From Cordylochernes scorpioides (taxonomy: Eukaryota; Arthropoda; Arachnida; Pseudoscorpiones; Chernetidae), in assembly GCA_030710605.1 (NCBI GenBank), contig CP092880.1, forward strand, positions 10,052,562-10,116,561: 64,000 nt of DNA, read 5' to 3'. Under the pieces are notes generated by a model. The model saw only the letters and a list, made by a program, of their open reading frames with translations, had not been told where the DNA came from and ran no database searches. A program made the translations under genes and the position numbers. Positions 1-64,000 of the stretch are shown one piece after another (within the stretch, counting starts at the first letter, position 1; every line of letters starts with the position of its first letter).

Positions 1-170
1 AAATATTGGTAAAATAAATGATATTTTGATCCAATATATGCCTTTTTAATTAAATATTACCATTATATATGTGATTAGCTTTAAAAATTATAATAATTAC
101 AATGCTTTTTTTTTTAATTACTAGTATTATTACTGTTTTTTTTTTCTGCATGTACCCCTATATTACTGCT

Positions 171-222
171 CGGAGAATCTGTATAAGACTAAAAAAGTCT
201 TAATAAAGTTTTTGTTGTTTTT
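171..222 (+). repeat. Retroposon 3' tail with hairpin and AATAAA
   Basis: An agaatctgtat motif precedes a short stem (AGACT/AGTCT), then taataaag, T-run and TTG repeats. The same architecture with different stem sequences occurs at 5,505, 62,781 (+) and at 7,008, 24,790, 26,617, 62,280 and 63,127 (-). The matching copy in block B is near 36,742-36,795. I read it as the conserved 3' end of SINE/LINE families. Confidence 0.7.
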
Positions 223-339
223 TGTAAATTTTTATATATTCGAAAAATTAATTAATTATAAAGTAATACTTAAAGCCTCCCCGCATAAGTTTCTTTTTTT
301 GTGAAAATCAATATTAATTTCAAAGAGAAATATGTACTA

Positions 340-535
340 TTTCTAACTTTTTGGATGACGTATGAAAAGGTTGAATATATGAAGAGTAATGGTCTATATA
401 TGATTGGATGACGTATGAAAGGGTGAAAATGTGAAGAGTAATGGCGAACGGAAAAGTAAAAGTGTCCAGGGGCGGGAATCGAACCCACAACCTTCTGCTT
501 ACCGGGCAGGTGCCATGTCCACTAGGCTAATTAAT
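340..535 (-). mobile_element. tRNA-derived SINE-like repeat
   Basis: On the minus strand an A-box-like segment (AGCCTAGTGG) is followed about 40 nt later by a B box (GGTTCGATTCC). Then comes a non-tRNA body with two near-repeats of the 'ggatgacgtatgaaa' segment read from the plus strand. Copy B has it at about 36,910-37,106. A partial relative lies at 13,739-13,815 (copy B 50,059-50,135). It does not fold as a clean functional tRNA, so I call a SINE head. Confidence 0.6.
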
Positions 536-1423
536 TAATTATATATTTTTTAATAATTTATTTTAATGGGAGGATTCTTCACTGATGAGCGAGGTCTCCC
601 AACATTGTTATATAGCAGTAAACTGTTGTACATATATTAATTAATTGTTCCACAGAGTGTGTGTAAGCTCACAGGTAAATAGGCGCTAACCGAAACAGAA
701 AAAAATTCCTTTGTTCAATATTAGTTTCCCTTTTATATTTTGTTCTCTCTCTTTTAAATCAATAAATATAATGTTTAATTAATAATTATTGGTATCAGTT
801 TCATTAATAATTCTAAGCAAAGTCAACATAAACTCAGTAGGGGGTTGTTTTATTGAAAAAAAAAAATAGCGGATATCGTTTCATTCCTAATGTATTTAGT
901 TTTATATTTAAAAAAAAGCGTACCTGGGGAAATTTGAAAAAAAAAAATCAGATTTTCAAAATAGTTTCCTCCCCTCACTCTCTTCTAATCAATTTATTGC
1001 AAAAAAAAAAAAAAAAAGAAATGTAATTTTACAAATTCTTGTAGATTATATGGAAACAACTTTGTAATTGATCAAAATTAACCCCCAATCCTTTAAAATA
1101 TTTATAAAAAATATATATATTTTTTTTCTTTCGCAGATCCGGGTACACCTTTTTTAATATAAATAATTGTATTCAATATATGTGTGTGTGGATCGGGCTT
1201 TTATTTAGTTTTGTTTCCACGTTTTCTCAAGATTTGCAAGAAGCCAGTCATAAACGGTTGAGTATGCTTTCCAGCCATTTTTACTTCTAACGTTGAGCGT
1301 CCTCATAAAATTAAGGAATTCCATATTGTCAATAGAAAAACCGAGAAATTATTTTAAATAGAAATAAATAAAGAGGGAAATTTTGCCAGAAGGATATTGA
1401 TTTATAAAAGATAAAGGTCACTT

Positions 1424-1912
1424 CTCCCGTCAAAATAGACGACAAAACTAGATGTCATCTATTGACCGTCGCCGCAAAGTAGCGGACTTAGGTCGGTGAC
1501 AAAGCCACAACACCAACTTTGGCAAACTGAAAAGCGTCCACCTATAGACCATGGTGTCAGGCTAATTGCCCTCGTCAGTCTAGGGCGGACTTTATTCCAT
1601 GAGATCCACAAGGGATCTAATAGAATCTTCACAATTCGCCAAAGAGTTGTTTAGCTGGCAAAGTGGTTAGGCCAAATCTCGGGCCAAAATATAGATGGAA
1701 ATTTTGTCGGGGGGATATTTGATCTATAAAGGTCACCTCTCCCGCCAAAATTATCCCGAAACCATGGTCTCTAGGTGGACGCTTCTCAGTTTGACAAAAC
1801 TGGTATTGTGGCTTTGTCACCGACCTGAGGCTGTTAGTTTGCGGCGACGGTCAATAGATGGCGTCTAGTTTTGACGTCTATTTTGACGGGAGAAGTGACC
1901 TTTACCTTTACA
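1424..1912. repeat. Fold-back element (long inverted repeat)
   Basis: Left arm (about 1,424-1,560) contains 'gtcacttctcccgtcaaaat'. It returns as its reverse complement in the right arm (about 1,752-1,912). The spacer holds 'cagtctagggcggac'. Arms are about 140-160 bp with scattered mismatches. Copy B carries it at about 43,110-43,605. A single-arm relative sits at 17,620-17,830 and 55,480-55,690. No coding capacity is visible. Confidence 0.75.
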
Positions 1913-2050
1913 GGAAATAAATAGTTAATTATTGGTATAAGAGATAAGAGAAGGTGTGTTATATCACATTCAAATATACTGATACATGTACGGTAAGCAG
2001 CCAATCAGATTAGTGTTAAATATATTTAGCGCGCGCGCTAAATATATATA

Positions 2051-2205
2051 CAGTCGAACTTGGATAATTCGAACCCCAAGGGACCATAAAAAAATTCGAA
2101 TTATCCAAAAATTCGAATTAAAAACGGAAATTATATATATAGGAAATTCTAGGGACCAAGATAAATATTCGAATTAAAGAAGTTCGAATTATCCAAGTTC
2201 TACTG
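2051..2205. mobile_element. pogo/Tigger-type MITE, copy A only
   Basis: Ends are CAGTCGAACTTGGATAATTC and the complementary GAATTATCCAAGTTCTACTG, flanked by TA within a TA-rich run. Copy B lacks the element at the equivalent place (about 43,730). The length of 155 bp fits a non-autonomous Tc1/pogo-superfamily derivative. No ORF. Confidence 0.82.
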
Positions 2206-2359
2206 TATATATATATTCACTGACTGATCTCCAACTCCATCCTAATAAGAGTGAGTCACCTTTGAAGAGTTGGAAACGGCCAAGATTGGTGTGTCTCACG
2301 CCCTCTAAAGGCAAAGTCGATCTTAAGCCATAATGTAGTGGTCAGATGTGGTCCAGTCA

Positions 2360-2868
2360 TTAAGGATTTTAGCGGGGAAACCAATGTGGTGGTTTACCTT
2401 CCGCATAAGGGATCGAATCCCGCATTGGACACTTTTTCCTAATTAAAAAAAAAAAAATGCTCCAAAGGGGCTCCGATTCTTGCAAAAGTCCAACCCCACC
2501 AGCAAGTGCAAGTAACGAAAACGGGGCTCTGGCACATTTGTAAGTGCAAAAGTCGAACTGCTTTTCACATGTGTAGATATGTGATGCACTTACAGTAAAA
2601 GCAGTCGCCAACTTCTATCCACCATGATTATCATGGCCTGTACCACGGGTGGTGGGGTCTTGTTCACATTGAAAGGGGGGGTGCCATTGCCCCGTTAGTC
2701 AGCCACATTTCAGAGTTCCCTGTTCACGGTTACCGTAGCGGCTCGGGGCTCACGACACCGTACTACAGGGCAATCCCTTACTTGTGCTGCTTCTCCCGTC
2801 CGCCACGTAGAGGAGGAATTCTGGGCAGGCTGTACCACAGGTACTAGGGATAATAATAATAATATTAA
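2360..2868 (+). mobile_element. tRNA-headed SINE (family 1)
   Basis: The head holds a B-box match (GGGATCGAATCC). The body reads through 'agtccaaccccaccagcaag' and 'tgcacttacagtaaaagcag' to a tail 'tactagggataataataa'. The same body is at 24,468-24,735 (-), 29,262-29,377 (+, 5'-truncated), 43,872-44,395 (+) and 62,600-63,078 (-). In this copy an extra GC-rich segment (about 2,643-2,835) interrupts the body before the tail. Confidence 0.7.
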
Positions 2869-3180
2869 AACTCCGCCTTTGCCGGTCCCAAGCCCGGATG
2901 AAAAAGGAGGAGGGGGAGCAGTAAAAAGCTCGCTAAAAAACCTGGGCTCAGCTGGCTCGGCTGATAGTACCCTGTAAGGGTTCCTGATCCAGGGATACAG
3001 GATGAACAGCATTTGAAACTCCATGTTAGGAGTTGCTGCACATGGCGTCTGTTCCTCATGTCAGAGGTGGCCATTTTTTTGGAGCTAAGTCAGCCTGCCA
3101 CTGAGTAGTGCTCCCAGTCTTGATGACAAAGGCAGCTGCATTCTACTTCACCCAGTGTGGAGATAAGAAAGAAGAAGAGA
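2866..3180 (+). repeat. Retroposon 3' end with (GAA)n tail (family 2)
   Basis: A block of about 300 bp starts at 'actccgcctttgccggtccc' and ends in 'gtggagataagaaagaagaag'. Relatives are at 12,550-12,800 (-), 25,628-26,000 (+, longest 3' part), 44,392-44,702 (+) and 48,870-49,123 (-). Tail-only copies are at 23,625-23,745, 61,490-61,615 and 31,676-31,723. Variable 5' ends with a constant simple tail indicate a non-LTR retroposon 3' end. The short ORFs in it are broken and not treated as genes. Confidence 0.65.
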
Positions 3181-3625
3181 TAATAAATAAATAAAATAAA
3201 AACTTCCGCAACTATATGGCAATAATAGGTTGGTTCTTCTTTAGAAGCCGTTTCCAACTTCAAAGGTAAGTCAATATCCACCTCCATATTGGGAGGGAGT
3301 TGTTCTGGTCGGTCCCCGCCAACGTTCTAGGGCGTTGTCCCCCGCCACATAGAGGCGCCGCCGTGTAGGGATGGATTTATTAGTAGTGGGAACAGGTAGC
3401 AAGGCATCACTCCTCCTGTACCTTGTTAGCAAACTTCCTTGATCCTATCTATGCCTTATAGGAAATACTCTCTTGTAGATCTTAGACTTTTTACCGAAAT
3501 GAGAGAGACTGAGATTGAAGCTGATTTAGTACATTGTCCATATATGCTTATATATGGTTATACAAATACAGATATATAAATAAATAGGATTATCACAAAG
3601 CAATAACGCCCCATCTATGCATATA

Positions 3626-3905
3626 AAATGAAAGGATTTAAAAGCACGAATGTTTCTTTTATAGATAATACAAACTCTACTGCCCTTACTGCGCTGAAAA
3701 AAATATATTGGGAGGGCTTGGCTCATCAGTGGTGAACCCCCGCAGCGGTTTCGCCAATTCAATCCACCAGACCGCTTCTCGGAGCTCTAATACTGTATTG
3801 GACGATTCAGCTTATATACGCAGCACTGAAGGATGGAATCTCAGAAATGGTTTTCAAGAAAACTATGGACATAAGCTTATAGGATTATATAATAATATAT
3901 GTGCA
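3626..3905 (+). repeat. Dispersed repeat family 3
   Basis: About 280 bp containing 'ggcttggctcatcagtggtg' and 'gcggtttcgccaatt'. Other members: 566-640 (short, inverted), 22,085-22,350, 25,170-25,440, 26,305-26,530, 34,752-34,840, 45,140-45,430 and 59,945-60,210. A fold-back version is at 41,996-42,329. No coding sense found. The superfamily is not identified. Confidence 0.7.
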
Positions 3906-4239
3906 TAAAGATATATAACCACTATCTAAGTCAGAATCTGACTGATTTTAAGGCGGCTTGTAAAGCTTATGAATCCTAGACGTCCCTTCAGTCTGGTGCA
4001 AATAATTTTAATTTCCAATTGTTTTTATTTTATTGTATAATTGTTGACTAGATGTCAATAAATCAATTGTCAAATCAAGATATATAAGAGAGAGTGAAAG
4101 ATATTTGATAATTAACAACTTTTTTGAAAACTAGTCAACAATCAAAAAACAAAAAATCAAATATAAAACACACAAAAAAATAAAATAAAATAATAAGAAG
4201 AAACAATCGTAAAGATAGAGGCTGCCTGGCCGGCATTCA

Positions 4240-4465
4240 TATATATATATAAATAATAGACACTTCGGCCAGTTAGAGTTTTTTATTTTCTCAACGTTTC
4301 GACAAAAATCTTTTGTCTTCGTCAGGAGAAGTAAATAAAAATAAAGCATTTTTAACGCCTTGCCAAATGCTTTATTTTTATTTACTTCTCCTGACGAAGA
4401 CAAAATATTTTTGACGAAACGTTAAGAAAATAAAAAAACTCCAACTGGCCGAAGTGTCTATTATT
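4240..4465. repeat. Fold-back repeat with hammerhead-like core
   Basis: Arms starting 'gacacttcggccagtt' and ending 'aactggccgaagtgtc' are inverted around a short AT-rich centre. The right arm contains CTGACGA, then a hairpin, then GAAAC. Copy B version is at about 45,745-45,985, and a related single copy is at 34,540-34,640. The pattern resembles terminal repeats of Penelope-like elements, but no reverse transcriptase is nearby. Confidence 0.6.
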
Positions 4466-5504
4466 TATATAAATAATAAATAAATTTTAAATTAAATTTA
4501 ATTTAAATTATTTATACCAGACTGTGATTCCTCTCTGAAGAAACATCTTGAATCCGTCAATTGTCACAAGCCACCGTGAATTTGGACAGCTTCTTGTTTA
4601 GATAGGGGTTGTTGTCCCCATCACTCGGCACGGTCGAGGCCCAGAACAATCCTCTGCCAAGACGTGAGACAGCGAGGGGATAAGCACCCTTTTATGGCGG
4701 TACTAAACCGCACTTGCCAAAACTTCTCTATATTTAGAATCACTTATATTTCTTCTTCTTTCTTATTTTCTCCACTCAATAATATTAGAGTATCAAGCTT
4801 GTAAAGCTTGAGACTTTTGATGGTGTCTGCCGGGGAAGAGTAGAGCTCATCACTGGATGAGTCAATACAATGATGTGTTTCGGAGTTGCAGGTTGACACT
4901 TAGTACATAGTGGGAAAACCTTGCAACCATTCTAGAAAGTCATTGTCAGTAGATGATCAGACTTAAGTCTGGAAATCAAAGACTGTTGTTCTCTTGGGAG
5001 GACAGAACTGGTGCTTGTCCCTCCTGCTCTGTACCAGTCATGTGCAACATTAGATTTCCATTATTGCAGGTATTGGGTCTTGATGAAACGGAGGAGGTCT
5101 CTTTCGTATAGTTGGGTGGTAGATTTCCTGGCTTCAGGGTGATGCTCAGCAGGAGATTCATATCCACAGGGCTCGAGAGAACGAATGATTGGGTCAGGTA
5201 TCTCTTCAGATGTCTGCTGTGGTTGTCTTCTTACATTTGGGATCTCTTCTTCATGAGGGTTTGTGGTAGGTCTTCTATACGTCACGCTATTCGAAAATTT
5301 TCCTTTATTTCAGTTATTGAGTCAAATAAATAATCTTTGTCGGGATTAGAATGACGAATTCTGTATGGGACTTTGATTCCAGTAAAAGGCTTGTTGCTGC
5401 TGTTGTATATAGTCACAGTGTAGAAAATACTATACTATACCTACTACATATAGGTTTCTCTCTGTATTCTTAGTTCTCTTCTCTTCAATTACTCTGTAAA
5501 CTGG

Positions 5505-5563
5505 CGAATCCTATATAGGACGAGAGGTCCTCAATAAAGGCTTTTTGTTGTTGTTGTTGTTGT
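5505..5563 (+). repeat. Retroposon 3' tail with hairpin and AATAAA
   Basis: Sequence gaatcctatat, then stem AGGAC/GTCCT with loop gagag, then caataaaggc and (TTG)n. The copy B counterpart is at about 47,008-47,068, where the TTG run is shorter. Same architecture as 171-222 but with a different, still complementary, stem. Confidence 0.7.
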
Positions 5564-6326
5564 TATTGAGTCAAATAGACCTTTTTTTTTCCAAGACTTT
5601 TTAAAATTTAAGCTAAATGAAACGTTGGGAGTAAGTTCAGAAGAACAGAGTGGCCTGGGGGTATTAAGACAATTTCTTATTTCGACAAATTAAGTTGCAA
5701 CATGACACCATGGCGAATAGCAAGGGAGCAAGGGTAAATAGAGGGCCCTGTATTTGCATCCATAAAGAACGAAACAAAAGAAAAATACAAACAGAAATAT
5801 ATGTTAAGAAAATGGCATCTACTGATCTTGAAACTAAAAGTTACTGATGGCTTGCGCCATATGTCGAAATAAATATCAACTAAACGTTGATTTTTAATTA
5901 TTCCAGAGAATTGGCTAAATATCCATTCTTGATTAATCAAGAAAAGCTAACCACACGTAAGCGCTTCGGGCTGTTGGCCCTCATCAACATGGTACAAGCT
6001 GTACCTCTACGACCATAAAAACTGGTCATTCAGGCATCCAGAAAAATAAAGTAACGGGTATTTAAGTCCAGAGGTGCGTGAGAACGTCAAATAATGTGAA
6101 AAAAACAATACAAAAGTGAAATTGTACTGGGATCAGATGGATAAATTAAGAAAAATGTATCTCCTGATTGTGACACTAAAAGTTGCTAAAATAATATTAA
6201 AGAAAAAAATGCTCATTAAAGATGGACGTATAGTCCATTGAAACGTTGGAAATAAAATCAATTTCAAGGCCAAAATTTTAGATCTCTTTTATGAAAAAAA
6301 AAAAAATAGTTGAAAATATTCAAATA

Positions 6327-6501
6327 CAGTAGAATTTCCCTGTAAAGGACACCTAATTGCAGAGCCAAAGTGTCCTTTAGGAAGAGGTGTCCTCTTACTG
6401 GAGAGTTGCTAAATTGTAAAAATGGTAATTTTGCAAATGAAAACTGTCCTTTGTGGAGAGGTGTCCTCTAGCAGGGTCTCCTCTAAAGGGAGGTTCTACT
6501 G
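6327..6501. mobile_element. TA-flanked MITE
   Basis: Terminal inverted repeats CAGTAGAATTTCCCTGTAAA and the complementary end TTTAGAGGAGACC... type, closing with TTCTACTG and flanked by TA. Internal sub-repeats carry 'gtgtcctttag' and 'gtgtcctctag'. The copy B version is at 47,831-48,005 with a mutated last base. It fits a non-autonomous pogo/Tigger relative. Confidence 0.72.
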
Positions 6502-7007
6502 TAATTATAATCAAATAAAATAAAATGACCCGCATACAAATTGCCACGTGGAAATTAGGGAAGACCAATTTCGGGATGAGACAACAATTTATTTCAGGCA
6601 AGAACAAACTAAAGATAAGCAAAAGAGGGAAGTGTACAGAGTAGCAAAATATAAACATAAAAATGACCTTTCTGTTAATAAAAATAAAAAAATTAATAAA
6701 TACTTTGTTACAATATTGTATCAGTCACAATATAGCACCACCACTACCGTGAGAATCGCCCCCGCACGTTCGGGCGTGGGTCGTGATGTGTCAACACAAT
6801 GTCTGATTTGACCTCTGGATAACTCAAGTCAACTTGGCTTGGTGTAGATGTTGGTTTCACGCCATATGCTGGGTCTACTCTACCAAATATAGAAATGCTC
6901 AATAAATACATCTTCATGCCAGTACAGATGAGTACAGAGGAAAAGACACCACTTTAAAAATCAAACAATTTTAAATAAGTAACCCATAAAATTATATATA
7001 TATATAC

Positions 7008-7131
7008 ACACACACAAAAGCCTTTATTAAGACACACAGGTCTTACAGAGGATTCTCCTTGGGGTTACAAAACGGAGAAACCTATGAAAGTGGGAAATAT
7101 ACAAAGGGGTAAAAATGGAGAAAGATTATAT
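7008..7131 (-). mobile_element. SINE-like element interrupted by the gypsy insertion
   Basis: On the minus strand this ends 'agaatcctctgtaagac', with stem AAGAC/GTCTT, AATAAAGG and (TG)n. The body continues on the far side of the gypsy element from 12,316. Uninterrupted copies are at 48,505-48,760, 22,995-23,260 and 60,855-61,120. Confidence 0.65.
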
Positions 7132-7471
7132 TGTTACATCATGATTAATGGCGTATTTCTTATATTAGTTTTAATATATTTGAAATTTAAATTATATATT
7201 TATTTATTTTTATATAAAATATTCTATGATATTTATTTAAAACAGATTATTAATTTATCATCATTTGTATTTAGGTACACTGTGACTTCACTGCTCTCTT
7301 TGATGTGAGAAAATAAAGAAAGGATTCTGGTGGCTACTTAAAGAAGACTTATCTCGTTATTCCCTTTTATAAATTTGTAGGATGGTTGAAACACGCTCTG
7401 GTAAGATGCAAGACCCAGCACAGGAGAGAATCCAGGCTGAAGAGTCTGCCAAGCCGCAACCTGGTGCAACA
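7132..7471 (+). repeat. Gypsy 5' LTR
   Basis: Starts TGTTACATCATG and ends CTGGTGCAACA. TATA-like tatataaaat lies near 7,208 and a poly(A) signal AATAAA near 7,311. The gag start codon (7,382) lies inside it, so its last 90 bases are coding. Confidence 0.97.
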
Positions 7472-8530
7472 ATTGGTAGAGATGCTAGTTCCGACCCAGT
7501 TGTCCTGAATCCCAACATCGACATCCCCAAGTATGATGGAACGGAAGACCCTCGCCCATGGATTGAATCTCTTGAAGAAATTGGCTTCTTGTACCATTGG
7601 GCAGACTACATTATCTCTCGTTATGCCGCCATGAACATGACGGGAAGCGCTAAAACCTGGTTGAATTTACACAAAGCTAGTTTCACGAGCTGGGAAAATA
7701 TTAAAATCCGCCTCATTCAGGATTTTTCTTATGACGCGAATAAAGAAGAACTTAGAATGAAGCTCAACAGAATGCAACACTGGAATGAACCAGCAATCAG
7801 GTTCGCGGAAGACATTCTAGTGTTGTGCAACAAGGTTGACCCCGCAATGGAAGAAGAAACAAAAATTGAACATGTTATTGGAGGACTGAAAAAAGAGTAC
7901 TCATTCGCGCTCTACCTGAACCCTCCTAAAACGACCGATGACCTTCTTGTCGTGTGCAAGAAAATGGATTATTTTGAAAAGAAGTATCGGGAACGTGTGG
8001 AGAAATCCAGAAACCTATATAACGGTCCACGCTATTCTAGACCCCAACAACAATCGAGGTACGTGCCGCCGACTGCCGCACGAAACTACCAGACCACTTC
8101 CAGGCCCCAAGCCCCTGTTTCCAATAATTACAAGAACGACTCCCCTCCTACCCCCAGACAGTATCGAAACAACTTTCCCCAGCCCTCTACCCCTAGACGT
8201 CCTTATAATCCTAACTTTGTGCCGAAACCAAACCTTCAGAGAAACACTTACAATAAAAGCCAAGAAGTGAGCAAAAATAGGACGGAAGATGGAAGACCAA
8301 TCTGCTTTAAATGTAACAAGCCAGGGCACGTGGCCCGTTATTGTAGGGTCAAGTTTATAAGAATCCTAGAAGAGGATCCAGCAGATACCCAAGAGAAGGT
8401 CGAAGAAAAATGCCAAATGAATGAAATATCAGAGAAATCAGGACCTCGGCTTTATGCTGATGTATGTCATAGCACACAGACAAATATTCCTACCCGGAAT
8501 AGATATTCCGTGTTGGAAGATTTAAACTAA
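7382..8530 (+). CDS. gag: Gypsy Gag
   Basis: A 382-residue Gag polyprotein that would form the retrotransposon particle and bind its RNA. Residues 1-30 (starting MVETRSG) are encoded by the LTR, and the frame then runs straight through the primer-binding site. A capsid-like alpha-helical region follows (about 50-210) with the YDG and TW motifs typical of arthropod gypsy Gags. A basic, proline- and asparagine-rich stretch (about 215-300) leads to one CCHC zinc knuckle (C308-C321, CFKCNKPGHVARYC). The stop TAA at 8,528 directly follows a TTTAAAC heptamer, so a fraction of ribosomes should shift by -1 into protease. I chose the ATG in the LTR because the same codons occur in a related solo LTR at 16,962 and no better start follows. 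Confidence 0.93.
   Translation: MVETRSGKMQDPAQERIQAEESAKPQPGATIGRDASSDPVVLNPNIDIPKYDGTEDPRPWIESLEEIGFLYHWADYIISRYAAMNMTGSAKTWLNLHKASFTSWENIKIRLIQDFSYDANKEELRMKLNRMQHWNEPAIRFAEDILVLCNKVDPAMEEETKIEHVIGGLKKEYSFALYLNPPKTTDDLLVVCKKMDYFEKKYRERVEKSRNLYNGPRYSRPQQQSRYVPPTAARNYQTTSRPQAPVSNNYKNDSPPTPRQYRNNFPQPSTPRRPYNPNFVPKPNLQRNTYNKSQEVSKNRTEDGRPICFKCNKPGHVARYCRVKFIRILEEDPADTQEKVEEKCQMNEISEKSGPRLYADVCHSTQTNIPTRNRYSVLEDLN
7474..7491 (+). other. Putative primer-binding site
   Basis: TGGTAGAGATGC begins two bases after the LTR. It would pair with a tRNA 3' end terminating in CCA. I cannot name the tRNA. The site lies within the gag reading frame. Confidence 0.5.
8521..8527 (+). promoter_or_regulatory. 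-1 ribosomal frameshift site TTTAAAC
   Basis: The heptamer sits in the correct phase (T TTA AAC in the gag frame), immediately before the gag stop. The -1 frame is open from here into protease. TTTAAAC fits the X XXY YYZ rule. I did not identify a clear downstream pseudoknot. Confidence 0.75.
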
Positions 8531-8766
8531 GCGTCGCGCCTGAATCTGTCAATCAAAGCAAGTCGACCATAAACGGAATCAAGAAGTTGGACCCTAAATA
8601 CAAATTAAAAATTAATGTGGACAAGATAGGGACTTTTGAAGCTTTGGTTGATACAGGTGCTGACCTCTCAGTGGTCGACCTCAGAACGGCCCTCGATACA
8701 GGCCATGGTATAAGTAAACTCGCAAAAATTTGTGCAGGACCCGATGGAAAAAATTGGACATGGTAG
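8527..8766 (+). CDS. pol: Gypsy protease (frame -1 to gag, broken end)
   Basis: This aspartic protease segment would cleave the Gag-Pol polyprotein. It has no start codon of its own and should be reached by the -1 shift at TTTAAAC. The active-site triad context ALVDTGADLSVVD is visible, with the catalytic Asp codon at 8,650-8,652. The frame then reaches a stop at 8,764, while the homologous continuation (ILGRDF flap-end motif) lies in the next frame. The switch point is the six-A run at 8,748-8,753, one base short of frame continuity. This may be a sequencing length error or a real lesion. Confidence 0.85.
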   Translation, partial: LSVAPESVNQSKSTINGIKKLDPKYKLKINVDKIGTFEALVDTGADLSVVDLRTALDTGHGISKLAKICAGPDGKNWTW

Positions 8767-10880
8767 GAAGTATATTTTTAAATATAAAAATTGATAACGA
8801 AACATTATCACACAACTTTGTGATATTGAAAACGCATTTACGGACATTAATTCTTGGGAGAGATTTCCTTAAGAAAATGAACGCAAAAATAGATTGTAAG
8901 CAAGAAACTATAAAATATGATTTGACGAATAATCATGACGAAATCAATTTTGAAATGTTGAAAATAAAGAGTGCCAAGGATTCCATTGTACCGGAATGTT
9001 CCATGAAATTGATCAAGGCATTGGTAGAAACAGAGGATGGAGAATATATTATCGAGGAGAGCAGCAAAATGTTTCAAACAAATGGACTTCGTCTAGCAAG
9101 AAGCTTGATCAATGTTATAAATAGGGAAACACACATCTGGATAACTAATCCGTATCCTCGACCGTTAAAAATAATGAAAAACCAAACATTGGCTTTTGGA
9201 AGTAGTCCAGCGAAAATAAATGTGAGTCGAGAAAGAGAGGTAGAAAAGAACGAAGAACCTAGATTCCAAATAAACGAAAATCTTTCACCAAAGGAACAGA
9301 AGGAGTTAAAACAAGTTTTAGAAAGGTATGGAGATCTTTTTTCATCGAGATTAGGGAGAACCAATTTGGCAAAACATCGGATAGACACAGAAGACGCGAA
9401 GCCAATTAAACACAAGCCTTACCGGGTAAGTGCTAAAGAACGAGATATTATAAAAGAGCAAATTGACGAGATGCTTACAGAAGGCATAATTAGGCCATCT
9501 TCTAGCCCCTGGTCTTTTCCAGTAATATTGGTCAAGAAGCGAGATGGTAAATACAGATTTTGTGTGGACTACAGAAAACTGAATAATGTGACAGTAAAAG
9601 ATGTCTATCCGATCCCTAGAATAGACGAAGTTATGGATACTCTCCAAGGATCTACACACTTCTCAGCAATAGACCTCAGATCTGGATATTGGCAAGTTGA
9701 AGTCGAAGAAAGAGACAAAGAGAAAACAGCTTTCACTACAGCGCATGGATTATATGAATTCAACGTGATGCCTTTTGGACTTTGTAACGCGCCTGCTACC
9801 TTTGAGAGAAATATGGAGAATATGCTTGGAAATCTGAGATGGCAAATTTGTTTGTGTTATCTGGATGATGTTATCATATATAGCCCGGATTTTCCAACGC
9901 ACCTCAAAAGACTTGAAGCTGTTTTTAGATGTTTTCGTGAATCTAATTTAAGGTTAAACGACAAAAAATCCCGATTTGCTTTTGAAGAATTGGAGATTCT
10001 CGGCTATATAACGAGCAAACATGGTATAAAACCCGCGGAACATAACATCAAAGCTGTCAGAAATTTCCCTCGGCCCAAAAAGGTCAAAGAAGTACAATCC
10101 TTTTTGGGAATGTGTTCATATTATAGAAAATTTATCAAAGACTTCTCAAAAATTGCTGACCCTTTGACCAACCTTATAAAAAAAAGTGTATCATTTACCT
10201 GGACAGAAAGACAAGAGGAAGCGTTTCAAACCCTAAAAACAGCACTATTAAGTCCACCAATTTTAGGTCACTTCAATCCAAATGCACCTACTTATGTTCA
10301 TACTGATGCGTCCAACATCGGCATAGGTGCAACACTTGTCCAAGACATCGGTGGTGAAGAGAAGGTGATCTCATATTTGAGTCGTACCCTAAGTAAAGCG
10401 GAGCAAAATTATTCAACCACTGAAAAAGAATGTCTGGCCGTTGTCTGGTCAATGTCAAAATTACGACCCTACCTTTATGGAAGACACTTTAAAATAGTAA
10501 CAGACCATCACGCCTTATGCTGGCTCAAAAACTTGAAGGATCCAACAGGTCGATTGGCAAGATGGGCATTGAAAATTCAAGAATATGACTTCGATATAAT
10601 ACATAAATCGGGAAAGAAGCATCTGGACGCTGATGGCTTATCTAGGGGGCCCTTACCAGAAACTGATTGGGATGAGGATTTTGAAAGGCTATTTTTAAAT
10701 CAAATAACAGACGAAGAGGATAAATTTATCGAAAGTGTTAAGAAAAACCTTAATGAAAGCAGGCGATCAATTGCGCAAAACTTTAAAGAAGAAGATGGAT
10801 GCCTCTTTAAAAAAACCCGAACCCTGAAGGCAGGGCGTGGTTGCTTGTGGTTCCAGAGAATAAAAAGAGAGAAATTATGA
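8730..10880 (+). CDS. pol: Gypsy reverse transcriptase-RNase H
   Basis: The open frame gives 716 residues; the first codons overlap protease and the nominal ATG is not a true start. The protease C-terminal motif ILGRDF is at residues 41-46. Reverse transcriptase spans about 215-425: the fingers motif RFCVDYRKLN (276-285), catalytic Asp in SAIDLRSGYWQ (D315) and YLDD (377-380). The connection follows, then RNase H (about 515-640) with HTDAS (D526), TEKECLAV (E566), TDHHAL (D592) and DADGLSR. All catalytic residues are present. After about residue 694 the frame is wrong, because homology moves to another frame at the seven-A run 10,809-10,815. Function is copying element RNA into DNA and degrading the template. 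Confidence 0.95.
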   Translation: MCRTRWKKLDMVGSIFLNIKIDNETLSHNFVILKTHLRTLILGRDFLKKMNAKIDCKQETIKYDLTNNHDEINFEMLKIKSAKDSIVPECSMKLIKALVETEDGEYIIEESSKMFQTNGLRLARSLINVINRETHIWITNPYPRPLKIMKNQTLAFGSSPAKINVSREREVEKNEEPRFQINENLSPKEQKELKQVLERYGDLFSSRLGRTNLAKHRIDTEDAKPIKHKPYRVSAKERDIIKEQIDEMLTEGIIRPSSSPWSFPVILVKKRDGKYRFCVDYRKLNNVTVKDVYPIPRIDEVMDTLQGSTHFSAIDLRSGYWQVEVEERDKEKTAFTTAHGLYEFNVMPFGLCNAPATFERNMENMLGNLRWQICLCYLDDVIIYSPDFPTHLKRLEAVFRCFRESNLRLNDKKSRFAFEELEILGYITSKHGIKPAEHNIKAVRNFPRPKKVKEVQSFLGMCSYYRKFIKDFSKIADPLTNLIKKSVSFTWTERQEEAFQTLKTALLSPPILGHFNPNAPTYVHTDASNIGIGATLVQDIGGEEKVISYLSRTLSKAEQNYSTTEKECLAVVWSMSKLRPYLYGRHFKIVTDHHALCWLKNLKDPTGRLARWALKIQEYDFDIIHKSGKKHLDADGLSRGPLPETDWDEDFERLFLNQITDEEDKFIESVKKNLNESRRSIAQNFKEEDGCLFKKTRTLKAGRGCLWFQRIKREKL

Positions 10881-11992
10881 AAGAATATCACAATCATATG
10901 TCGAATGGCCATCTGGGCGTCGCCAGAACCATGTACCGAATAAAGAGTAAATACTTTTGGCCATCCATGCTAAAGGATGTCTCAGAATTCGTTAAGACGT
11001 GTCACCTTTGCCAAAGTAGGAAAGGCTCAAACCAATTACCTTCTGGACTACTACAGCCCATCCCCCCAGCCAACTTTCTTTTCGAAAGAATTGGAATTGA
11101 CTTTGTTGGTCCACTACCATCTACGAAAAACAGGAAAAAATGGATAATCGTGCTGACGGACTACTACACTAGATATGCAGAAACAAGAGCAGTCTCGGAA
11201 GCAACAGTGAAAGAAGTTTCTAAATTTCTAGTAGAGGATATTTTTCTTCGGCACGGAGCCCCACAATATCTTATTAGTGACAGAGGCTCTCAATTTACCA
11301 GTAATTTAATGAAAGAGGTGATGAAAACGTGCAAGATTAAACATTGCTTCACAACGAGCTATCATCCCCAGACTAATGGATTGACAGAGCGGTTAAATAG
11401 AACATTGATCAATATGCTCAGTATGTATGTGAACACTGATCAGAAAAATTGGGACGAAATACTCCCATTCATCACTCACGCTTACAATACTACCATTCAG
11501 GAAACCACAGGATATTCTCCCTTTTTCCTGATGTTTGGAAGAGAACCCACGTCTCTTTTGGACGACAGGAATATCTCGGTGGACATTGACAAAGATGATT
11601 ATGATGAATACATAAAACATCACTTAGACAAAATAAACAGAACAAGAAAATTAGTTATTAACAACACAATAAAGACTCAAGAAAGAATGAAAAAGAACTA
11701 TGACAAGAAACACATGGAAAGAAGCTACGAACCAGGAGAATTAGTAGCAGTTTGGACACCAATTAGGAAAATAGGAAAGTGTGAGAAACTACTGAGAAAA
11801 TATTTTGGCCCATATAGAATATTAAAGAAGCTGTCCAACGTAAATTACTTAATTGAACCAAAAGATAATCCTGGCCAAGACCCATTGATTGTCCATGTCT
11901 CAAGAATCAAACCCTATTTTGAAAGAATTGATGAGGTCAATCACGAGGACGTGACGACCTCTGGAGAGGGGGAAGTGTTACATCATGATTAA
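10841..11992 (+). CDS. pol: Gypsy integrase
   Basis: Integrase portion of Pol, 383 residues from the nominal ATG; real coding starts upstream across the 10,809 frame break. It would insert the cDNA into host DNA. The N-terminal HHCC zinc domain is at about 17-57 (ending CHLCQ). The catalytic core has D87 (GIDFVGPLP), D147 (ISDRGSQF) and E183 (TERLNRTL), with 35 residues between the last two (DD35E). A C-terminal GPY/F-type module is visible at YFGPYRILKK (321-330). The final codons lie in the 3' LTR, so the stop at 11,990 is LTR-encoded. No damage inside this frame. Confidence 0.95.
   Translation: MLVVPENKKREIMKEYHNHMSNGHLGVARTMYRIKSKYFWPSMLKDVSEFVKTCHLCQSRKGSNQLPSGLLQPIPPANFLFERIGIDFVGPLPSTKNRKKWIIVLTDYYTRYAETRAVSEATVKEVSKFLVEDIFLRHGAPQYLISDRGSQFTSNLMKEVMKTCKIKHCFTTSYHPQTNGLTERLNRTLINMLSMYVNTDQKNWDEILPFITHAYNTTIQETTGYSPFFLMFGREPTSLLDDRNISVDIDKDDYDEYIKHHLDKINRTRKLVINNTIKTQERMKKNYDKKHMERSYEPGELVAVWTPIRKIGKCEKLLRKYFGPYRILKKLSNVNYLIEPKDNPGQDPLIVHVSRIKPYFERIDEVNHEDVTTSGEGEVLHHD
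11963..11975 (+). other. Gypsy polypurine tract
   Basis: GGAGAGGGGGAAG abuts the 3' LTR start at 11,976. It is the expected primer site for plus-strand synthesis, and it is also coding for the integrase C-terminus. Confidence 0.85.
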
Positions 11993-12315
11993 TGGCGTAT
12001 TTCTTATATTAGTTTTAATATATTTGAAATTTAAATTATATATTTATTTATTTTTATATAAAATATTCTATGATATTTATTTAAAACAGATTATTAATTT
12101 ATCATCATTTGTATTTAGGTACACTGTGACTTCACTGCTCTCTTTGATGTGAGAAAATAAAGAAAGGATTCTGGTGGCTACTTAAAGAAGACTTATCTCG
12201 TTATTCCCTTTTATAAATTTGTAGGATGGTTGAAACACGCTCTGGTAAGATGCAAGACCCAGCACAGGAGAGAATCCAGGCTGAAGAGTCTGCCAAGCCG
12301 CAACCTGGTGCAACA
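11976..12315 (+). repeat. Gypsy 3' LTR
   Basis: 340 bp, identical by eye to the 5' LTR. It ends GGTGCAACA and is followed by the second copy of the ATAT target duplication at 12,316. Confidence 0.97.
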
Positions 12316-12829
12316 ATATACACATGGTAAATATATACAGATTATTATTTGAATAATCCTATGGAAAATAAGAAAAAAATTTTTTTTTGGAAATATGGAT
12401 GGGAGAAGTGGAGAGCGAAAAGAGGAAAGAAAACAGGTATTTACATATGGAACATACATATAATGGAACAAGTCAATTTCATAAAATTATATATATTGTA
12501 ACGTAGAAAATTAGGAAAGACAAACTTCAGAATGACACAACAATTTATTTAAGACTGGGAGCACTACTCAGTGGCAGGCCGACTTAGCTCCAAAAGAAAT
12601 GGCCGCCTCTGACATGTGGAATAGACGCCCTGTACAGCTGCTCCTAACATGGCGTACAAACTCATCCTGTATCCTTAGATCAGGAGCCCTTACAGGGTAC
12701 TATCAGCCAGTCCAGCGGAGCCCAGGTTTTTTAGTGAGCTTGTTACTAATCCCCCTCCTCCTTTTTCATCCGGGCTTGGGACCGGCAAAGGCGGAGTTTC
12801 TTTCTTTTTTTTTTTAATTTGTAAAACGA

Positions 12830-14300
12830 TTCATTTTGTTAATGATTTCTGTGCAGGATATACGGATTCAGATAAAGAACATTCCACAACATCAACTTTT
12901 TAAATTTCACACAAAAATATATCGGCTAACTCGGGAAAGATCTGTGAAAAGGATGGAGCTCTACGAGATGAAAAACAGAGAAAAAGAAACATGATTTTTT
13001 ATGGAATAGAAGGAAAGGAAAATGAAAGCCCAGACGAATCTCGCTCGCTGATACGAAAAATATCAGAAGAAATTGAAATACAACAATGAAGAAGAAGATT
13101 GTCCAGGAAAGTAAATTTACCATTTCTCATTGAGGTACCCGAATATAAAGGATATATCCTTGTTAATGCTCTTCTTTGGAAAATAAATAGAAAACGTTGT
13201 TTCAAACCTAACAATGATTTGCAGAGCAAAATCTGACAATGATCACACCCTAGAATATTCGGTTTTGAAATATTACAACATCCTCCCTATAGTCCAGTCT
13301 TTCAGAATAGGTCTTGTTTGAAGAGACAAAGATTTGTTGATAAAAAGATGATTCACACGGTGTTTGTGCAAATACGTTTCAAAGTCATTACCAAAAAAAA
13401 AAAAAACTCTAAGAATTGTGTTTGTCAAATTGTAAAAAAAAGTGGAAATTGTGTGTTAATAAACAAAAATATTATATTTAATAAATATAAACAAATACCA
13501 CTTTAATATTGTTTGTATTTATTTTTATAAAAGAATTCCCGGTAATAATAGAAATTCTGTAGAACTCTCTATATGAAATCCAGAAAAATATTGAAATATT
13601 GAAGAAGGAATCAAAGTTTTCAGCGACGTGTTTCTTTTACTTATGCTGTATAATCGGCAAGCTTTCGGATTATGACGTCCTTCAACAGGTTACTATCTAA
13701 GAAACACTATGAAGAGTAATGATAAACGGAAAAATAAAAGTGTCCAGGGATGGGAATCGAACCCACAGTGTTCCGTAAGCGGAAATTACTCTTCACAATT
13801 CATCCTTTCATACCTCATCCCTAAGGTTAGAAATAATCGTTATTTCTCCTTAAAATAATTTTCGATTTTTCATTCAAAAGAAACACATGCTGGATAATTT
13901 TCCAATGTCGTTTTATTAATAATTTTATTCTTTTGGACAGAGAAACCATTTCTCCTCTAGACCTTTTTTTTTTTTCGATTTCAATGTATTTTTAAATAAA
14001 CAAGAATTTGATTTTGTTCATTTTGTGGTCCCCGCTTAATGTAATACTAAGAATGACTCAAAACTCTTTGATTCCAAGATAAAGTTAACATGACTCTCTC
14101 TTTGACTGAGTATTTACCTACCACATTCATTGTTGAAATAGACCGATTTCTTAACACTGAATATTACAGTAACACTTAAAATTCATCATACTTGAGTCTT
14201 TTTGAACAAAAATAAATTTGAAGCTTAAGCAGCCAATATGCACCTACACACATCCATAAGCAAACAATCCTATCTATCGTTTTGAAAATAGACCAATCCA
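12830..14300. other. Gene-free AT-rich stretch
   Basis: Short ORFs only, on both strands, none with a recognisable domain. It contains the partial SINE at 13,739 and a 'ttgaagga...tccgaaagc' hairpin on the minus strand near 13,668-13,692, a decayed relative of the fold-back termini. Copy B (49,150-50,620) is nearly identical. Confidence 0.6.
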
Positions 14301-14308
14301 TAAATAGA

Positions 14309-14615
14309 TTTTTAATTAAAAAGGCCTATATTGGATCAAAATATAATTTATTTACCAATATTTCAGTTGGCTAAACGCCAACCTTTATCAAGGTGTTATA
14401 ACATATTAATGTGTGTTAACAACAAACTCAGCGCCACATAACGTCAATAGAATTAAGTTAACAGAATAAACTTAATTCTATTGACGTTATGTGGCGCTGA
14501 GTTTGTTGTTGACACACATTAATATGTTATAACACCTTGATAAAGGTTGGCGTTCAGCCAACTGAACTATTGGTGAAATAAATGATATTTTGATCTAATA
14601 TAGGCCTTTTTAATA
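14309..14615. repeat. Fold-back repeat, about 300 bp
   Basis: Arms are near-perfect inverted repeats: 'ggcctatattggatcaaaat' at the left returns as its complement at the right, with a centre around 'aattaagttaacagaataaa'. Copy B version is at about 50,629-50,936. Single arms with the same end (ccaatatatgcctttttaat) occur at 36,420-36,612 and at position 1. It resembles a Penelope-like terminal structure or a fold-back transposon. No ORF. Confidence 0.8.
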
Positions 14616-15269
14616 AAAATCCTATCTATAATTAGTCAAATTTTCTTAATTATAAAATAAAACTGTAAAAGGAGATATTTTTGATTTAAAGATTGGGAAT
14701 ATACTTTTTTTTTAAATATCTCATGTGAAAATATTTTATTATTTTTGAAACTTTTACACAATTTTAACTGTCGATTGTATGTTAAGATAAAAGAAAGGGG
14801 CAGCTCCTTATCGTGCAACTGAAAGTTGTTGATTTCTTGCGCCATCTATCTGAATAAATATCAACTATTCGTTGATTTTAATTATTCCACAAATGGCTAA
14901 ATACTCATTCTTGATTAATCAAGAAAAGTTAACCACATACACGTTTCGGGCTGTTGGTCTTTGCCTATCATTTTTCTTAATTTATGCACCTTATCCCAGT
15001 ACAATATCACATTTGTACTATCTTTCAACTTGTGTGTTAGTTTTGTCCCCTGTTCTTACGATAGAAACCGTTTTCACACTTAGAGAGCTTAATGCCAATA
15101 ATTGGTCCCATAATAATGATTATTACTTGCGGTGAGGAAGAGCACATAGACCTTTGTTAATTGGAAACAGTAATTAGGGGCAATTTGTGCCCATTACAGA
15201 CTGCAGTCATTATCCGGTCTTCTGGAGAGTTCCTACAGGATGTTTCCATTAACCGGTGTACGTCCCAAA

Positions 15270-16640
15270 TATCCGAAATGTAAATTTACAATGTAGTACA
15301 GCCATCTCCAATATGAAGTCACCCATCATGGAAAACCATTCACTCTATTCCAGGTCTATCAACCATTGCTATTCAGAAGGGATTTCTTTATTCGAAGGTA
15401 CTTAAATACAGTGGACCCTCGGTTTGCGAGCATAATCCGTTCCAGAGCCATGCTCGTACTCCAAAACGCTCGTAGTGCGAAACTAATTTCTTATTTTTAA
15501 TAATTGAAACTCGGGCAATTCTTCTTTCTACGAACAATTGCACAGTTTCCCACATTTTACATATTTCCCGAATCTGATCTGAAGGGAGGGATCCCAGTGA
15601 ATTTTCATCCATCACGATTACGGGCAACCATCACGAGTTGCTCGTAATGCAAAATTTCACTCGTAATCCGAGGTAAAATTTTGCTCGTACTACAAAAAGC
15701 TCGTACTCCAAGGTGCTCGTAAACCGAGGGTCCACTGTAGATATGAAATTATGGAAGAATAGAAAATATTTTAAAAATCCGTTTGTTCAGTTATTCTGTA
15801 TGTGAAGGCCAACAAGCTTGTACAATGACCATATCACCACGCTGATGAGGGCCAACAGTCCAATATCCTCTCCCGAAATACCTCTCCCTTCATCCTACGT
15901 TTTTTTTTCGTAGATCGCGAAATACGTGGTGTCGCTGGAGACCCGTTGTTGATCTTCCATCAAACTCTGCAGCGGTGGCTGAGGCGGCATGTACATATTC
16001 ATTGTACATAGTATATATTTTATTGTATTTTTTTTTTTTAATTTTCATTCTTTTTTAAAATTATTATTATAATAATCATCATCATTTTAAATTTTTCATA
16101 TCTACTTGAATAGTGCAGACTGTGTACTTTTGTCTATATTTTGACGGAATGTCAATACAACTATGTTATTTGTCTCTCTTCATCCTTCAAGAAGTATCCA
16201 CCAGTTTGTCCATGGACGATCTTCTGATAATCGTTGGAGTGTCTTTTCTGCAAATTTCTATTTCCTATTGATTCCTTCATTTATAATTTTATATATTGTA
16301 GTGTTTCGTTCTGAGTCTTGTTATAGTTTTTGTAATTCTTTTCTCACAGTTTATTTCGTATATATGATCTTTTCTTATTTTTTGTTGAATTATCCTGTAT
16401 TTTGCCAAAGCCTCAGCGTTAAATACTACTGACATTTGTTCTTTCATTTTTTAAATATTTTTCTATTCTTCCATAATTTCATATCTATTTAAGTACCTTC
16501 GAATAAAGAAATCCCCTCTGAATAGCAATGGTTGATAGACCTGGAATAGAGTGAATGGTTTTCCATGATGGGTGACTTCCATATTGGAGATGGCTGTTCT
16601 ACATGGTAAATTTACATTTCGGATATTTAATCTTCTCCAA
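15270..16640. repeat. Long inverted repeat with nested Tigger remnant
   Basis: The left arm (15,290-15,408 plus 15,738-15,780) returns as its reverse complement at about 16,460-16,625. Arms share 'ggaaaaccattcactctatt' and 'caggtctatcaaccattgct'. The left arm is split by the 15,409-15,737 element; the right arm preserves the unsplit sequence. The copy B equivalent is at about 51,590-52,960. Confidence 0.8.
15409..15737. mobile_element. Tigger/pogo-like remnant
   Basis: Terminal inverted repeats CAGTGGACCCTCGGTTTGCG and the complementary ...AACCGAGGGTCCACTG, flanked by TA. The inside carries several 'gctcgtact/gctcgtaa' sub-repeats. A minus-strand segment (15,388-15,627) containing ICKMWETVQLFVE resembles the end of a Tigger transposase, but that is a weak resemblance. 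It is far shorter than an autonomous Tigger, so an internal deletion derivative. Copy B version is at 51,730-52,070. Confidence 0.72.
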
Positions 16641-16961
16641 ACTTCTATTAGTCTATATCTTCGTTCAATCTTGAAGCTTGTTCTTTCATACTAAATGTAA
16701 AATGAGTAGATCCTCTCCTCCAGTTCTATGGCCATTGTGATCTCCTCCACGCGTACGTGGTTCACTTTTCTTGATTTATCAACAAATTGGGTTTGCCAAA
16801 TATCACGGAACAAGTTAAATCTACGTTTAGTTGATTTTTGTTCCACTAGATGGCGCTCTACCATCTAAAATTCTCGTGTGAGCGGTCAGGATATGCTTTT
16901 TCTGTTTTGAATATTAACTCGTGATATTTTTCTTTTTCTCTTTTTTTTTTTTTTTACATAT

Positions 16962-17338
16962 TGTTGCACCAAGTTGCAGCTTTGCAGGGTCGTCGACCTT
17001 GATTTCTTCCTTCTTGGTGTTATACACGTTTCCCGAGCGGGTTTCCATATTCAACGCAAATGAATAAAAGTAAATAAATAAAATTAAATAAAAATAAATT
17101 ACCTTTTAAAGTTATTGTGTTTATTTATTCTTGTCTTTCTCGTAGGTTGCGATCCGCAGTCTTCGTCTAGGTCCTCTCCCGCTCCAATAAGCAAGCAAGA
17201 TATATGTACAATAAATATTAGAAAAGGAGTGAAACTATAAAAAGGAATGATGATAATCTAAATATTCTGTTTTAAATAAATATTAAATATCATACAATAT
17301 TTTGAATAAATGTAAGGCGCATTAAAATTGATGTAACA
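16962..17338 (-). repeat. Solo LTR of a second gypsy family
   Basis: Read on the minus strand it begins TGTTACATCAATTTTAATG, close to the 7,132 element's LTR start, and ends TTGGTGCAACA. Length is 377 bp, with a 4-bp duplication ATAT on both sides. Near its 3' end it encodes METRSGNVYN..., matching the start of gypsy Gag, so this family also starts gag inside the LTR. It presumably arose by LTR-LTR recombination. Copy B holds the same LTR at 53,295-55,185, split by a Jockey-type insertion. Confidence 0.88.
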
Positions 17339-17344
17339 ATATGT

Positions 17345-17990
17345 AGGCGTGTGGTGCACTTAGAGTAAAAAAATAGTAGCTAACCCCCCATGATTATCAT
17401 AGCTTATTCCACCTGAGAGAGAATAGGAATATTAATAATTTTAAGCTAACATATCTCCCTCTTCAGCTCGAGAGAGAAAAAACAAAATTTTATTTTAAAG
17501 ACAAGTTTAATAACTTTTGACCTGTTGAAGTACAAAGCTCGGAATCTAGGCGAGTTGCTATCCCATCATTTACCATCTAATTTATAGAGAAAAATTGCCC
17601 GGAGGTTATTGATCTATATAAAATGAGAAAGGTCATCTCTCTCTCCCGTCAAAATACTGTAGATTCTAAAACTATACACCATCTAAGGACCCTCTCTACA
17701 AACTCTGGTCTCTTGGTGACAAAGCTTCAATACCAGATTTAACAAATTCAGAACACCCACTTGTTTACCGTGATTTAGGCCTAATGGCTCTTTTCAGTCT
17801 AGGGCGGGCTTCGATTTCATGAAATCCACAAGGATTCAGGAAATATTAAAAATTTACCAAGGATGTGTTAGAATGGTAAAGTAGCAGGACCAATTATCTG
17901 ACTGAACTGTAGTGTGACGGCAGGATATTACCTTACCATATGGAAAATAACCAATAAAATAGCCAAAGGAAAGAACATACGTCAGTATTT
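17345..17990. other. Repeat fragments, no gene
   Basis: Holds a decayed family 1 SINE 3' part (17,345-17,420) and a single arm related to the 1,424 fold-back (17,620-17,830). Nothing else recognised. Copy B is at 55,192-55,850. Confidence 0.55.
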
Positions 17991-18002
17991 GACGCTGAGG
18001 CT

Positions 18003-18323
18003 TTGGCAAAATACAAGATAATTCAACAAAAAATAAGAAAAGATCATATATACGAAATAAACTGTGAGAGAAGAATTACAAAAACTATAACAAGACTCAG
18101 AACAAAACATTATAAAGGAATGACAATACATCCAGATGGCACAAGAACCTATAGGACATGCAACAACTGTCCTGGTGTGGAACTAACACCTACCCACATA
18201 TTCTCATGTCCAGCAATGGCCGCAGCCTTGCATAAAATTGACATGGACCCAGAGCAGCAGCTTTACACACCCAAGATAGTGGACATTGAGACTGCTGTAA
18301 TAGAGATGCATGGAGACATCTGA
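18003..18323 (+). pseudogene. C-terminus of a non-LTR retrotransposon Pol
   Basis: A 106-residue open frame that looks like the very end of a LINE ORF2: a basic segment with TRLRTKHYKGM, then a cysteine/histidine cluster (CNNCPGVELTPTHIFSC, C-X2-C...H-X4-C) and an acidic tail ending in GDI. Such a Cys-His cluster after RNase H is common at the end of Jockey/I-type Pols. No reverse transcriptase or endonuclease lies upstream, so this is a 5'-truncated insertion; the ATG is incidental. The downstream 3' UTR is tandemly duplicated. Copy B version is at 55,852-56,172. A further tail of the family is at 27,855-27,925. Confidence 0.7.
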
Positions 18324-18475
18324 GGATCTTCATTGGACACGACAACAACAGTAGAAAATTGACATGGACCCAGAGCATCAGCTTTACACATCCAAGATAG
18401 TGGACATTGCGACTGCAGTGATAGAGATGCATTGGGACATCTGAGGTTCTTCATTGGACACGACAATAACAACAA
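18238..18475 (+). repeat. Tandem duplication of LINE 3' end (about 118-bp unit)
   Basis: 'gacatggacccagagca' to 'cattggacacgacaa' occurs twice in a row with a few substitutions, in both blocks (copy B 56,087-56,325). The first unit contains the Pol stop codon. Confidence 0.85.
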
Positions 18476-19435
18476 AAATACCCTCCCTCCCCCTTTCTAC
18501 TTTCAAAATAGACTCAAAATACCGCTCAGGTTTTGTGCCTATTTTTACCGGGGAGAGGTGACTGTTCTTATTACAAAATATAATTTATCTTTCAATATCA
18601 ATAAACTCTTTCCTCAAACCACTCTCGAATATCCTCAGGTTCTCTCAATATAAAATAACATTTCAAGATTGTCCAATGTTTTTTTTTTTCCATTGAACAC
18701 GCTGCTATTAACTCCAGCAAAAATGCTCCAACATTTTAAATAGCGAATAAATAGCGGATTAAAATAGTTCTAAATTTTTCAGTGAAAACATAATTGTGGT
18801 ATAGTGTGTTTTTAATAATAGGGTATTCCATTATAGTTATTCTTCATGTTTCTCCTGACTTCAGGAAGAAATACAAAAATCAGCAGCCACTGTAACAAGA
18901 CAATAATTTACAAGCTTCTTTCAGATTCATTGACCGCGAAGACCTTTGTATTACCAGTTCTAAAGATCATCAGAAAAGCAGAGAATATCTTTAAAGGATG
19001 AAAAAATAAGTAGAAGAAACACGCAGTGTTTGTTATGTATCTCTACCAAGGCTGCATAGATCTCATCAGCTATTATTGATTTTTTTTCTTTCTTGGATTC
19101 CAGACGATTTTATATAAGACGAAATTACCCCCCCCCCCCCTTAATAAAAGATTTTTATTGTTGTTGTGTTTTTTATCAATCTTTATGGCCGCCGACAATG
19201 GGAAACAGCGGAAAAACTATCACATCTTTCCTTTGGAAATGATTTCAAAGGGACTTTGAACAGTAGAGGGAAAGCCACTCAGAAAAACAGCAAGTGAAAT
19301 TCCTCAAATGAAACAATTAAAATGGGAACCTACTATATCTCTTTACTACAGGACACCTCAAAAATCACGCCTTTCATATAGAAAATGTTATAAATTTTCG
19401 AGGATTACATAGAAAAATATATAATAGTTCGCTTA

Positions 19436-20740
19436 TACGAGGGGTGTCCCATAAGTCCGTGGCCCGACATATAAAGAAAATGACTAATAAAATGATTATG
19501 ATTTATCCTTCAACATAATCCCCTTTAAGGTCTATACACTTTTTCCAGCGATGTTCTAATGCTTTTATACCCTCCAAAAAGAACGATGTTTCAAGTGACT
19601 CAAAAAATGAGGTTACAGCATCAATGACCTCTTCATCTGACCTAAAATGAATGCCAGAAAGTGATTTTTCAAATGAGGAAATAGCTTGAAATCAGACGGA
19701 GCTAGATCTGGTGAATAGGGTGCATGTGGTAAAAGTTCAAAGCCAGAATCATAAATAGTAGCCATGGCTTGCAGCGACCGATGACTCGGAGCATTGTCTT
19801 GATGGTAAACAATCTTCCTAGACAGCTTTCCTCTTCTTTTTTCTTTAATAGCTTCTCGTAGTTGCTTCACAAGATTTGCATAATAATCGCCAGTGATGGT
19901 TTGACCCTTATTCAGAAAGTCTAGAAGAAGTACACCCTCGGAATCCCAAAAGACAGACACCATAATCTTCCCTACTGATGGAACTGTCTTGGCTTTCTTG
20001 GGGGGAGGGGAACCGGAGTGTCTCCATTGCATGGATTGTTGCTTGGACTCTGGTGTAAAGTGATGGGCCCAAGTCTCATCCATGGTAACAAATCTATTAA
20101 CAAATTCCTCTGGATTGGCTTCAAATAACGCAAGATTGTCCGAAGATTACTTTCTCCTTACAGCCTTTTGATCGGGTGTCAAAAGTTTGGGAACCCAACG
20201 GGCAGAAAGCTTCCTGAGGCCCAAGTGTTCTCTCATGATCCGGTTCACTGTTGTTTTTGGAATACTTAAGGTCTCTTCTATCTGACGAACTGTCATTCTT
20301 CTGCCCAATATAACCAAATCATGTATCTTGTCGATGTTTTCTTGAATAACTGACTCAACAGGTCTTCCTGGTCCATGTTCGTCTTCGGTGCTGATCCTCC
20401 CTAATTTAAACGCAGCTACCCATTTTTTTTTACTGTGCTATAGGAAGGAGCATCTTCCCTTAATGTATCCACCATATCTTCATAGATTTCCTTCGGCGAC
20501 ATTCCTTTCTTACAAAGATATTTTATTACAGCACGAATCTCGTTTGTCTACATTTTAGATGATTCCTGTTTCTTGTCCTCTTTCAGACCTATAACAAAAA
20601 AAAAAAAAACGGTTAGTTGTAGAAACTTAAAAATGTACATATCTTTATACAAGGCTTTAAGGTATATATGGTAAAATTTATTAGTTTCTAAGATTTCGTT
20701 CTCATGGTTCGGGCCACGGACTTATGGGACACCCCTCGTA
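19436..20740 (-). mobile_element. mariner element, copy A, inactive
   Basis: A 1,305-bp element with 30-bp terminal inverted repeats (TACGAGGGGTGTCCCATAAG at the left; complement at the right), flanked by TA. A mariner transposase is encoded on the minus strand but is broken at several points. Copy B carries it at 57,287-58,598. Confidence 0.95.
19613..20560 (-). pseudogene. mariner transposase, broken (copy A)
   Basis: DD34D transposase of the mariner family, which cuts and pastes the element at TA. The longest open part (19,613-20,083) contains MDETWAHHF (first Asp) and YHQDNAPSH (second Asp), and YSPDLAPSDFKLFP (third Asp, 34 residues on). Upstream the N-terminal DNA-binding part is readable only in pieces. 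The presumed start ATG (near 20,551-20,553) is followed at once by TAG, there is a frame break in the T-run near 20,427-20,435, and an in-frame stop near 20,150. This copy also has one T fewer than copy B in a run near 19,665-19,670, which destroys the C-terminus. Confidence 0.9.
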
Positions 20741-20744
20741 TAAA

Positions 20745-21735
20745 AGACGTGATTTTGGATCGTACTTTAGTTAAGACATAGTAGTAACTTGAATATACAA
20801 CAAGTGAATAACACCAATAGAACACGAAGAACTGGACCTATAGCAGAAAAGAATAATACATTTTTCCTTGTCCTTTTCCTTGTACCATCTCTCAGAATAA
20901 CATTAAAAAAGAAAATCTAAGGATGCTTTGGTTTTTATCAAAATTATCTGCATACAGACTTTGAAATACATATTAAGTGGTGTCTAAATGCATTCATGTA
21001 GTACGATGGTATTGAAAACTAGGCAGAACAGAAGTGCTAGTTGATGGAGTGAAATTTGACATTTGAATAATTCAAACAGTTATTTATTTGGAATATTTGG
21101 ATGGCAGAACGATGGTGTAATTTTGTAGAAATTCTGTCTAATTAGAACATCCATAATGGCGATCAGAAGAAACTTCTAATATTTGGAACAGTTTTTCATT
21201 TGGAGAATATCCTCATAGAACTAATAGTGATCTGAAACTTGGAATAATTGGCTCAATTTTAGGATAAAATATCAGAAGGAATTTGATAGGGAGTAGAAAA
21301 TCTTCAGATAATTGATTTAACAGTTTATATGGAGCATTTGAATATCAGAAATGTAGTGGCAACAGGCGGTTTATTTGGAACACCTGACGAAGAGAATTCA
21401 ACATTCTAATTGGAAGATGGATCGACCGTTGGGGGGAAGGCATCGATTAACTCCGCTGGTGTGATTTAATGCGCCTTTTGTTGTGACAGAATTTACTGCT
21501 TGACTTTAAATAACGAACATTAGCCTCACGGAGAAATTCTAGTAAAAATCGAAAGTGATTGTAAATTTAACAATCTCAACAATTAACCACTTGAAGTTCT
21601 TATTGATTGTTGCCCTCTTTTACGGTATATTTCAAGTCTACCACTGATTATTTATAATGCAAATTGATTTATTTTAAAAAGAATTGTACCTGTCAATAAT
21701 AGCCTAAATTTCTTTATAACACTGGTTATATATAT
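20745..21735. other. Gene-free stretch
   Basis: AT-rich with loosely repeated phrases such as 'tttggaaca' and 'cagaag', no recognisable coding region or transposon end. The copy B counterpart is at 58,600-59,595. Confidence 0.5.
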
Positions 21736-21739
21736 ATAT

Positions 21740-22072
21740 AGTCGACTCTCGATGATTTGAAACTCAAGGGACCAGAGAAAATTTTTAATTTATCGAGAGT
21801 TCAAAATAACAGGAGTTTAAACAACCAAGAGGGAGGGAGGGAAAAAACAAGAGTTTGATCTCAAAATTCGTGATTTATTATTTTAAACATTTGCACAGTT
21901 ATTTGCAGATGTTAATTTATAGCAAGATACTATTCCTTCAACTTCAAATTACCGAGGGGACCAATTAATATTGATTTTATTCAACTTATCGAGTATTTTT
22001 CAAAGGACCGGGAGAATTTTTCAAATTATAGAGAGATTCAAATCAACGAGTTTCAAATTATCGAGAGTCAAC
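21740..22072. mobile_element. TA-flanked MITE (Tigger-like)
   Basis: Ends 'agtcgactctcgatgatttg' and the complementary 'aaattatcgagagtcaacg' with more internal copies of 'atcgagagtt'. About 333 bp, no transposase. Copy B version is at 59,598-59,932. Confidence 0.72.
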
Positions 22073-22710
22073 GGAATATACTTATAAAATTAAAGGATTT
22101 AAAAGCACGAATGTTTCTTTTATACATAATACAAACTTCTACTGCCCTTACTGCAATTAAAAAATATATTGGGAGGGCTTGGCTCATCGGTGGTGAACCC
22201 TCCCAGCGGTTTCGTCAATTTAATCCACCAGACCGCTTCTTAGAGTTCTAATACTGTATTGGACGATTCTGCTTATATACGCAGCACTGAAGGATGGAAT
22301 CTTAGAAATGGTTTTCAAGAAAACTAGGGGCATAAGCTTATAGGACAGTAGAATTACATTCAATGGAATACAGAATACTCAATAAAATCAATAAGCAATC
22401 CAGGGTTAAGTTTCTTTTAACATGTTTATTTCTCTAGTTTCCGGGGCTAACATGTCCATCAACAGGATCACCTATATATAATTACCAGTCAATTTAGATA
22501 GTTGGCTGGAAGTTATACTTCTAGGTGCTTCTTTTGAAAGCATGTGAGCCTGGAAGCTAGAGAAATCAAAAATATTACAAGAATCTTAACTCTGGATTGT
22601 ATATTGATTTTATAAAACTATAAGTCAGGAGATGAACGTGTATTGTAAAGAACTGATTATATAACTTCTTTTTTTTTATTTTTGCGAAAGCCGCTCTTTA
22701 TATTTGTATT

Positions 22711-22790
22711 TTATTTATTTCGTCTCAGTTTACAGGTGTTACATTCGAACACAGCTCACCTTGTCCTGTCTATTTACACATTGGCTAGGT
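22711..22790 (-). repeat. Jockey-type element 3' end fragment
   Basis: 'ttacaggtgttacattcg' to 'ctatttacacattgg' with a TTTATTTATTT run matches the 3' end and tail of the element at 53,520-55,022. It is a heavily 5'-truncated relative, also present at 60,572-60,652. Confidence 0.7.
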
Positions 22791-24467
22791 GGTGGATTCG
22801 AGGAGGTGAATTCATAGAGAACGAAACAGAAGAAAAACACACACACACACAAAATACATGGTAGAGATCAGGGTCAGCTAGAGCCAAATTATAAAAATCT
22901 AATCATTACTAATTTGCTCTAAATCATAAATTAAATAAATCACAATATCAAATAAATCACTATATCAAATAAATCACTAAATCAATCAATTAAAACACAC
23001 ACACACAAAAGCCTTTATTAAGACACACAGGTCTTACAGAGGATTCTCCTTGGGGTTACAAGACGGAGAAACCTATGAAAGTGGGAAATATACAAAGGGG
23101 TAAAAATGGAGAAAGATTATATACACATGATAAATATATACAGATTATTATTTGAATAGTCCTATGGAAAATACGAAAAAAAAAAAATTGGAAATATGGA
23201 TGGGAGAAGTGGAGAGCGAAAAGAGGAAAGAAAACAGGTATTTACATATGGAACATACATATAATGGAACAAGTCAATTTAAGCTCTTCTGCTCACACAG
23301 CACAGGTGGACCATGGCTTTTTCAAGAAACCTTTAAGAGATTTTCCAGGAAAATCCGAGTGTTCAGAGTTGTAAGGTAAACACCGTTTTATCAGTGTGGG
23401 GGGTTAACTTATCGTACCTGCCCAAACAAATAATTAACAGAAGAAAAACAAACAAATAAATAATTAAGAAAAAGACATCTCCTGATAGTGCAACTAAAAG
23501 TTGCTGATGGCTTGAGTCATCTGTTGGAATAAATATCAACTATTCCTTGATTTTTAATTCTTACCTAATTGGCCATAATTAGCCATCTTGCGCTTCAGAA
23601 ACCTGGGTTATAAATCTCTCTCTGTTGCCTTAATGACAAAGGCAGACACATTCTACTTCACCCAGTCATGATGGTTGTCAAACAGACACCATCAAGGGTC
23701 ACAACTTGATATTCTAATATGATTAAGGAAGAAGAAGAAGAAAAAAAAAAGAGTGGAGGTGTGGAAGGAGATGTCTGTTTTTTATATGTATAACTTGTAG
23801 CAGAAGATATATGGTGGTGATAGCTGAAGATGCTGACATCTACGTCAGAGTTCGATGAATATGTAAATATTCCGATGACGCTGCAAATATTAGTCAAATA
23901 AACAAACATTCGGATGACACCATTTTCCTCAATTCTTTTGAGGAGGAGCCTCCCTTCCTTCCTGAGAACGGCTTTTTATATTTAATCATTAAATTGTAAA
24001 TTATATCATTCATTTTTCTAATTATCATTAATTTTTGCAATTCTCATTAATTTTTGTATCAATTGGCTAAGAGTGTCAAAACATTATTTTTAAATTATCA
24101 ATTTTCAATTCTTTTGAGACTAAAGAGGAAAATCTCTCTTTTTTAATAAACAAATTACATTTTGAAAATCTTATTTTTTTTTTGGATTTTTTACCTTTCC
24201 AAAGTGCTGGAGGAACATGGGATTTTTTTTTCTACTAAGGTCTCATCTCCTAAGAAAGGAAAATCCCTACCTGGCGCCTCTACATGGCGGAAGGTGGGTG
24301 ACGCCCAGGGGAGGGGAGACTCCAACTCCAATCTAACTTTGGCATTCACTTGTCTTCGAAGTTGAAAACGGCTTCTAAAGACTGATAAACCTGTTCTTAG
24401 TCAATGACATACGGATGCGGAAGACAATGGGGATAGACATCGAGTTAATCTTCTCTTTTTTTATTAT

Positions 24468-24735
24468 TATCCCTAGTACACGTGGTACAGGCCATGATAA
24501 TCATGGTGGGTAGAATTACTGTAAGTGCACCACATGTCTAGAGATGTGAAAAGCAGTTCGACTTTGCACTTACACATGTGCCAGAGCCCCGTTTGGTTAC
24601 TTGCATGAGGTTGGACTTTTGTAAGAATCGGGGGCCATTGCAGCATTTTTTTTTTAATAGAAAAAAGTGCCCAATGCCGGATTCGATTCCGGGTCGTAGC
24701 GGTTGACAAACCAACGATTTAGATCATCCTTCCAC
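24468..24735 (-). mobile_element. tRNA-headed SINE (family 1)
   Basis: Minus-strand order: head with 'ggtcggtggaaggatgatc' and a B-box-like segment, T/A-run, body with 'gcacttacagtaa', tail 'tactagggataataataa'. The copy B equivalent (62,600-63,078) is split by another insertion at 62,637. Confidence 0.7.
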
Positions 24736-24846
24736 CGACCCCTAATTTCATGAAAATCTTCATTTGAATGGGCCAACTGGACCAAGACAATAACAACAAC
24801 AACAAGCTTTATTAAGACCTTTCAGTCTTATACAAATTCTCCGAGT

Positions 24847-26600
24847 AGAAATGTAGGGTACATACAGGAATAGCAGCAATAATACCAGTTATAAGCATTG
24901 TTATTATTATAATTTTAAAAGCTAATAACATTTAATGGTAATATGAAATTTATACTCTGAAAAACTTAATTAAGACAATCAAGCTGATAAATAGATCAAT
25001 CTGGGTAAATTGGGGTAAAAGAAATTTCTTATAACCTGGATTTACCACGGAGTATCTGCAAATGAAAAAAAAAAAGTAAAAGCTAATTAAATTTAATAAT
25101 AATAGTGAAATTCATATACAAGGAATAATTAATTAAGACAATTGAGCTTTGTAACAAATAAATTTACTGGCAATGTGTTTCTTTTAAATAATATCATCAA
25201 ATATTATCTCTACAGACCTTACTGCAATGATATAAGTTATTGAATGAAAGGGCTTGGATCATCAGTAGTGAACCCTCTCAGCGGTTTCGCCAAATTAATC
25301 TATAGACCGCTCTACTATTGTATTGGATTGGTTTGGAATATACCCTGTATTTTCTATGGAAGGCAGCTTAGGAGTGTTTAGTGAACCTATGGACAAAAGC
25401 TTGCTTATAGGTCTGTAGAGGTACATACATAAAATTTCAAGGTATTGCATCGAGCAAAGCTCTTCCGCAAATATGGTTTCATAACAAATATATCAATTAG
25501 TAAATTAAATTTATAAATACAATTGAGCTTATAAACAGATGATCAAGACAATATCTGACCACCAGAATAGAGCTATAGATCGGTCGCCTTGGAGAAGCTT
25601 GATTGACATGCACCAGACTTGGGATACTCCGTCTTTGCCGGTCCCAAGCCCGGACGAAAAAGGAGGAGGGGGAGCAGTAACAAGCTCACTAAAAAACCTG
25701 GGCTCAGCTGGCTCGGCTGATATTACCTTGTAAGGGCTCCCAATCCAGGGATACAGGATGAACAGCGTTTGTACTCTTTTGTTAGGAGCGGCTGCACATG
25801 GCGTCTGTTCCTCATGTCAGAGGCAGCCATTTCTTTTGGAGCTAAGTCGGCCTGCCATTGAGTAATGCTCCCTGTCTTATTGACAAAAGCAGACGCACAT
25901 TCTATTTCACCCAGTCATGATGGTTGTCAAACAGACACCGTCAAGGGTCACAACTTGATACCCTAATATGATTGGGTGGAGATAAGAAAGAAGAAGAGAC
26001 TTGGGTCTGAATTAAACATACTCTTAGAGCACTTAACGTTTTTGTTAACCACATAAACTAATATATAAATAACTAGACGAATGACCTGTTGAATGCCCGG
26101 GTTTCCTAGAATGTACTTTAACCCGGAGTGTGTATAGAATATTTAAAACCTCTTTTTCACAAATCTAATTTCTAATCAGTGAAATGATGGCTTTTATATA
26201 CCCGTTCTACGAACGGCATTCAAGTACGACAGCAGAATTTGACTTTGAAAATGATTAAAAATAATCATTTAGCAATTGTGTTGGTTCTTCACACGAACGG
26301 GTTAACACAATATATATATTATTGAATGAGAGGGCTTGGATCATCAGTAGTGAACCCTCTCAGTGGTTTCGCCAAATTAATTTCTAGACCTCTCTACTAT
26401 TGTATTGGATTGGGATATACCCTGCATTTTCTATGGAAGGCAGCTTAGGGGTGTCTAGTGAACCTATGGACATAAGCTTGCTTATAGGTCTGTTGAGGTA
26501 CATACATAAAATTTCAAGTACATATATAAAAACGCGAAATAATGAGACGAAAGGTTTCGCCTTATGATTTCACGCCTTTTATAAATTTATTCCAGGCGAT
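24847..26600. other. Unduplicated tract of dispersed repeats
   Basis: Contains two family 3 members (25,170 and 26,305) and a family 2 copy (25,628-26,000). A segment near 26,065-26,110 with 'aatgacctgttgaatgcccg' recurs degraded near 27,528. No gene seen. Confidence 0.6.
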
Positions 26601-26616
26601 TATACAATCCAACAAT

Positions 26617-26830
26617 CACACACAGATTTATTAAGACCACGGGTCTTATACAGATTCACCACAGGAAGGAAGTACAGATGGAGATACTATACCCCAGGTA
26701 GCACAGAACCTAACAACCTCCAGGGTCTTATACAGATTCACCACAGGAAGGAAGCACAGATGGAGATACTATACTCCAGTCAGCACAGAACCCAACAGCC
26801 TTCAGGTCCGATGCATGTCCAGTGTCCACA
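26617..26830 (-). mobile_element. SINE-like element with internal tandem duplication
   Basis: The 3' tail (stem AAGACC/GGTCTT, then AATAAA) lies at the left. Inside, a roughly 78-80 bp unit from 'gggtcttatacagattcacc' to 'agcacagaacc' is present twice (about 26,645-26,800). Confidence 0.65.
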
Positions 26831-27615
26831 GAATCCACCGTGCATAGGTTAACGTATCACTGTGCCTTAATCTCTTTTATATTTCGCTTTCTATGAATGA
26901 AAATACTGTGGGAAAGTTACGCTTCAAATTCTTAAAACCTTCATTTATCAGCTGAGAAATTATTAAGACGAAAAATCTTAGTGCATGTATCATATGTAAA
27001 TTCCAGTGTTTTTTTTTTCTTCATTCCTTTGTATCTTTTTATTTTCCTCGGATTTACCCATTAAAATATGTTTATGAGCTCAATTGTCCTAAATATAATG
27101 TATAAATTTCATTATTTCAATATTGATTGTGATTAGCCTTTGCTTTTTTACCTTCATTTGCGGTGAACTCACGATAAATCCGTATATAATAAATTTCCTT
27201 TCCTCCAATTTACCCAGATTAATCTATTTATTAACTTGATTGTTTTTATATTGTAGCGTAGAAAATTAGTCTTGGAATATCTTAAGAAGTAAAAGTATTT
27301 ATTGATGACGTCACCGCAACAAGTCGACAATTATCAACAAATCAACAACGCTATCTACAGCTAGAGAATATCGAGCAAACAAGCTAGGCAACTAAATGAT
27401 GATTTAGAAATATAAAATAATAAATCTGTTTCAACTATTTTCATTGAATAATTAAATTAAATAATAAAATATAAATGATCTCTCTTCGCCACAATATAAT
27501 TTTTCCTGTATATAAATACTAGCCGAATGACCCGGGCAACGCCCGTGTTTTACCCGATTGAATGTTTTGATTCAAATACTATTTGTTACAATTATAAATT
27601 GGCGCCTTAAATAAA

Positions 27616-27715
27616 NNNNNNNNNNNNNNNNNNNNNNNNNNNNNNNNNNNNNNNNNNNNNNNNNNNNNNNNNNNNNNNNNNNNNNNNNNNNNNNNNNNNN
27701 NNNNNNNNNNNNNNN
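27616..27715. other. Assembly gap of 100 N
   Basis: Exactly 100 undetermined bases, the usual placeholder for a scaffold join of unknown length. Copy A lies on the left contig and copy B on the right one. Confidence 0.99.
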
Positions 27716-28019
27716 CTATTCTTCAAAGGCTTAGCTACATGGAAGTGAATATCCACAGGATCTTTTGGTATTTGGATTTGTATAAATAACAGGAACATTC
27801 AAATGTGTTATGTATAACCTCCCGGTCATATTTTGTAAAATATATGGCCAGAGATACAGGACATTGTGACTGCTGTGATAGAGATGCATGGGACATCTGA
27901 GGCTCTTCATTGAACACAACAACAACCTGATATCACATGCCTTCCAATGGAAGAACTTGTTTTAAAGTAAATAGTTCTATTAATCAAACAATACACTAAT
28001 ATTTAAACATGGAACTAAA

Positions 28020-28390
28020 GAAGGGATGCTTAAATGCTTTGTTTGGTCAGTTTTCCTAAATGGTTGTAAAGCCATGACCAAAGAAATGGAGCAGAAAAAG
28101 TATTTTGATACTGGGTTAATTAGAATTCTCAAGATCAAATGGACAGATATGTGAATTGAATAAAAAAGCTTAGATTTAATGGAGGGTAAAGCCTTCTAAA
28201 TTTAGTATTCAAAATGAAAGCAATGTTTACAGGAAATGTACTCCAAGGATCATAGGGATACCATACTGGAGGATACAGCTCCAAGAATAAAAGGAGATAT
28301 AAACCAAGCTAATATTTGTTCGTTATCCAATAAAAATGATCTGGAATTGCTCAGAACATGGTGAAATCGCGTTCCATGATAGTTGACCTC
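28020..28390 (+). pseudogene. Decayed LINE reverse transcriptase C-terminal region
   Basis: In one frame around 28,035-28,155 the translation contains VWSVFLNGCKAMTKE and then IRILKIKWTD. This resembles the 'VLLYGSETW' and 'MLRISWTD' blocks after reverse transcriptase in CR1/RTE-type LINEs. Stops follow at once and only scattered similarity continues to about 28,390. Weak call. Confidence 0.5.
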
Positions 28391-28736
28391 AGAATTCTAA
28401 CCAATTATTAAGTTTGGATACGTATTTCAATGGCAGTTATGATAAAATAGTTATGTATTATATATGGATGTAAAATTAAGAAGTGAGAACACTAAATATG
28501 GAAGGTTTCAAATTGAAATGGAGATATTTCAGCCAATTCATTGTTACTCTAAAAAAGAATTGATCCTTGAGGAACCTATATTTGAATTTATAAGGAAAAA
28601 TTCCTCAGCGTCCATTTTCCCTTATAACTAGGTCTAAAGAGGGAATGGAAACCACCTGCCTTGTGTACTAAGATATTAATATAATATTTAGGGTATATAC
28701 ACCCTATATCAACATGAGATTATATTCACAAGGTAA

Positions 28737-28830
28737 TAAGACCAAATCCAAATAAATGAAGTGTGTGACGTTTTGGTAACAACGCTGTTACTGAAACATC
28801 ACACACTATTTATTTATTTGTATTTGGTCT
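28737..28830. repeat. Small palindromic repeat with hammerhead-like hairpin
   Basis: 'aataagaccaaatccaaata' and its complement flank 'gtaacaacgctgttac'. Single-orientation relatives are at 29,515-29,590 and 30,115-30,225, the last with the best core. Confidence 0.65.
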
Positions 28831-30125
28831 TATGTTTATAATCTATAATCTAAATTGTGCCTTATCATGAGATTATATTTTCTTCTTTCTTATCTATGAG
28901 AGGGTATATTTGATTTAAATTGGAGTTCAATTTTGCTCATATTGCATCTATCTCTTATGCAGATCAGGCAACCTATATATATATGGCCAAGTTATGAGAA
29001 GATGTACAAATAATTATATGTTAGCTATACAGCAAGCATGGTCTATGTAAATACACATGTGATTCAAGCAAATTTGAAACCTGACAAAGGTGTGCAGGCG
29101 TATACAGTCAATCAAAATATTGATTATTTAGTTTTTCGAAAACGCACACAAAATGTGCTTTCATTTGATATTATTGTTATGAAAATTAATTTTTACCATC
29201 ATCCTGGTGCAATTTAGGGTATATTGCCAAAACTTGGTCACAAATAAAGATTTACTAATAAATTGCTGCTTTTTACATGTGTAGACATGTGGTGCACTTA
29301 CAGTAAAAGCAATCGCCTACTTCTACCCACCATGATTATCATGGCCTGTACCATGTGTACTAAGGATAATGAAAAAAAGTGATAAAAACTAATAAATCAG
29401 GTATAATGATAAGTCACAAATTAGATTATTGATTATAAACACAAGATAATAAATAGAGGAGAGCTTCAAATCCTGATTTTTTTAAATATAATTTTCAAGT
29501 GACTCTTTATTCAGTACTATTGTCTGAAGATGGTAACAATACTGTTAATGAAGCGTCACACAATTTATTTGGATTTGGTCTTATTACCTTGTGTTTAAAA
29601 AGGAGAGTAAATTAAAGTAGTTAGTTAAAGGTAGCCAGCTATCAGGTATAACTTAATTTTTTGTAATTTAGACCAAAAGAGTGGTGTTCTATGATGGCAA
29701 TATTGGCTCTACAAGATGATCTATCAATGTCTTAAAATAACACTTGAATGTTCGCAGCCACCATATATGCAACAGACATATTCATGGTTAAAATTTTTTA
29801 AAGCTTGTTTCGATCAGAATATAAAATCTGTTTATAAATAAACATTCTTCCCTGATATATATATAAAAATAGTATATATCATCAATTTATTATCGTAATA
29901 CTCCTGTTGAAGGACTGACAAGTCTAAAACTTGAAAATAAAAATTTGAACAAGAAACTTAAACCTTGGAAGCTTTTGTTTATTTTATAATAAAATCTGTT
30001 TATAATCTTTATAATCTGTTTATAGATAACTGATAAGAAGATATTTATCTGAGAAACACAGAACATTGATAACAGTAACTATTTAAAAACATGCTGTGGT
30101 AAAATTTCTCATTCAGTACTTTTGT

Positions 30126-30156
30126 CTGAAGATGGTAACAACGCTGTTACCGAAAC
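30126..30156 (+). ncRNA. Hammerhead-like core (candidate)
   Basis: CTGAAGA, one extra base, stem GGTAACA/TGTTACC with loop ACGC, then GAAAC. Both conserved hammerhead boxes (CUGANGA and GAAA) and a perfect stem II are present. I could not define stems I and III, so catalytic activity is doubtful. Confidence 0.35.
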
Positions 30157-30239
30157 GTCACACACTATTTATTTGGATTTGGTCTTATTACCTTGTGTTT
30201 ATAATCTATAATCCAAATTGTGCCTTATCAGTTCTCACA

Positions 30240-30465
30240 ATAAGTTTTTCATTTTAAACTGTTAGCTTTCAAGTGATAATTGCTCTTCAACTGCCTTATT
30301 TAAAACATTGATTATTCCTAAAAGAAGTGTTTACAAATATCCACGCTGTGTGCGAATACTTGTAAACACTTCCTATAAGAATAGTCAATGTTTTAAATAA
30401 GGTCGTTGAAGAGCGATTATCATTTGAAAACTAGCATTTTAAAGTGAGAAAATTTTTGTAATTTT
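30240..30465. repeat. Imperfect inverted repeat
   Basis: Arms of about 85-90 bp ('cttatttaaaacattgatta' and complement) around a short centre at about 30,345. Arms end in ttgaaga...ttgaaagc motifs, like the other fold-backs. Confidence 0.75.
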
Positions 30466-31010
30466 TAAATGCTTTTCACAATTTCATCTTAAATCATTGA
30501 ACATTCATGTTACCAAAGAAAGATGAACCAAAATCTATACTGTGGTTGAAGTCTGAAAGTAGTGCCAATTATTAGTCATCTCTCAATAATAGGCTCACTA
30601 ATTACTTTACTAATATTTATCTAAATATAGAATAAGGGTTATGCTATACATGCGCCAAATCGACTCGACAATCGAGTTAGAGAGAGACGTAAACTGTTCT
30701 TTATGGGGCATGAGCCAGCACGTTTGAAAGCTTGCATTTAAAAAAAAAAACTCTTTGTGAGAAAATTTGGTAGTTTTTAAATGCTTTACACAATTTTATC
30801 TTGAATCATTGAACATCCATGTTACCAAAGAAAGATGAACTAAAATTGATGTGTGGAGGTAGTCCCAATTACCAGTCATCTCAATTTGTCCCAATGAAAA
30901 ATAATTAAATAGGCTCATTAAATATAGAATAAGGTTATGCTATACATGCGCCAAATCAACTCAAGAGGTGTAAACTGTTCTTTAGCGGCAAGCCAGTATG
31001 TTCCATTCCT
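30436..31010 (+). repeat. Direct duplication, about 290-bp unit
   Basis: Two successive copies (about 30,436-30,725 and 30,733-31,010) share 'catgttaccaaagaaagatg' and 'gctatacatgcgccaaatc'. They are visibly diverged with small deletions. No coding sequence. Confidence 0.8.
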
Positions 31011-31499
31011 TGTGACACCACTGTTGTCTCAATAAGTCCTACAAGCCAAGTTAAGAGGGAGTACCAGGAAACTGTTCTCCTGAAATTATCGCTAGTTCTA
31101 ATTATTATCAATTTCAATTATCAGAAACCCCAATATCAGCAACTCTATTCAAACAAATGACAATTTCAAATACTAAAAATAACTTTCTGGTAATAGAGAC
31201 TAACTTTTGCTTTTCTATATACAATATTTGTTGAGAGTGAATTAATGAAACTAGGTGTTAAGAAATATTAGCTGTTTTGTAACTTGTGAATGGACTCACA
31301 TATCTATGGACTGTGGAAATATATAGTTTTAATTGGTATTGTCAAAATATAAAATAAATGTTAATAAATAAATGTATCACAGAAGCTTGGCCTCGTGATA
31401 CCTAATTTATAGCAACAAAGGGACTGAAGGCAAACAACACTTCAGTCAGAGTTGATCTACAGAATGGTAATCATTAATCTACATCTGGTCGCATTGTAT

Positions 31500-31970
31500 T
31501 GTATTCAACATTGACATGTCATCTGTGAATTTTAATATAATATTCTCTTATCTAAATCTGGATACATGGCATTCGACATGTCATATCTATTAATTTTTAT
31601 GTAATATAAATATTCTGATCTAAATCTGGACACATGGCAATTGCATTGACATGTCATATCTGTGAATTTTATGCACGAGCTTGATACCTTAGTGTGATTG
31701 GGTGGAATAAAAAGAAGAAGAAGATGCATTATAAATATTCTCTGATCTAAATCTGGACACATGGAATGGCATTGACATGTTTTCTGTGAATTTTTATGTA
31801 ATATAAATATTCTGTGATCTAAATCTGGACCCATGAATGGAATTCCACATGTAACTGTGAATTTTAATATAATAAAATATTCTCTGATCTATATCTGGAC
31901 ACATGGAATGGCATTCGACATGTCATCTGTGAATTTTTATGCAATATAAATAAGTTGTTTGCACATTGGT
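31500..31970 (+). repeat. Tandem repeat array, about 80-bp unit
   Basis: About five to six units, each with 'atctaaatctggacacatgg', 'gacatgtcat' and 'gtgaatttttatg'. One unit is split by a 48-bp retroposon tail at 31,676-31,723. Confidence 0.85.
31676..31723 (+). mobile_element. 48-bp family 2 retroposon tail insertion
   Basis: 'cgagcttgataccttagtg' to a (GAA)n tail, flanked by ATGCA on both sides (31,671-31,675 and 31,724-31,728). It is an extremely 5'-truncated insertion. Confidence 0.75.
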
Positions 31971-31974
31971 TGGA

Positions 31975-33080
31975 AAATTTTGAGTTAGTCACTAATAAAA
32001 TCAGTCTAAATGATTTCCTTATTTTTATACAATTTGATTTCAACTCTATAATCTTTGGGAGATAGCTGCTTTTGCCATGACATCATAAGACATTATATGA
32101 AACATGCCAATGAATATTTCACATTCTTAATTTGCAGTATGAGAGATGCTGTCAGTGAGTTTTTAATATTTACTTTTTGTTTACAATTTTAGAATGATGA
32201 AAAAATGCTTAACATATTTCAAAAATCACATAAGGCAATTGTATGCTATTTTTAAAAAAATGATAATGCCAAGTTTTCAAACTTTTAAAACCAAAAAATA
32301 ACCTTTAGCTATATACAGTATTGGGATGTCATTTAAGTATTCTTGAGATATCATAAGCTAATTTATCAAATAGATTTAAAGAATTTGATATTGATTATAT
32401 ATAATTGTAAGGTAAATTTTAAATTATTGATAGTATAAAGTTTTAAATTTTCATATTGAAATGTAAAAGAAACTTGACCATCACAATAAGTGTGCAAAAC
32501 AAATTTTGTTAAGTGTAATTATAACATCATATAAACCAATAATGGTTGTAACATTTGTTAAGAGTGATGATTACTATACTTGTCCACACACAAAATATCT
32601 AAAAATAATATAAAAATGTATAGAAAAACTACTTTTGTTTAAAATAAAGTTAAACGCCATTAAATAATTACGATATAAAGTTTTCAAGTTGTATAGAGTT
32701 CTTCAAAAACTATTTAAAAATCAAAAGTCTCTAAAGTGTCATAAATGATAATACATAAAAGATAATCACAGAGAAATGTCAATTTTTAACTTTGACGTTG
32801 AACAAGCGATTTAATTGTAACTTTTTTCTACGTCAAAATGTCAACAACAGGTTGAAGTTCCAAATAAAAACTACTCTGTTAAACTGATTAAAATAAGATG
32901 TAAACAAACACTCAATGTCAAAATTAGCCAATTTATATAGCTTTTATACATGATACTAAGTAAAAGTATGTTAACCTCGAAAGAAATAGTTTATAATTTT
33001 AAACGTAGATACCAGAACGGTCGTCCTAGTTTGTTGTGAAGAAAGAATTCAAACGGGAAGTTTGAAAATACGAAGTTTAG
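31975..33080. other. Gene-free AT-rich stretch
   Basis: No ORF, repeat family or RNA gene recognised. If the exon at 33,134 is real, this is probably its downstream intron. Confidence 0.5.
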
Positions 33081-33133
33081 CTAGTTTAAACAACAAAGTA
33101 TATTTATAATTAATATAGAAAAAGGGTACTTAC

Positions 33134-33308
33134 ACATTCTGATTGGTAAAATTGAGGGTAGTAAACTCATCCCATAGACACAAGCTAATAGGCTGTGTGG
33201 CAAGGCCAAGAGGAGGCATGTCAGCAGAGAGGTGGACATGTTGGCCGCTAAGGAAGACTGACTGGCCTGATGGTGAGGGGCCTCGGAATGGGGGCGGTGG
33301 CGCCGGGT
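33134..33308 (-). CDS. Probable internal coding exon of a host gene
   Basis: On the minus strand a long pyrimidine tract (about 33,311-33,337 reversed) and AG (33,309-33,310) precede 175 bases. These are followed by a perfect donor GTAAGT (33,128-33,133). One frame is open throughout, with split codons at both ends (two bases left, 57 codons, two bases right). It contains SGQHVHLSADMPPL and LCLWDEFTTLNF. The exon is much richer in G+C than its surroundings and has non-repetitive, protein-like composition. I do not recognise the product. A second frame is also open and starts with an ATG inside the exon (MSTSLLTCLL), so an initiating exon is the main alternative. Neighbouring exons were not found in the window. 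Confidence 0.45.
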
Positions 33309-33419
33309 CTGGGGGAGAGAGAGGGGGGGGGGGGATGAGTGAGGGGGATTAAACAAACAGTCGCCTGCCAGGATTAGCTGTCGTCGACATGTCGCTAGAC
33401 CGTCCTGAGGGGACACTCC

Positions 33420-34080
33420 TGTTGACCCTCTACAGTGAGGAAGTACTCACTAAGTTTTTCTCTGAAGTTTCGTCATTTAATATCAACAATACAGACGATC
33501 ATTTTATAAGGATTAGAGAATATAGTACATGAATTGAAACTATATAACTGAGAGAGAATAGAAAAAATAAAAACTGCACAAAAACGTTAATAGAGAAACA
33601 ATTGACTAATTATACATGTATATTTATAATAGATCATATCAGTTTTGTTGTTGTTGTTTTTTTTTTTACTAATTTCTGAGTCATTACGTTCGTACTAATT
33701 TTGCGACATTTGTACGCTTACGGGAATTCGGGTTATTAACATGGAGAAGAGATATATAAATTGTATATATTCATTTATATTAATACTATTATTATTTTAA
33801 ATATAAAAACTATCGCAACGCTGGTGAATGTTTACATTCTTTATTCAAGCGCTACACGATTTATTTACAGTGAAAAACATAAATATGATAAATATGTAAA
33901 TTATTTACTTTTTTTTAGTGAGTGAATATAAGAGAACAAGAATCGCGCGAGATATAACATAAGCTGTGTGTATTTATTTTGATATAATAAATAATAAAAT
34001 AAAAAGTTGTCAAATTACAAAACTATTTTTAGTGCTAGTGCATCGAAATAAAAAGTTGTGGTTCAGACATCATATCGCCA
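33420..34080. other. Gene-free stretch upstream of the putative exon
   Basis: AT-rich. On the minus strand a GTGAGT donor-like site lies near 33,443-33,448, so an upstream exon could end there, but no coding frame supports it. Confidence 0.4.
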
Positions 34081-34089
34081 CGCTGTAAG

Positions 34090-34265
34090 ATTCAAGGAAA
34101 AACAGGTAACGTGGTAAGATTCTTTAATGGAACATGACGAGCTTTCAGGCACAACTGCCCTTCTTCAGTCTATATGGTCAGATATAAGACCTAAGAAGGG
34201 CAGTTTGCTGCCTGAAAGCTCGTCATGTTCCATTAAAGAATCTTACCACGTTACCCTGTTTTTCC
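34090..34265. repeat. Fold-back repeat
   Basis: 'cgtggtaagattctttaatg' and its complement bound the element. 'gagctttcaggca' and 'tgcctgaaagctc' are inside. On the minus strand the left arm reads CTGAAGA-hairpin-GAAAGC, the same layout as the other hammerhead-like termini. Confidence 0.75.
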
Positions 34266-34840
34266 TTTGAATAGAAAGTTGTGTTTTATGATATAATAAA
34301 CAACACAACAAGGATTTTGACTCCTCTCTTCTTACACCCATTATAAGAGCATTTCCGTGATTGCACCCATTTAGAAAAACTTGTCTTAAACGGACACATT
34401 CAGGGAATATAAAAGAATAATTTCACAGGTTAAGACTTAACAAAAACTTCACATATATACATGGAACCGAATTTAATTTTCGGTTAAGGCAGAGTTCGGT
34501 TATGCATGTTTTATATATATTTTTTATTGTATTTATTGTCCCGTCAGGAGCAAATAATATTTTTAACGCTTTGCCAAATGCTTTAATTTTTATTTGGTCC
34601 TGACGAGGACAAAATATTTTTGTCGAAACGGTCGACGTTATAAAAAAATTTATACTGACGAAGTAACTTTAATTTGAAGAACTATGAATGCCGGTCTCTA
34701 TCTTCATGATAATTATTTTTTTGGAATTTTTTTTTTAAATATATATATCATTAATATGATCTCGATAGACCTGACTGCAATGATAACCCGTTATTGAATG
34801 AGAGAGTTTGGCTTATCAGTAGTGAATCCTCTCTGTTGGA

Positions 34841-35720
34841 AAAAAAAAAAGAAGAATAGTAAATGAATGATCTTGAAATACTTTTAGACTGACAAACACT
34901 GTAATATAAAAACGAGAACAAAGGAGTGTTTTTGTTTTGTTTACAAAATTAGTAATTGTAATGTAAATTGTTAAACTGTTCTTTTCTCTCTCTCTCTTTG
35001 AAAATAATAAATTTAAAATACGTTTCTTAAAAGGTATAATTGCCTAATTCTTTAAAACCACTTCAGCTGTAAGTAAACTTGTTATTTGTTGTTTCATTGT
35101 CTGAACCATAAGAGATTCCCAACACTCTCAGTGGTTTTGCCAAATCTCCAGGACCTTTAATTTTATATGTAAAAAAAAAAAAAGCTTAGAAGAAACTATA
35201 GAAGTGTGAATTCGAACTCCGAGAAAGTTGAGATGCCCTATAAAAAGGTTTTACTACTGAGTATCCGATTAAAAAAAATCCTGTACAGTATATTAACTAT
35301 AAAATTTATTTAATGATTAGACTGTGATGAGTGTGATATTAATTTTTAAAATTTTTATTAAATTGGCCCTTCAAAGGATTTAAAATTTTGATGTACATTG
35401 ATTTCTTTAAAAAATAAAAGCAATCTCTATTTTAAAAATGTTAATTAAATGTATTATGGAACACACGACATTTTAAAGATTTGTATATATATTATTTATA
35501 AAATTTCTTTCATACTAAAAGTATATCAATAATAAATATTAGAAGTCTGCCATAGAATAGCAATACAGAAGTAACACATAAAACTACAGGAAAAAAGTGT
35601 GGTGTGATGGCAAAAATTGTATTATATTAGTGTTTAGGGTTTGATTTAATTAATATAGTTGATAATAATATATATTTATATTATATATAATATAAATGAG
35701 TTTTAAAAAATTGTTTAAAA
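34841..35720. other. Gene-free AT-rich stretch
   Basis: A-runs and TA-rich DNA. No coding or repeat structure identified apart from the 34,752 family 3 remnant at its left edge. Confidence 0.5.
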
Positions 35721-35724
35721 AAAT

Positions 35725-35795
35725 GCATCGGCCGGGGAATCGAACCCGGGCCGCCCGAGTGGCAGGCGAGCATTCTACCACTGAACCATCGATGC
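35725..35795 (-). tRNA. tRNA-Gly (GCC), slightly irregular
   Basis: The minus strand reads as the standard glycine tRNA: GCATCGATGGTTCAGTGGTA start, anticodon loop CTGCCAC (anticodon GCC), GGTTCGATTCC B box and a matching acceptor end. A T-run terminator follows directly. Irregularities against the canonical form are one extra C after the T loop, one acceptor mismatch (position 7) and one anticodon-stem mismatch. It may be a functional gene with a homopolymer length error or a mildly decayed copy. Confidence 0.8.
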
Positions 35796-36017
35796 TTTAA
35801 AAAATGGCCATATTTAGGTATTCATTCCATTCCGGATTAGTCCGCGTAAAAAAAAAGTTCTTCAATGAAAAAAAGAAATAGCCAAAAATACTAATCAAAA
35901 TGCAGCCGAAAATTTTCCTCAGGTTTATAAAAGCGACATGCAAAATTTGGTACCAATTGGTTCAGTAGTTTTTGAGTTTATCGCGAAACATTTTGACACA
36001 AATTTGGAAAAAAAAAA

Positions 36018-36092
36018 GGCACCGGTGAGATTCGAACTCACGATCTCCTGTTTTACTAGACAGGCGCTTTAAACCAACTAAGCCACGGCGCC
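36018..36092 (-). tRNA. tRNA-Thr (AGT), with two 1-base expansions
   Basis: Starts GGCGCCGTGGCTTAGTTGGT and ends ...CACCGGTGCC. The anticodon loop region reads CTAGTAAA (AGT). The B box GTTCGAATCTC is present and an 11-T run terminates transcription. It is 75 nt where 73 is expected: one extra T after GGTT in the D loop and one extra A after the anticodon. Both extras are in homopolymers, which suggests sequencing length error. It sits about 220 bp from tRNA-Gly on the same strand. Confidence 0.85.
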
Positions 36093-37143
36093 TCGGTGAA
36101 CGGGTTTCTTAGATATATCTATATATAAGTAGAGTAATACAATATAAATAAAGTAAATAATCATAAATAGGATTGTGTGTGTTATATACGGCTAAAACCA
36201 GGTGTTCCCCCCACTTAATCCTCATGAGCTTATCAAACTCGACATCGGTATGACTCCGCGTGATCCACTTTTATAACTTCTTTTGGAATATTTAAAATTC
36301 TTTTATTCGAAGTTTCTTTCCTCCAATTTACCCAGCTTTTATTAACTTGATTGTCTTAATTAAGTTTTCCTGTATATAAATTTCATATTACCATTAATTT
36401 GAAAATAAAGCAATCCATAAATAAATCTTTAATTAAAAAGGCATATATTGTGGAATCCAAAAATCATATATTTTACCAAAATTTCATTTGGTTGAACGCC
36501 AACCTTTATCAAAGTATTATAACATATTAATGTGTTTTAATACCTTGATAAAGGTTGGTGTCAGCCAACTGAAATATTGGTAAAATAAATGATATTTTGA
36601 TCCAATATATGCCTTTTTAATTAAATATTACCATTATATATGTGATTAGCTTTAAAAATTATAATAATTACAATGCTTTTTTTTTAATTACTAGTATTAT
36701 TACTGTTTTTTTTTTCTGCATGTACCCCCCTACATTACTGCTCGGAGAATCTGTATAAGACTAAAAAAGTCTTAATAAAGTTTTTGTTGTTTCTGTAAAT
36801 TTTTATATATTCGAAAAATTAATTAATTATAAAGTAATACTTAAAGCCTCCCCGCATAAGTTTCTTTTTTTGTGAAAATCAATATTAATTTCAAAGAGAA
36901 ATATGTACTATTTCTAACTTTTTGGATGACGTATGAAAAGGTTGAATATATGAAGAGTAATGGTGTATATATGATTGGATGACGTATGAAAGGGTGAAAT
37001 GTGAAGAGTAATGGCGAACGGAAAAGTAAAAGTGTCCAGGGGCGGGAATCGAACCCACAACCTTCTGCTTACCGGGCAGGTGCCATGTCCACTAGGCTAA
37101 TTAATTAATTATATATTTTTTAATAATTTATTTTAATGGGAGG

Positions 37144-37473
37144 TGAATCGAATTGGCTTTGGCCTCCTGACACTAAGGAGGAATCACCGCCTAATTCTTA
37201 TTTTAACGCTGGTTTTAATTCTATGCTTCCTGGACTCAGCGAGCTAACTCATTCAAACTTGAATAACTGCTATTGTCTCGTCTCACTAACTCTAATGACT
37301 CAACCACGTATACATTAATAACTCTTGTCTCACCAACTCTAATGACTCAACCACGTATACTTAATAACTATAACTGTCTTTATTTTCTAAAATCAAGATT
37401 ATATACATTTCTAAAATTTACATAATTTAACAAAAGTAAATTCTAACAATTTTGCATATTTAAGGCTGGAACA
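37144..37473 (-). repeat. BEL 3' LTR
   Basis: 330 bp, differing from the 5' LTR by three substitutions and one single-base indel. Contains the same 46-bp tandem repeat (about 37,280-37,370). Confidence 0.95.
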
Positions 37474-39316
37474 TACTCCCCCCGGCCGCTGAACCCTGGT
37501 TCAGATTTGAAGGGAAGCGGAGCCAACTTCGTAATAGGTCGTAGGTAGACTCCGGTAGCAGCCCGAACTTGGGCAACTCGCACCTTCTGGTCTTGAAGAA
37601 CGACAAATACTTCTCTGCAGTCTCGTGTTCTTTATCAGCTGGTCCCAATATGAACACCAGGTCCAAAGCTACAGCAGTGTATTGACTATCTCTGTATTTG
37701 ACATAGGTTGGTAGTTCAGTCCATTGTTTAGACTTCAGGTTCAACTTCCATAAATATTTCGACTCCTTCCCAGCGTGAACAAATACAGCTCTTACCCAAT
37801 CCTGCACAATAGTAAAGTGATTGATATTTTTTGGATAGCCCTCTTTCTCACCAAGAATCGGAATAGTTGTATAACACCCCCAGGAATCTGTTTGAAGTCG
37901 GTAGTTATACAGATTACAGAAGTGTTGTTCCCACTGCATTCGAGGGAATAGTAAAAGTTTCTTGTTGGTATAGCAAATCTGAAGAGAGAGAAATTTCTCT
38001 TTCCAAAATATTTTGTCTGATCCACTCAGATGCCAATCTTTGTTTAGGAGATGATAGGAGAAAACCTTGTAAGTAGAGTGGTCGCGGGTCTCTGCAAGCA
38101 TAAACAAGAACGCCGATGGTGCAAATGTCGTTGCCAGGACCAAGAGGTCAGTTAGGGGCGACTTCCTGCTTTTCACTAGAACAGAAGCCCGACCCTCTTT
38201 AAGTTTCACTCGGACAATATTGTCGGTGCAAGTTACCTTATTCCCTCTAGAGTGTATTCTCCCTCCTACAAAGTACACCCTTTTATCGTGAGAGGCATAA
38301 ACGATAGACTTGGAAATAACTATTGGAGCGAAACCATTCACTTTTCTCCAGATCCATTTTTTGTGAGGGATGTGGTATTGGTACAATACCGAGCGGACAT
38401 TCGGGCCATCTAGAGATTCCACATCTTCTATGAGGAGGTAAAGATAAGTTCCGTCGCCGACAAAGACCTTCGGGTAGCTACATTGGATGGCTTTGGTAAC
38501 TTCTGGCCACTCTCCATTTTCCTTCAATATGGCGCGGTGGTAGACTGGTAGCCCTTCTAAATCCTCGACTTCTTTGACCGCGGTCTGCCTCTGGAGATTC
38601 GCCATTGCCACTGTAGTAGGTGAGAGGAAACCAAGTGGATCGAAAATCCTCGCAATATTGGAGAGAAGATCTCCTTTGGTAACAACTTCCTCAGGAAGAG
38701 TTATATTAACTCTAAACGTATCTTGTACATGATCCCATACAATTCCTAAAATCTTGGATATGGCTCCTTTCTCCAAGTTAATTTTCCTCTCTTCGTTTAT
38801 TTCCTCGACATGAGACACTATCTCGTGGCAATTTGAATTCCACTTTCTTAAGTGAAACCCTCCCTTTTTCATTAAGTCTTTTAATTGGTCTATTAGTTCT
38901 TTGGTTTCAGCAATCGTTTGAGCTCCTGTTAACAGATCATCGACATAGAAATCATTCAAGGTCACCCTAGAAGCCTCAGGATAATTATGGCCTTCATCTT
39001 CTGCTAACTGTTGTAATGTTCTCATTGCCAAAAATGGAGCCGAAGTTGTACCATAGGTAACAGTCAGCAGTCGATAGTCCACCACAGGCTCTTCTGGCGA
39101 TGGTCTCCACAATATCCTCTGATAGTCCGCATCTTCTGGATGAATTCTTATCTGGCGGTACATCTTTTCTATATCAGCAGTTATGGCGACAGGATACGTT
39201 CTGAATCTGAGGAGAATGAAAAATACATCCTGTTGTATTTTTGGTCCCTTGTGCAAAAATTGATTTAAAGAAACATAATTTTCAGATTTAGCTGATGCAT
39301 CAAACACAACTCTCAT
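37460..39316 (-). CDS. pol: BEL/Pao reverse transcriptase fused to a kelch-type beta-propeller
   Basis: Single open frame of 618 residues. Residues 1-240 are BEL reverse transcriptase: RVVFDASA (2-9), catalytic Asp in ITADIEKMYRQI (D48), YVDD (124-127), LGIVWD (190-195) and DPLGFLSP (226-233). RNase H and integrase should follow but are absent. Instead residues about 283-580 show six units of about 50 residues with kelch features: an aromatic/hydrophobic strand, GG or equivalent, then a Tyr-x-hydrophobic strand ending with Trp (HKKWIWR, NKDWHLSG, TDSWGCY, SKQWTELP; one clear VYFVGG at 347-351). The last 20 residues run through the polypurine tract into the LTR. The ATG is nominal, since translation would come from upstream. 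Kelch propellers bind protein partners, often as substrate receptors for Cul3 ligases. No BTB or BACK domain is visible here. The frame is undamaged over 1.85 kb, unlike the parts upstream. Confidence 0.88.
   Translation of the reverse strand: MRVVFDASAKSENYVSLNQFLHKGPKIQQDVFFILLRFRTYPVAITADIEKMYRQIRIHPEDADYQRILWRPSPEEPVVDYRLLTVTYGTTSAPFLAMRTLQQLAEDEGHNYPEASRVTLNDFYVDDLLTGAQTIAETKELIDQLKDLMKKGGFHLRKWNSNCHEIVSHVEEINEERKINLEKGAISKILGIVWDHVQDTFRVNITLPEEVVTKGDLLSNIARIFDPLGFLSPTTVAMANLQRQTAVKEVEDLEGLPVYHRAILKENGEWPEVTKAIQCSYPKVFVGDGTYLYLLIEDVESLDGPNVRSVLYQYHIPHKKWIWRKVNGFAPIVISKSIVYASHDKRVYFVGGRIHSRGNKVTCTDNIVRVKLKEGRASVLVKSRKSPLTDLLVLATTFAPSAFLFMLAETRDHSTYKVFSYHLLNKDWHLSGSDKIFWKEKFLSLQICYTNKKLLLFPRMQWEQHFCNLYNYRLQTDSWGCYTTIPILGEKEGYPKNINHFTIVQDWVRAVFVHAGKESKYLWKLNLKSKQWTELPTYVKYRDSQYTAVALDLVFILGPADKEHETAEKYLSFFKTRRCELPKFGLLPESTYDLLRSWLRFPSNLNQGSAAGGSMFQP
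37474..37488 (-). other. BEL polypurine tract
   Basis: CGGCCGGGGGGAGTA on the minus strand, directly before the 3' LTR at 37,473. It is also within the fused reading frame. Confidence 0.75.
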
Positions 39317-39470
39317 TTTTGTTGTAGTGGATTTGCTCTCTAATTACTGGATGATGAGGCATGTAATAGCATCTGCACAATTCTCGCTTCACTTCTGCAA
39401 TTGGGGACCCTTTCCATGTGGTTTAAGTGTTCATATTCCTTCATGAATCCCCGGTATTGGTCATATAATT

Positions 39471-40199
39471 TCACATTCTTACACAATTTTCCTTCCAACG
39501 AAAGAACCTTCTTAAAGCTTTTTCTCTTGATTCACCCAGAAGCGGTCGATGTTGTCTGAATGGCAATTTTACCCAATACCTTCCATGGCTATCTCTGCCA
39601 TGGTTATTCGAAAATAACCTTTCACAATCTTCGTCCTGTGTACAAAGATCCGGTGACGGCACAGATTCAATTTCCCAGAATCTTTTCATTACGAATTCTA
39701 GTTCTGGTTCAGATTGTAAACTCAGGTTACAGACTTCTGTATTACTCTCCGATGTTCCCATGAGTTTTCCTAGAAGTACCCAACCTAGTCTTGTATTAAT
39801 AGCCATTGGCAATCCTTCTCCGAGAGATATAGAGCCATTCAACATAAGTTCAGTGTATATATCTGCTCCCAATATCATATCTATTGGGGCTTGTATGTAG
39901 AACTCTGGGTCCGCCAATTTGAGGTTCTTCAAAGTTGGCCAATTAGGGTCTTTTAACCTGAAGTTCGGAATTTCTGAAGTGAGCACTCCCGTGACTACTG
40001 CCTCTACCGAGAATTCCTCAGAATTATTCAGTGGACAAAATGTCACACTTACTGTCGATGAAGAATGCTGCACTGGTGTGTTTCCAACCCCTATAATCAT
40101 CCGATCTGATTTCCTTTGACAAGTCCCAATCTTTCGCAGCATCCTTTTGTTATCATGGTGACTTGGGAACCGCTGTCCAGTAGGGCTCTGCAGGTGCAT
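39471..40199 (-). CDS. pol: BEL/Pao protease C-terminus and DUF1758-like linker
   Basis: 242 residues; true homology starts about residue 31, where the preceding frame stops. It contains the protease end ILGADIYTELM and RLGWVLLGKLMG, then the linker leading to reverse transcriptase (RYWVKLPFRQ, GESREKALRRFF), all typical BEL order. After WKEN the frame is lost at an A-run near 39,485-39,488. Between 39,300 and 39,490 two further small length changes (a C-run near 39,410 and an AG-type run near 39,330) move the frame before reverse transcriptase resumes. I see no stop codons caused by substitution in the correct phase. Confidence 0.85.
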   Translation of the reverse strand: MHLQSPTGQRFPSHHDNKRMLRKIGTCQRKSDRMIIGVGNTPVQHSSSTVSVTFCPLNNSEEFSVEAVVTGVLTSEIPNFRLKDPNWPTLKNLKLADPEFYIQAPIDMILGADIYTELMLNGSISLGEGLPMAINTRLGWVLLGKLMGTSESNTEVCNLSLQSEPELEFVMKRFWEIESVPSPDLCTQDEDCERLFSNNHGRDSHGRYWVKLPFRQHRPLLGESREKALRRFFRWKENCVRM

Positions 40200-40525
40200 A
40201 ACTTTCCGAGTCCATTTTTTATCTTGATTCTAGCCGTTGCGAGTAGTACGTGGCTATCATTGCAGTTTGCCTGTTGAGTATTAGTTAAATTGATAGCACT
40301 TTCATGTTCCTTCGGAGTTGTGTTCTCAACTTGGGCCGAAGCGCCTTCCGTGCTCGGTTTATCATAATGAATCATTGTGTGGTGCTTCCCCTTGCATACT
40401 TTGCATCGTTGGTTCAGCCTACAATTCCATGAGAAATGGCCTTTCCTCAAGCAATTGAAGCACAATTTATGACCTTTTACTACATTTAATTTTCTTTTAA
40501 AGGCATTTTGCAAAATAAGCTGCAC
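40097..40525 (-). CDS. pol: BEL/Pao zinc knuckle and protease segment
   Basis: Open frame of 142 residues that continues Gag in another frame; its ATG is not a true start. Residues 22-35 form a CCHC knuckle (CFNCLRKGHFSWNC), then a second Cys-rich motif (CKVCKGKHHTMIH). The retropepsin active site is LLDSGSQVTMIT near residue 115-126. This is the normal BEL order. The frame ends soon after, where homology moves to the next frame at an A-run near 40,106-40,109. In an intact element this would be a continuous part of Gag-Pol and would process the polyprotein. Confidence 0.9.
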   Translation of the reverse strand: MQLILQNAFKRKLNVVKGHKLCFNCLRKGHFSWNCRLNQRCKVCKGKHHTMIHYDKPSTEGASAQVENTTPKEHESAINLTNTQQANCNDSHVLLATARIKIKNGLGKLCTCRALLDSGSQVTMITKGCCERLGLVKGNQIG

Positions 40526-41562
40526 ATGTATAGTGGATGATGCTTAGATTTGCATAATATGCAAGTGTCCGATTTCTCAATTAGCATCCCGTAGCTTTGG
40601 CATTTGGGAAATCTCGATCCGGTGGTTTCTTCCCTTTTTGAACATTCCTTGACAGCACAAGACATGCTTCTCGCATGTCTGGAAATGAACGCTATGAACT
40701 TGTCATAAGAAGGAAGAGTGTTGTCCACTGACAGTTCCCAATCCAACCTTAGATTTTCACTCAACTTCTGCTGGAGGAAGTGCACCAAGATCACATCCAC
40801 TAATTGATTTCTCTTCAATTCCAGCGTTTCTAAGTTTCTTATGGCTTCATTACAAACATCCATGAATTCATGGAGACACTTAGCCGATGGATTCTTAATT
40901 GCCCGGAGAGAAAAGATTTTTGACACCTGGGCATAAGCTAGCTCTCTCGGGTTATCATATCTTGATAACAGTGTACTCCATGCTTGGCCATAATTTTCAC
41001 TTAGTAAAGGGAAACCCCTTATTAATCTGGCCGCTTCGCCTTTTACTGCTGAATTCAAATATTGTAACTTCTGTATATTAGTTAACCCTGGATGTGCATC
41101 GATGGTGGTGAGGAATAGCTCTTTGAAGTTGATCCAATTGCCCATATCTCCATCATATATCGGTAAGTCAAATTGAGGCAATTTTATATTTGCCTGAGAG
41201 CCATTTGGCTTTATGTCCGCCAGTTTGTCTTTGAGTTTTCTTTCATTTTCTATTTTTACCCTCAAGCTTCCAATCTTGTTCATTGAACTATCACATGCCT
41301 CACTTTCTTTATCTATATCAACTTCATCCAAAGAAAACAGCTCGTCGTAGAGTTTCTCAATTTTTTCTTTGATCTCCTTTAATTCTTCACCCATTATTTC
41401 TAAGCGTATTGTTTCACCTGCCTCAATAATTGAATCCACACTTTCAATAAATCCATCAATTCTCCTTTTCTGGTAACTTAACTTTCTTTGGAGGATCCTT
41501 TCGTCTCGAGACATTTGCAATTGTATTCTCGCTGAGTTTTTGCTAAATTTCTTCTGTTTCAA
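40486..41562 (-). CDS. gag: BEL/Pao Gag (N-terminal part)
   Basis: 358 residues of structural polyprotein. An N-terminal charged, probably coiled-coil region (about 20-125) is followed by the block LPQFDLPIYDGDMGNWINF, and by LQYLNSAVKGEAARLIRGFP, which are hallmarks of the DUF1759-type Gag of BEL/Pao elements. The C-terminus begins a Cys/His segment (CILCKSKHHPLYMC). The frame then ends about 20 codons short of the zinc knuckle, which continues in the next frame at a short A-run near 40,492-40,500. The start codon lies shortly after the primer site and is the first in-frame ATG. Function is particle assembly. Apart from the terminal frame break the region is clean. Confidence 0.92.
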   Translation of the reverse strand: MKQKKFSKNSARIQLQMSRDERILQRKLSYQKRRIDGFIESVDSIIEAGETIRLEIMGEELKEIKEKIEKLYDELFSLDEVDIDKESEACDSSMNKIGSLRVKIENERKLKDKLADIKPNGSQANIKLPQFDLPIYDGDMGNWINFKELFLTTIDAHPGLTNIQKLQYLNSAVKGEAARLIRGFPLLSENYGQAWSTLLSRYDNPRELAYAQVSKIFSLRAIKNPSAKCLHEFMDVCNEAIRNLETLELKRNQLVDVILVHFLQQKLSENLRLDWELSVDNTLPSYDKFIAFISRHARSMSCAVKECSKREETTGSRFPKCQSYGMLIEKSDTCILCKSKHHPLYMCSLFCKMPLKEN

Positions 41563-41570
41563 ATCCTAAT

Positions 41571-41588
41571 CAGGCTCTTGAGGGACCA
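41571..41588 (-). other. BEL primer-binding site
   Basis: TGGTCCCTCAAGAGCC directly abuts the 5' LTR with no gap, as expected for a tRNA with CCA end. The tRNA is not identified. Confidence 0.7.
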
Positions 41589-41917
41589 TGATTCGAACTG
41601 GCTTTGGCCTCCTGACACTAAGGAGGAATCACCGCCTAATTCTTATTTTAACGCTGGTTTTAATTCTATGCTTCCTGACTCAGCGAGCTAACTCATTCAA
41701 ACTTGAATAACTGCTATTGTCTCGTCTCACTAACTCTAATGACTCAACCACGTATATATTAATAACTCTTGTCTCACCAACTCTAATGACTCAACCACGT
41801 ATACTTAATAACTATAACTGTCTTTATTTTCTAAAATCAAGATTATATACATTTCTAAAATTTACATAATTTAACAAAAGTAAATTCTAACAATTTTGCA
41901 TATTTAAGGCTGGAACA
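41589..41917 (-). repeat. BEL 5' LTR
   Basis: On the minus strand it begins TGTTCCAGCCTTAAATATGC and ends CAGTTCGAATCA. It contains a 46-bp tandem repeat ('tctaatgactcaaccacgta' twice on the plus strand). Confidence 0.95.
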
Positions 41918-41995
41918 GGAGGATTCTTCACTGATGAGCCAGGTCTCCTAACATTGTTATATAGCAGTAAACTGTTGTATATATATTAATTAATT

Positions 41996-42329
41996 ATAAA
42001 ATAAAATGATTTAAAAGCGCGAATGTTTCTTTTATAATAATACAAACTTCTACTGTCCTTACTGCGATGAACCATTTCTAAGATTCCATCCTTCAGTGTA
42101 GCATATAAAAGCAGAATGATCCAATACAGTATTAGAGCTCTGAGAAGCGGTCTGGTAGATTAAATTGGCGAAACCGCTGGGAGGGTTCACCACTGATGAG
42201 CCAAGCCTTCCCAATATATTTTTTCATCGCAGTAAGGACAGTAGAAGTTTGTATTATTATAAAAGAAACATTCGCGCTTTTAAATCATTTTATTTTATAT
42301 GTATAGATGGCGCGTTATTGCTTTGTTAT
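41996..42329. mobile_element. Fold-back version of repeat family 3, copy B only
   Basis: Arms of about 75 bp ('gatttaaaagcgcgaatgtt' and complement) enclose a family 3 body in inverted orientation. ATTAATTAATT flanks both sides and occurs once in copy A (about 640), although this is simple sequence. Confidence 0.75.
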
Positions 42330-43109
42330 ATTAATTAATTGTTACCACAGAGTGTGTGTAAGCTCACAGGTAAATAGGCGCTAACCGAAACAGATAAAAA
42401 GTTCCTTTGTTTAATATTAGTTTCCCTTTTATATTTTGTTCTCTCTCTTGTAAATCAATAAATATAATGTTTAATTAATAATTATTGGTATCAGTTTCAT
42501 TAATAATTCTAAGCAAAGTCAACATAAACTCAGTAGGGGGTTGTTTTATTGAAAAAAAAAAATAGCGGATATCGTTTCATTCCTAATGTATTTAGTTTTA
42601 TATATATATAAAAAAAAAGCGTACCTGGAGAAATTTGAAAAAAAAAAAATCAGATTTTCAAAATAGTTTCCTCCCCTCACTCTCTTCTAATCAATTTATT
42701 GCAAAAAAAAAAAGAAATGTAATTTTACAAATTCTTGTAGATTATATGGAAACAACTTTGTAATTGATCAAAATTAACCCCCAATCCTTTAAAATATTTA
42801 TAAAAAAAATATATATATTTTTTCTTTCGCAGATCCGGGTACACCTTTTTTAATATAAATAATTATATTCAATATGTGTGTGTGTGGATCGGGCTTTTAT
42901 TTAGTTTTGTTGCCACGTTTTCTCAAGATTCGCAAGAAGCCAGTCATAAACGGTAGAGTATGCTTTCCAGCCATTTTTACTTCTGACGTTGAGCATCCTC
43001 TTAAAATTAAGGAATTCCATATTGTCAATAGAGAAACCGAGAAACTATTTTAAATAGAAATAAATAAAGAGGGAAATTTTGCCATGAGGATATTGATCTA
43101 TAAGGATAA

Positions 43110-43605
43110 AGGTCACTTCTCCCGTCAAAATAGACGTCATAACTAGATGTCATCTATTGACCGTCGCCGCAATCTAGCGGACTTAGGTCGGTGACAAAGC
43201 CACAACACCAGCTTTGGCAAACTGAAAAGCGTCCACCTAGAGAATATGGCTTCGGGATAATGGCCCTCATCAGCCTAGGGCAGACTTTATTCCATGAGAT
43301 CCACAAGGGATCTAATGGAATCTTCACAATCTGCCAAAGAGATGTTTATCTAGCAAAGTGGCTGGGTCAAATCTATGGCTAAAATATAGATGGGGATTTT
43401 GTCGGGACGATATCGATCTATAAAATAAAGGTCGAATCCCCCCGAGAAAATTAGCCCGAAACCATGGTCTCTAGGTGGACGCTTCTCAGTTTGCCAAAGC
43501 TGATGTTGTGGCCTTGTCACCGACCTGAGGCCGCTAGTTTGTGGTGACGGTCAATAGATGGCGTCTAGTTTTGACTTCTATTTTGGCGGAAGAGGTGACT
43601 TTTAT
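43110..43605. repeat. Fold-back element (copy B)
   Basis: Counterpart of 1,424-1,912, with more substitutions between copies than is usual for the duplicated block. Confidence 0.7.
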
Positions 43606-43871
43606 ATCTTTATGATTAAATAAATAGTTAATTATTGGTATAAGAGACAATAGAAGGTGTGTCATATACCATCCCAATATATTGATACATGTACAGTGAG
43701 CAGTCTTTCTGATTAGTGTTAAATGTATTTAGTTATATTCACTGATCAAGATAAGTCTCCAACTCAATGCTAATAAGAATGAGTCACCTTTGAAGAGTTA
43801 GAAAAGGCCAAGACTGGAGTGTCTCACGCCCTCTAAAGGAAAAGTCATCTGAAGCCATAGTTAGATGTGGT

Positions 43872-44702
43872 CCAGTCATTAAGGATTTTAGTGGGGAAAC
43901 CAATGTGGTGGTTTACCTTCCGCATAAGGGATCGAATCCCGCATTGGACACTTTTTCCTAATTAAAAAAAAAAAAAAATGCTCCAAAGGGGCTCCGATTC
44001 TTGCAAAAGTCCAACCCCACCAGCAAGTGCAAGTAACGAAAACGGGGCTCTGGCACATTTGTAAGTGCAAAAGTCGAACTGCTTTTCACATGTGTAGATA
44101 TGTGATGCACTTACAGTAAAAGCAGTCGCCAACTTCTATCCACCATGATTATCATGGCCTGTACCACGGGGTGGTGGGGTCTTGTTCACATTGAAAGGGG
44201 GGGTGCCATTGCCCCGTAGTCAGCCACATTTCAGAGTTCCCTGTTCACGGTTACCGTAGCGGCTCGGGGCTCACGACACCGTACTACAGGACAGTCCCTT
44301 ACTTGTGCTGCTTCTACTGCCCACCACGTAGAGGAGGACTTCTGGGCAGGCTGTACCACAGGTACTAGGGATAATAATAATAATATTAAAACTCCGCCTT
44401 TGCCGGTCCCAAGCCCGGATGAAAAAGGAGGAGGGGGAGCAGTAAAAAGCTCGCTAAAAAACCTGGGCTCAGCTGGCTCGGCTGATAGTACCCTGTAAGG
44501 GCTCCTGATCCAGGGATACAGGATGAACAGCATTTGAAACTCCATGTTAGGAGTTGCTGCACATGGCGTCTGTTCCTCATGTCAGAGGTGGCCATTTTTT
44601 TGGAGCTAAGTCAGCCTGCCACTGAGTAGTGCTCCCAGTCTTGATGACAAAGGCAGCTGCATTCTACTTCACCCAGTGTGGAGATAAGAAAGAAGAAGAG
44701 AT
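43872..44702 (+). repeat. SINE family 1 plus family 2 tail (copy B)
   Basis: Counterpart of 2,360-3,180: the tRNA-headed SINE with its GC-rich internal insertion, followed directly by the (GAA)n-tailed retroposon. Very close to copy A. Confidence 0.7.
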
Positions 44703-45744
44703 AATAAATAAATAAAATAAAAACTTCCGCAACTATATGGCAATAATAGGTTGGTTCTTCTTTAGGAGCCGTTTCCAACTTCAAAGGTAAGTCAATATCC
44801 ACCTCCATATTGGGAGGGAGTTGTTCTGGTCGGTCCCCGCCAACGTTCTAGGGCGTTGTCCCCCGCCACATAGAGGCGCCGCCGTGTAGGGATGGATTTA
44901 TTAGTAGTGGGAACAGGTAGCAAGGCATCACTCCTCCTGTACCTTGTTAGCAAACTTCCTTGATCCTATCTATGCCTTATAGGAAATACTTGTAGATCTT
45001 AGACTTTTTACCGAAATGAGAGAGACTGAGATTGAAGCTGATTTAGTACATTGTCCATATATGCTTATATATGGTTATACAAATACAGATATATAAATAA
45101 ATAGGATTATCACAAAGCAATAACGCGCCATCTATGCATATAAAATAAAGGATTTAAAAGCACGAATGTTTCTTTTATAGATAATACAAACTTCTATTGC
45201 CCTTACTACGCTGAAAAAATATATTGGGAGGGCTTGGCTCATCAGTGGTGAACCCCCCCCCCCCCCCCCCCCGCAGCGGTTTCGCCAATTCAATCCACCA
45301 GACCGCTTCTCGGAGCTCTAATACTGTATTGGACGATTCAGCTTATATACGCAGCACTGAAGGATGGAATCTCAGAAATGGTTTTCAAGAAAACTATGGA
45401 CATAAGCTTATAGGATTATATAATAATATATGTGCATAAAGATATATAACCACTATCTAAGTCAGAATCTGACTGATTTTAAGGCGGCTTGTAAAGCTTA
45501 TGAATCCTAGACGTCCCTTCAGTCTGGTGCAAATAATTTTAATTTCCAATTGTTTTTATTTAATTGTATAATTGTTGACTAGATTTCAATAAATCAATTG
45601 TCAAATCAAGATATATAAGAGAGTGTGAAAGATATTTGATAATTAACAACTTTTTTGAAAACTAGTCAACAATCGAAAAACAAAAAATCAAATATAAAAC
45701 ACACAAAAAAAAAAAAAATAATAAATAATCGTAAAGATAGAGGC

Positions 45745-45985
45745 TGCCTGGCCGGCATTCATATTTATATATAAAAAATAGACACTTCGGCCAGTTAGAG
45801 TTTTTTATTTTCTCAACGTTTCAACAAAAATCTTTTGTCTTCGTCAGGAGAAGTAAATAAAATAAAGCATTTTTAACGCCTTGCCAAATGCTTTATTTTT
45901 ATTTAATTCTCCTGACGAAGACAAAAGATTTTTGTCGAAACGTTGAGAAAATAAAAAACTCCAACTGGCCGAAGTGTCTATTTTT
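45745..45985. repeat. Fold-back repeat (copy B)
   Basis: Counterpart of 4,240-4,465. Here the right arm keeps CTGACGA...TTTGTCGAAACG with an intact stem, which is less decayed than in copy A. Confidence 0.6.
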
Positions 45986-48492
45986 TATATAAATAATAAA
46001 TTAAATTTAATTTAAATTATTTATACCAGACTGTGATCCCTCTCTGAAGAAACATCTTGAATCCGTCAATTGTCACAAGCCACCGTGAATTTGGACAGCT
46101 TCTTGTTTAGATAGGGGTTGTTGTCCCCATCACTCGGCACGGCCCAGAACAATCCTCTGCCAAGACGTGAGACAGCGAGGGGATAAGCGCCCTTTCATGG
46201 CGGTACTAAACCGCACTTGCCATAACTTCTCTATATTTAGAATCACTTATCTTTCTTCTTCTTTCTTATTTTCTCCACTCAATCATATTAGAGTATCAAG
46301 CTTGTAAAGCTTGAGACTTTTGATGGTGTCTGCCGGGGAAGAGTAGAGCTCATCAATGGATGAGTCAATACAATGATGTGTTTCGGAGTTGCAGGTTGAC
46401 ACTTAGTACATAGTGGGAAAACCTTGCAACCATTCTAGAAAGTCATTGTCAGTAGATGATCAGACTTAAGTCTGGAAATCAAAGACTGTTGTTCTCTTGG
46501 GAGGACAGAACTGGTGCTTGTCCCTCCTGCTCTGTACCAGTCATGTGCAACATTAGATTTCCATTATTGCAGGTATTGGGTCTTGATGAAACGGAGGAGG
46601 TCTCTTTCGTCTAGTTGGGTGGTAGATTTCCTGGCTTCAGGGTGATGCTCAGCAGGAGATTCATATCCACAGGGCTCGAGAGAACGAATGATTGGGTCAG
46701 GTATCTCTTCAGATGTCTGCTGTGGTTGTCTTCTTACATTTGGGATCTCTTCTTCATGAGGGTTTGTGGTAGGTCTTCTATACGTCACGCTATTCGAAAA
46801 TTTTCCTTTATTTCAGTTATTGAGTCAAATAAATAATCTTTGTCGGGATTAGAATGACGAATTCTGTATGGGACTTTGATTCCAGTAAAAGGCTTGTTGC
46901 TGCTGTTGTATATAGTCACAGTGTAGAAAATACTATACTATACCTACTACATATAGGTTTCTCTCTGTATTCTTAGTTCTCTTCTCTTCAATTACTCTGT
47001 AAACTGGCGAATCCTATATAGGACGAGAGGTCCTCAATAAAGGCTTTTTTGTTGTTGGTGTTGTTGTTATTGAGTCCAAATAGACCTTTTTTTTTTCCAA
47101 GACTTTTTAAAATTTAAGCTAAATGAAACGTTGGGAGTAAGTTCAGAAGAACAGAGTGGCCTGGGGGTATTAAGACAATTTCTTATTTCGACAAATTAAG
47201 TTGCAACATGACACCATGGCAAATAGCAAGGGAGCAAGGGTAAATAGAGGGCCCTGTATTTGCATCCATAGAGAACGAAACAAAAGAAAAATACAAACAG
47301 AAATATATGTTAAGAAAATGGCATCTACTGATCTTGCAAATAAAAGTTACTGATGGCTTGCGCCATCTGTCGAAATAAATATCAACTAAACGTCGATTTT
47401 CAATTATTCCAGGGAATTGGCTCCATTCTTGATTAATCAAGAAAAGCTAACCACACGTAAGCGCTTCGGGCCGTTGGCCCTCATCAACATGGTACAAGCT
47501 GTAACTCTACGACCATAAAAACTGGTCATTCAGGCATTCAGAATAATAAAGTAACGGGTATTTAAGTCCAGAGGTGCGTGAGAACACCAAATAATGTGAA
47601 AAAAACAATACAAAAGTGAAATCGTACTGGGATCTGATGGATAAATTAAGAAAAATGCATCTCCTGATTGTGATACTAAAAGTTGCTAAAATAATATTAA
47701 AGAAAAAAATGCTCATTAAAGATGGACGTATAGTCCATTGAAACGTTGAAAATAAAATCAATTTCAAGGCCAAAATTTTAGATCTCTTTTATAAAAAAAA
47801 AAAAAAAAAAAAGTTGAAAATATTCAAATACAGTAGAATTTCCCTGTATAGGACACCCAATTGCAGAGCCAAAGTGTCCTTTAGGGAGAGGTATCCTCCT
47901 ACCGGAGAGTTGCGAAATTGTAAAAATGGTGATTTTGCAAATGAAAACTGTCCTTTGTGGAGAGGTGTCCTCTAGCAGGGTCTCCTCTAAAGGGAGGTTC
48001 TACTATAATAATTAAAAAAAAAAAATCACCCGCATATATATTGCCACGTGGAAAATTAGGGAAGACCAATTTCGGGATGAGACAACAATTTATTTCAGGC
48101 AAGAACAAACTAAAGATAAGCAAAAGAGGGAAGTGTACAGAGTAGCAAAATATAAACATAAAAATGACCTTTATGTTCATAAAAATAAAAAAAATAATAA
48201 ATACACTTTGTTACAATATTGTATCAGTCACAATATAGCACCACCATTACCGTGAGAATCGCCCCCGCACGTTCGGGCGTGGGTCGTGATGTGTCAACAC
48301 AATGTCTGATTTGACCTCTGGATAACTCAAGTCAACTTGGCTTGGTGTAGATGTTGGTTTCACGCCATATGCTGGGTCTACTCTACCAAATATAGAAATG
48401 CTCAATAAATACATCTTCATGCCAGTACAGATGAGTACAGAGGAAAAGACACCACTTTAAAAATCAAACAATTTTAAATAAGTAACCCATAA

Positions 48493-48528
<36 letters not shown>

Positions 48529-50628
48529 AGCCTTTATTAAGACACACAGGTCTTACAGAGGATTCTCCTTGGGGTTACAAAACGGAGAAACCTATGAAAG
48601 TGGGAAATATACAAAGGGGTAAAAATGGAGAAAGATTATATACACATGGTAAATATATACAGATTATTATTTGAATAATCCTATGGAAAATAAGAAAAAA
48701 AAATTTTTTTGGAAATATGGATGGGAGAAGTGGAGAGCGAAAAGAGGAAAGAAAACAGGTATTTACATATGGAACATACATATAATGGAACAAGTCAATT
48801 TCATAAAATTATATATATTGTAACGTAGAAAATTAGGAAAGACAAACTTCAGAATGACACAACAATTTATTTAAGACTGGGAGCACTACTCAGTGGCAGG
48901 CCGACTTAGCTCCAAAAGAAATGGCCGCCTCTGACATGTGGAATAGACGCCCTGTACAGCTGCTCCTAACATGGCGTACAAACTCATCCTGTATCCTTAG
49001 ATCAGGAGCCCTTACAGGGTACTATCAGCCAGTCCAGCGGAGCCCAGGTTTTTTAGTGAGCTTGTTACTAATCCCCCTCCTCCTTTTTCATCCGGGCTTG
49101 GGACCGGCAAAGGCGGAGTTTCTTTCTTTTTTTTTTTATTTGTAAAACGATTCATTTTGTTAATGATTTCTGTGCAGGATATACGGATTCAGATAAAGAA
49201 CATTCCACAACATCAACTTTTTAAATTTCACACAAAAATATATCGGCTAACTCGGGAAAGATCTGTGAAAAGGATGGAGCTCTACGAGATGAAAAACAGA
49301 GAAAAAGAAACATGATTTTTTATGGAATAGAAGGAAAGGAAAATGAAAGCCCAGACGAATCTCGCTCGCTGATACGAAAAATATCAGAAGAAATTGAAAT
49401 ACAACAATGAAGAAGAAGATTGTCCAGGAAAGTAAATTCACCATTTCTCATTGAGGTACCCGAATATAAAGGATATATCCTTGTTAATGCTCTTCTTTGG
49501 AAAATAAATAGAAAACGTTGTTTCAAACCTAACAATGATTTGCAGAGCAAAATCTGACAATGATCACACCCTAGAATATTCGGTTTTGAAATATTACAAC
49601 ATCCTCCCTATAGTCCAGTCTTTCAGAATAGGTCTTGTTTGAAGAGACAAAGATTTGTTGATAAAAAGATGATTCACACGGTGTTTGTGCAAATACGTTT
49701 CAAAGTCATTACCAAAAAAAAAAAAACTCTAAGAATTGTGTTTGTCAAATTGTAAAAAAAAGTGGAAATTGTGTGTTAATAAACAAAAATATTATATTTA
49801 ATAAATATAAACAAATACCACTTTAATATTGTTTGTATTTATTTTTATAAAAGAATTCCCGGTAATAATAGAAATTCTGTAGAACTCTCTATATGAAATC
49901 CAGAAAAATATTGAAATATTGAAGAAGGAATCAAAGTTTTCAGCGACGTGTTTCTTTTATTTATGCTGTATAATCGGCAAGCTTTCGGATTATGACGTCC
50001 TTCAACAGGTTACTATCTAAGAAACACTATGAAGAGTAATGATAAACGGAAAAATAAAAGTGTCCAGGGATGGGAATCGAACCCACAGTGTTCCGTAAGC
50101 GGAAATTACTCTTCACAATTCATCCTTTCATACCTCATCCCTAAGGTTAGAAATAATCGTTATTTCTCCTTAAAATAATTTTCGATTTTTCATTCAAAAG
50201 AAACACATGCTGGATAATTTTCCAATGTCGTTTTATTAATAATTTTATTCTTTTGGACAGAGAAACCATTTCTCCTCTAGACCTTTTTTTTTTTTCGATT
50301 TCAATGTATTTTTAAATAAACAAGAATTTGATTTTGTTCATTTTGTGGTCCCCGCTTAATGTAATACTAAGAATGACTCAAAACTCTTTGATTCCAAGAT
50401 AAAGTTAACATGACTCTCTCTTTGACTGAGTATTTACCTACCACATTCATTGTTGAAATAGACCGATTTCTTAACACTGAATATTACAGTAACACTTAAA
50501 ATTCATCATACTTGAGTCTTTTTGAACAAAAATAAATTTGAAGCTTAAGCAGCCAATATGCATCTACACACATCCATAAGCAAACAATCCTATCTATCGT
50601 TTTGAAAATAGACCAATCCATAAATAGA

Positions 50629-50936
50629 TTTTTAATTAAAAAGGCCTATATTGGATCAAAATATAATTTATTTACCAATATTTCAGTTGGCTAAACGCCA
50701 ACCTTTATCAAGGTGTTATAACATATTAATGTGTGTTAACAACAAACTCAGCGCCACATAACGTCAATAGAATTAAGTTAACAGAATAAACTTAATTCTA
50801 TTGACGTTATGTGGCGCTGAGTTTGTTGTTGACACACATTAATATGTTATAACACCTTGATAAAGGTTGGCGTTCAGCCAACTGAACTATTGGTGAAATA
50901 AATGATATTTTGATCTAATATAGGCCTTTTTAATTA
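50629..50936. repeat. Fold-back repeat (copy B)
   Basis: Counterpart of 14,309-14,615, nearly identical. Confidence 0.8.
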
Positions 50937-51729
50937 AAAATCCTATCTATAATTAGTCAAATTTTCTTAATTATAAAATAAAACTGTAAAAGGAGATATT
51001 TTTGATTTAAAGATTGGGAATATACTTTTTTTTAAAATATCTCATGTGAAAATATTTTATTATTTTTGAAACTTTTACACAATTTTAACTGTCGATTGTA
51101 TGTTAAGATAAAAGAAAGGGGCAGCTCCTTATCGTGCAACTGAAAGTTGTTGATTTCTTGCGCCATCTATCTGAATAAATATCAACTATTCGTTGATTTT
51201 AATTATTCCACAAATGGCTAAATACTCATTCTTGATTAATCAAGAAAAGTTAACCACATACACGTTTCGGGCTGTTGGTCTTTGCCTATCATTTTTCTTA
51301 ATTTATGCACCTTATCCCAGTACAATATCACATTCGTACTATTTTTCAAATTGTATGTTAGTTTTGTCCCTTGTTCTTACGATAGAAACCGTTTTCACAC
51401 TTAGAGAGCTTAATGCCAATAATTGGTCCCATAATAATGATTATTACTTGCGGTGAGGAAGAGCACATAGACCTTTGTTAATTGGAAACAGTAATTAGGG
51501 GCAATTTGTGCCCATTACAGACTGCAGTCATTATCCGGTCTTCTGGAGAGTTCCTACAGGATGTTTCCATTAACCGGTGTACGTCCCAAATATCCGAAAT
51601 GTAAATTTACCATGTAGTACAGCCATCTCCAATATGAAGTCACCCATCATGGAAAACCATTCACTCTATTCCAGGTCTATCAACCATTGCTATTCAGAAG
51701 GGATTTCTTTATTCGAAGGTACTTAAATA

Positions 51730-52070
51730 CAGTGGACCCTCGGTTTGCGAGCATAATCCGTTCCAGAGCCATGCTCGTACTCCAAAACGCTCGTAGTGCG
51801 AAACTAATTTCTTATTTTTAATAATTGAAACTCGGGCAATTCTTCTTTCTACGAACAATTGCACAGTTTCCCACATTTTACATATTTCCCGAATCTGATC
51901 TGAAGGGAGGGATCCCAGTGAATTTTCATCCATCACGATTACGGGCAACCATCACGAGTTGCTCGTAATGCGAAATTTCACTCGTAATCCGAGGTAAAAT
52001 TTTTCAAAAAATTTTGCTCGTACTACAAAAAGCTCGTACTCCAAGGTGCTCGTAAACCGAGGGTCCACTG
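51730..52070. mobile_element. Tigger/pogo-like remnant (copy B)
   Basis: Counterpart of 15,409-15,737, with about 12 extra bases ('tttttcaaaaaa'-like) inside. Confidence 0.72.
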
Positions 52071-53668
52071 TAGATATGAAATTATGGAAGAATAGAAAAT
52101 ATTTTAAAAATCCGTTTGTTCAGTTATTCTGTATGTGAAGGCCAACAAGCTTGTACAATGACCATATCACCACGCTGATGAGGGCCAACAGTCCAATATC
52201 CTCTCCCGAAATACCTCTCCCTTCATCCTACGTTTTTTTTTCGTAGATCGCGAAATGCGTGGTATCGCTGAAGACCCGTTGGCGATCTTCCATCAAACTC
52301 TGCAGCGGTGGCTGAGGCGGCATGTACATATTCATTGTACATAGTATATATTTTATTGTGTTTTTTTTTTAAATTTTCATTCTTTTTTAAAATTATTATT
52401 ATAATAATCATCATCATTTTAAATTTTTCATATCTACTTGAATAGTGCAGACTGTGTACTTTTGTCTATATTTTGACGGAATGTCAATACAACTATGTTA
52501 TTTGTCTCTCTTCATCCTTCAAGAAGTATCTACCAGTTTGTCCATGGACGATCTTCTGATGATCGTTGGAGTGTCTTTTCTGCAAATTTCTATTTCCTAT
52601 TGATTCCTTCATTTATAATTTTATATATTGTAGTGTTTCGTTCTGAGTCTTGTTATAGTTTTTGTAATTCTTTTCTCACAGTTTATTTCGTATATATGAT
52701 CTTTTCTTATTTTTTGTTGAATTATCCTGTATTTTGCCAAAGCCTCAGCGTTAAATACTACTGACATTTGTTCTTTCATTTTTTAAATATTTTTCTATTC
52801 TTCCATAATTTCATATCTATTTAAGTACCTTCGAATAAAGAAATCCCCTCTGAATAGCAATGGTTGATAGACCTGGAATAGAGTGAATGGTTTTCCATGA
52901 TGGGTGACTTCCATATTGGAGATGGCTGTTCTACATGGTAAATTTACATTTCGGATATTTAATCTTCTCCAAACTTCTATTAGTCTATATCTTCGTTCAA
53001 TCTTGAAGCTTGTTCTTTCATACTAAATGTAAAATGAGTAGATCCTCTCCTCCAGTTCTATGGCCATTGTGATCTCCTCCACGCGTACGTGGTTCACTTT
53101 TCTTGATTTATCAACAAATTGGGTTTGCCAAATATCACGGAACAAGTTAAATCTACGTTTAGTTGATTTTTGTTCCACTAGATGGCGCTCTACCATCTAA
53201 AATTCTCGTGTGAGCGGTCAGGATATGCTTTTTCTGTTTTGAATATTAACTCGTGATATTTTTCTTTTTCTCTTTTTTTTTTTTTTTTACATATTGTTGC
53301 ACCAAGTTGCAGCTTTGCAGGGTCGTCGACCTTGATTTCTTCCTTCTTGGTGTTATACACGTTTCCCGAGCGGGTTTCCATATTCAACGCAAATAAATAA
53401 AAGTAAATAAATAAAATTAAATAAAAATAAATTACCTTTTAAAGTTATTGTGTTTATTTATTCTTGTCTTTCTCGTAGGTTGCGATCCGCAGTCTTCGTC
53501 TAGGTCCTCTCCCGCTCCATTTATTTATTTATTTCATCTCAATTTACAGGTGTTACATTCGAGCACAGCTCACGAGTCACCTTGTCCAGATTATTTACAC
53601 ATGGCGAGTTGTAATGCTGGAGTGGCCCCCCGAACCTTACAGGAGGGCAGTTGTTGGGTGTTTGGCTG

Positions 53669-53797
53669 TCAGCTAGCCATTGGGTCCAGGTCGTCGGATT
53701 CGGTGGCTGAGGTCACCAACTGTAGGAATTCTTCTTTTTTGAGTTTGATTCCGTTGCAATTCCAGAAAACGATTTTTAAAGGTAATTTGCCTTTCAT
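53669..53797 (-). pseudogene. Jockey-type ORF2 remnant
   Basis: 43 codons starting at the ATG that overlaps the ORF1 stop. Residues 7-20 (LKIVFWNCNGIKLK) match the first strand of the APE-type endonuclease, with its catalytic Asn. After about residue 28 the sequence is unrelated and stops. Nearly all endonuclease and all reverse transcriptase are deleted. Confidence 0.8.
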
Positions 53798-54981
53798 TGT
53801 AAGAAAGTTTTGATAATTTCTAATAACTTTTCGCACAGTTCCCTGGTGTCAGAATGAGTAGTTTTCTTTTTTGCAGTTTCAGCGTAACTTGCCTTTTGTT
53901 TTTCAACAATTGCTTCTTCTGTTTTAGTGGAGCTTGCTTGAGGTATGGTGTTAGGGGAGTTTTGTCTAGGAGGCTTTAGCTGCTGTTGTTGTGGCTTCGG
54001 AAAATTTGGGCATCCGCGGTAATTGGCTGTGTGCGCCTCTCCGCAGTTAGCGCACTTTGGTGGGAGCTGTTTCGACTTTCTTGGACAATCCTTCGAATGG
54101 TGTTCTTCAGCACACTTGACGCATTTGGGCTTCAAAAAGCAGTTTAGCTGGCCATGCCCAAAACCCTGGCAGTTAAAGCATTGGGTGACTCGTTTTGTAG
54201 TCCTGAATGATTCCACGACTATTTTTTGGTAAAGTATTTCGGTTATTCCATAGATTCGTTTATTTTGTTCATTTTTCGGTAGCTCTACTAGGACTATATT
54301 CATCGGTATTTTGGTCGATTGTCTATGGAGTCTTTTGACAATGACCTCAGTGAAGCCCATTGAGATCAGTTCAATTACGACGTCTTCTTCTTTGAAGGCT
54401 GTTGATACCCCCTTCAATACCACTTTCAGTGGTTTTTCCTCCTGTAGTCTGTAAGAATATCCTCCATTATTTTTCTGTACATACTCCCTGATTTTTTTGA
54501 AGTCGCAGATGTTTTTCGATTTAATTATGTGCTTTTTGCCAGAAATCGTGACTTGGAATGGTTCCATGCACAAGTCTTTTAGCTCTTGGCAAAGAAGCTT
54601 CCAATCTGCTACATTTTCTGCAATAACAGGAGGAATTCTCGGTTTTTTCACGTTAGTGACTGTGGTCCATGGGCCATCGTTGTCGCTATTTTCTTCATCG
54701 TCTTGCGGTGGGTGAGCTGCGTTCATTTGTTGAGAAACTCCAGTGGCGGGACTTTGTTCGTCGATGTCCATTCTAGGCGTCTTCAGATTACGCTCGCTCC
54801 TAGTTGGCGATGTTGAGTCATCCGATTGGGAGCCGCGAATTCTCTTCTTTGATTGAACCGTTTCCTCAAGTTTATACTCGATTCCACATTTGTCTAGGAT
54901 CTTCGTTATTAAGGAGGCTTCGATTATGCATAGTTTCTCGCCGGTTGGTCCGATCGTCGATTTAATTACAATCGGTGGCAT
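53794..54981 (-). CDS. Jockey-type ORF1 (Gag-like RNA-binding protein)
   Basis: A complete 395-residue ORF1. The N-terminal 100 residues are low-complexity and charged. A central alpha/beta region (about 120-265) fits the PRE_C2HC-type domain of Jockey/X-element ORF1 proteins (KPLKVVLKGV, VIELISMGF, IPMNIVLVELP). Three zinc knuckles follow: C268-C281 (CFNCQGFGHGQLNC), C287-C299 (CVKCAEEHHSKDC) and C310-C324 (CANCGEAHTANYRGC). The C-terminus is Gln/Lys-rich. In this family ORF1 coats element RNA and escorts it to the nucleus. The stop TGA overlaps the ORF2 start in ATGA. The start is the first ATG after the short 5' UTR. No stop or frameshift is seen. Confidence 0.93.
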   Translation of the reverse strand: MPPIVIKSTIGPTGEKLCIIEASLITKILDKCGIEYKLEETVQSKKRIRGSQSDDSTSPTRSERNLKTPRMDIDEQSPATGVSQQMNAAHPPQDDEENSDNDGPWTTVTNVKKPRIPPVIAENVADWKLLCQELKDLCMEPFQVTISGKKHIIKSKNICDFKKIREYVQKNNGGYSYRLQEEKPLKVVLKGVSTAFKEEDVVIELISMGFTEVIVKRLHRQSTKIPMNIVLVELPKNEQNKRIYGITEILYQKIVVESFRTTKRVTQCFNCQGFGHGQLNCFLKPKCVKCAEEHHSKDCPRKSKQLPPKCANCGEAHTANYRGCPNFPKPQQQQLKPPRQNSPNTIPQASSTKTEEAIVEKQKASYAETAKKKTTHSDTRELCEKLLEIIKTFLQ

Positions 54982-55851
54982 ATTATTTTTTGCCCCCTAA
55001 AATTCTATGCCAACTGGTATACCTCCCGCTCCAATAAGCAAGCAAGATATATGTACAATAAATATTAGAAAAGGAGTGAAACTATAAAAAGTAATGATGA
55101 TAATCTAAATATTCTGTTTTAAATAAATATTAAATATCATAGAATATTTTGAATAAATGTAAGGCGCATTAAAATTGATGTAACAATATGTAGGCGTGTG
55201 GTGCACTTAGAGTAAAAAAATAGTAGCTAACCCCCCCATGATTATCATAGCTTATTCCACCTGAGAGAGAATAGGAATATTAATAATTTTAAGCTAACAT
55301 ATCTCCCTCTTCAGCTCGAGAGAGAAAAAACAAAATTTTATTTTAAAGACAAGTTTAATAACTTTTGACCTGTTGAAGTACAAAGCTCGGAATCTAGGCG
55401 AGTTGCTATCCCATCATTTACCATCTAATTTATAGAGAAAAATTGCCCGGAGGATATTGATCTATATAAAATGAGAAAGGTCATCTCTCTCTCCCGTCAA
55501 AATACTGTAGATTCTAAAACTATACACCATCTAAGGACCCTCTCTACAAACTCTGGTCTCTTGGTGACAAAGCTTCAATACCAGATTTAACAAATTCAGA
55601 ACACCCACTTGTTTACCGTGATTTAGGCCTAATGGCTCTTTTCAGTCTAGGGCGGGCTTCGATTTCATGAAATCCACAAGGATTCATGAAATATTAAAAA
55701 TTTACCAAGGATGTGTTAGAATGGTAAAGTAGCAGGACCAATCCTATGACCGAACTGTAGATGTGACGGCAGGATATTTCCTTACCATATGGAAAATAAC
55801 CAATAAAATAGCCGAAGGAAAGAACATACGTCAGTATTTGACGCTGAGGCT

Positions 55852-56172
55852 TTGGCAAAATACAAGATAATTCAACAAAAAATAAGAAAAGATCATATAT
55901 ACGAAATAAACTGTGAGAGAAGAATTACAAAAACTATAACAAGACTCAGAACAAAACATTATAAAGGAATGACAATACATCCAGATGGCACAAGAACCTA
56001 TAGGACATGCAACAACTGTCCTGGTGTGGAACTAACACCTACCCACATATTCTCATGTCCAGCAATGGCCGCAGCCTTGCATAAAATTGACATGGACCCA
56101 GAGCAGCAGCTTTACACACCCAAGATAGTGGACATTGAGACTGCTGTAATAGAGATGCATGGAGACATCTGA
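55852..56172 (+). pseudogene. C-terminus of a non-LTR Pol (copy B)
   Basis: Counterpart of 18,003-18,323, with the same 106-residue protein. The same tandem duplication of the 3' end follows (56,087-56,325), so both predate separation of the two copies. Confidence 0.7.
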
Positions 56173-57286
56173 GGATCTTCATTGGACACGACAACAACAG
56201 TAGAAAATTGACATGGACCCAGAGCATCAGCTTTACACATCCAAGATAGTGGACATTGCGACTGCAGTGATAGAGATGCATTGGGACATCTGAGGTTCTT
56301 CATTGGACACGACAACAACAACAAAAATACCCTCCCTCCCCCCTTTCTACTTTCAAAATAGACTCAAAATACCGCTCAGGTTTTGTGCCTATTTTTACCG
56401 GGGAGAGGTGACTGTTCTTATTACAAAATATAATTTATCTTTCAATATCAATAAACTCTTCCCTCAAACCACTCTCGAATATCCTCAGGTTCTCTCAATA
56501 TAAAATAACATTTCAAGATTGTCCAATGTTTTTTTTTTTCCATTGAACACGCGGCTATTAACTCCAGCAAAAATGCTCCAACATTTTAAATAGCGAATAA
56601 ATAGCGGATTAAAATAGTTCTAAATTTTTCAGTGAAAACATAATTGTGGTATAGTGTGTTTTTAATAATAGGGTATTCCATTATAGTTATTCTTCATGTT
56701 TCTCCTGACTTCAGGAAGAAATACAAAAATCAGCAGCCACTGTAACAAGACAATAATTTACAAGCTTCTTTCAGATTCATTGACCGCGAAGACCTTTGTA
56801 TTACCAGTTCTAAAGATCATCAGAAAAGCAGAGAATATCTTTAAAGGATGAAAAAATAAGTAGAAGAAACACGCAGTGTTTGTTATGTATCTCTACCAAG
56901 GCTGCATAGATCTCATCAGCTATTAATGATTTTTTTTCTTTCTTGGATTCCAGACGATTTTATATAAGACGAAATTACCCCCCCCCCCCCCTTAATAAAA
57001 GATTTTTATTGTTGTTGTGTTTTCTATCAATCTTTATGGCCGCCGACAATGGGAAACAGCGGAAAAACTATCACATCTTTCCTTTGGAAATTATTTCAAA
57101 GGGACTTTGAACAGTAGAGGGAAAGCCACTCAGAAAAACAGCAAGTGAAATTCCTCAAATGAAACAATTAAAATGGGAACCTACTATATCTCTTTACTAC
57201 AGGACACCTCAAAAATCACGCCTTTCATATAGAAAATGTTATAAATTTTCGAGGATTACATAGAAAAATATATAATAGTTCGCTTA

Positions 57287-58598
57287 TACGAGGGGTGTCC
57301 CATAAGTCCGTGGCCCGACATATAAAGAAAATGACTAATAAAATGATTATGATTTATCCTTCAACATAATCCCCTTTAAGGTCTATACACTTTTTCCAGC
57401 GATGTTCTAATGCTTTTATACCCTCCAAAAAGAACGATGTTTCAAGTGACTCAAAAAATGAGGTTACAGCATCAATGACCTCTTCATCTGACCTAAAATG
57501 AATGCCAGAAAGTGATTTTTTCAAATGAGGAAATAGCTTGAAATCAGACGGAGCTAGATCTGGTGAATAGGGTGCATGTGGTAAAAGTTCAAAGCCAGAA
57601 TCATAAATAGTAGCCATGGCTTGCAGCGACCGATGACTCGGAGCATTGTCTTGATGGTAAACAATCTTCCTAGACAGCTTTCCTCTTCTTTTTTCTTTAA
57701 TAGCTTCTCGTAGTTGCTTCACAAGATTTGCATAATAATCGCCAGTGATGGTTTGACCCTTATTCAGAAAGTCTAGAAGAAGTACACCCTCGGAATCCCA
57801 AAAGACAGACACCATAATCTTCCCTACTGATGGAACTGTCTTGGCTTTCTTGGGGGGAGGGGAACCGGAGTGTCTCCATTGCATGGATTGTTGCTTGGAC
57901 TCTGGTGTAAAGTGATGGGCCCAAGTCTCATCCATGGTAACAAATCTATTAACAAATTCCTCTGGATTGGCTTCAAATAACGCAAGATTGTCCGAAGATT
58001 ACTTTCTCCTTACAGCCTTTTGATCGGGTGTCAAAAGTTTGGGAACCCAACGGGCAGAAAGCTTCCTGAGGCCCAAGTGTTCTCTCATGATCCGGTTCAC
58101 TGTTGTTCTTGGAATACTTAAGGTCTCTTCTATCTGACGAACTGTCATTCTTCTGCCCAATATAACCAAATCATGTATCTTGTCGATGTTTTCTTGAATA
58201 ACTGACTCAACAGGTCTTCCTGGTCCATGTTCGTCTTCGGTGCTGATCCTCCCTAATTTAAACGCAGCTACCCATTTTTTTTTACTGTGCTATAGGAAGG
58301 AGCATCTTCCCTTAATGTATCCACCATATCTTCATAGATTTCCTTCGGCGACATTCCTTTCTTACAAAGATATTTTATTACAGCACGAATCTCGTTTGTC
58401 TACATTTTAGATGATTCCTGTTTCTTGTCCTCTTTCAGACCTATAACAAAAAAAAAAAAAAAAACAACGGTTAGTTGTAGAAACTTAAAAATGTACATAT
58501 CTTTATACAAGGCTTTAAGGTATATATGGTAAAATTTATTAGTTTCTAAGATTTCGTTCTCATGGTTCGGGCCACGGACTTATGGGACACCCCTCGTA
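57287..58598 (-). mobile_element. mariner element, copy B, inactive
   Basis: 1,312 bp with the same inverted repeats and TA flanks as the copy A element. Shares its early stop, T-run frame break and internal stop. Confidence 0.95.
57354..58405 (-). pseudogene. mariner transposase, broken (copy B)
   Basis: The C-terminal 193 residues are intact (57,354-57,935): first Asp in MDETWAHHF (D2), second in YHQDNAPSH (D96) and third in PDLAPSDFKLFP (D131), spacing DD34D, ending in a normal mariner C-terminus (HRWKKCIDLKGDYVE). The N-terminal helix-turn-helix half is readable upstream but interrupted by TAG at the second codon, a T-run frame break near 58,276-58,284 and an in-frame stop near 58,000. 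It cannot make a full transposase. Unlike copy A it keeps the six-T run near 57,514. Confidence 0.9.
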
Positions 58599-59597
58599 TA
58601 AAAGACGTGATTTTGGATCGTACTTTAGTTAAGACATAGTAGTAACTTGAATATACAACAAGTGAATAACACCAATAGAACACGAAGAACTGGACCTATA
58701 GCAGAAAAGAATAATACATTTTTTCCTTGTCCTTTTCCTTGTACCATCTCTCAGAATAACATTAAAAAAGAAAATCTAAGGATGCTTTGGTTTTTATCAA
58801 AATTATCTGCATACAGACTTTGAAATACATATTAAGTGGTGTCTAAATGCATTCATGTAGTACGATGGTATTGAAAACTAGGCAGAACAGAAGTGCTAGT
58901 TGATGGAGTGAAATTTGACATTTGAATAATTCAAACAGTTATTTATTTGGCATATTTGGATGGCAGAACGATGGTGTAATTTTGTAGAAATTCTGTCTAA
59001 TTAGAACATCCATAATGGCGATCAGAAGAAACTTCTAATATTTGGAACAGTTTTTCATTTGGAGAATATCCTCATAGAACTAATAGTGATCTGAAACTTG
59101 GAATAATTGGCTCAATTTTAGGATAAAATATCAGAAGGAATTTGATAGGGAGTAGAAAATCTTCAGATAATTGTTTTAACAGTTTATATGGAGAATTTGA
59201 ATATCAGAAATGTAGTGGCAACAGGCGGTTTATTTGGAAGACCTGACGAAGAGAATTCAACATTCTAATTGGAAGATGGATCGACCGTTGGGGGGAAGGC
59301 ATCGATTAACTCCGCTGGTGTGATTTAATGCGCCTTTTGTTGTGACAGAATTTACTGCTTGACTTTAAATAACGAACATTAGCCTCACGGAGAAATTCTA
59401 GTAAAAATGGAAAGTGATTGTAAATTTAACAATCTCAACAATTAACCACTTGAAGTTCTTATTGATTGTTGCCCTCTTTTACGGTATATTTCAAGTCTAC
59501 CACTGATTATTTATAATGCAAATTGATTTATTTTAAAAGAATTATACCTGTCAATAATAGCCTAAATTTCTTTATAACACTGGTTATATATATATAT

Positions 59598-59932
59598 AGT
59601 CGACTCTCGATGATTTGAAACTCAAGGGACCAGAGAAAATTTTTAATTTATCGAGAGTTCAAAATAACAGGAGTTTAAACAACCAAGAGGGAGGGAGGGA
59701 AAAAACAAGAGTTTGATCTCAAAATTCGTGATTTATTATTTTAAACATTTGCACAGTTATTTACAGATGTTAATTTATAGCAAGATACTATTCCTTCAAC
59801 TTCAAATTACCGAGGGGACCAATTAATATTGATTTTATTCAACTTATCGAGTATTTTTCAAAGGACCGGGAGAATTTTTCAAATTATAGAGAGATTCAAA
59901 TCAACGAGTTTCAAATTATCGAGAGTCAACGG
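59598..59932. mobile_element. TA-flanked MITE (copy B)
   Basis: Counterpart of 21,740-22,072. Confidence 0.7.
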
Positions 59933-60571
59933 AATATACTTATAAAATTAAAGGATTTAAAAGCACGAATGTTTCTTTTATACATAATACAAACTTCTAC
60001 TGCCCTTACTGCAATTAAAAAATATATTGGGAGGGCTTGGCTCATCAGTGGTGAACCCTCCCAGCGGTTTCGTCAATTTAATCCACCAGACCGCTTCTTA
60101 GAGTTCTAATACTGTATTGGACGATTCTGCTTATATACGCAGCACTGAAGGATGGAATCTTAGAAATGGTTTTCAAGAAAACTAGGGGCATAAGCTTATA
60201 GGACAGTAGAATTACATTCAATGGAATACAGAATACTCAATAAAATCAATAAGCAATCCAGGGTTAAGTTTCTTTTAACATGTTTATTTCTCTAGTTTCC
60301 GGGGGCTAACATGTCCAACAACAGGAGCACCTATATATAACTACCAGTCAATTTAAATAGTTGGCTGGAAGTTATACTTCTAGGTGCTTCTTTTGAAAAG
60401 CATGTGAGCCTGGAAGCTAGAGAAATATAAAATATTACAAGAATCTTAACTCTGGATTGTTTATTGATTTTATAAAACTATAAGTCAGGAGATGAACGTG
60501 TATTGTAAAGAACTGATTATATAACTTCTTTTTTTTTTATTTTTGCGAAAGCCGCTCTTTATATTTGTATT

Positions 60572-60652
60572 TTATTTATTTCGTCTCAGTTTACAGGTGT
60601 TACATTCGAACACAGCTCACCTTGTCCTGTCTATTTACACATTGGCTAGGTG
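60572..60652 (-). repeat. Jockey-type 3' end fragment (copy B)
   Basis: Counterpart of 22,711-22,790. Confidence 0.7.
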
Positions 60653-62277
60653 GTGGATTCGAGGAGGTGAATTCATAGAGAACGAAACAGAAGAAAAACA
60701 CACACACACACAAAATACATGGTAGAGATCAGGGTCAGCTAGAGCCAAATTATAAAAATCTAATCATTACTAATTTGCTCTAAATCATAAATTAAATAAA
60801 TCACAATATCAAATAAATCACTATATCAAATAAATCACTAAATCAATCAATTAAAACACACACACACAAAAGCCTTTATTAAGACACACAGGTCTTACAG
60901 AGGATTCTCCTTGGGGTTACAAGACGGAGAAACCTATGAAAGTGGGAAATATACAAAGGGGTAAAAATGGAGAAAAGATTATATACACATGATAAATATA
61001 TACAGATTATTATTTGAATAGTCCTATGGAAAATACGAAAAAAAAAAAATTGGAAATATGGATGGGAGAAGTGGAGAGCGAAAAGAGGAAAGAAAACAGG
61101 TATTTACATATGGAACATACATATAATGGAACAAGTCAATTTAAGCTCTTCTGCTCACACAGCACAGGTGGACCATGGCTTTTTCAAGAAACCTTTAAGA
61201 GATTTTCCAGGAAAATCCGAGTGTTCAGAGTTGTAAGGTAAACACCGTTTTATCAGTGTGGGGGGTTAACTTATCGTACCTGCCCAAACAAATAATTAAC
61301 AGAAGAAAAACAAACAAATAAATAATTAAGAAAAAGACATCTCCTGATAGTGCAACTAAAAGTTGCTGATGGCTTGAGTCATCTGTTGGAATAAATATCA
61401 ACTATTCCTTGATTTTTAATTCTTACCTAATTGGCCATAATTAGCCATCTTGCGCTTCAGAAACCTGGGTTATAAATCTCTCTCTGTTGCCTTAATGACA
61501 AAGGCAGACGCATTCTACTTCACCCAGTCATGATGGTTGTCAAACAGACACCATCAAGGGTCACAACTTGATATTCTAATATGATTAAGGAAGAAGAAGA
61601 AGAAAAAAAAAAAAAGAGTGGAGGTGTGGAAGGAGATGTCTGTTTTTTATATGTATAACTTGTAGCAGAAGATATATGGTGATGATAGCTGAAGATGCTG
61701 ACATCTACGTCAGAGTTCGATGAATATGTAAATATTCCGATGACGCTGCAAATATTAGTCAAATAAACAAACATTCGGATGACACCATTTTCCTCAATTC
61801 TTTTGAGGAGGAGCCTCCCTTCCTTCCTGAGAATGGCTTTTTATATTTAATCATTAAATTGTAAATTATATCATTCATTTTTCTAATTATCATTAATTTT
61901 TGCAATTCTCATTAATTTTTGTATCAATTGGCTAAGAGTGTCAAAACATTATTTTTAAATTATCAATTTTCAATTCTTTTGAGACTAAAGAGGGAAATCT
62001 CTCTTTCTTTATAAACAAATTACATTTTGAAAATCTTATTTTTTTGGATTTTTTACCATTTCCAAAATGCTGGAGAAATATGGGATTTTTTTTTCTACTA
62101 AGGTCTCATGTCCTAAGAAAGGAAAATTTCTACCTGGCGCCTCTACATGGCGGAAGGTGAGTAACGCCCTAGAGCCAGGGGAGGGCCGAGCGGGGAATCT
62201 ACAACTCCACTCTAACTTTGACATTCATTTGTCTTCAAAGTTGGAAACGGCTTCTAAAGGCGGATAAACCTATTCTT

Positions 62278-62505
62278 TACACACATAAACCTTTATTAAG
62301 ACATTCCGTCTTAAACAGACGATTCTCCTGTGAGAAATGAATCTAAAAAGAAATGAGAAGCAGGGGAAGAAATTGAATCCTCGATCAGAAATAGAAAAAG
62401 AAGAAACAAACAAACAAAAAAGGCTGAAGAAGATTTTAAATAGAAAAAGAAAACAAGGAAAGAATAACTTTATACAAAAGTTGAGACTATATACATATCG
62501 TTTAG
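62278..62505 (-). mobile_element. SINE-like insertion, copy B only
   Basis: 228 bp between two copies of ATAAACCTATTCTT (62,264-62,277 and 62,506-62,519); copy A has one copy near 24,383. The 3' tail (stem AAGAC/GTCTT, then AATAAAGG) is at the left. The body is A-rich and purine-rich without an ORF of its own. Confidence 0.85.
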
Positions 62506-62636
62506 ATAAACCTATTCTTAGTCAATGGAATACGGATGCGAAGGCAATGAGGATAGACATCGCTTTAATCTTCTCTCTTTTTTTTTTTTTTTTAATTGTC
62601 CCTAGTACACGTGGTACAGGCCATGATAATCATGGT

Positions 62637-62840
62637 AACTCTTTTTGTGTTGATTTCTTGCTTCCCTCTTTCTTCTTCTTATTTTTTTTTTTTCCTTTTC
62701 TTTTTTTCTTTCTTTCTCTTTTTACTCTGTATATATCGTTATTTCCTTTGTCTCACTGCTTTGTTCTTATGCATACCTCTGGTGAATCCTGTATAGGGTC
62801 AGTGACCCTAAATAAAGGCTTTTTTGTTGTTGTTTGTTGT
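62637..62840 (+). mobile_element. SINE-like insertion, copy B only
   Basis: 204 bp between two copies of TGATAATCATGGT (62,624-62,636 and 62,841-62,853); copy A has one copy. Pyrimidine-rich body, then gaatcctgtat, stem AGGGTC/GACCCT, AATAAAGGC and TTG repeats. It lies inside a family 1 SINE. Confidence 0.87.
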
Positions 62841-63126
62841 TGATAATCATGGTGGGTAGAAGTTGGCGATTGCTTTTACTGTAAGTGCATCACATGTCCA
62901 CCCATGTGAAAAGCAGTTCGCGACTTTGCACTTACAAATATGCCAGAGCCCTGTTTGGTTACTTGCACTCGCTGGTGAGGTTAGACTTTTGTAAGAATCG
63001 GGGGGCCAATGCGGGAATCGAACCCGGGTCGTAGCGGTTGAAAATCAACGATTTAGATCATCTTTCCACCGACCCCAAATCTTCTCATGAACATCTTCAA
63101 TTTAATGGGTCAACTTGACCAAGACA

Positions 63127-63182
63127 ATAACAACAACAACATGCTTTATTAACACCTTTTAGTGTTATACAGATTCTCTGAG
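63127..63182 (-). repeat. Retroposon 3' tail with hairpin
   Basis: Stem AACAC/GTGTT where the copy A counterpart (24,790-24,845) has AGAC/GTCT. AATAAAGC and (TTG)n are present on the minus strand. Homology to copy A ends here. Confidence 0.7.
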
Positions 63183-63561
63183 TACACTGGTCAACAAGAT
63201 TTTTGCACAAGAGAACCTGATTATGTTTCTAGTGTAACTTTTCATGCTGAACTCAAAATTCTAATCAGAAATTTCCCATCACCTATGGTTTTTGCGTGAC
63301 GGTCTTTTTTTAGTATTGGGATAAATACAGTAAAAAATGCAAACAATGTTACGTAAGCTGTTTTGCATAACACTTATTACATTACACTGGTTTATTAAAA
63401 AATATTTTTCTTTGTTCACGAAGAAATAGCATCTTATCTACATGTCCTGAATCCAAATATACCATTAGTTTTTTTCTATTACGCAATATTTCTGAGATAC
63501 ACCTACTTGAAATTTGGAAATATTGTTAATATATAGGCATATATGAACGAAACATATTTAT

Positions 63562-64000
63562 TTATTGAAAAGCAGTGACAGTGGATTTTCTTCTATACTT
63601 TGCTTGTGGTAGATCCCTCTTGAGTGTCCAGCAGTAGTCGGCAAGCATAGCGGGACTCCATTTACCTTGGTACCGCTTCTCCATGCTTGATATATCTTGA
63701 TGAAACCTCTCACCATGCTCATCGCTAACTGCGCCAAGATTGTCTGGAAAGAAATCTAGATGTGAATGCAGGAAATGGATCTTGAGGGACATGTTACCTC
63801 CCCAGTGCCTTGTAGGAAAGCAACAGATCATTAACTATGTCTCGGTAATTTTCAGCCTTGACACTTCCTAAGAAGTTTTTGCAAACGTTTCTAAAGGAAT
63901 TCCATGCTGCTGCTTCAACTTCATTCAAACTATTTTGAAAATTTCCATCCTGCTGCAATTCTCGAATCTGAGGTCCAACGAAAATGCCTTCTTTAATCTT
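63562..64000 (-). pseudogene. Partial member of a multicopy arthropod protein family
   Basis: A coding region entering from the right edge. The minus strand reads IFVGPQIREL near the edge, then a segment ending about 63,806, then GGNMSLKIHFLHSHLDFF and a motif AVSDEHGERFHQDISSMEKR, ending TVTAFQ at 63,562. I recall very similar proteins in many arthropod and cnidarian gene sets, usually in high copy number and unannotated, so probably repeat-derived. That is memory, not a search. A one-base frame change near 63,800-63,806 (just before NMSLK) splits it. The N-terminus lies outside the window. Function unknown. Confidence 0.6.

Follow-up and report, generated by a model that had tools for sequence, protein, structure and literature searches.

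A BEL/Pao retrotransposon of Cordylochernes scorpioides carries a 1,014-nt kelch segment, fused in frame to its reverse transcriptase (RT), at the place where related elements of the same genome encode the remainder of Pol. The chimera has long terminal repeats (LTRs) and target-site duplications (TSDs), and its RT-kelch junction recurs across the host genome. Very probably, the element captured the segment from a host kelch open reading frame by template switching and was then mobilised in trans, with the kelch as a passenger.

Structure of the element in the window

The element occupies positions 37,144-41,917, on the minus strand, of the 64,000-nt stretch of DNA that we analysed (the window). 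Its features and those of the target site are the following.

37139..37143, strand not applicable: target-site duplication GGAGG, left copy
37144..37473, minus: 3' LTR, 330 nt; 3 mismatches and 1 gap relative to the 5' LTR
37474..37484, minus: polypurine tract, seen by reading the sequence
37474..37592, minus: remnant of the BEL Pol C-terminus (end of DUF5641), in another frame than the kelch; PF18701 positions 68-94 of 94, E 7.5e-4; 98-100% identity over 119 nt with 5/5 autonomous relatives
37593..38606, minus: captured kelch segment, 1,014 nt, starting with A+ATG, in frame with the RT; breakpoints from the autonomous relatives, identity from kelch profile and structure matches
38607..39343, minus: BEL reverse transcriptase, which contains motif A (DIEKM) and YVDD and ends at DPLGFLSPTTVA
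39471..40229, minus: protease-to-RT part of pol, frame-shifted relative to its neighbours in the window copy, without a Pfam match of its own
40097..40543, minus: zinc knuckles and start of the aspartyl protease (DSGSQVT), frame-shifted in the window copy; PF13650 E 0.0038
40486..41565, minus: gag (DUF1759); PF03564 E 8.1e-34
41573..41588, minus: primer-binding-site-like sequence TGGTCCCTC... abutting the 5' LTR, seen by reading the sequence
41589..41917, minus: 5' LTR, 329 nt
41918..41922, strand not applicable: target-site duplication GGAGG, right copy
569..573, strand not applicable: empty target site GGAGG in the other copy of the region within the window

The region is duplicated in the window (1-573 versus 36,572-37,143), and the first copy holds the empty site. 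The LTRs of 330 and 329 nt, the GGAGG on both sides and the empty site at 569-573 confirm the intact ends and 5-bp target duplication reported in the first-pass annotation. Its proposal that the chimera itself transposed is upheld by the same three features, namely a TSD, LTRs and an empty site belonging to this insertion. The assignment to BEL/Pao, made from an RT with YVDD, is likewise borne out. The RT-kelch frame matches RVT_1 (E 6.9e-6, under the curated cut-off) and Peptidase_A17 (E 1.2e-5, over the curated cut-off), and a DUF1759 gag lies upstream. The frame had been described as uninterrupted and 618 codons long. It is open and contains zero frameshifts, but it measures 627 codons from stop to stop, at 37,460-39,343 of the minus strand; the plus strand of this interval has many stops. 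The gag-protease part of the window copy contains about five small shifts between ~40,510 and 39,345, as judged by reading overlapping frames. In another copy (L052), the BEL-type order of Gag, protease and RT is found, with matches to DUF1759 (E 1.1e-33), Asp_protease_2 (E 1.4e-5), RVT_1 (E 8e-6, below the cut-off) and the start of Peptidase_A17.

The captured segment encodes a divergent kelch domain

Profile searches sustain the kelch assignment of the first-pass annotation. The segment matches PF24681 (E 4.2e-6) and a second kelch profile, PF24981 (E 1.3e-4), both under the Pfam curated cut-offs, which indicates a divergent domain. The only solved structure matched at E ≤10 is KLHDC10 (PDB 9d8p, E 7.1e-4), and none of four controls (three of four shuffles made, and the reversed sequence) has a Pfam match at E ≤1. 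The Pfam matches over the segment consist of partial kelch blades only, which does not establish the six units of ~50 residues described in the first-pass annotation. Among 20,000 simulated sequences of the length of the kelch, none had an open frame. We rejected the captured kelch as a KLHDC10 orthologue: a host KLHDC10-like exon (L070, C13:1.862 Mb) matches 9d8p with E 3.4e-15, against 7.1e-4 for the segment. Compared with KLHDC10, the captured domain is very divergent.

Breakpoints and the part of Pol that was replaced

Comparison with related loci lacking the kelch places both breakpoints exactly. The 5' breakpoint lies directly after ..CTACTACAGTGGC; all seven relatives compared as DNA match the chimeras up to this point and then diverge, for the remaining 13 among the 20 kelch-less loci, the comparison was at the protein level only (PTTVALKIIMQ versus PTTVAMANLQR). 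The 3' breakpoint lies directly before GACCAGAAGG in 5/5 relatives.

Profile coverage follows these borders. In the chimera, the match to Peptidase_A17 covers 1-24 or 1-26 of its 162 positions when the piece is cut at or near the border and 1-38 when the frame continues into the kelch; the next stretch of a relative covers 26-162. From 37,592 on, the end of DUF5641 is found (positions 68-94 of 94, E 7.5e-4, 20.1 bits versus a cut-off of 23.1), whereas a relative covers 1-94. Stretches of two autonomous relatives (L010 and L059) together hold a full Peptidase_A17, the integrase zinc finger, rve and DUF5641, where the chimera has the kelch instead. By this comparison, the chimera has lost the remainder of Peptidase_A17 together with the integrase zinc finger, both seen in L010, as well as rve and most of DUF5641, both seen in L059. 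No RNase H profile gave a match, even in an autonomous relative, so the loss of RNase H is deduced from position.

These borders modify two earlier statements. The kelch had been thought to run to the polypurine tract and LTR. Instead, BEL pol resumes at 37,592 in a different frame; the final 43 codons of the 627-codon frame are a misread BEL integrase C-terminus, and the frame stops inside the LTR. Replacement of RNase H-integrase by a kelch holds in that the kelch sits in their place, but about 40 codons of the integrase C-terminus were kept. Downstream of the RT, the chimera therefore retains just these last ~40 Pol codons, out of frame.

The chimera is present across the genome

We searched the host genome (2.62 Gb, 24 contigs) for the junction and for the kelch. 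A 27-mer spanning the RT-kelch junction had 192 matches at ≤3 mismatches (one locus counted twice, 240 bp apart), and an interior kelch 27-mer had 194; the reversed controls had 0 in both cases. BEL copies elsewhere in the genome therefore carry an identical RT-kelch junction. At least one of the 194 interior matches (C9) is not a chimera of this kind. The best 119 of 244 protein candidates for the kelch are distributed over all 24 contigs and have 98-100% identity across residues 1-336/337. No internal stop interrupts the kelch in 116 of these 119, and 92 of the 116 belong to frames of at least 1,260 codons (66 of 1,260-1,310 codons, 26 longer).

An assembly chimera, or a nested kelch insertion at the window locus alone, might be suspected, as the window copy is damaged and lies in a duplicated region of the assembly. 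The 192 junction matches exclude assembly chimerism, and 20/20 further copies have both junctions, most of them with TSDs of their own. The other genomic copies refute both forms of this explanation, whose probability is negligible, and the RT-kelch fusion is genuine.

Autonomous relatives are numerous. The best 150 of 11,102 candidates for the RT are 96-100% identical to the query, and many lie in frames of 1725-1737 codons; the RT of autonomous relatives is 96-98% identical, with frames of that same length. The 30 RT loci compared comprise 10 chimeras (one of them the window copy) and 20 loci without kelch.

Many of the chimeric copies read are young, and most lack RT motif A

The copies read in detail were 20 chimeras from the 40 best DNA matches to the window kelch and the window copy itself, 21 in all; being the best matches to that kelch, they are biased to young copies. 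Both junctions occur in all 20 further copies, one of which (L053) has one extra base in the segment. Among 14 copies with both ends visible, 13 have perfect 5-bp TSDs that differ from one another, the exception being L057. The two LTRs show no mismatch in 11/19 comparable copies (L050 has one gap); four of the remaining pairs have 1-2 mismatches, the window copy 3, L041 and L058 6 each, and L040 9. This comparison was made without L048 and L056; for L040, L042 and L049, the pairs are truncated where the stretch analysed ends.

One frame of at least 1,260 codons runs from Gag to the kelch in 15/21 copies. The RT catalytic residues are incomplete in most: motif A and YVDD are both present in the window copy, but 14/21 copies have lost motif A through one common in-frame deletion of 70 codons, and 7 keep it. 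The long frame is found in 12/14 of the motif-A-deleted copies versus 3/7 with full RT. Since the chimera lacks RNase H-integrase and mostly RT motif A, it would spread by means of the enzymes of autonomous relatives. The earlier suggestion of integrase supplied in trans agrees with the loss of the element's own integrase and with the abundance of autonomous relatives, and trans supply itself is the probable consequence.

A donor-like locus without sign of introns

With a 60-residue kelch query (best 150 of 203 candidates scored), we found a match at C8:23,006,307 that is 100% identical to the query and lies in a 378-codon frame. Additional non-chimeric kelch copies may be present among the 53 unscored candidates. 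The donor-like locus extends over C8:23,006,126-23,007,139. Its left joint reads ..CCCGGGGT-AGTGGC-AATGGCGAATC.. and its right joint ..CGTTCTTCAA-GACCA-AGGATGGTG.. (L096, L098), and AGTGGC (6 nt) and GACCA (5 nt) are common to BEL exactly at the respective breakpoints. The flanks (90 nt left and 17 nt right, in 233 nt of the locus read) have no match to the BEL loci compared or to the window. The first 105 kelch bases of the locus differ from the window copy by 3 mismatches. The distance from its start to its end is 1,014 nt, equal to that in the element; this indicates no net insertion or deletion and gives no sign of an intron. A stop lies 12 codons upstream of the ATG, and the 378-codon frame probably ends ~30 codons past the captured end. 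With 233 nt read and flanks unrelated to BEL, as expected for transduction of a host gene, C8:23.006 Mb is the likely donor.

The capture of a spliced host cDNA, proposed in the first-pass annotation, is unsupported, given this donor-like locus with the same spacing and no sign of an intron. A host source gene with introns and BTB/BACK was sought and not found. Profile PF24681 gave 71 matches among the best 150 scored host candidates, and none of the 20 regions read closely resembles the captured kelch; no relatives were confirmed in IMG/VR and GTDB genomes.

Several other candidates for the source were rejected. Patterns requiring an exact match with a non-BEL base beside the junctions gave 3 and 0 matches for two variants at the 5' junction and 0 at the 3' junction. 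The three matches are all mutated chimeras. These patterns were blind to the C8 locus because it shares those bases with BEL through microhomology. The kelch fragment at C9:7.091 Mb is a truncated piece joined to inverted BEL. The sequence preceding it is a local C9 repeat (18 matches, all at 6.56-7.17 Mb), and in a sister copy of this repeat (L095) the 621 nt read contain no kelch. The C9 fragment has the chimera bases where C8 differs and shows 0 differences to 12/26 chimeras over 363 nt. Among short-frame matches, the one at C15:56.837 Mb is on reading an ordinary chimera, and those at C4:13.165 and C1:181.687 Mb both carry the RT-kelch junction.

Chimeras appear to exchange sequence with autonomous relatives

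In 15 intact copies, the mean pairwise difference is 0.38% in the kelch, 1.29% in gag-pro and 1.45% in the RT; the 21 sequences taken as parents in the diversity comparison include one chimera, L025, with an altered start region. The LTRs of the chimeras range from 299 to 427 nt and are 75-95% identical to the window LTR, gaps counted, and are mostly near-identical within one copy. For 3/21 chimeras (the window copy, L050 and L051), the LTR resembles one of five autonomous LTRs more closely than it does that of any other chimera, gaps excluded. Within the kelch of 26 copies, all four gametes occur for 8/15 pairs of shared variable sites; recurrent mutation at some kelch sites is a possible cause of these pairs. 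These patterns would follow from one capture event and subsequent exchange with relatives packaged in the same particles.

Proposed capture by template switching and a DNA-level alternative

The sequences suggest the following course of events. A kelch transcript would have been co-packaged with BEL RNA in a virus-like particle. During minus-strand synthesis, the RT would have left the BEL RNA for the kelch RNA at GACCA and returned at AGTGGC, replacing the block from the RT end to ~40 codons before the integrase end, a step analogous to the transduction of retroviral oncogenes. The hybrid would have retained the LTRs, primer site and polypurine tract, together with a Gag-protease(-RT) fused in frame to the kelch, while autonomous relatives provided RNase H-integrase (and RT) in trans. 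Recombination with these relatives would keep swapping the gag, RT and LTRs of the chimera, and the kelch, at the end of the Gag-Pol polyprotein, would be carried along as a passenger. Co-packaging, the two template switches and the helper enzymes in trans are what we infer from the sequences. As the C8 locus shows no sign of an intron, capture at the RNA level is deduced from the template-switch signatures and not from intron loss.

That same lack of an intron leaves room for an insertion at the DNA level, in which a genomic BEL copy lost the 3' half of pol, gained the kelch through microhomology-mediated repair and was then mobilised. Such repair also leaves short microhomologies like those at both junctions, a donor-like segment of exactly 1,014 nt requires no RNA intermediate, and a DNA-type joint of a kelch fragment with inverted BEL exists at C9:7.085-7.091 Mb. 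However, this course needs a clean double replacement in one element, which two template switches achieve in one round, and the element demonstrably retrotransposes, as its TSDs show, and recombines. We therefore regard a DNA-level origin as unlikely and favour template switching.

Comparison with known cases of host-gene capture

Within the same genome, the autonomous BEL/Pao elements (L010, L018, L037) share with the chimera the LTRs, an RT with YVDD, the polypurine tract and the last 40 Pol codons, and differ from it by their frame of 1725-1737 codons. Beyond it, acutely transforming retroviruses offer a parallel, as viral sequence is replaced by a host coding segment, helpers are required and the joints bear short homologies; the chimera differs in having no known env or extracellular stage and in multiplying in the germline, not by infection. 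The maize element Bs1 has lost essential enzymes and depends on helpers. Passages of PMC13317346 describe Bs1 as an LTR retroelement in which transduced segments of host genes are joined to the element's own frame. This plant element holds segments from three genes, whereas here a BEL element holds one kelch segment in ~190 copies. Unlike in Bs1, the helpers, the acceptor and a donor-like locus of the chimera can be identified in one genome. By analogy, we consider the chimera to be the same kind of event as Bs1 and the transduction of oncogenes by retroviruses.

According to sections of PMC5408684, LTR retrotransposons of bdelloid rotifers have captured extra open reading frames besides gag and pol, some of which were judged less likely to be host-derived. 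They resemble the chimera in having gained coding sequence; the chimera, unlike them, has lost an essential half of Pol. A 2011 survey of BEL/Pao reports env genes in a few elements and does not contain the terms kelch or host gene (PMC3118150), and kelch is unmentioned in passages on the accessory domains of retrotransposons (PMC6338049). The literature searched, mostly without subscription journals, yielded no description of a BEL/Pao element that carries a kelch.

To our knowledge, most examples of LTR retrotransposons that captured host genes are old and decayed. In the present case, a single genome contains a likely donor, the family that received the segment, the two breakpoints and their microhomologies, the helper elements and ~190 descendants; of the descendants read, many are young. 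This makes it possible to count the steps directly, from the packaging of a cellular RNA and the template switching to the dependence on helpers, the recombination with them and a second deletion. The chimera also shows that multiplication of a BEL element can continue after the loss of RNase H-integrase.

The kelch as passenger or working part

We compared nonsynonymous (N) and synonymous (S) substitutions in the kelch. Five of 31 kelch segments, which differ in length, were excluded (four copies longer by 1-2 nt, and L034, which does not carry the kelch). The remaining 26 copies have 27N:7S, against an expected N/S of 2.85. In 15 intact copies, the kelch has 11N:5S among unique and 3N:1S among shared substitutions (expected 2.84), and gag-pro has 25N:16S and 14N:23S, respectively (expected 2.9). 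Neither the 26 nor the 15 copies give a signal of selection on the kelch, a test limited by the youth of the copies and the small numbers. As selection is not detectable, the kelch is more probably a passenger than a functional domain.

The kelch could otherwise be a working part kept by selection, for example an adaptor fused to Gag-Pol and serving to shield the particles or to recruit a host factor. In keeping with this, the fusion is in frame, 116 of the best 119 copies scored have no stop in the kelch, and frames of at least 1,260 codons are commoner in the RT-deleted copies (12/14) than in those with full RT (3/7). Such a role is nevertheless improbable: the substitutions look neutral, open frames are expected in copies so young regardless of function, and the captured piece, to judge from its length, stops short of the stop of the donor-like frame. 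Somewhat more doubtful still is the specific proposal that the kelch on a Gag-protease-kelch polyprotein binds a host factor, such as a ubiquitin ligase partner or a restriction factor, and lets the defective element out-compete its helpers. If the kelch did confer such an advantage, the deletion of motif A in most copies read would mark a streamlined satellite with Gag-protease-kelch as its sole product.

Rearrangements within the chimeras

An in-frame deletion of 70 codons has removed motif A of the reverse transcriptase (RT) from the chimera copy L039, and the same deletion is common to 13 other chimeras. At its joint the two ends of the alignment share 8 nt, so a short repeat may have given rise to the deletion, as at the joints of the captured kelch segment. 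Elsewhere, on contig C7 of the host genome (G000), a single chimera carries the RT-kelch junction twice (83,162,035 and 83,162,275), 240 bp apart, an arrangement that we interpret as a short internal duplication.

Kelch sequence on contigs C8 and C9

At the donor-like kelch locus on contig C8 (L096, 23,006,096 onward), reading of the sequence revealed a second open frame, containing MAARGARGSGNGESP, that runs across the start of the segment and overlaps the kelch frame. The N-terminus used by the host at this locus would be encoded by either the kelch frame or this overlapping frame.

A fragment corresponding to nt 1-363 of the kelch segment, with bases of the chimera type, is part of a composite structure on contig C9 that spans 7,084,937-7,091,081 (loci L090, L088 and L091). 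There, the kelch fragment meets an inverted BEL element head-on at the end of that element's 3' LTR, and a 17-bp direct repeat encloses the whole structure, which looks like an aberrant joint insertion. The short conserved sequence ATTCTAAATTCTTGGGTTTGATAGCATG occurs in 18 copies (≤3 mismatches), all inside 0.6 Mb of the same contig (6.56-7.17 Mb); we regard these copies as a local repeat cluster.

Duplicated region and other features of the window

One region is present twice in the window, at 1-24,398 (copy A) and 36,572-62,277 (copy B), in blocks that are ~92-99% identical and with the two copies set apart by transposon insertions. Either the region is duplicated in tandem, or the assembly has left two haplotypes unmerged. 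The other features are as follows:

7,132-12,275, insertion that copy B lacks, carrying large frames similar to gag and pol (RT, integrase)
53,520-55,022, segment that copy A lacks, in which a frame of 400 codons encodes zinc knuckles
35,724-35,795, tRNA-Gly gene or tRNA-derived repeat

The copy-A insertion, which from its motifs we take to be a very young Ty3/gypsy-like element, has 300-nt ends (7,132-7,431 and 11,976-12,275) that are 100% identical. The copy-B segment is perhaps part of a non-LTR element.
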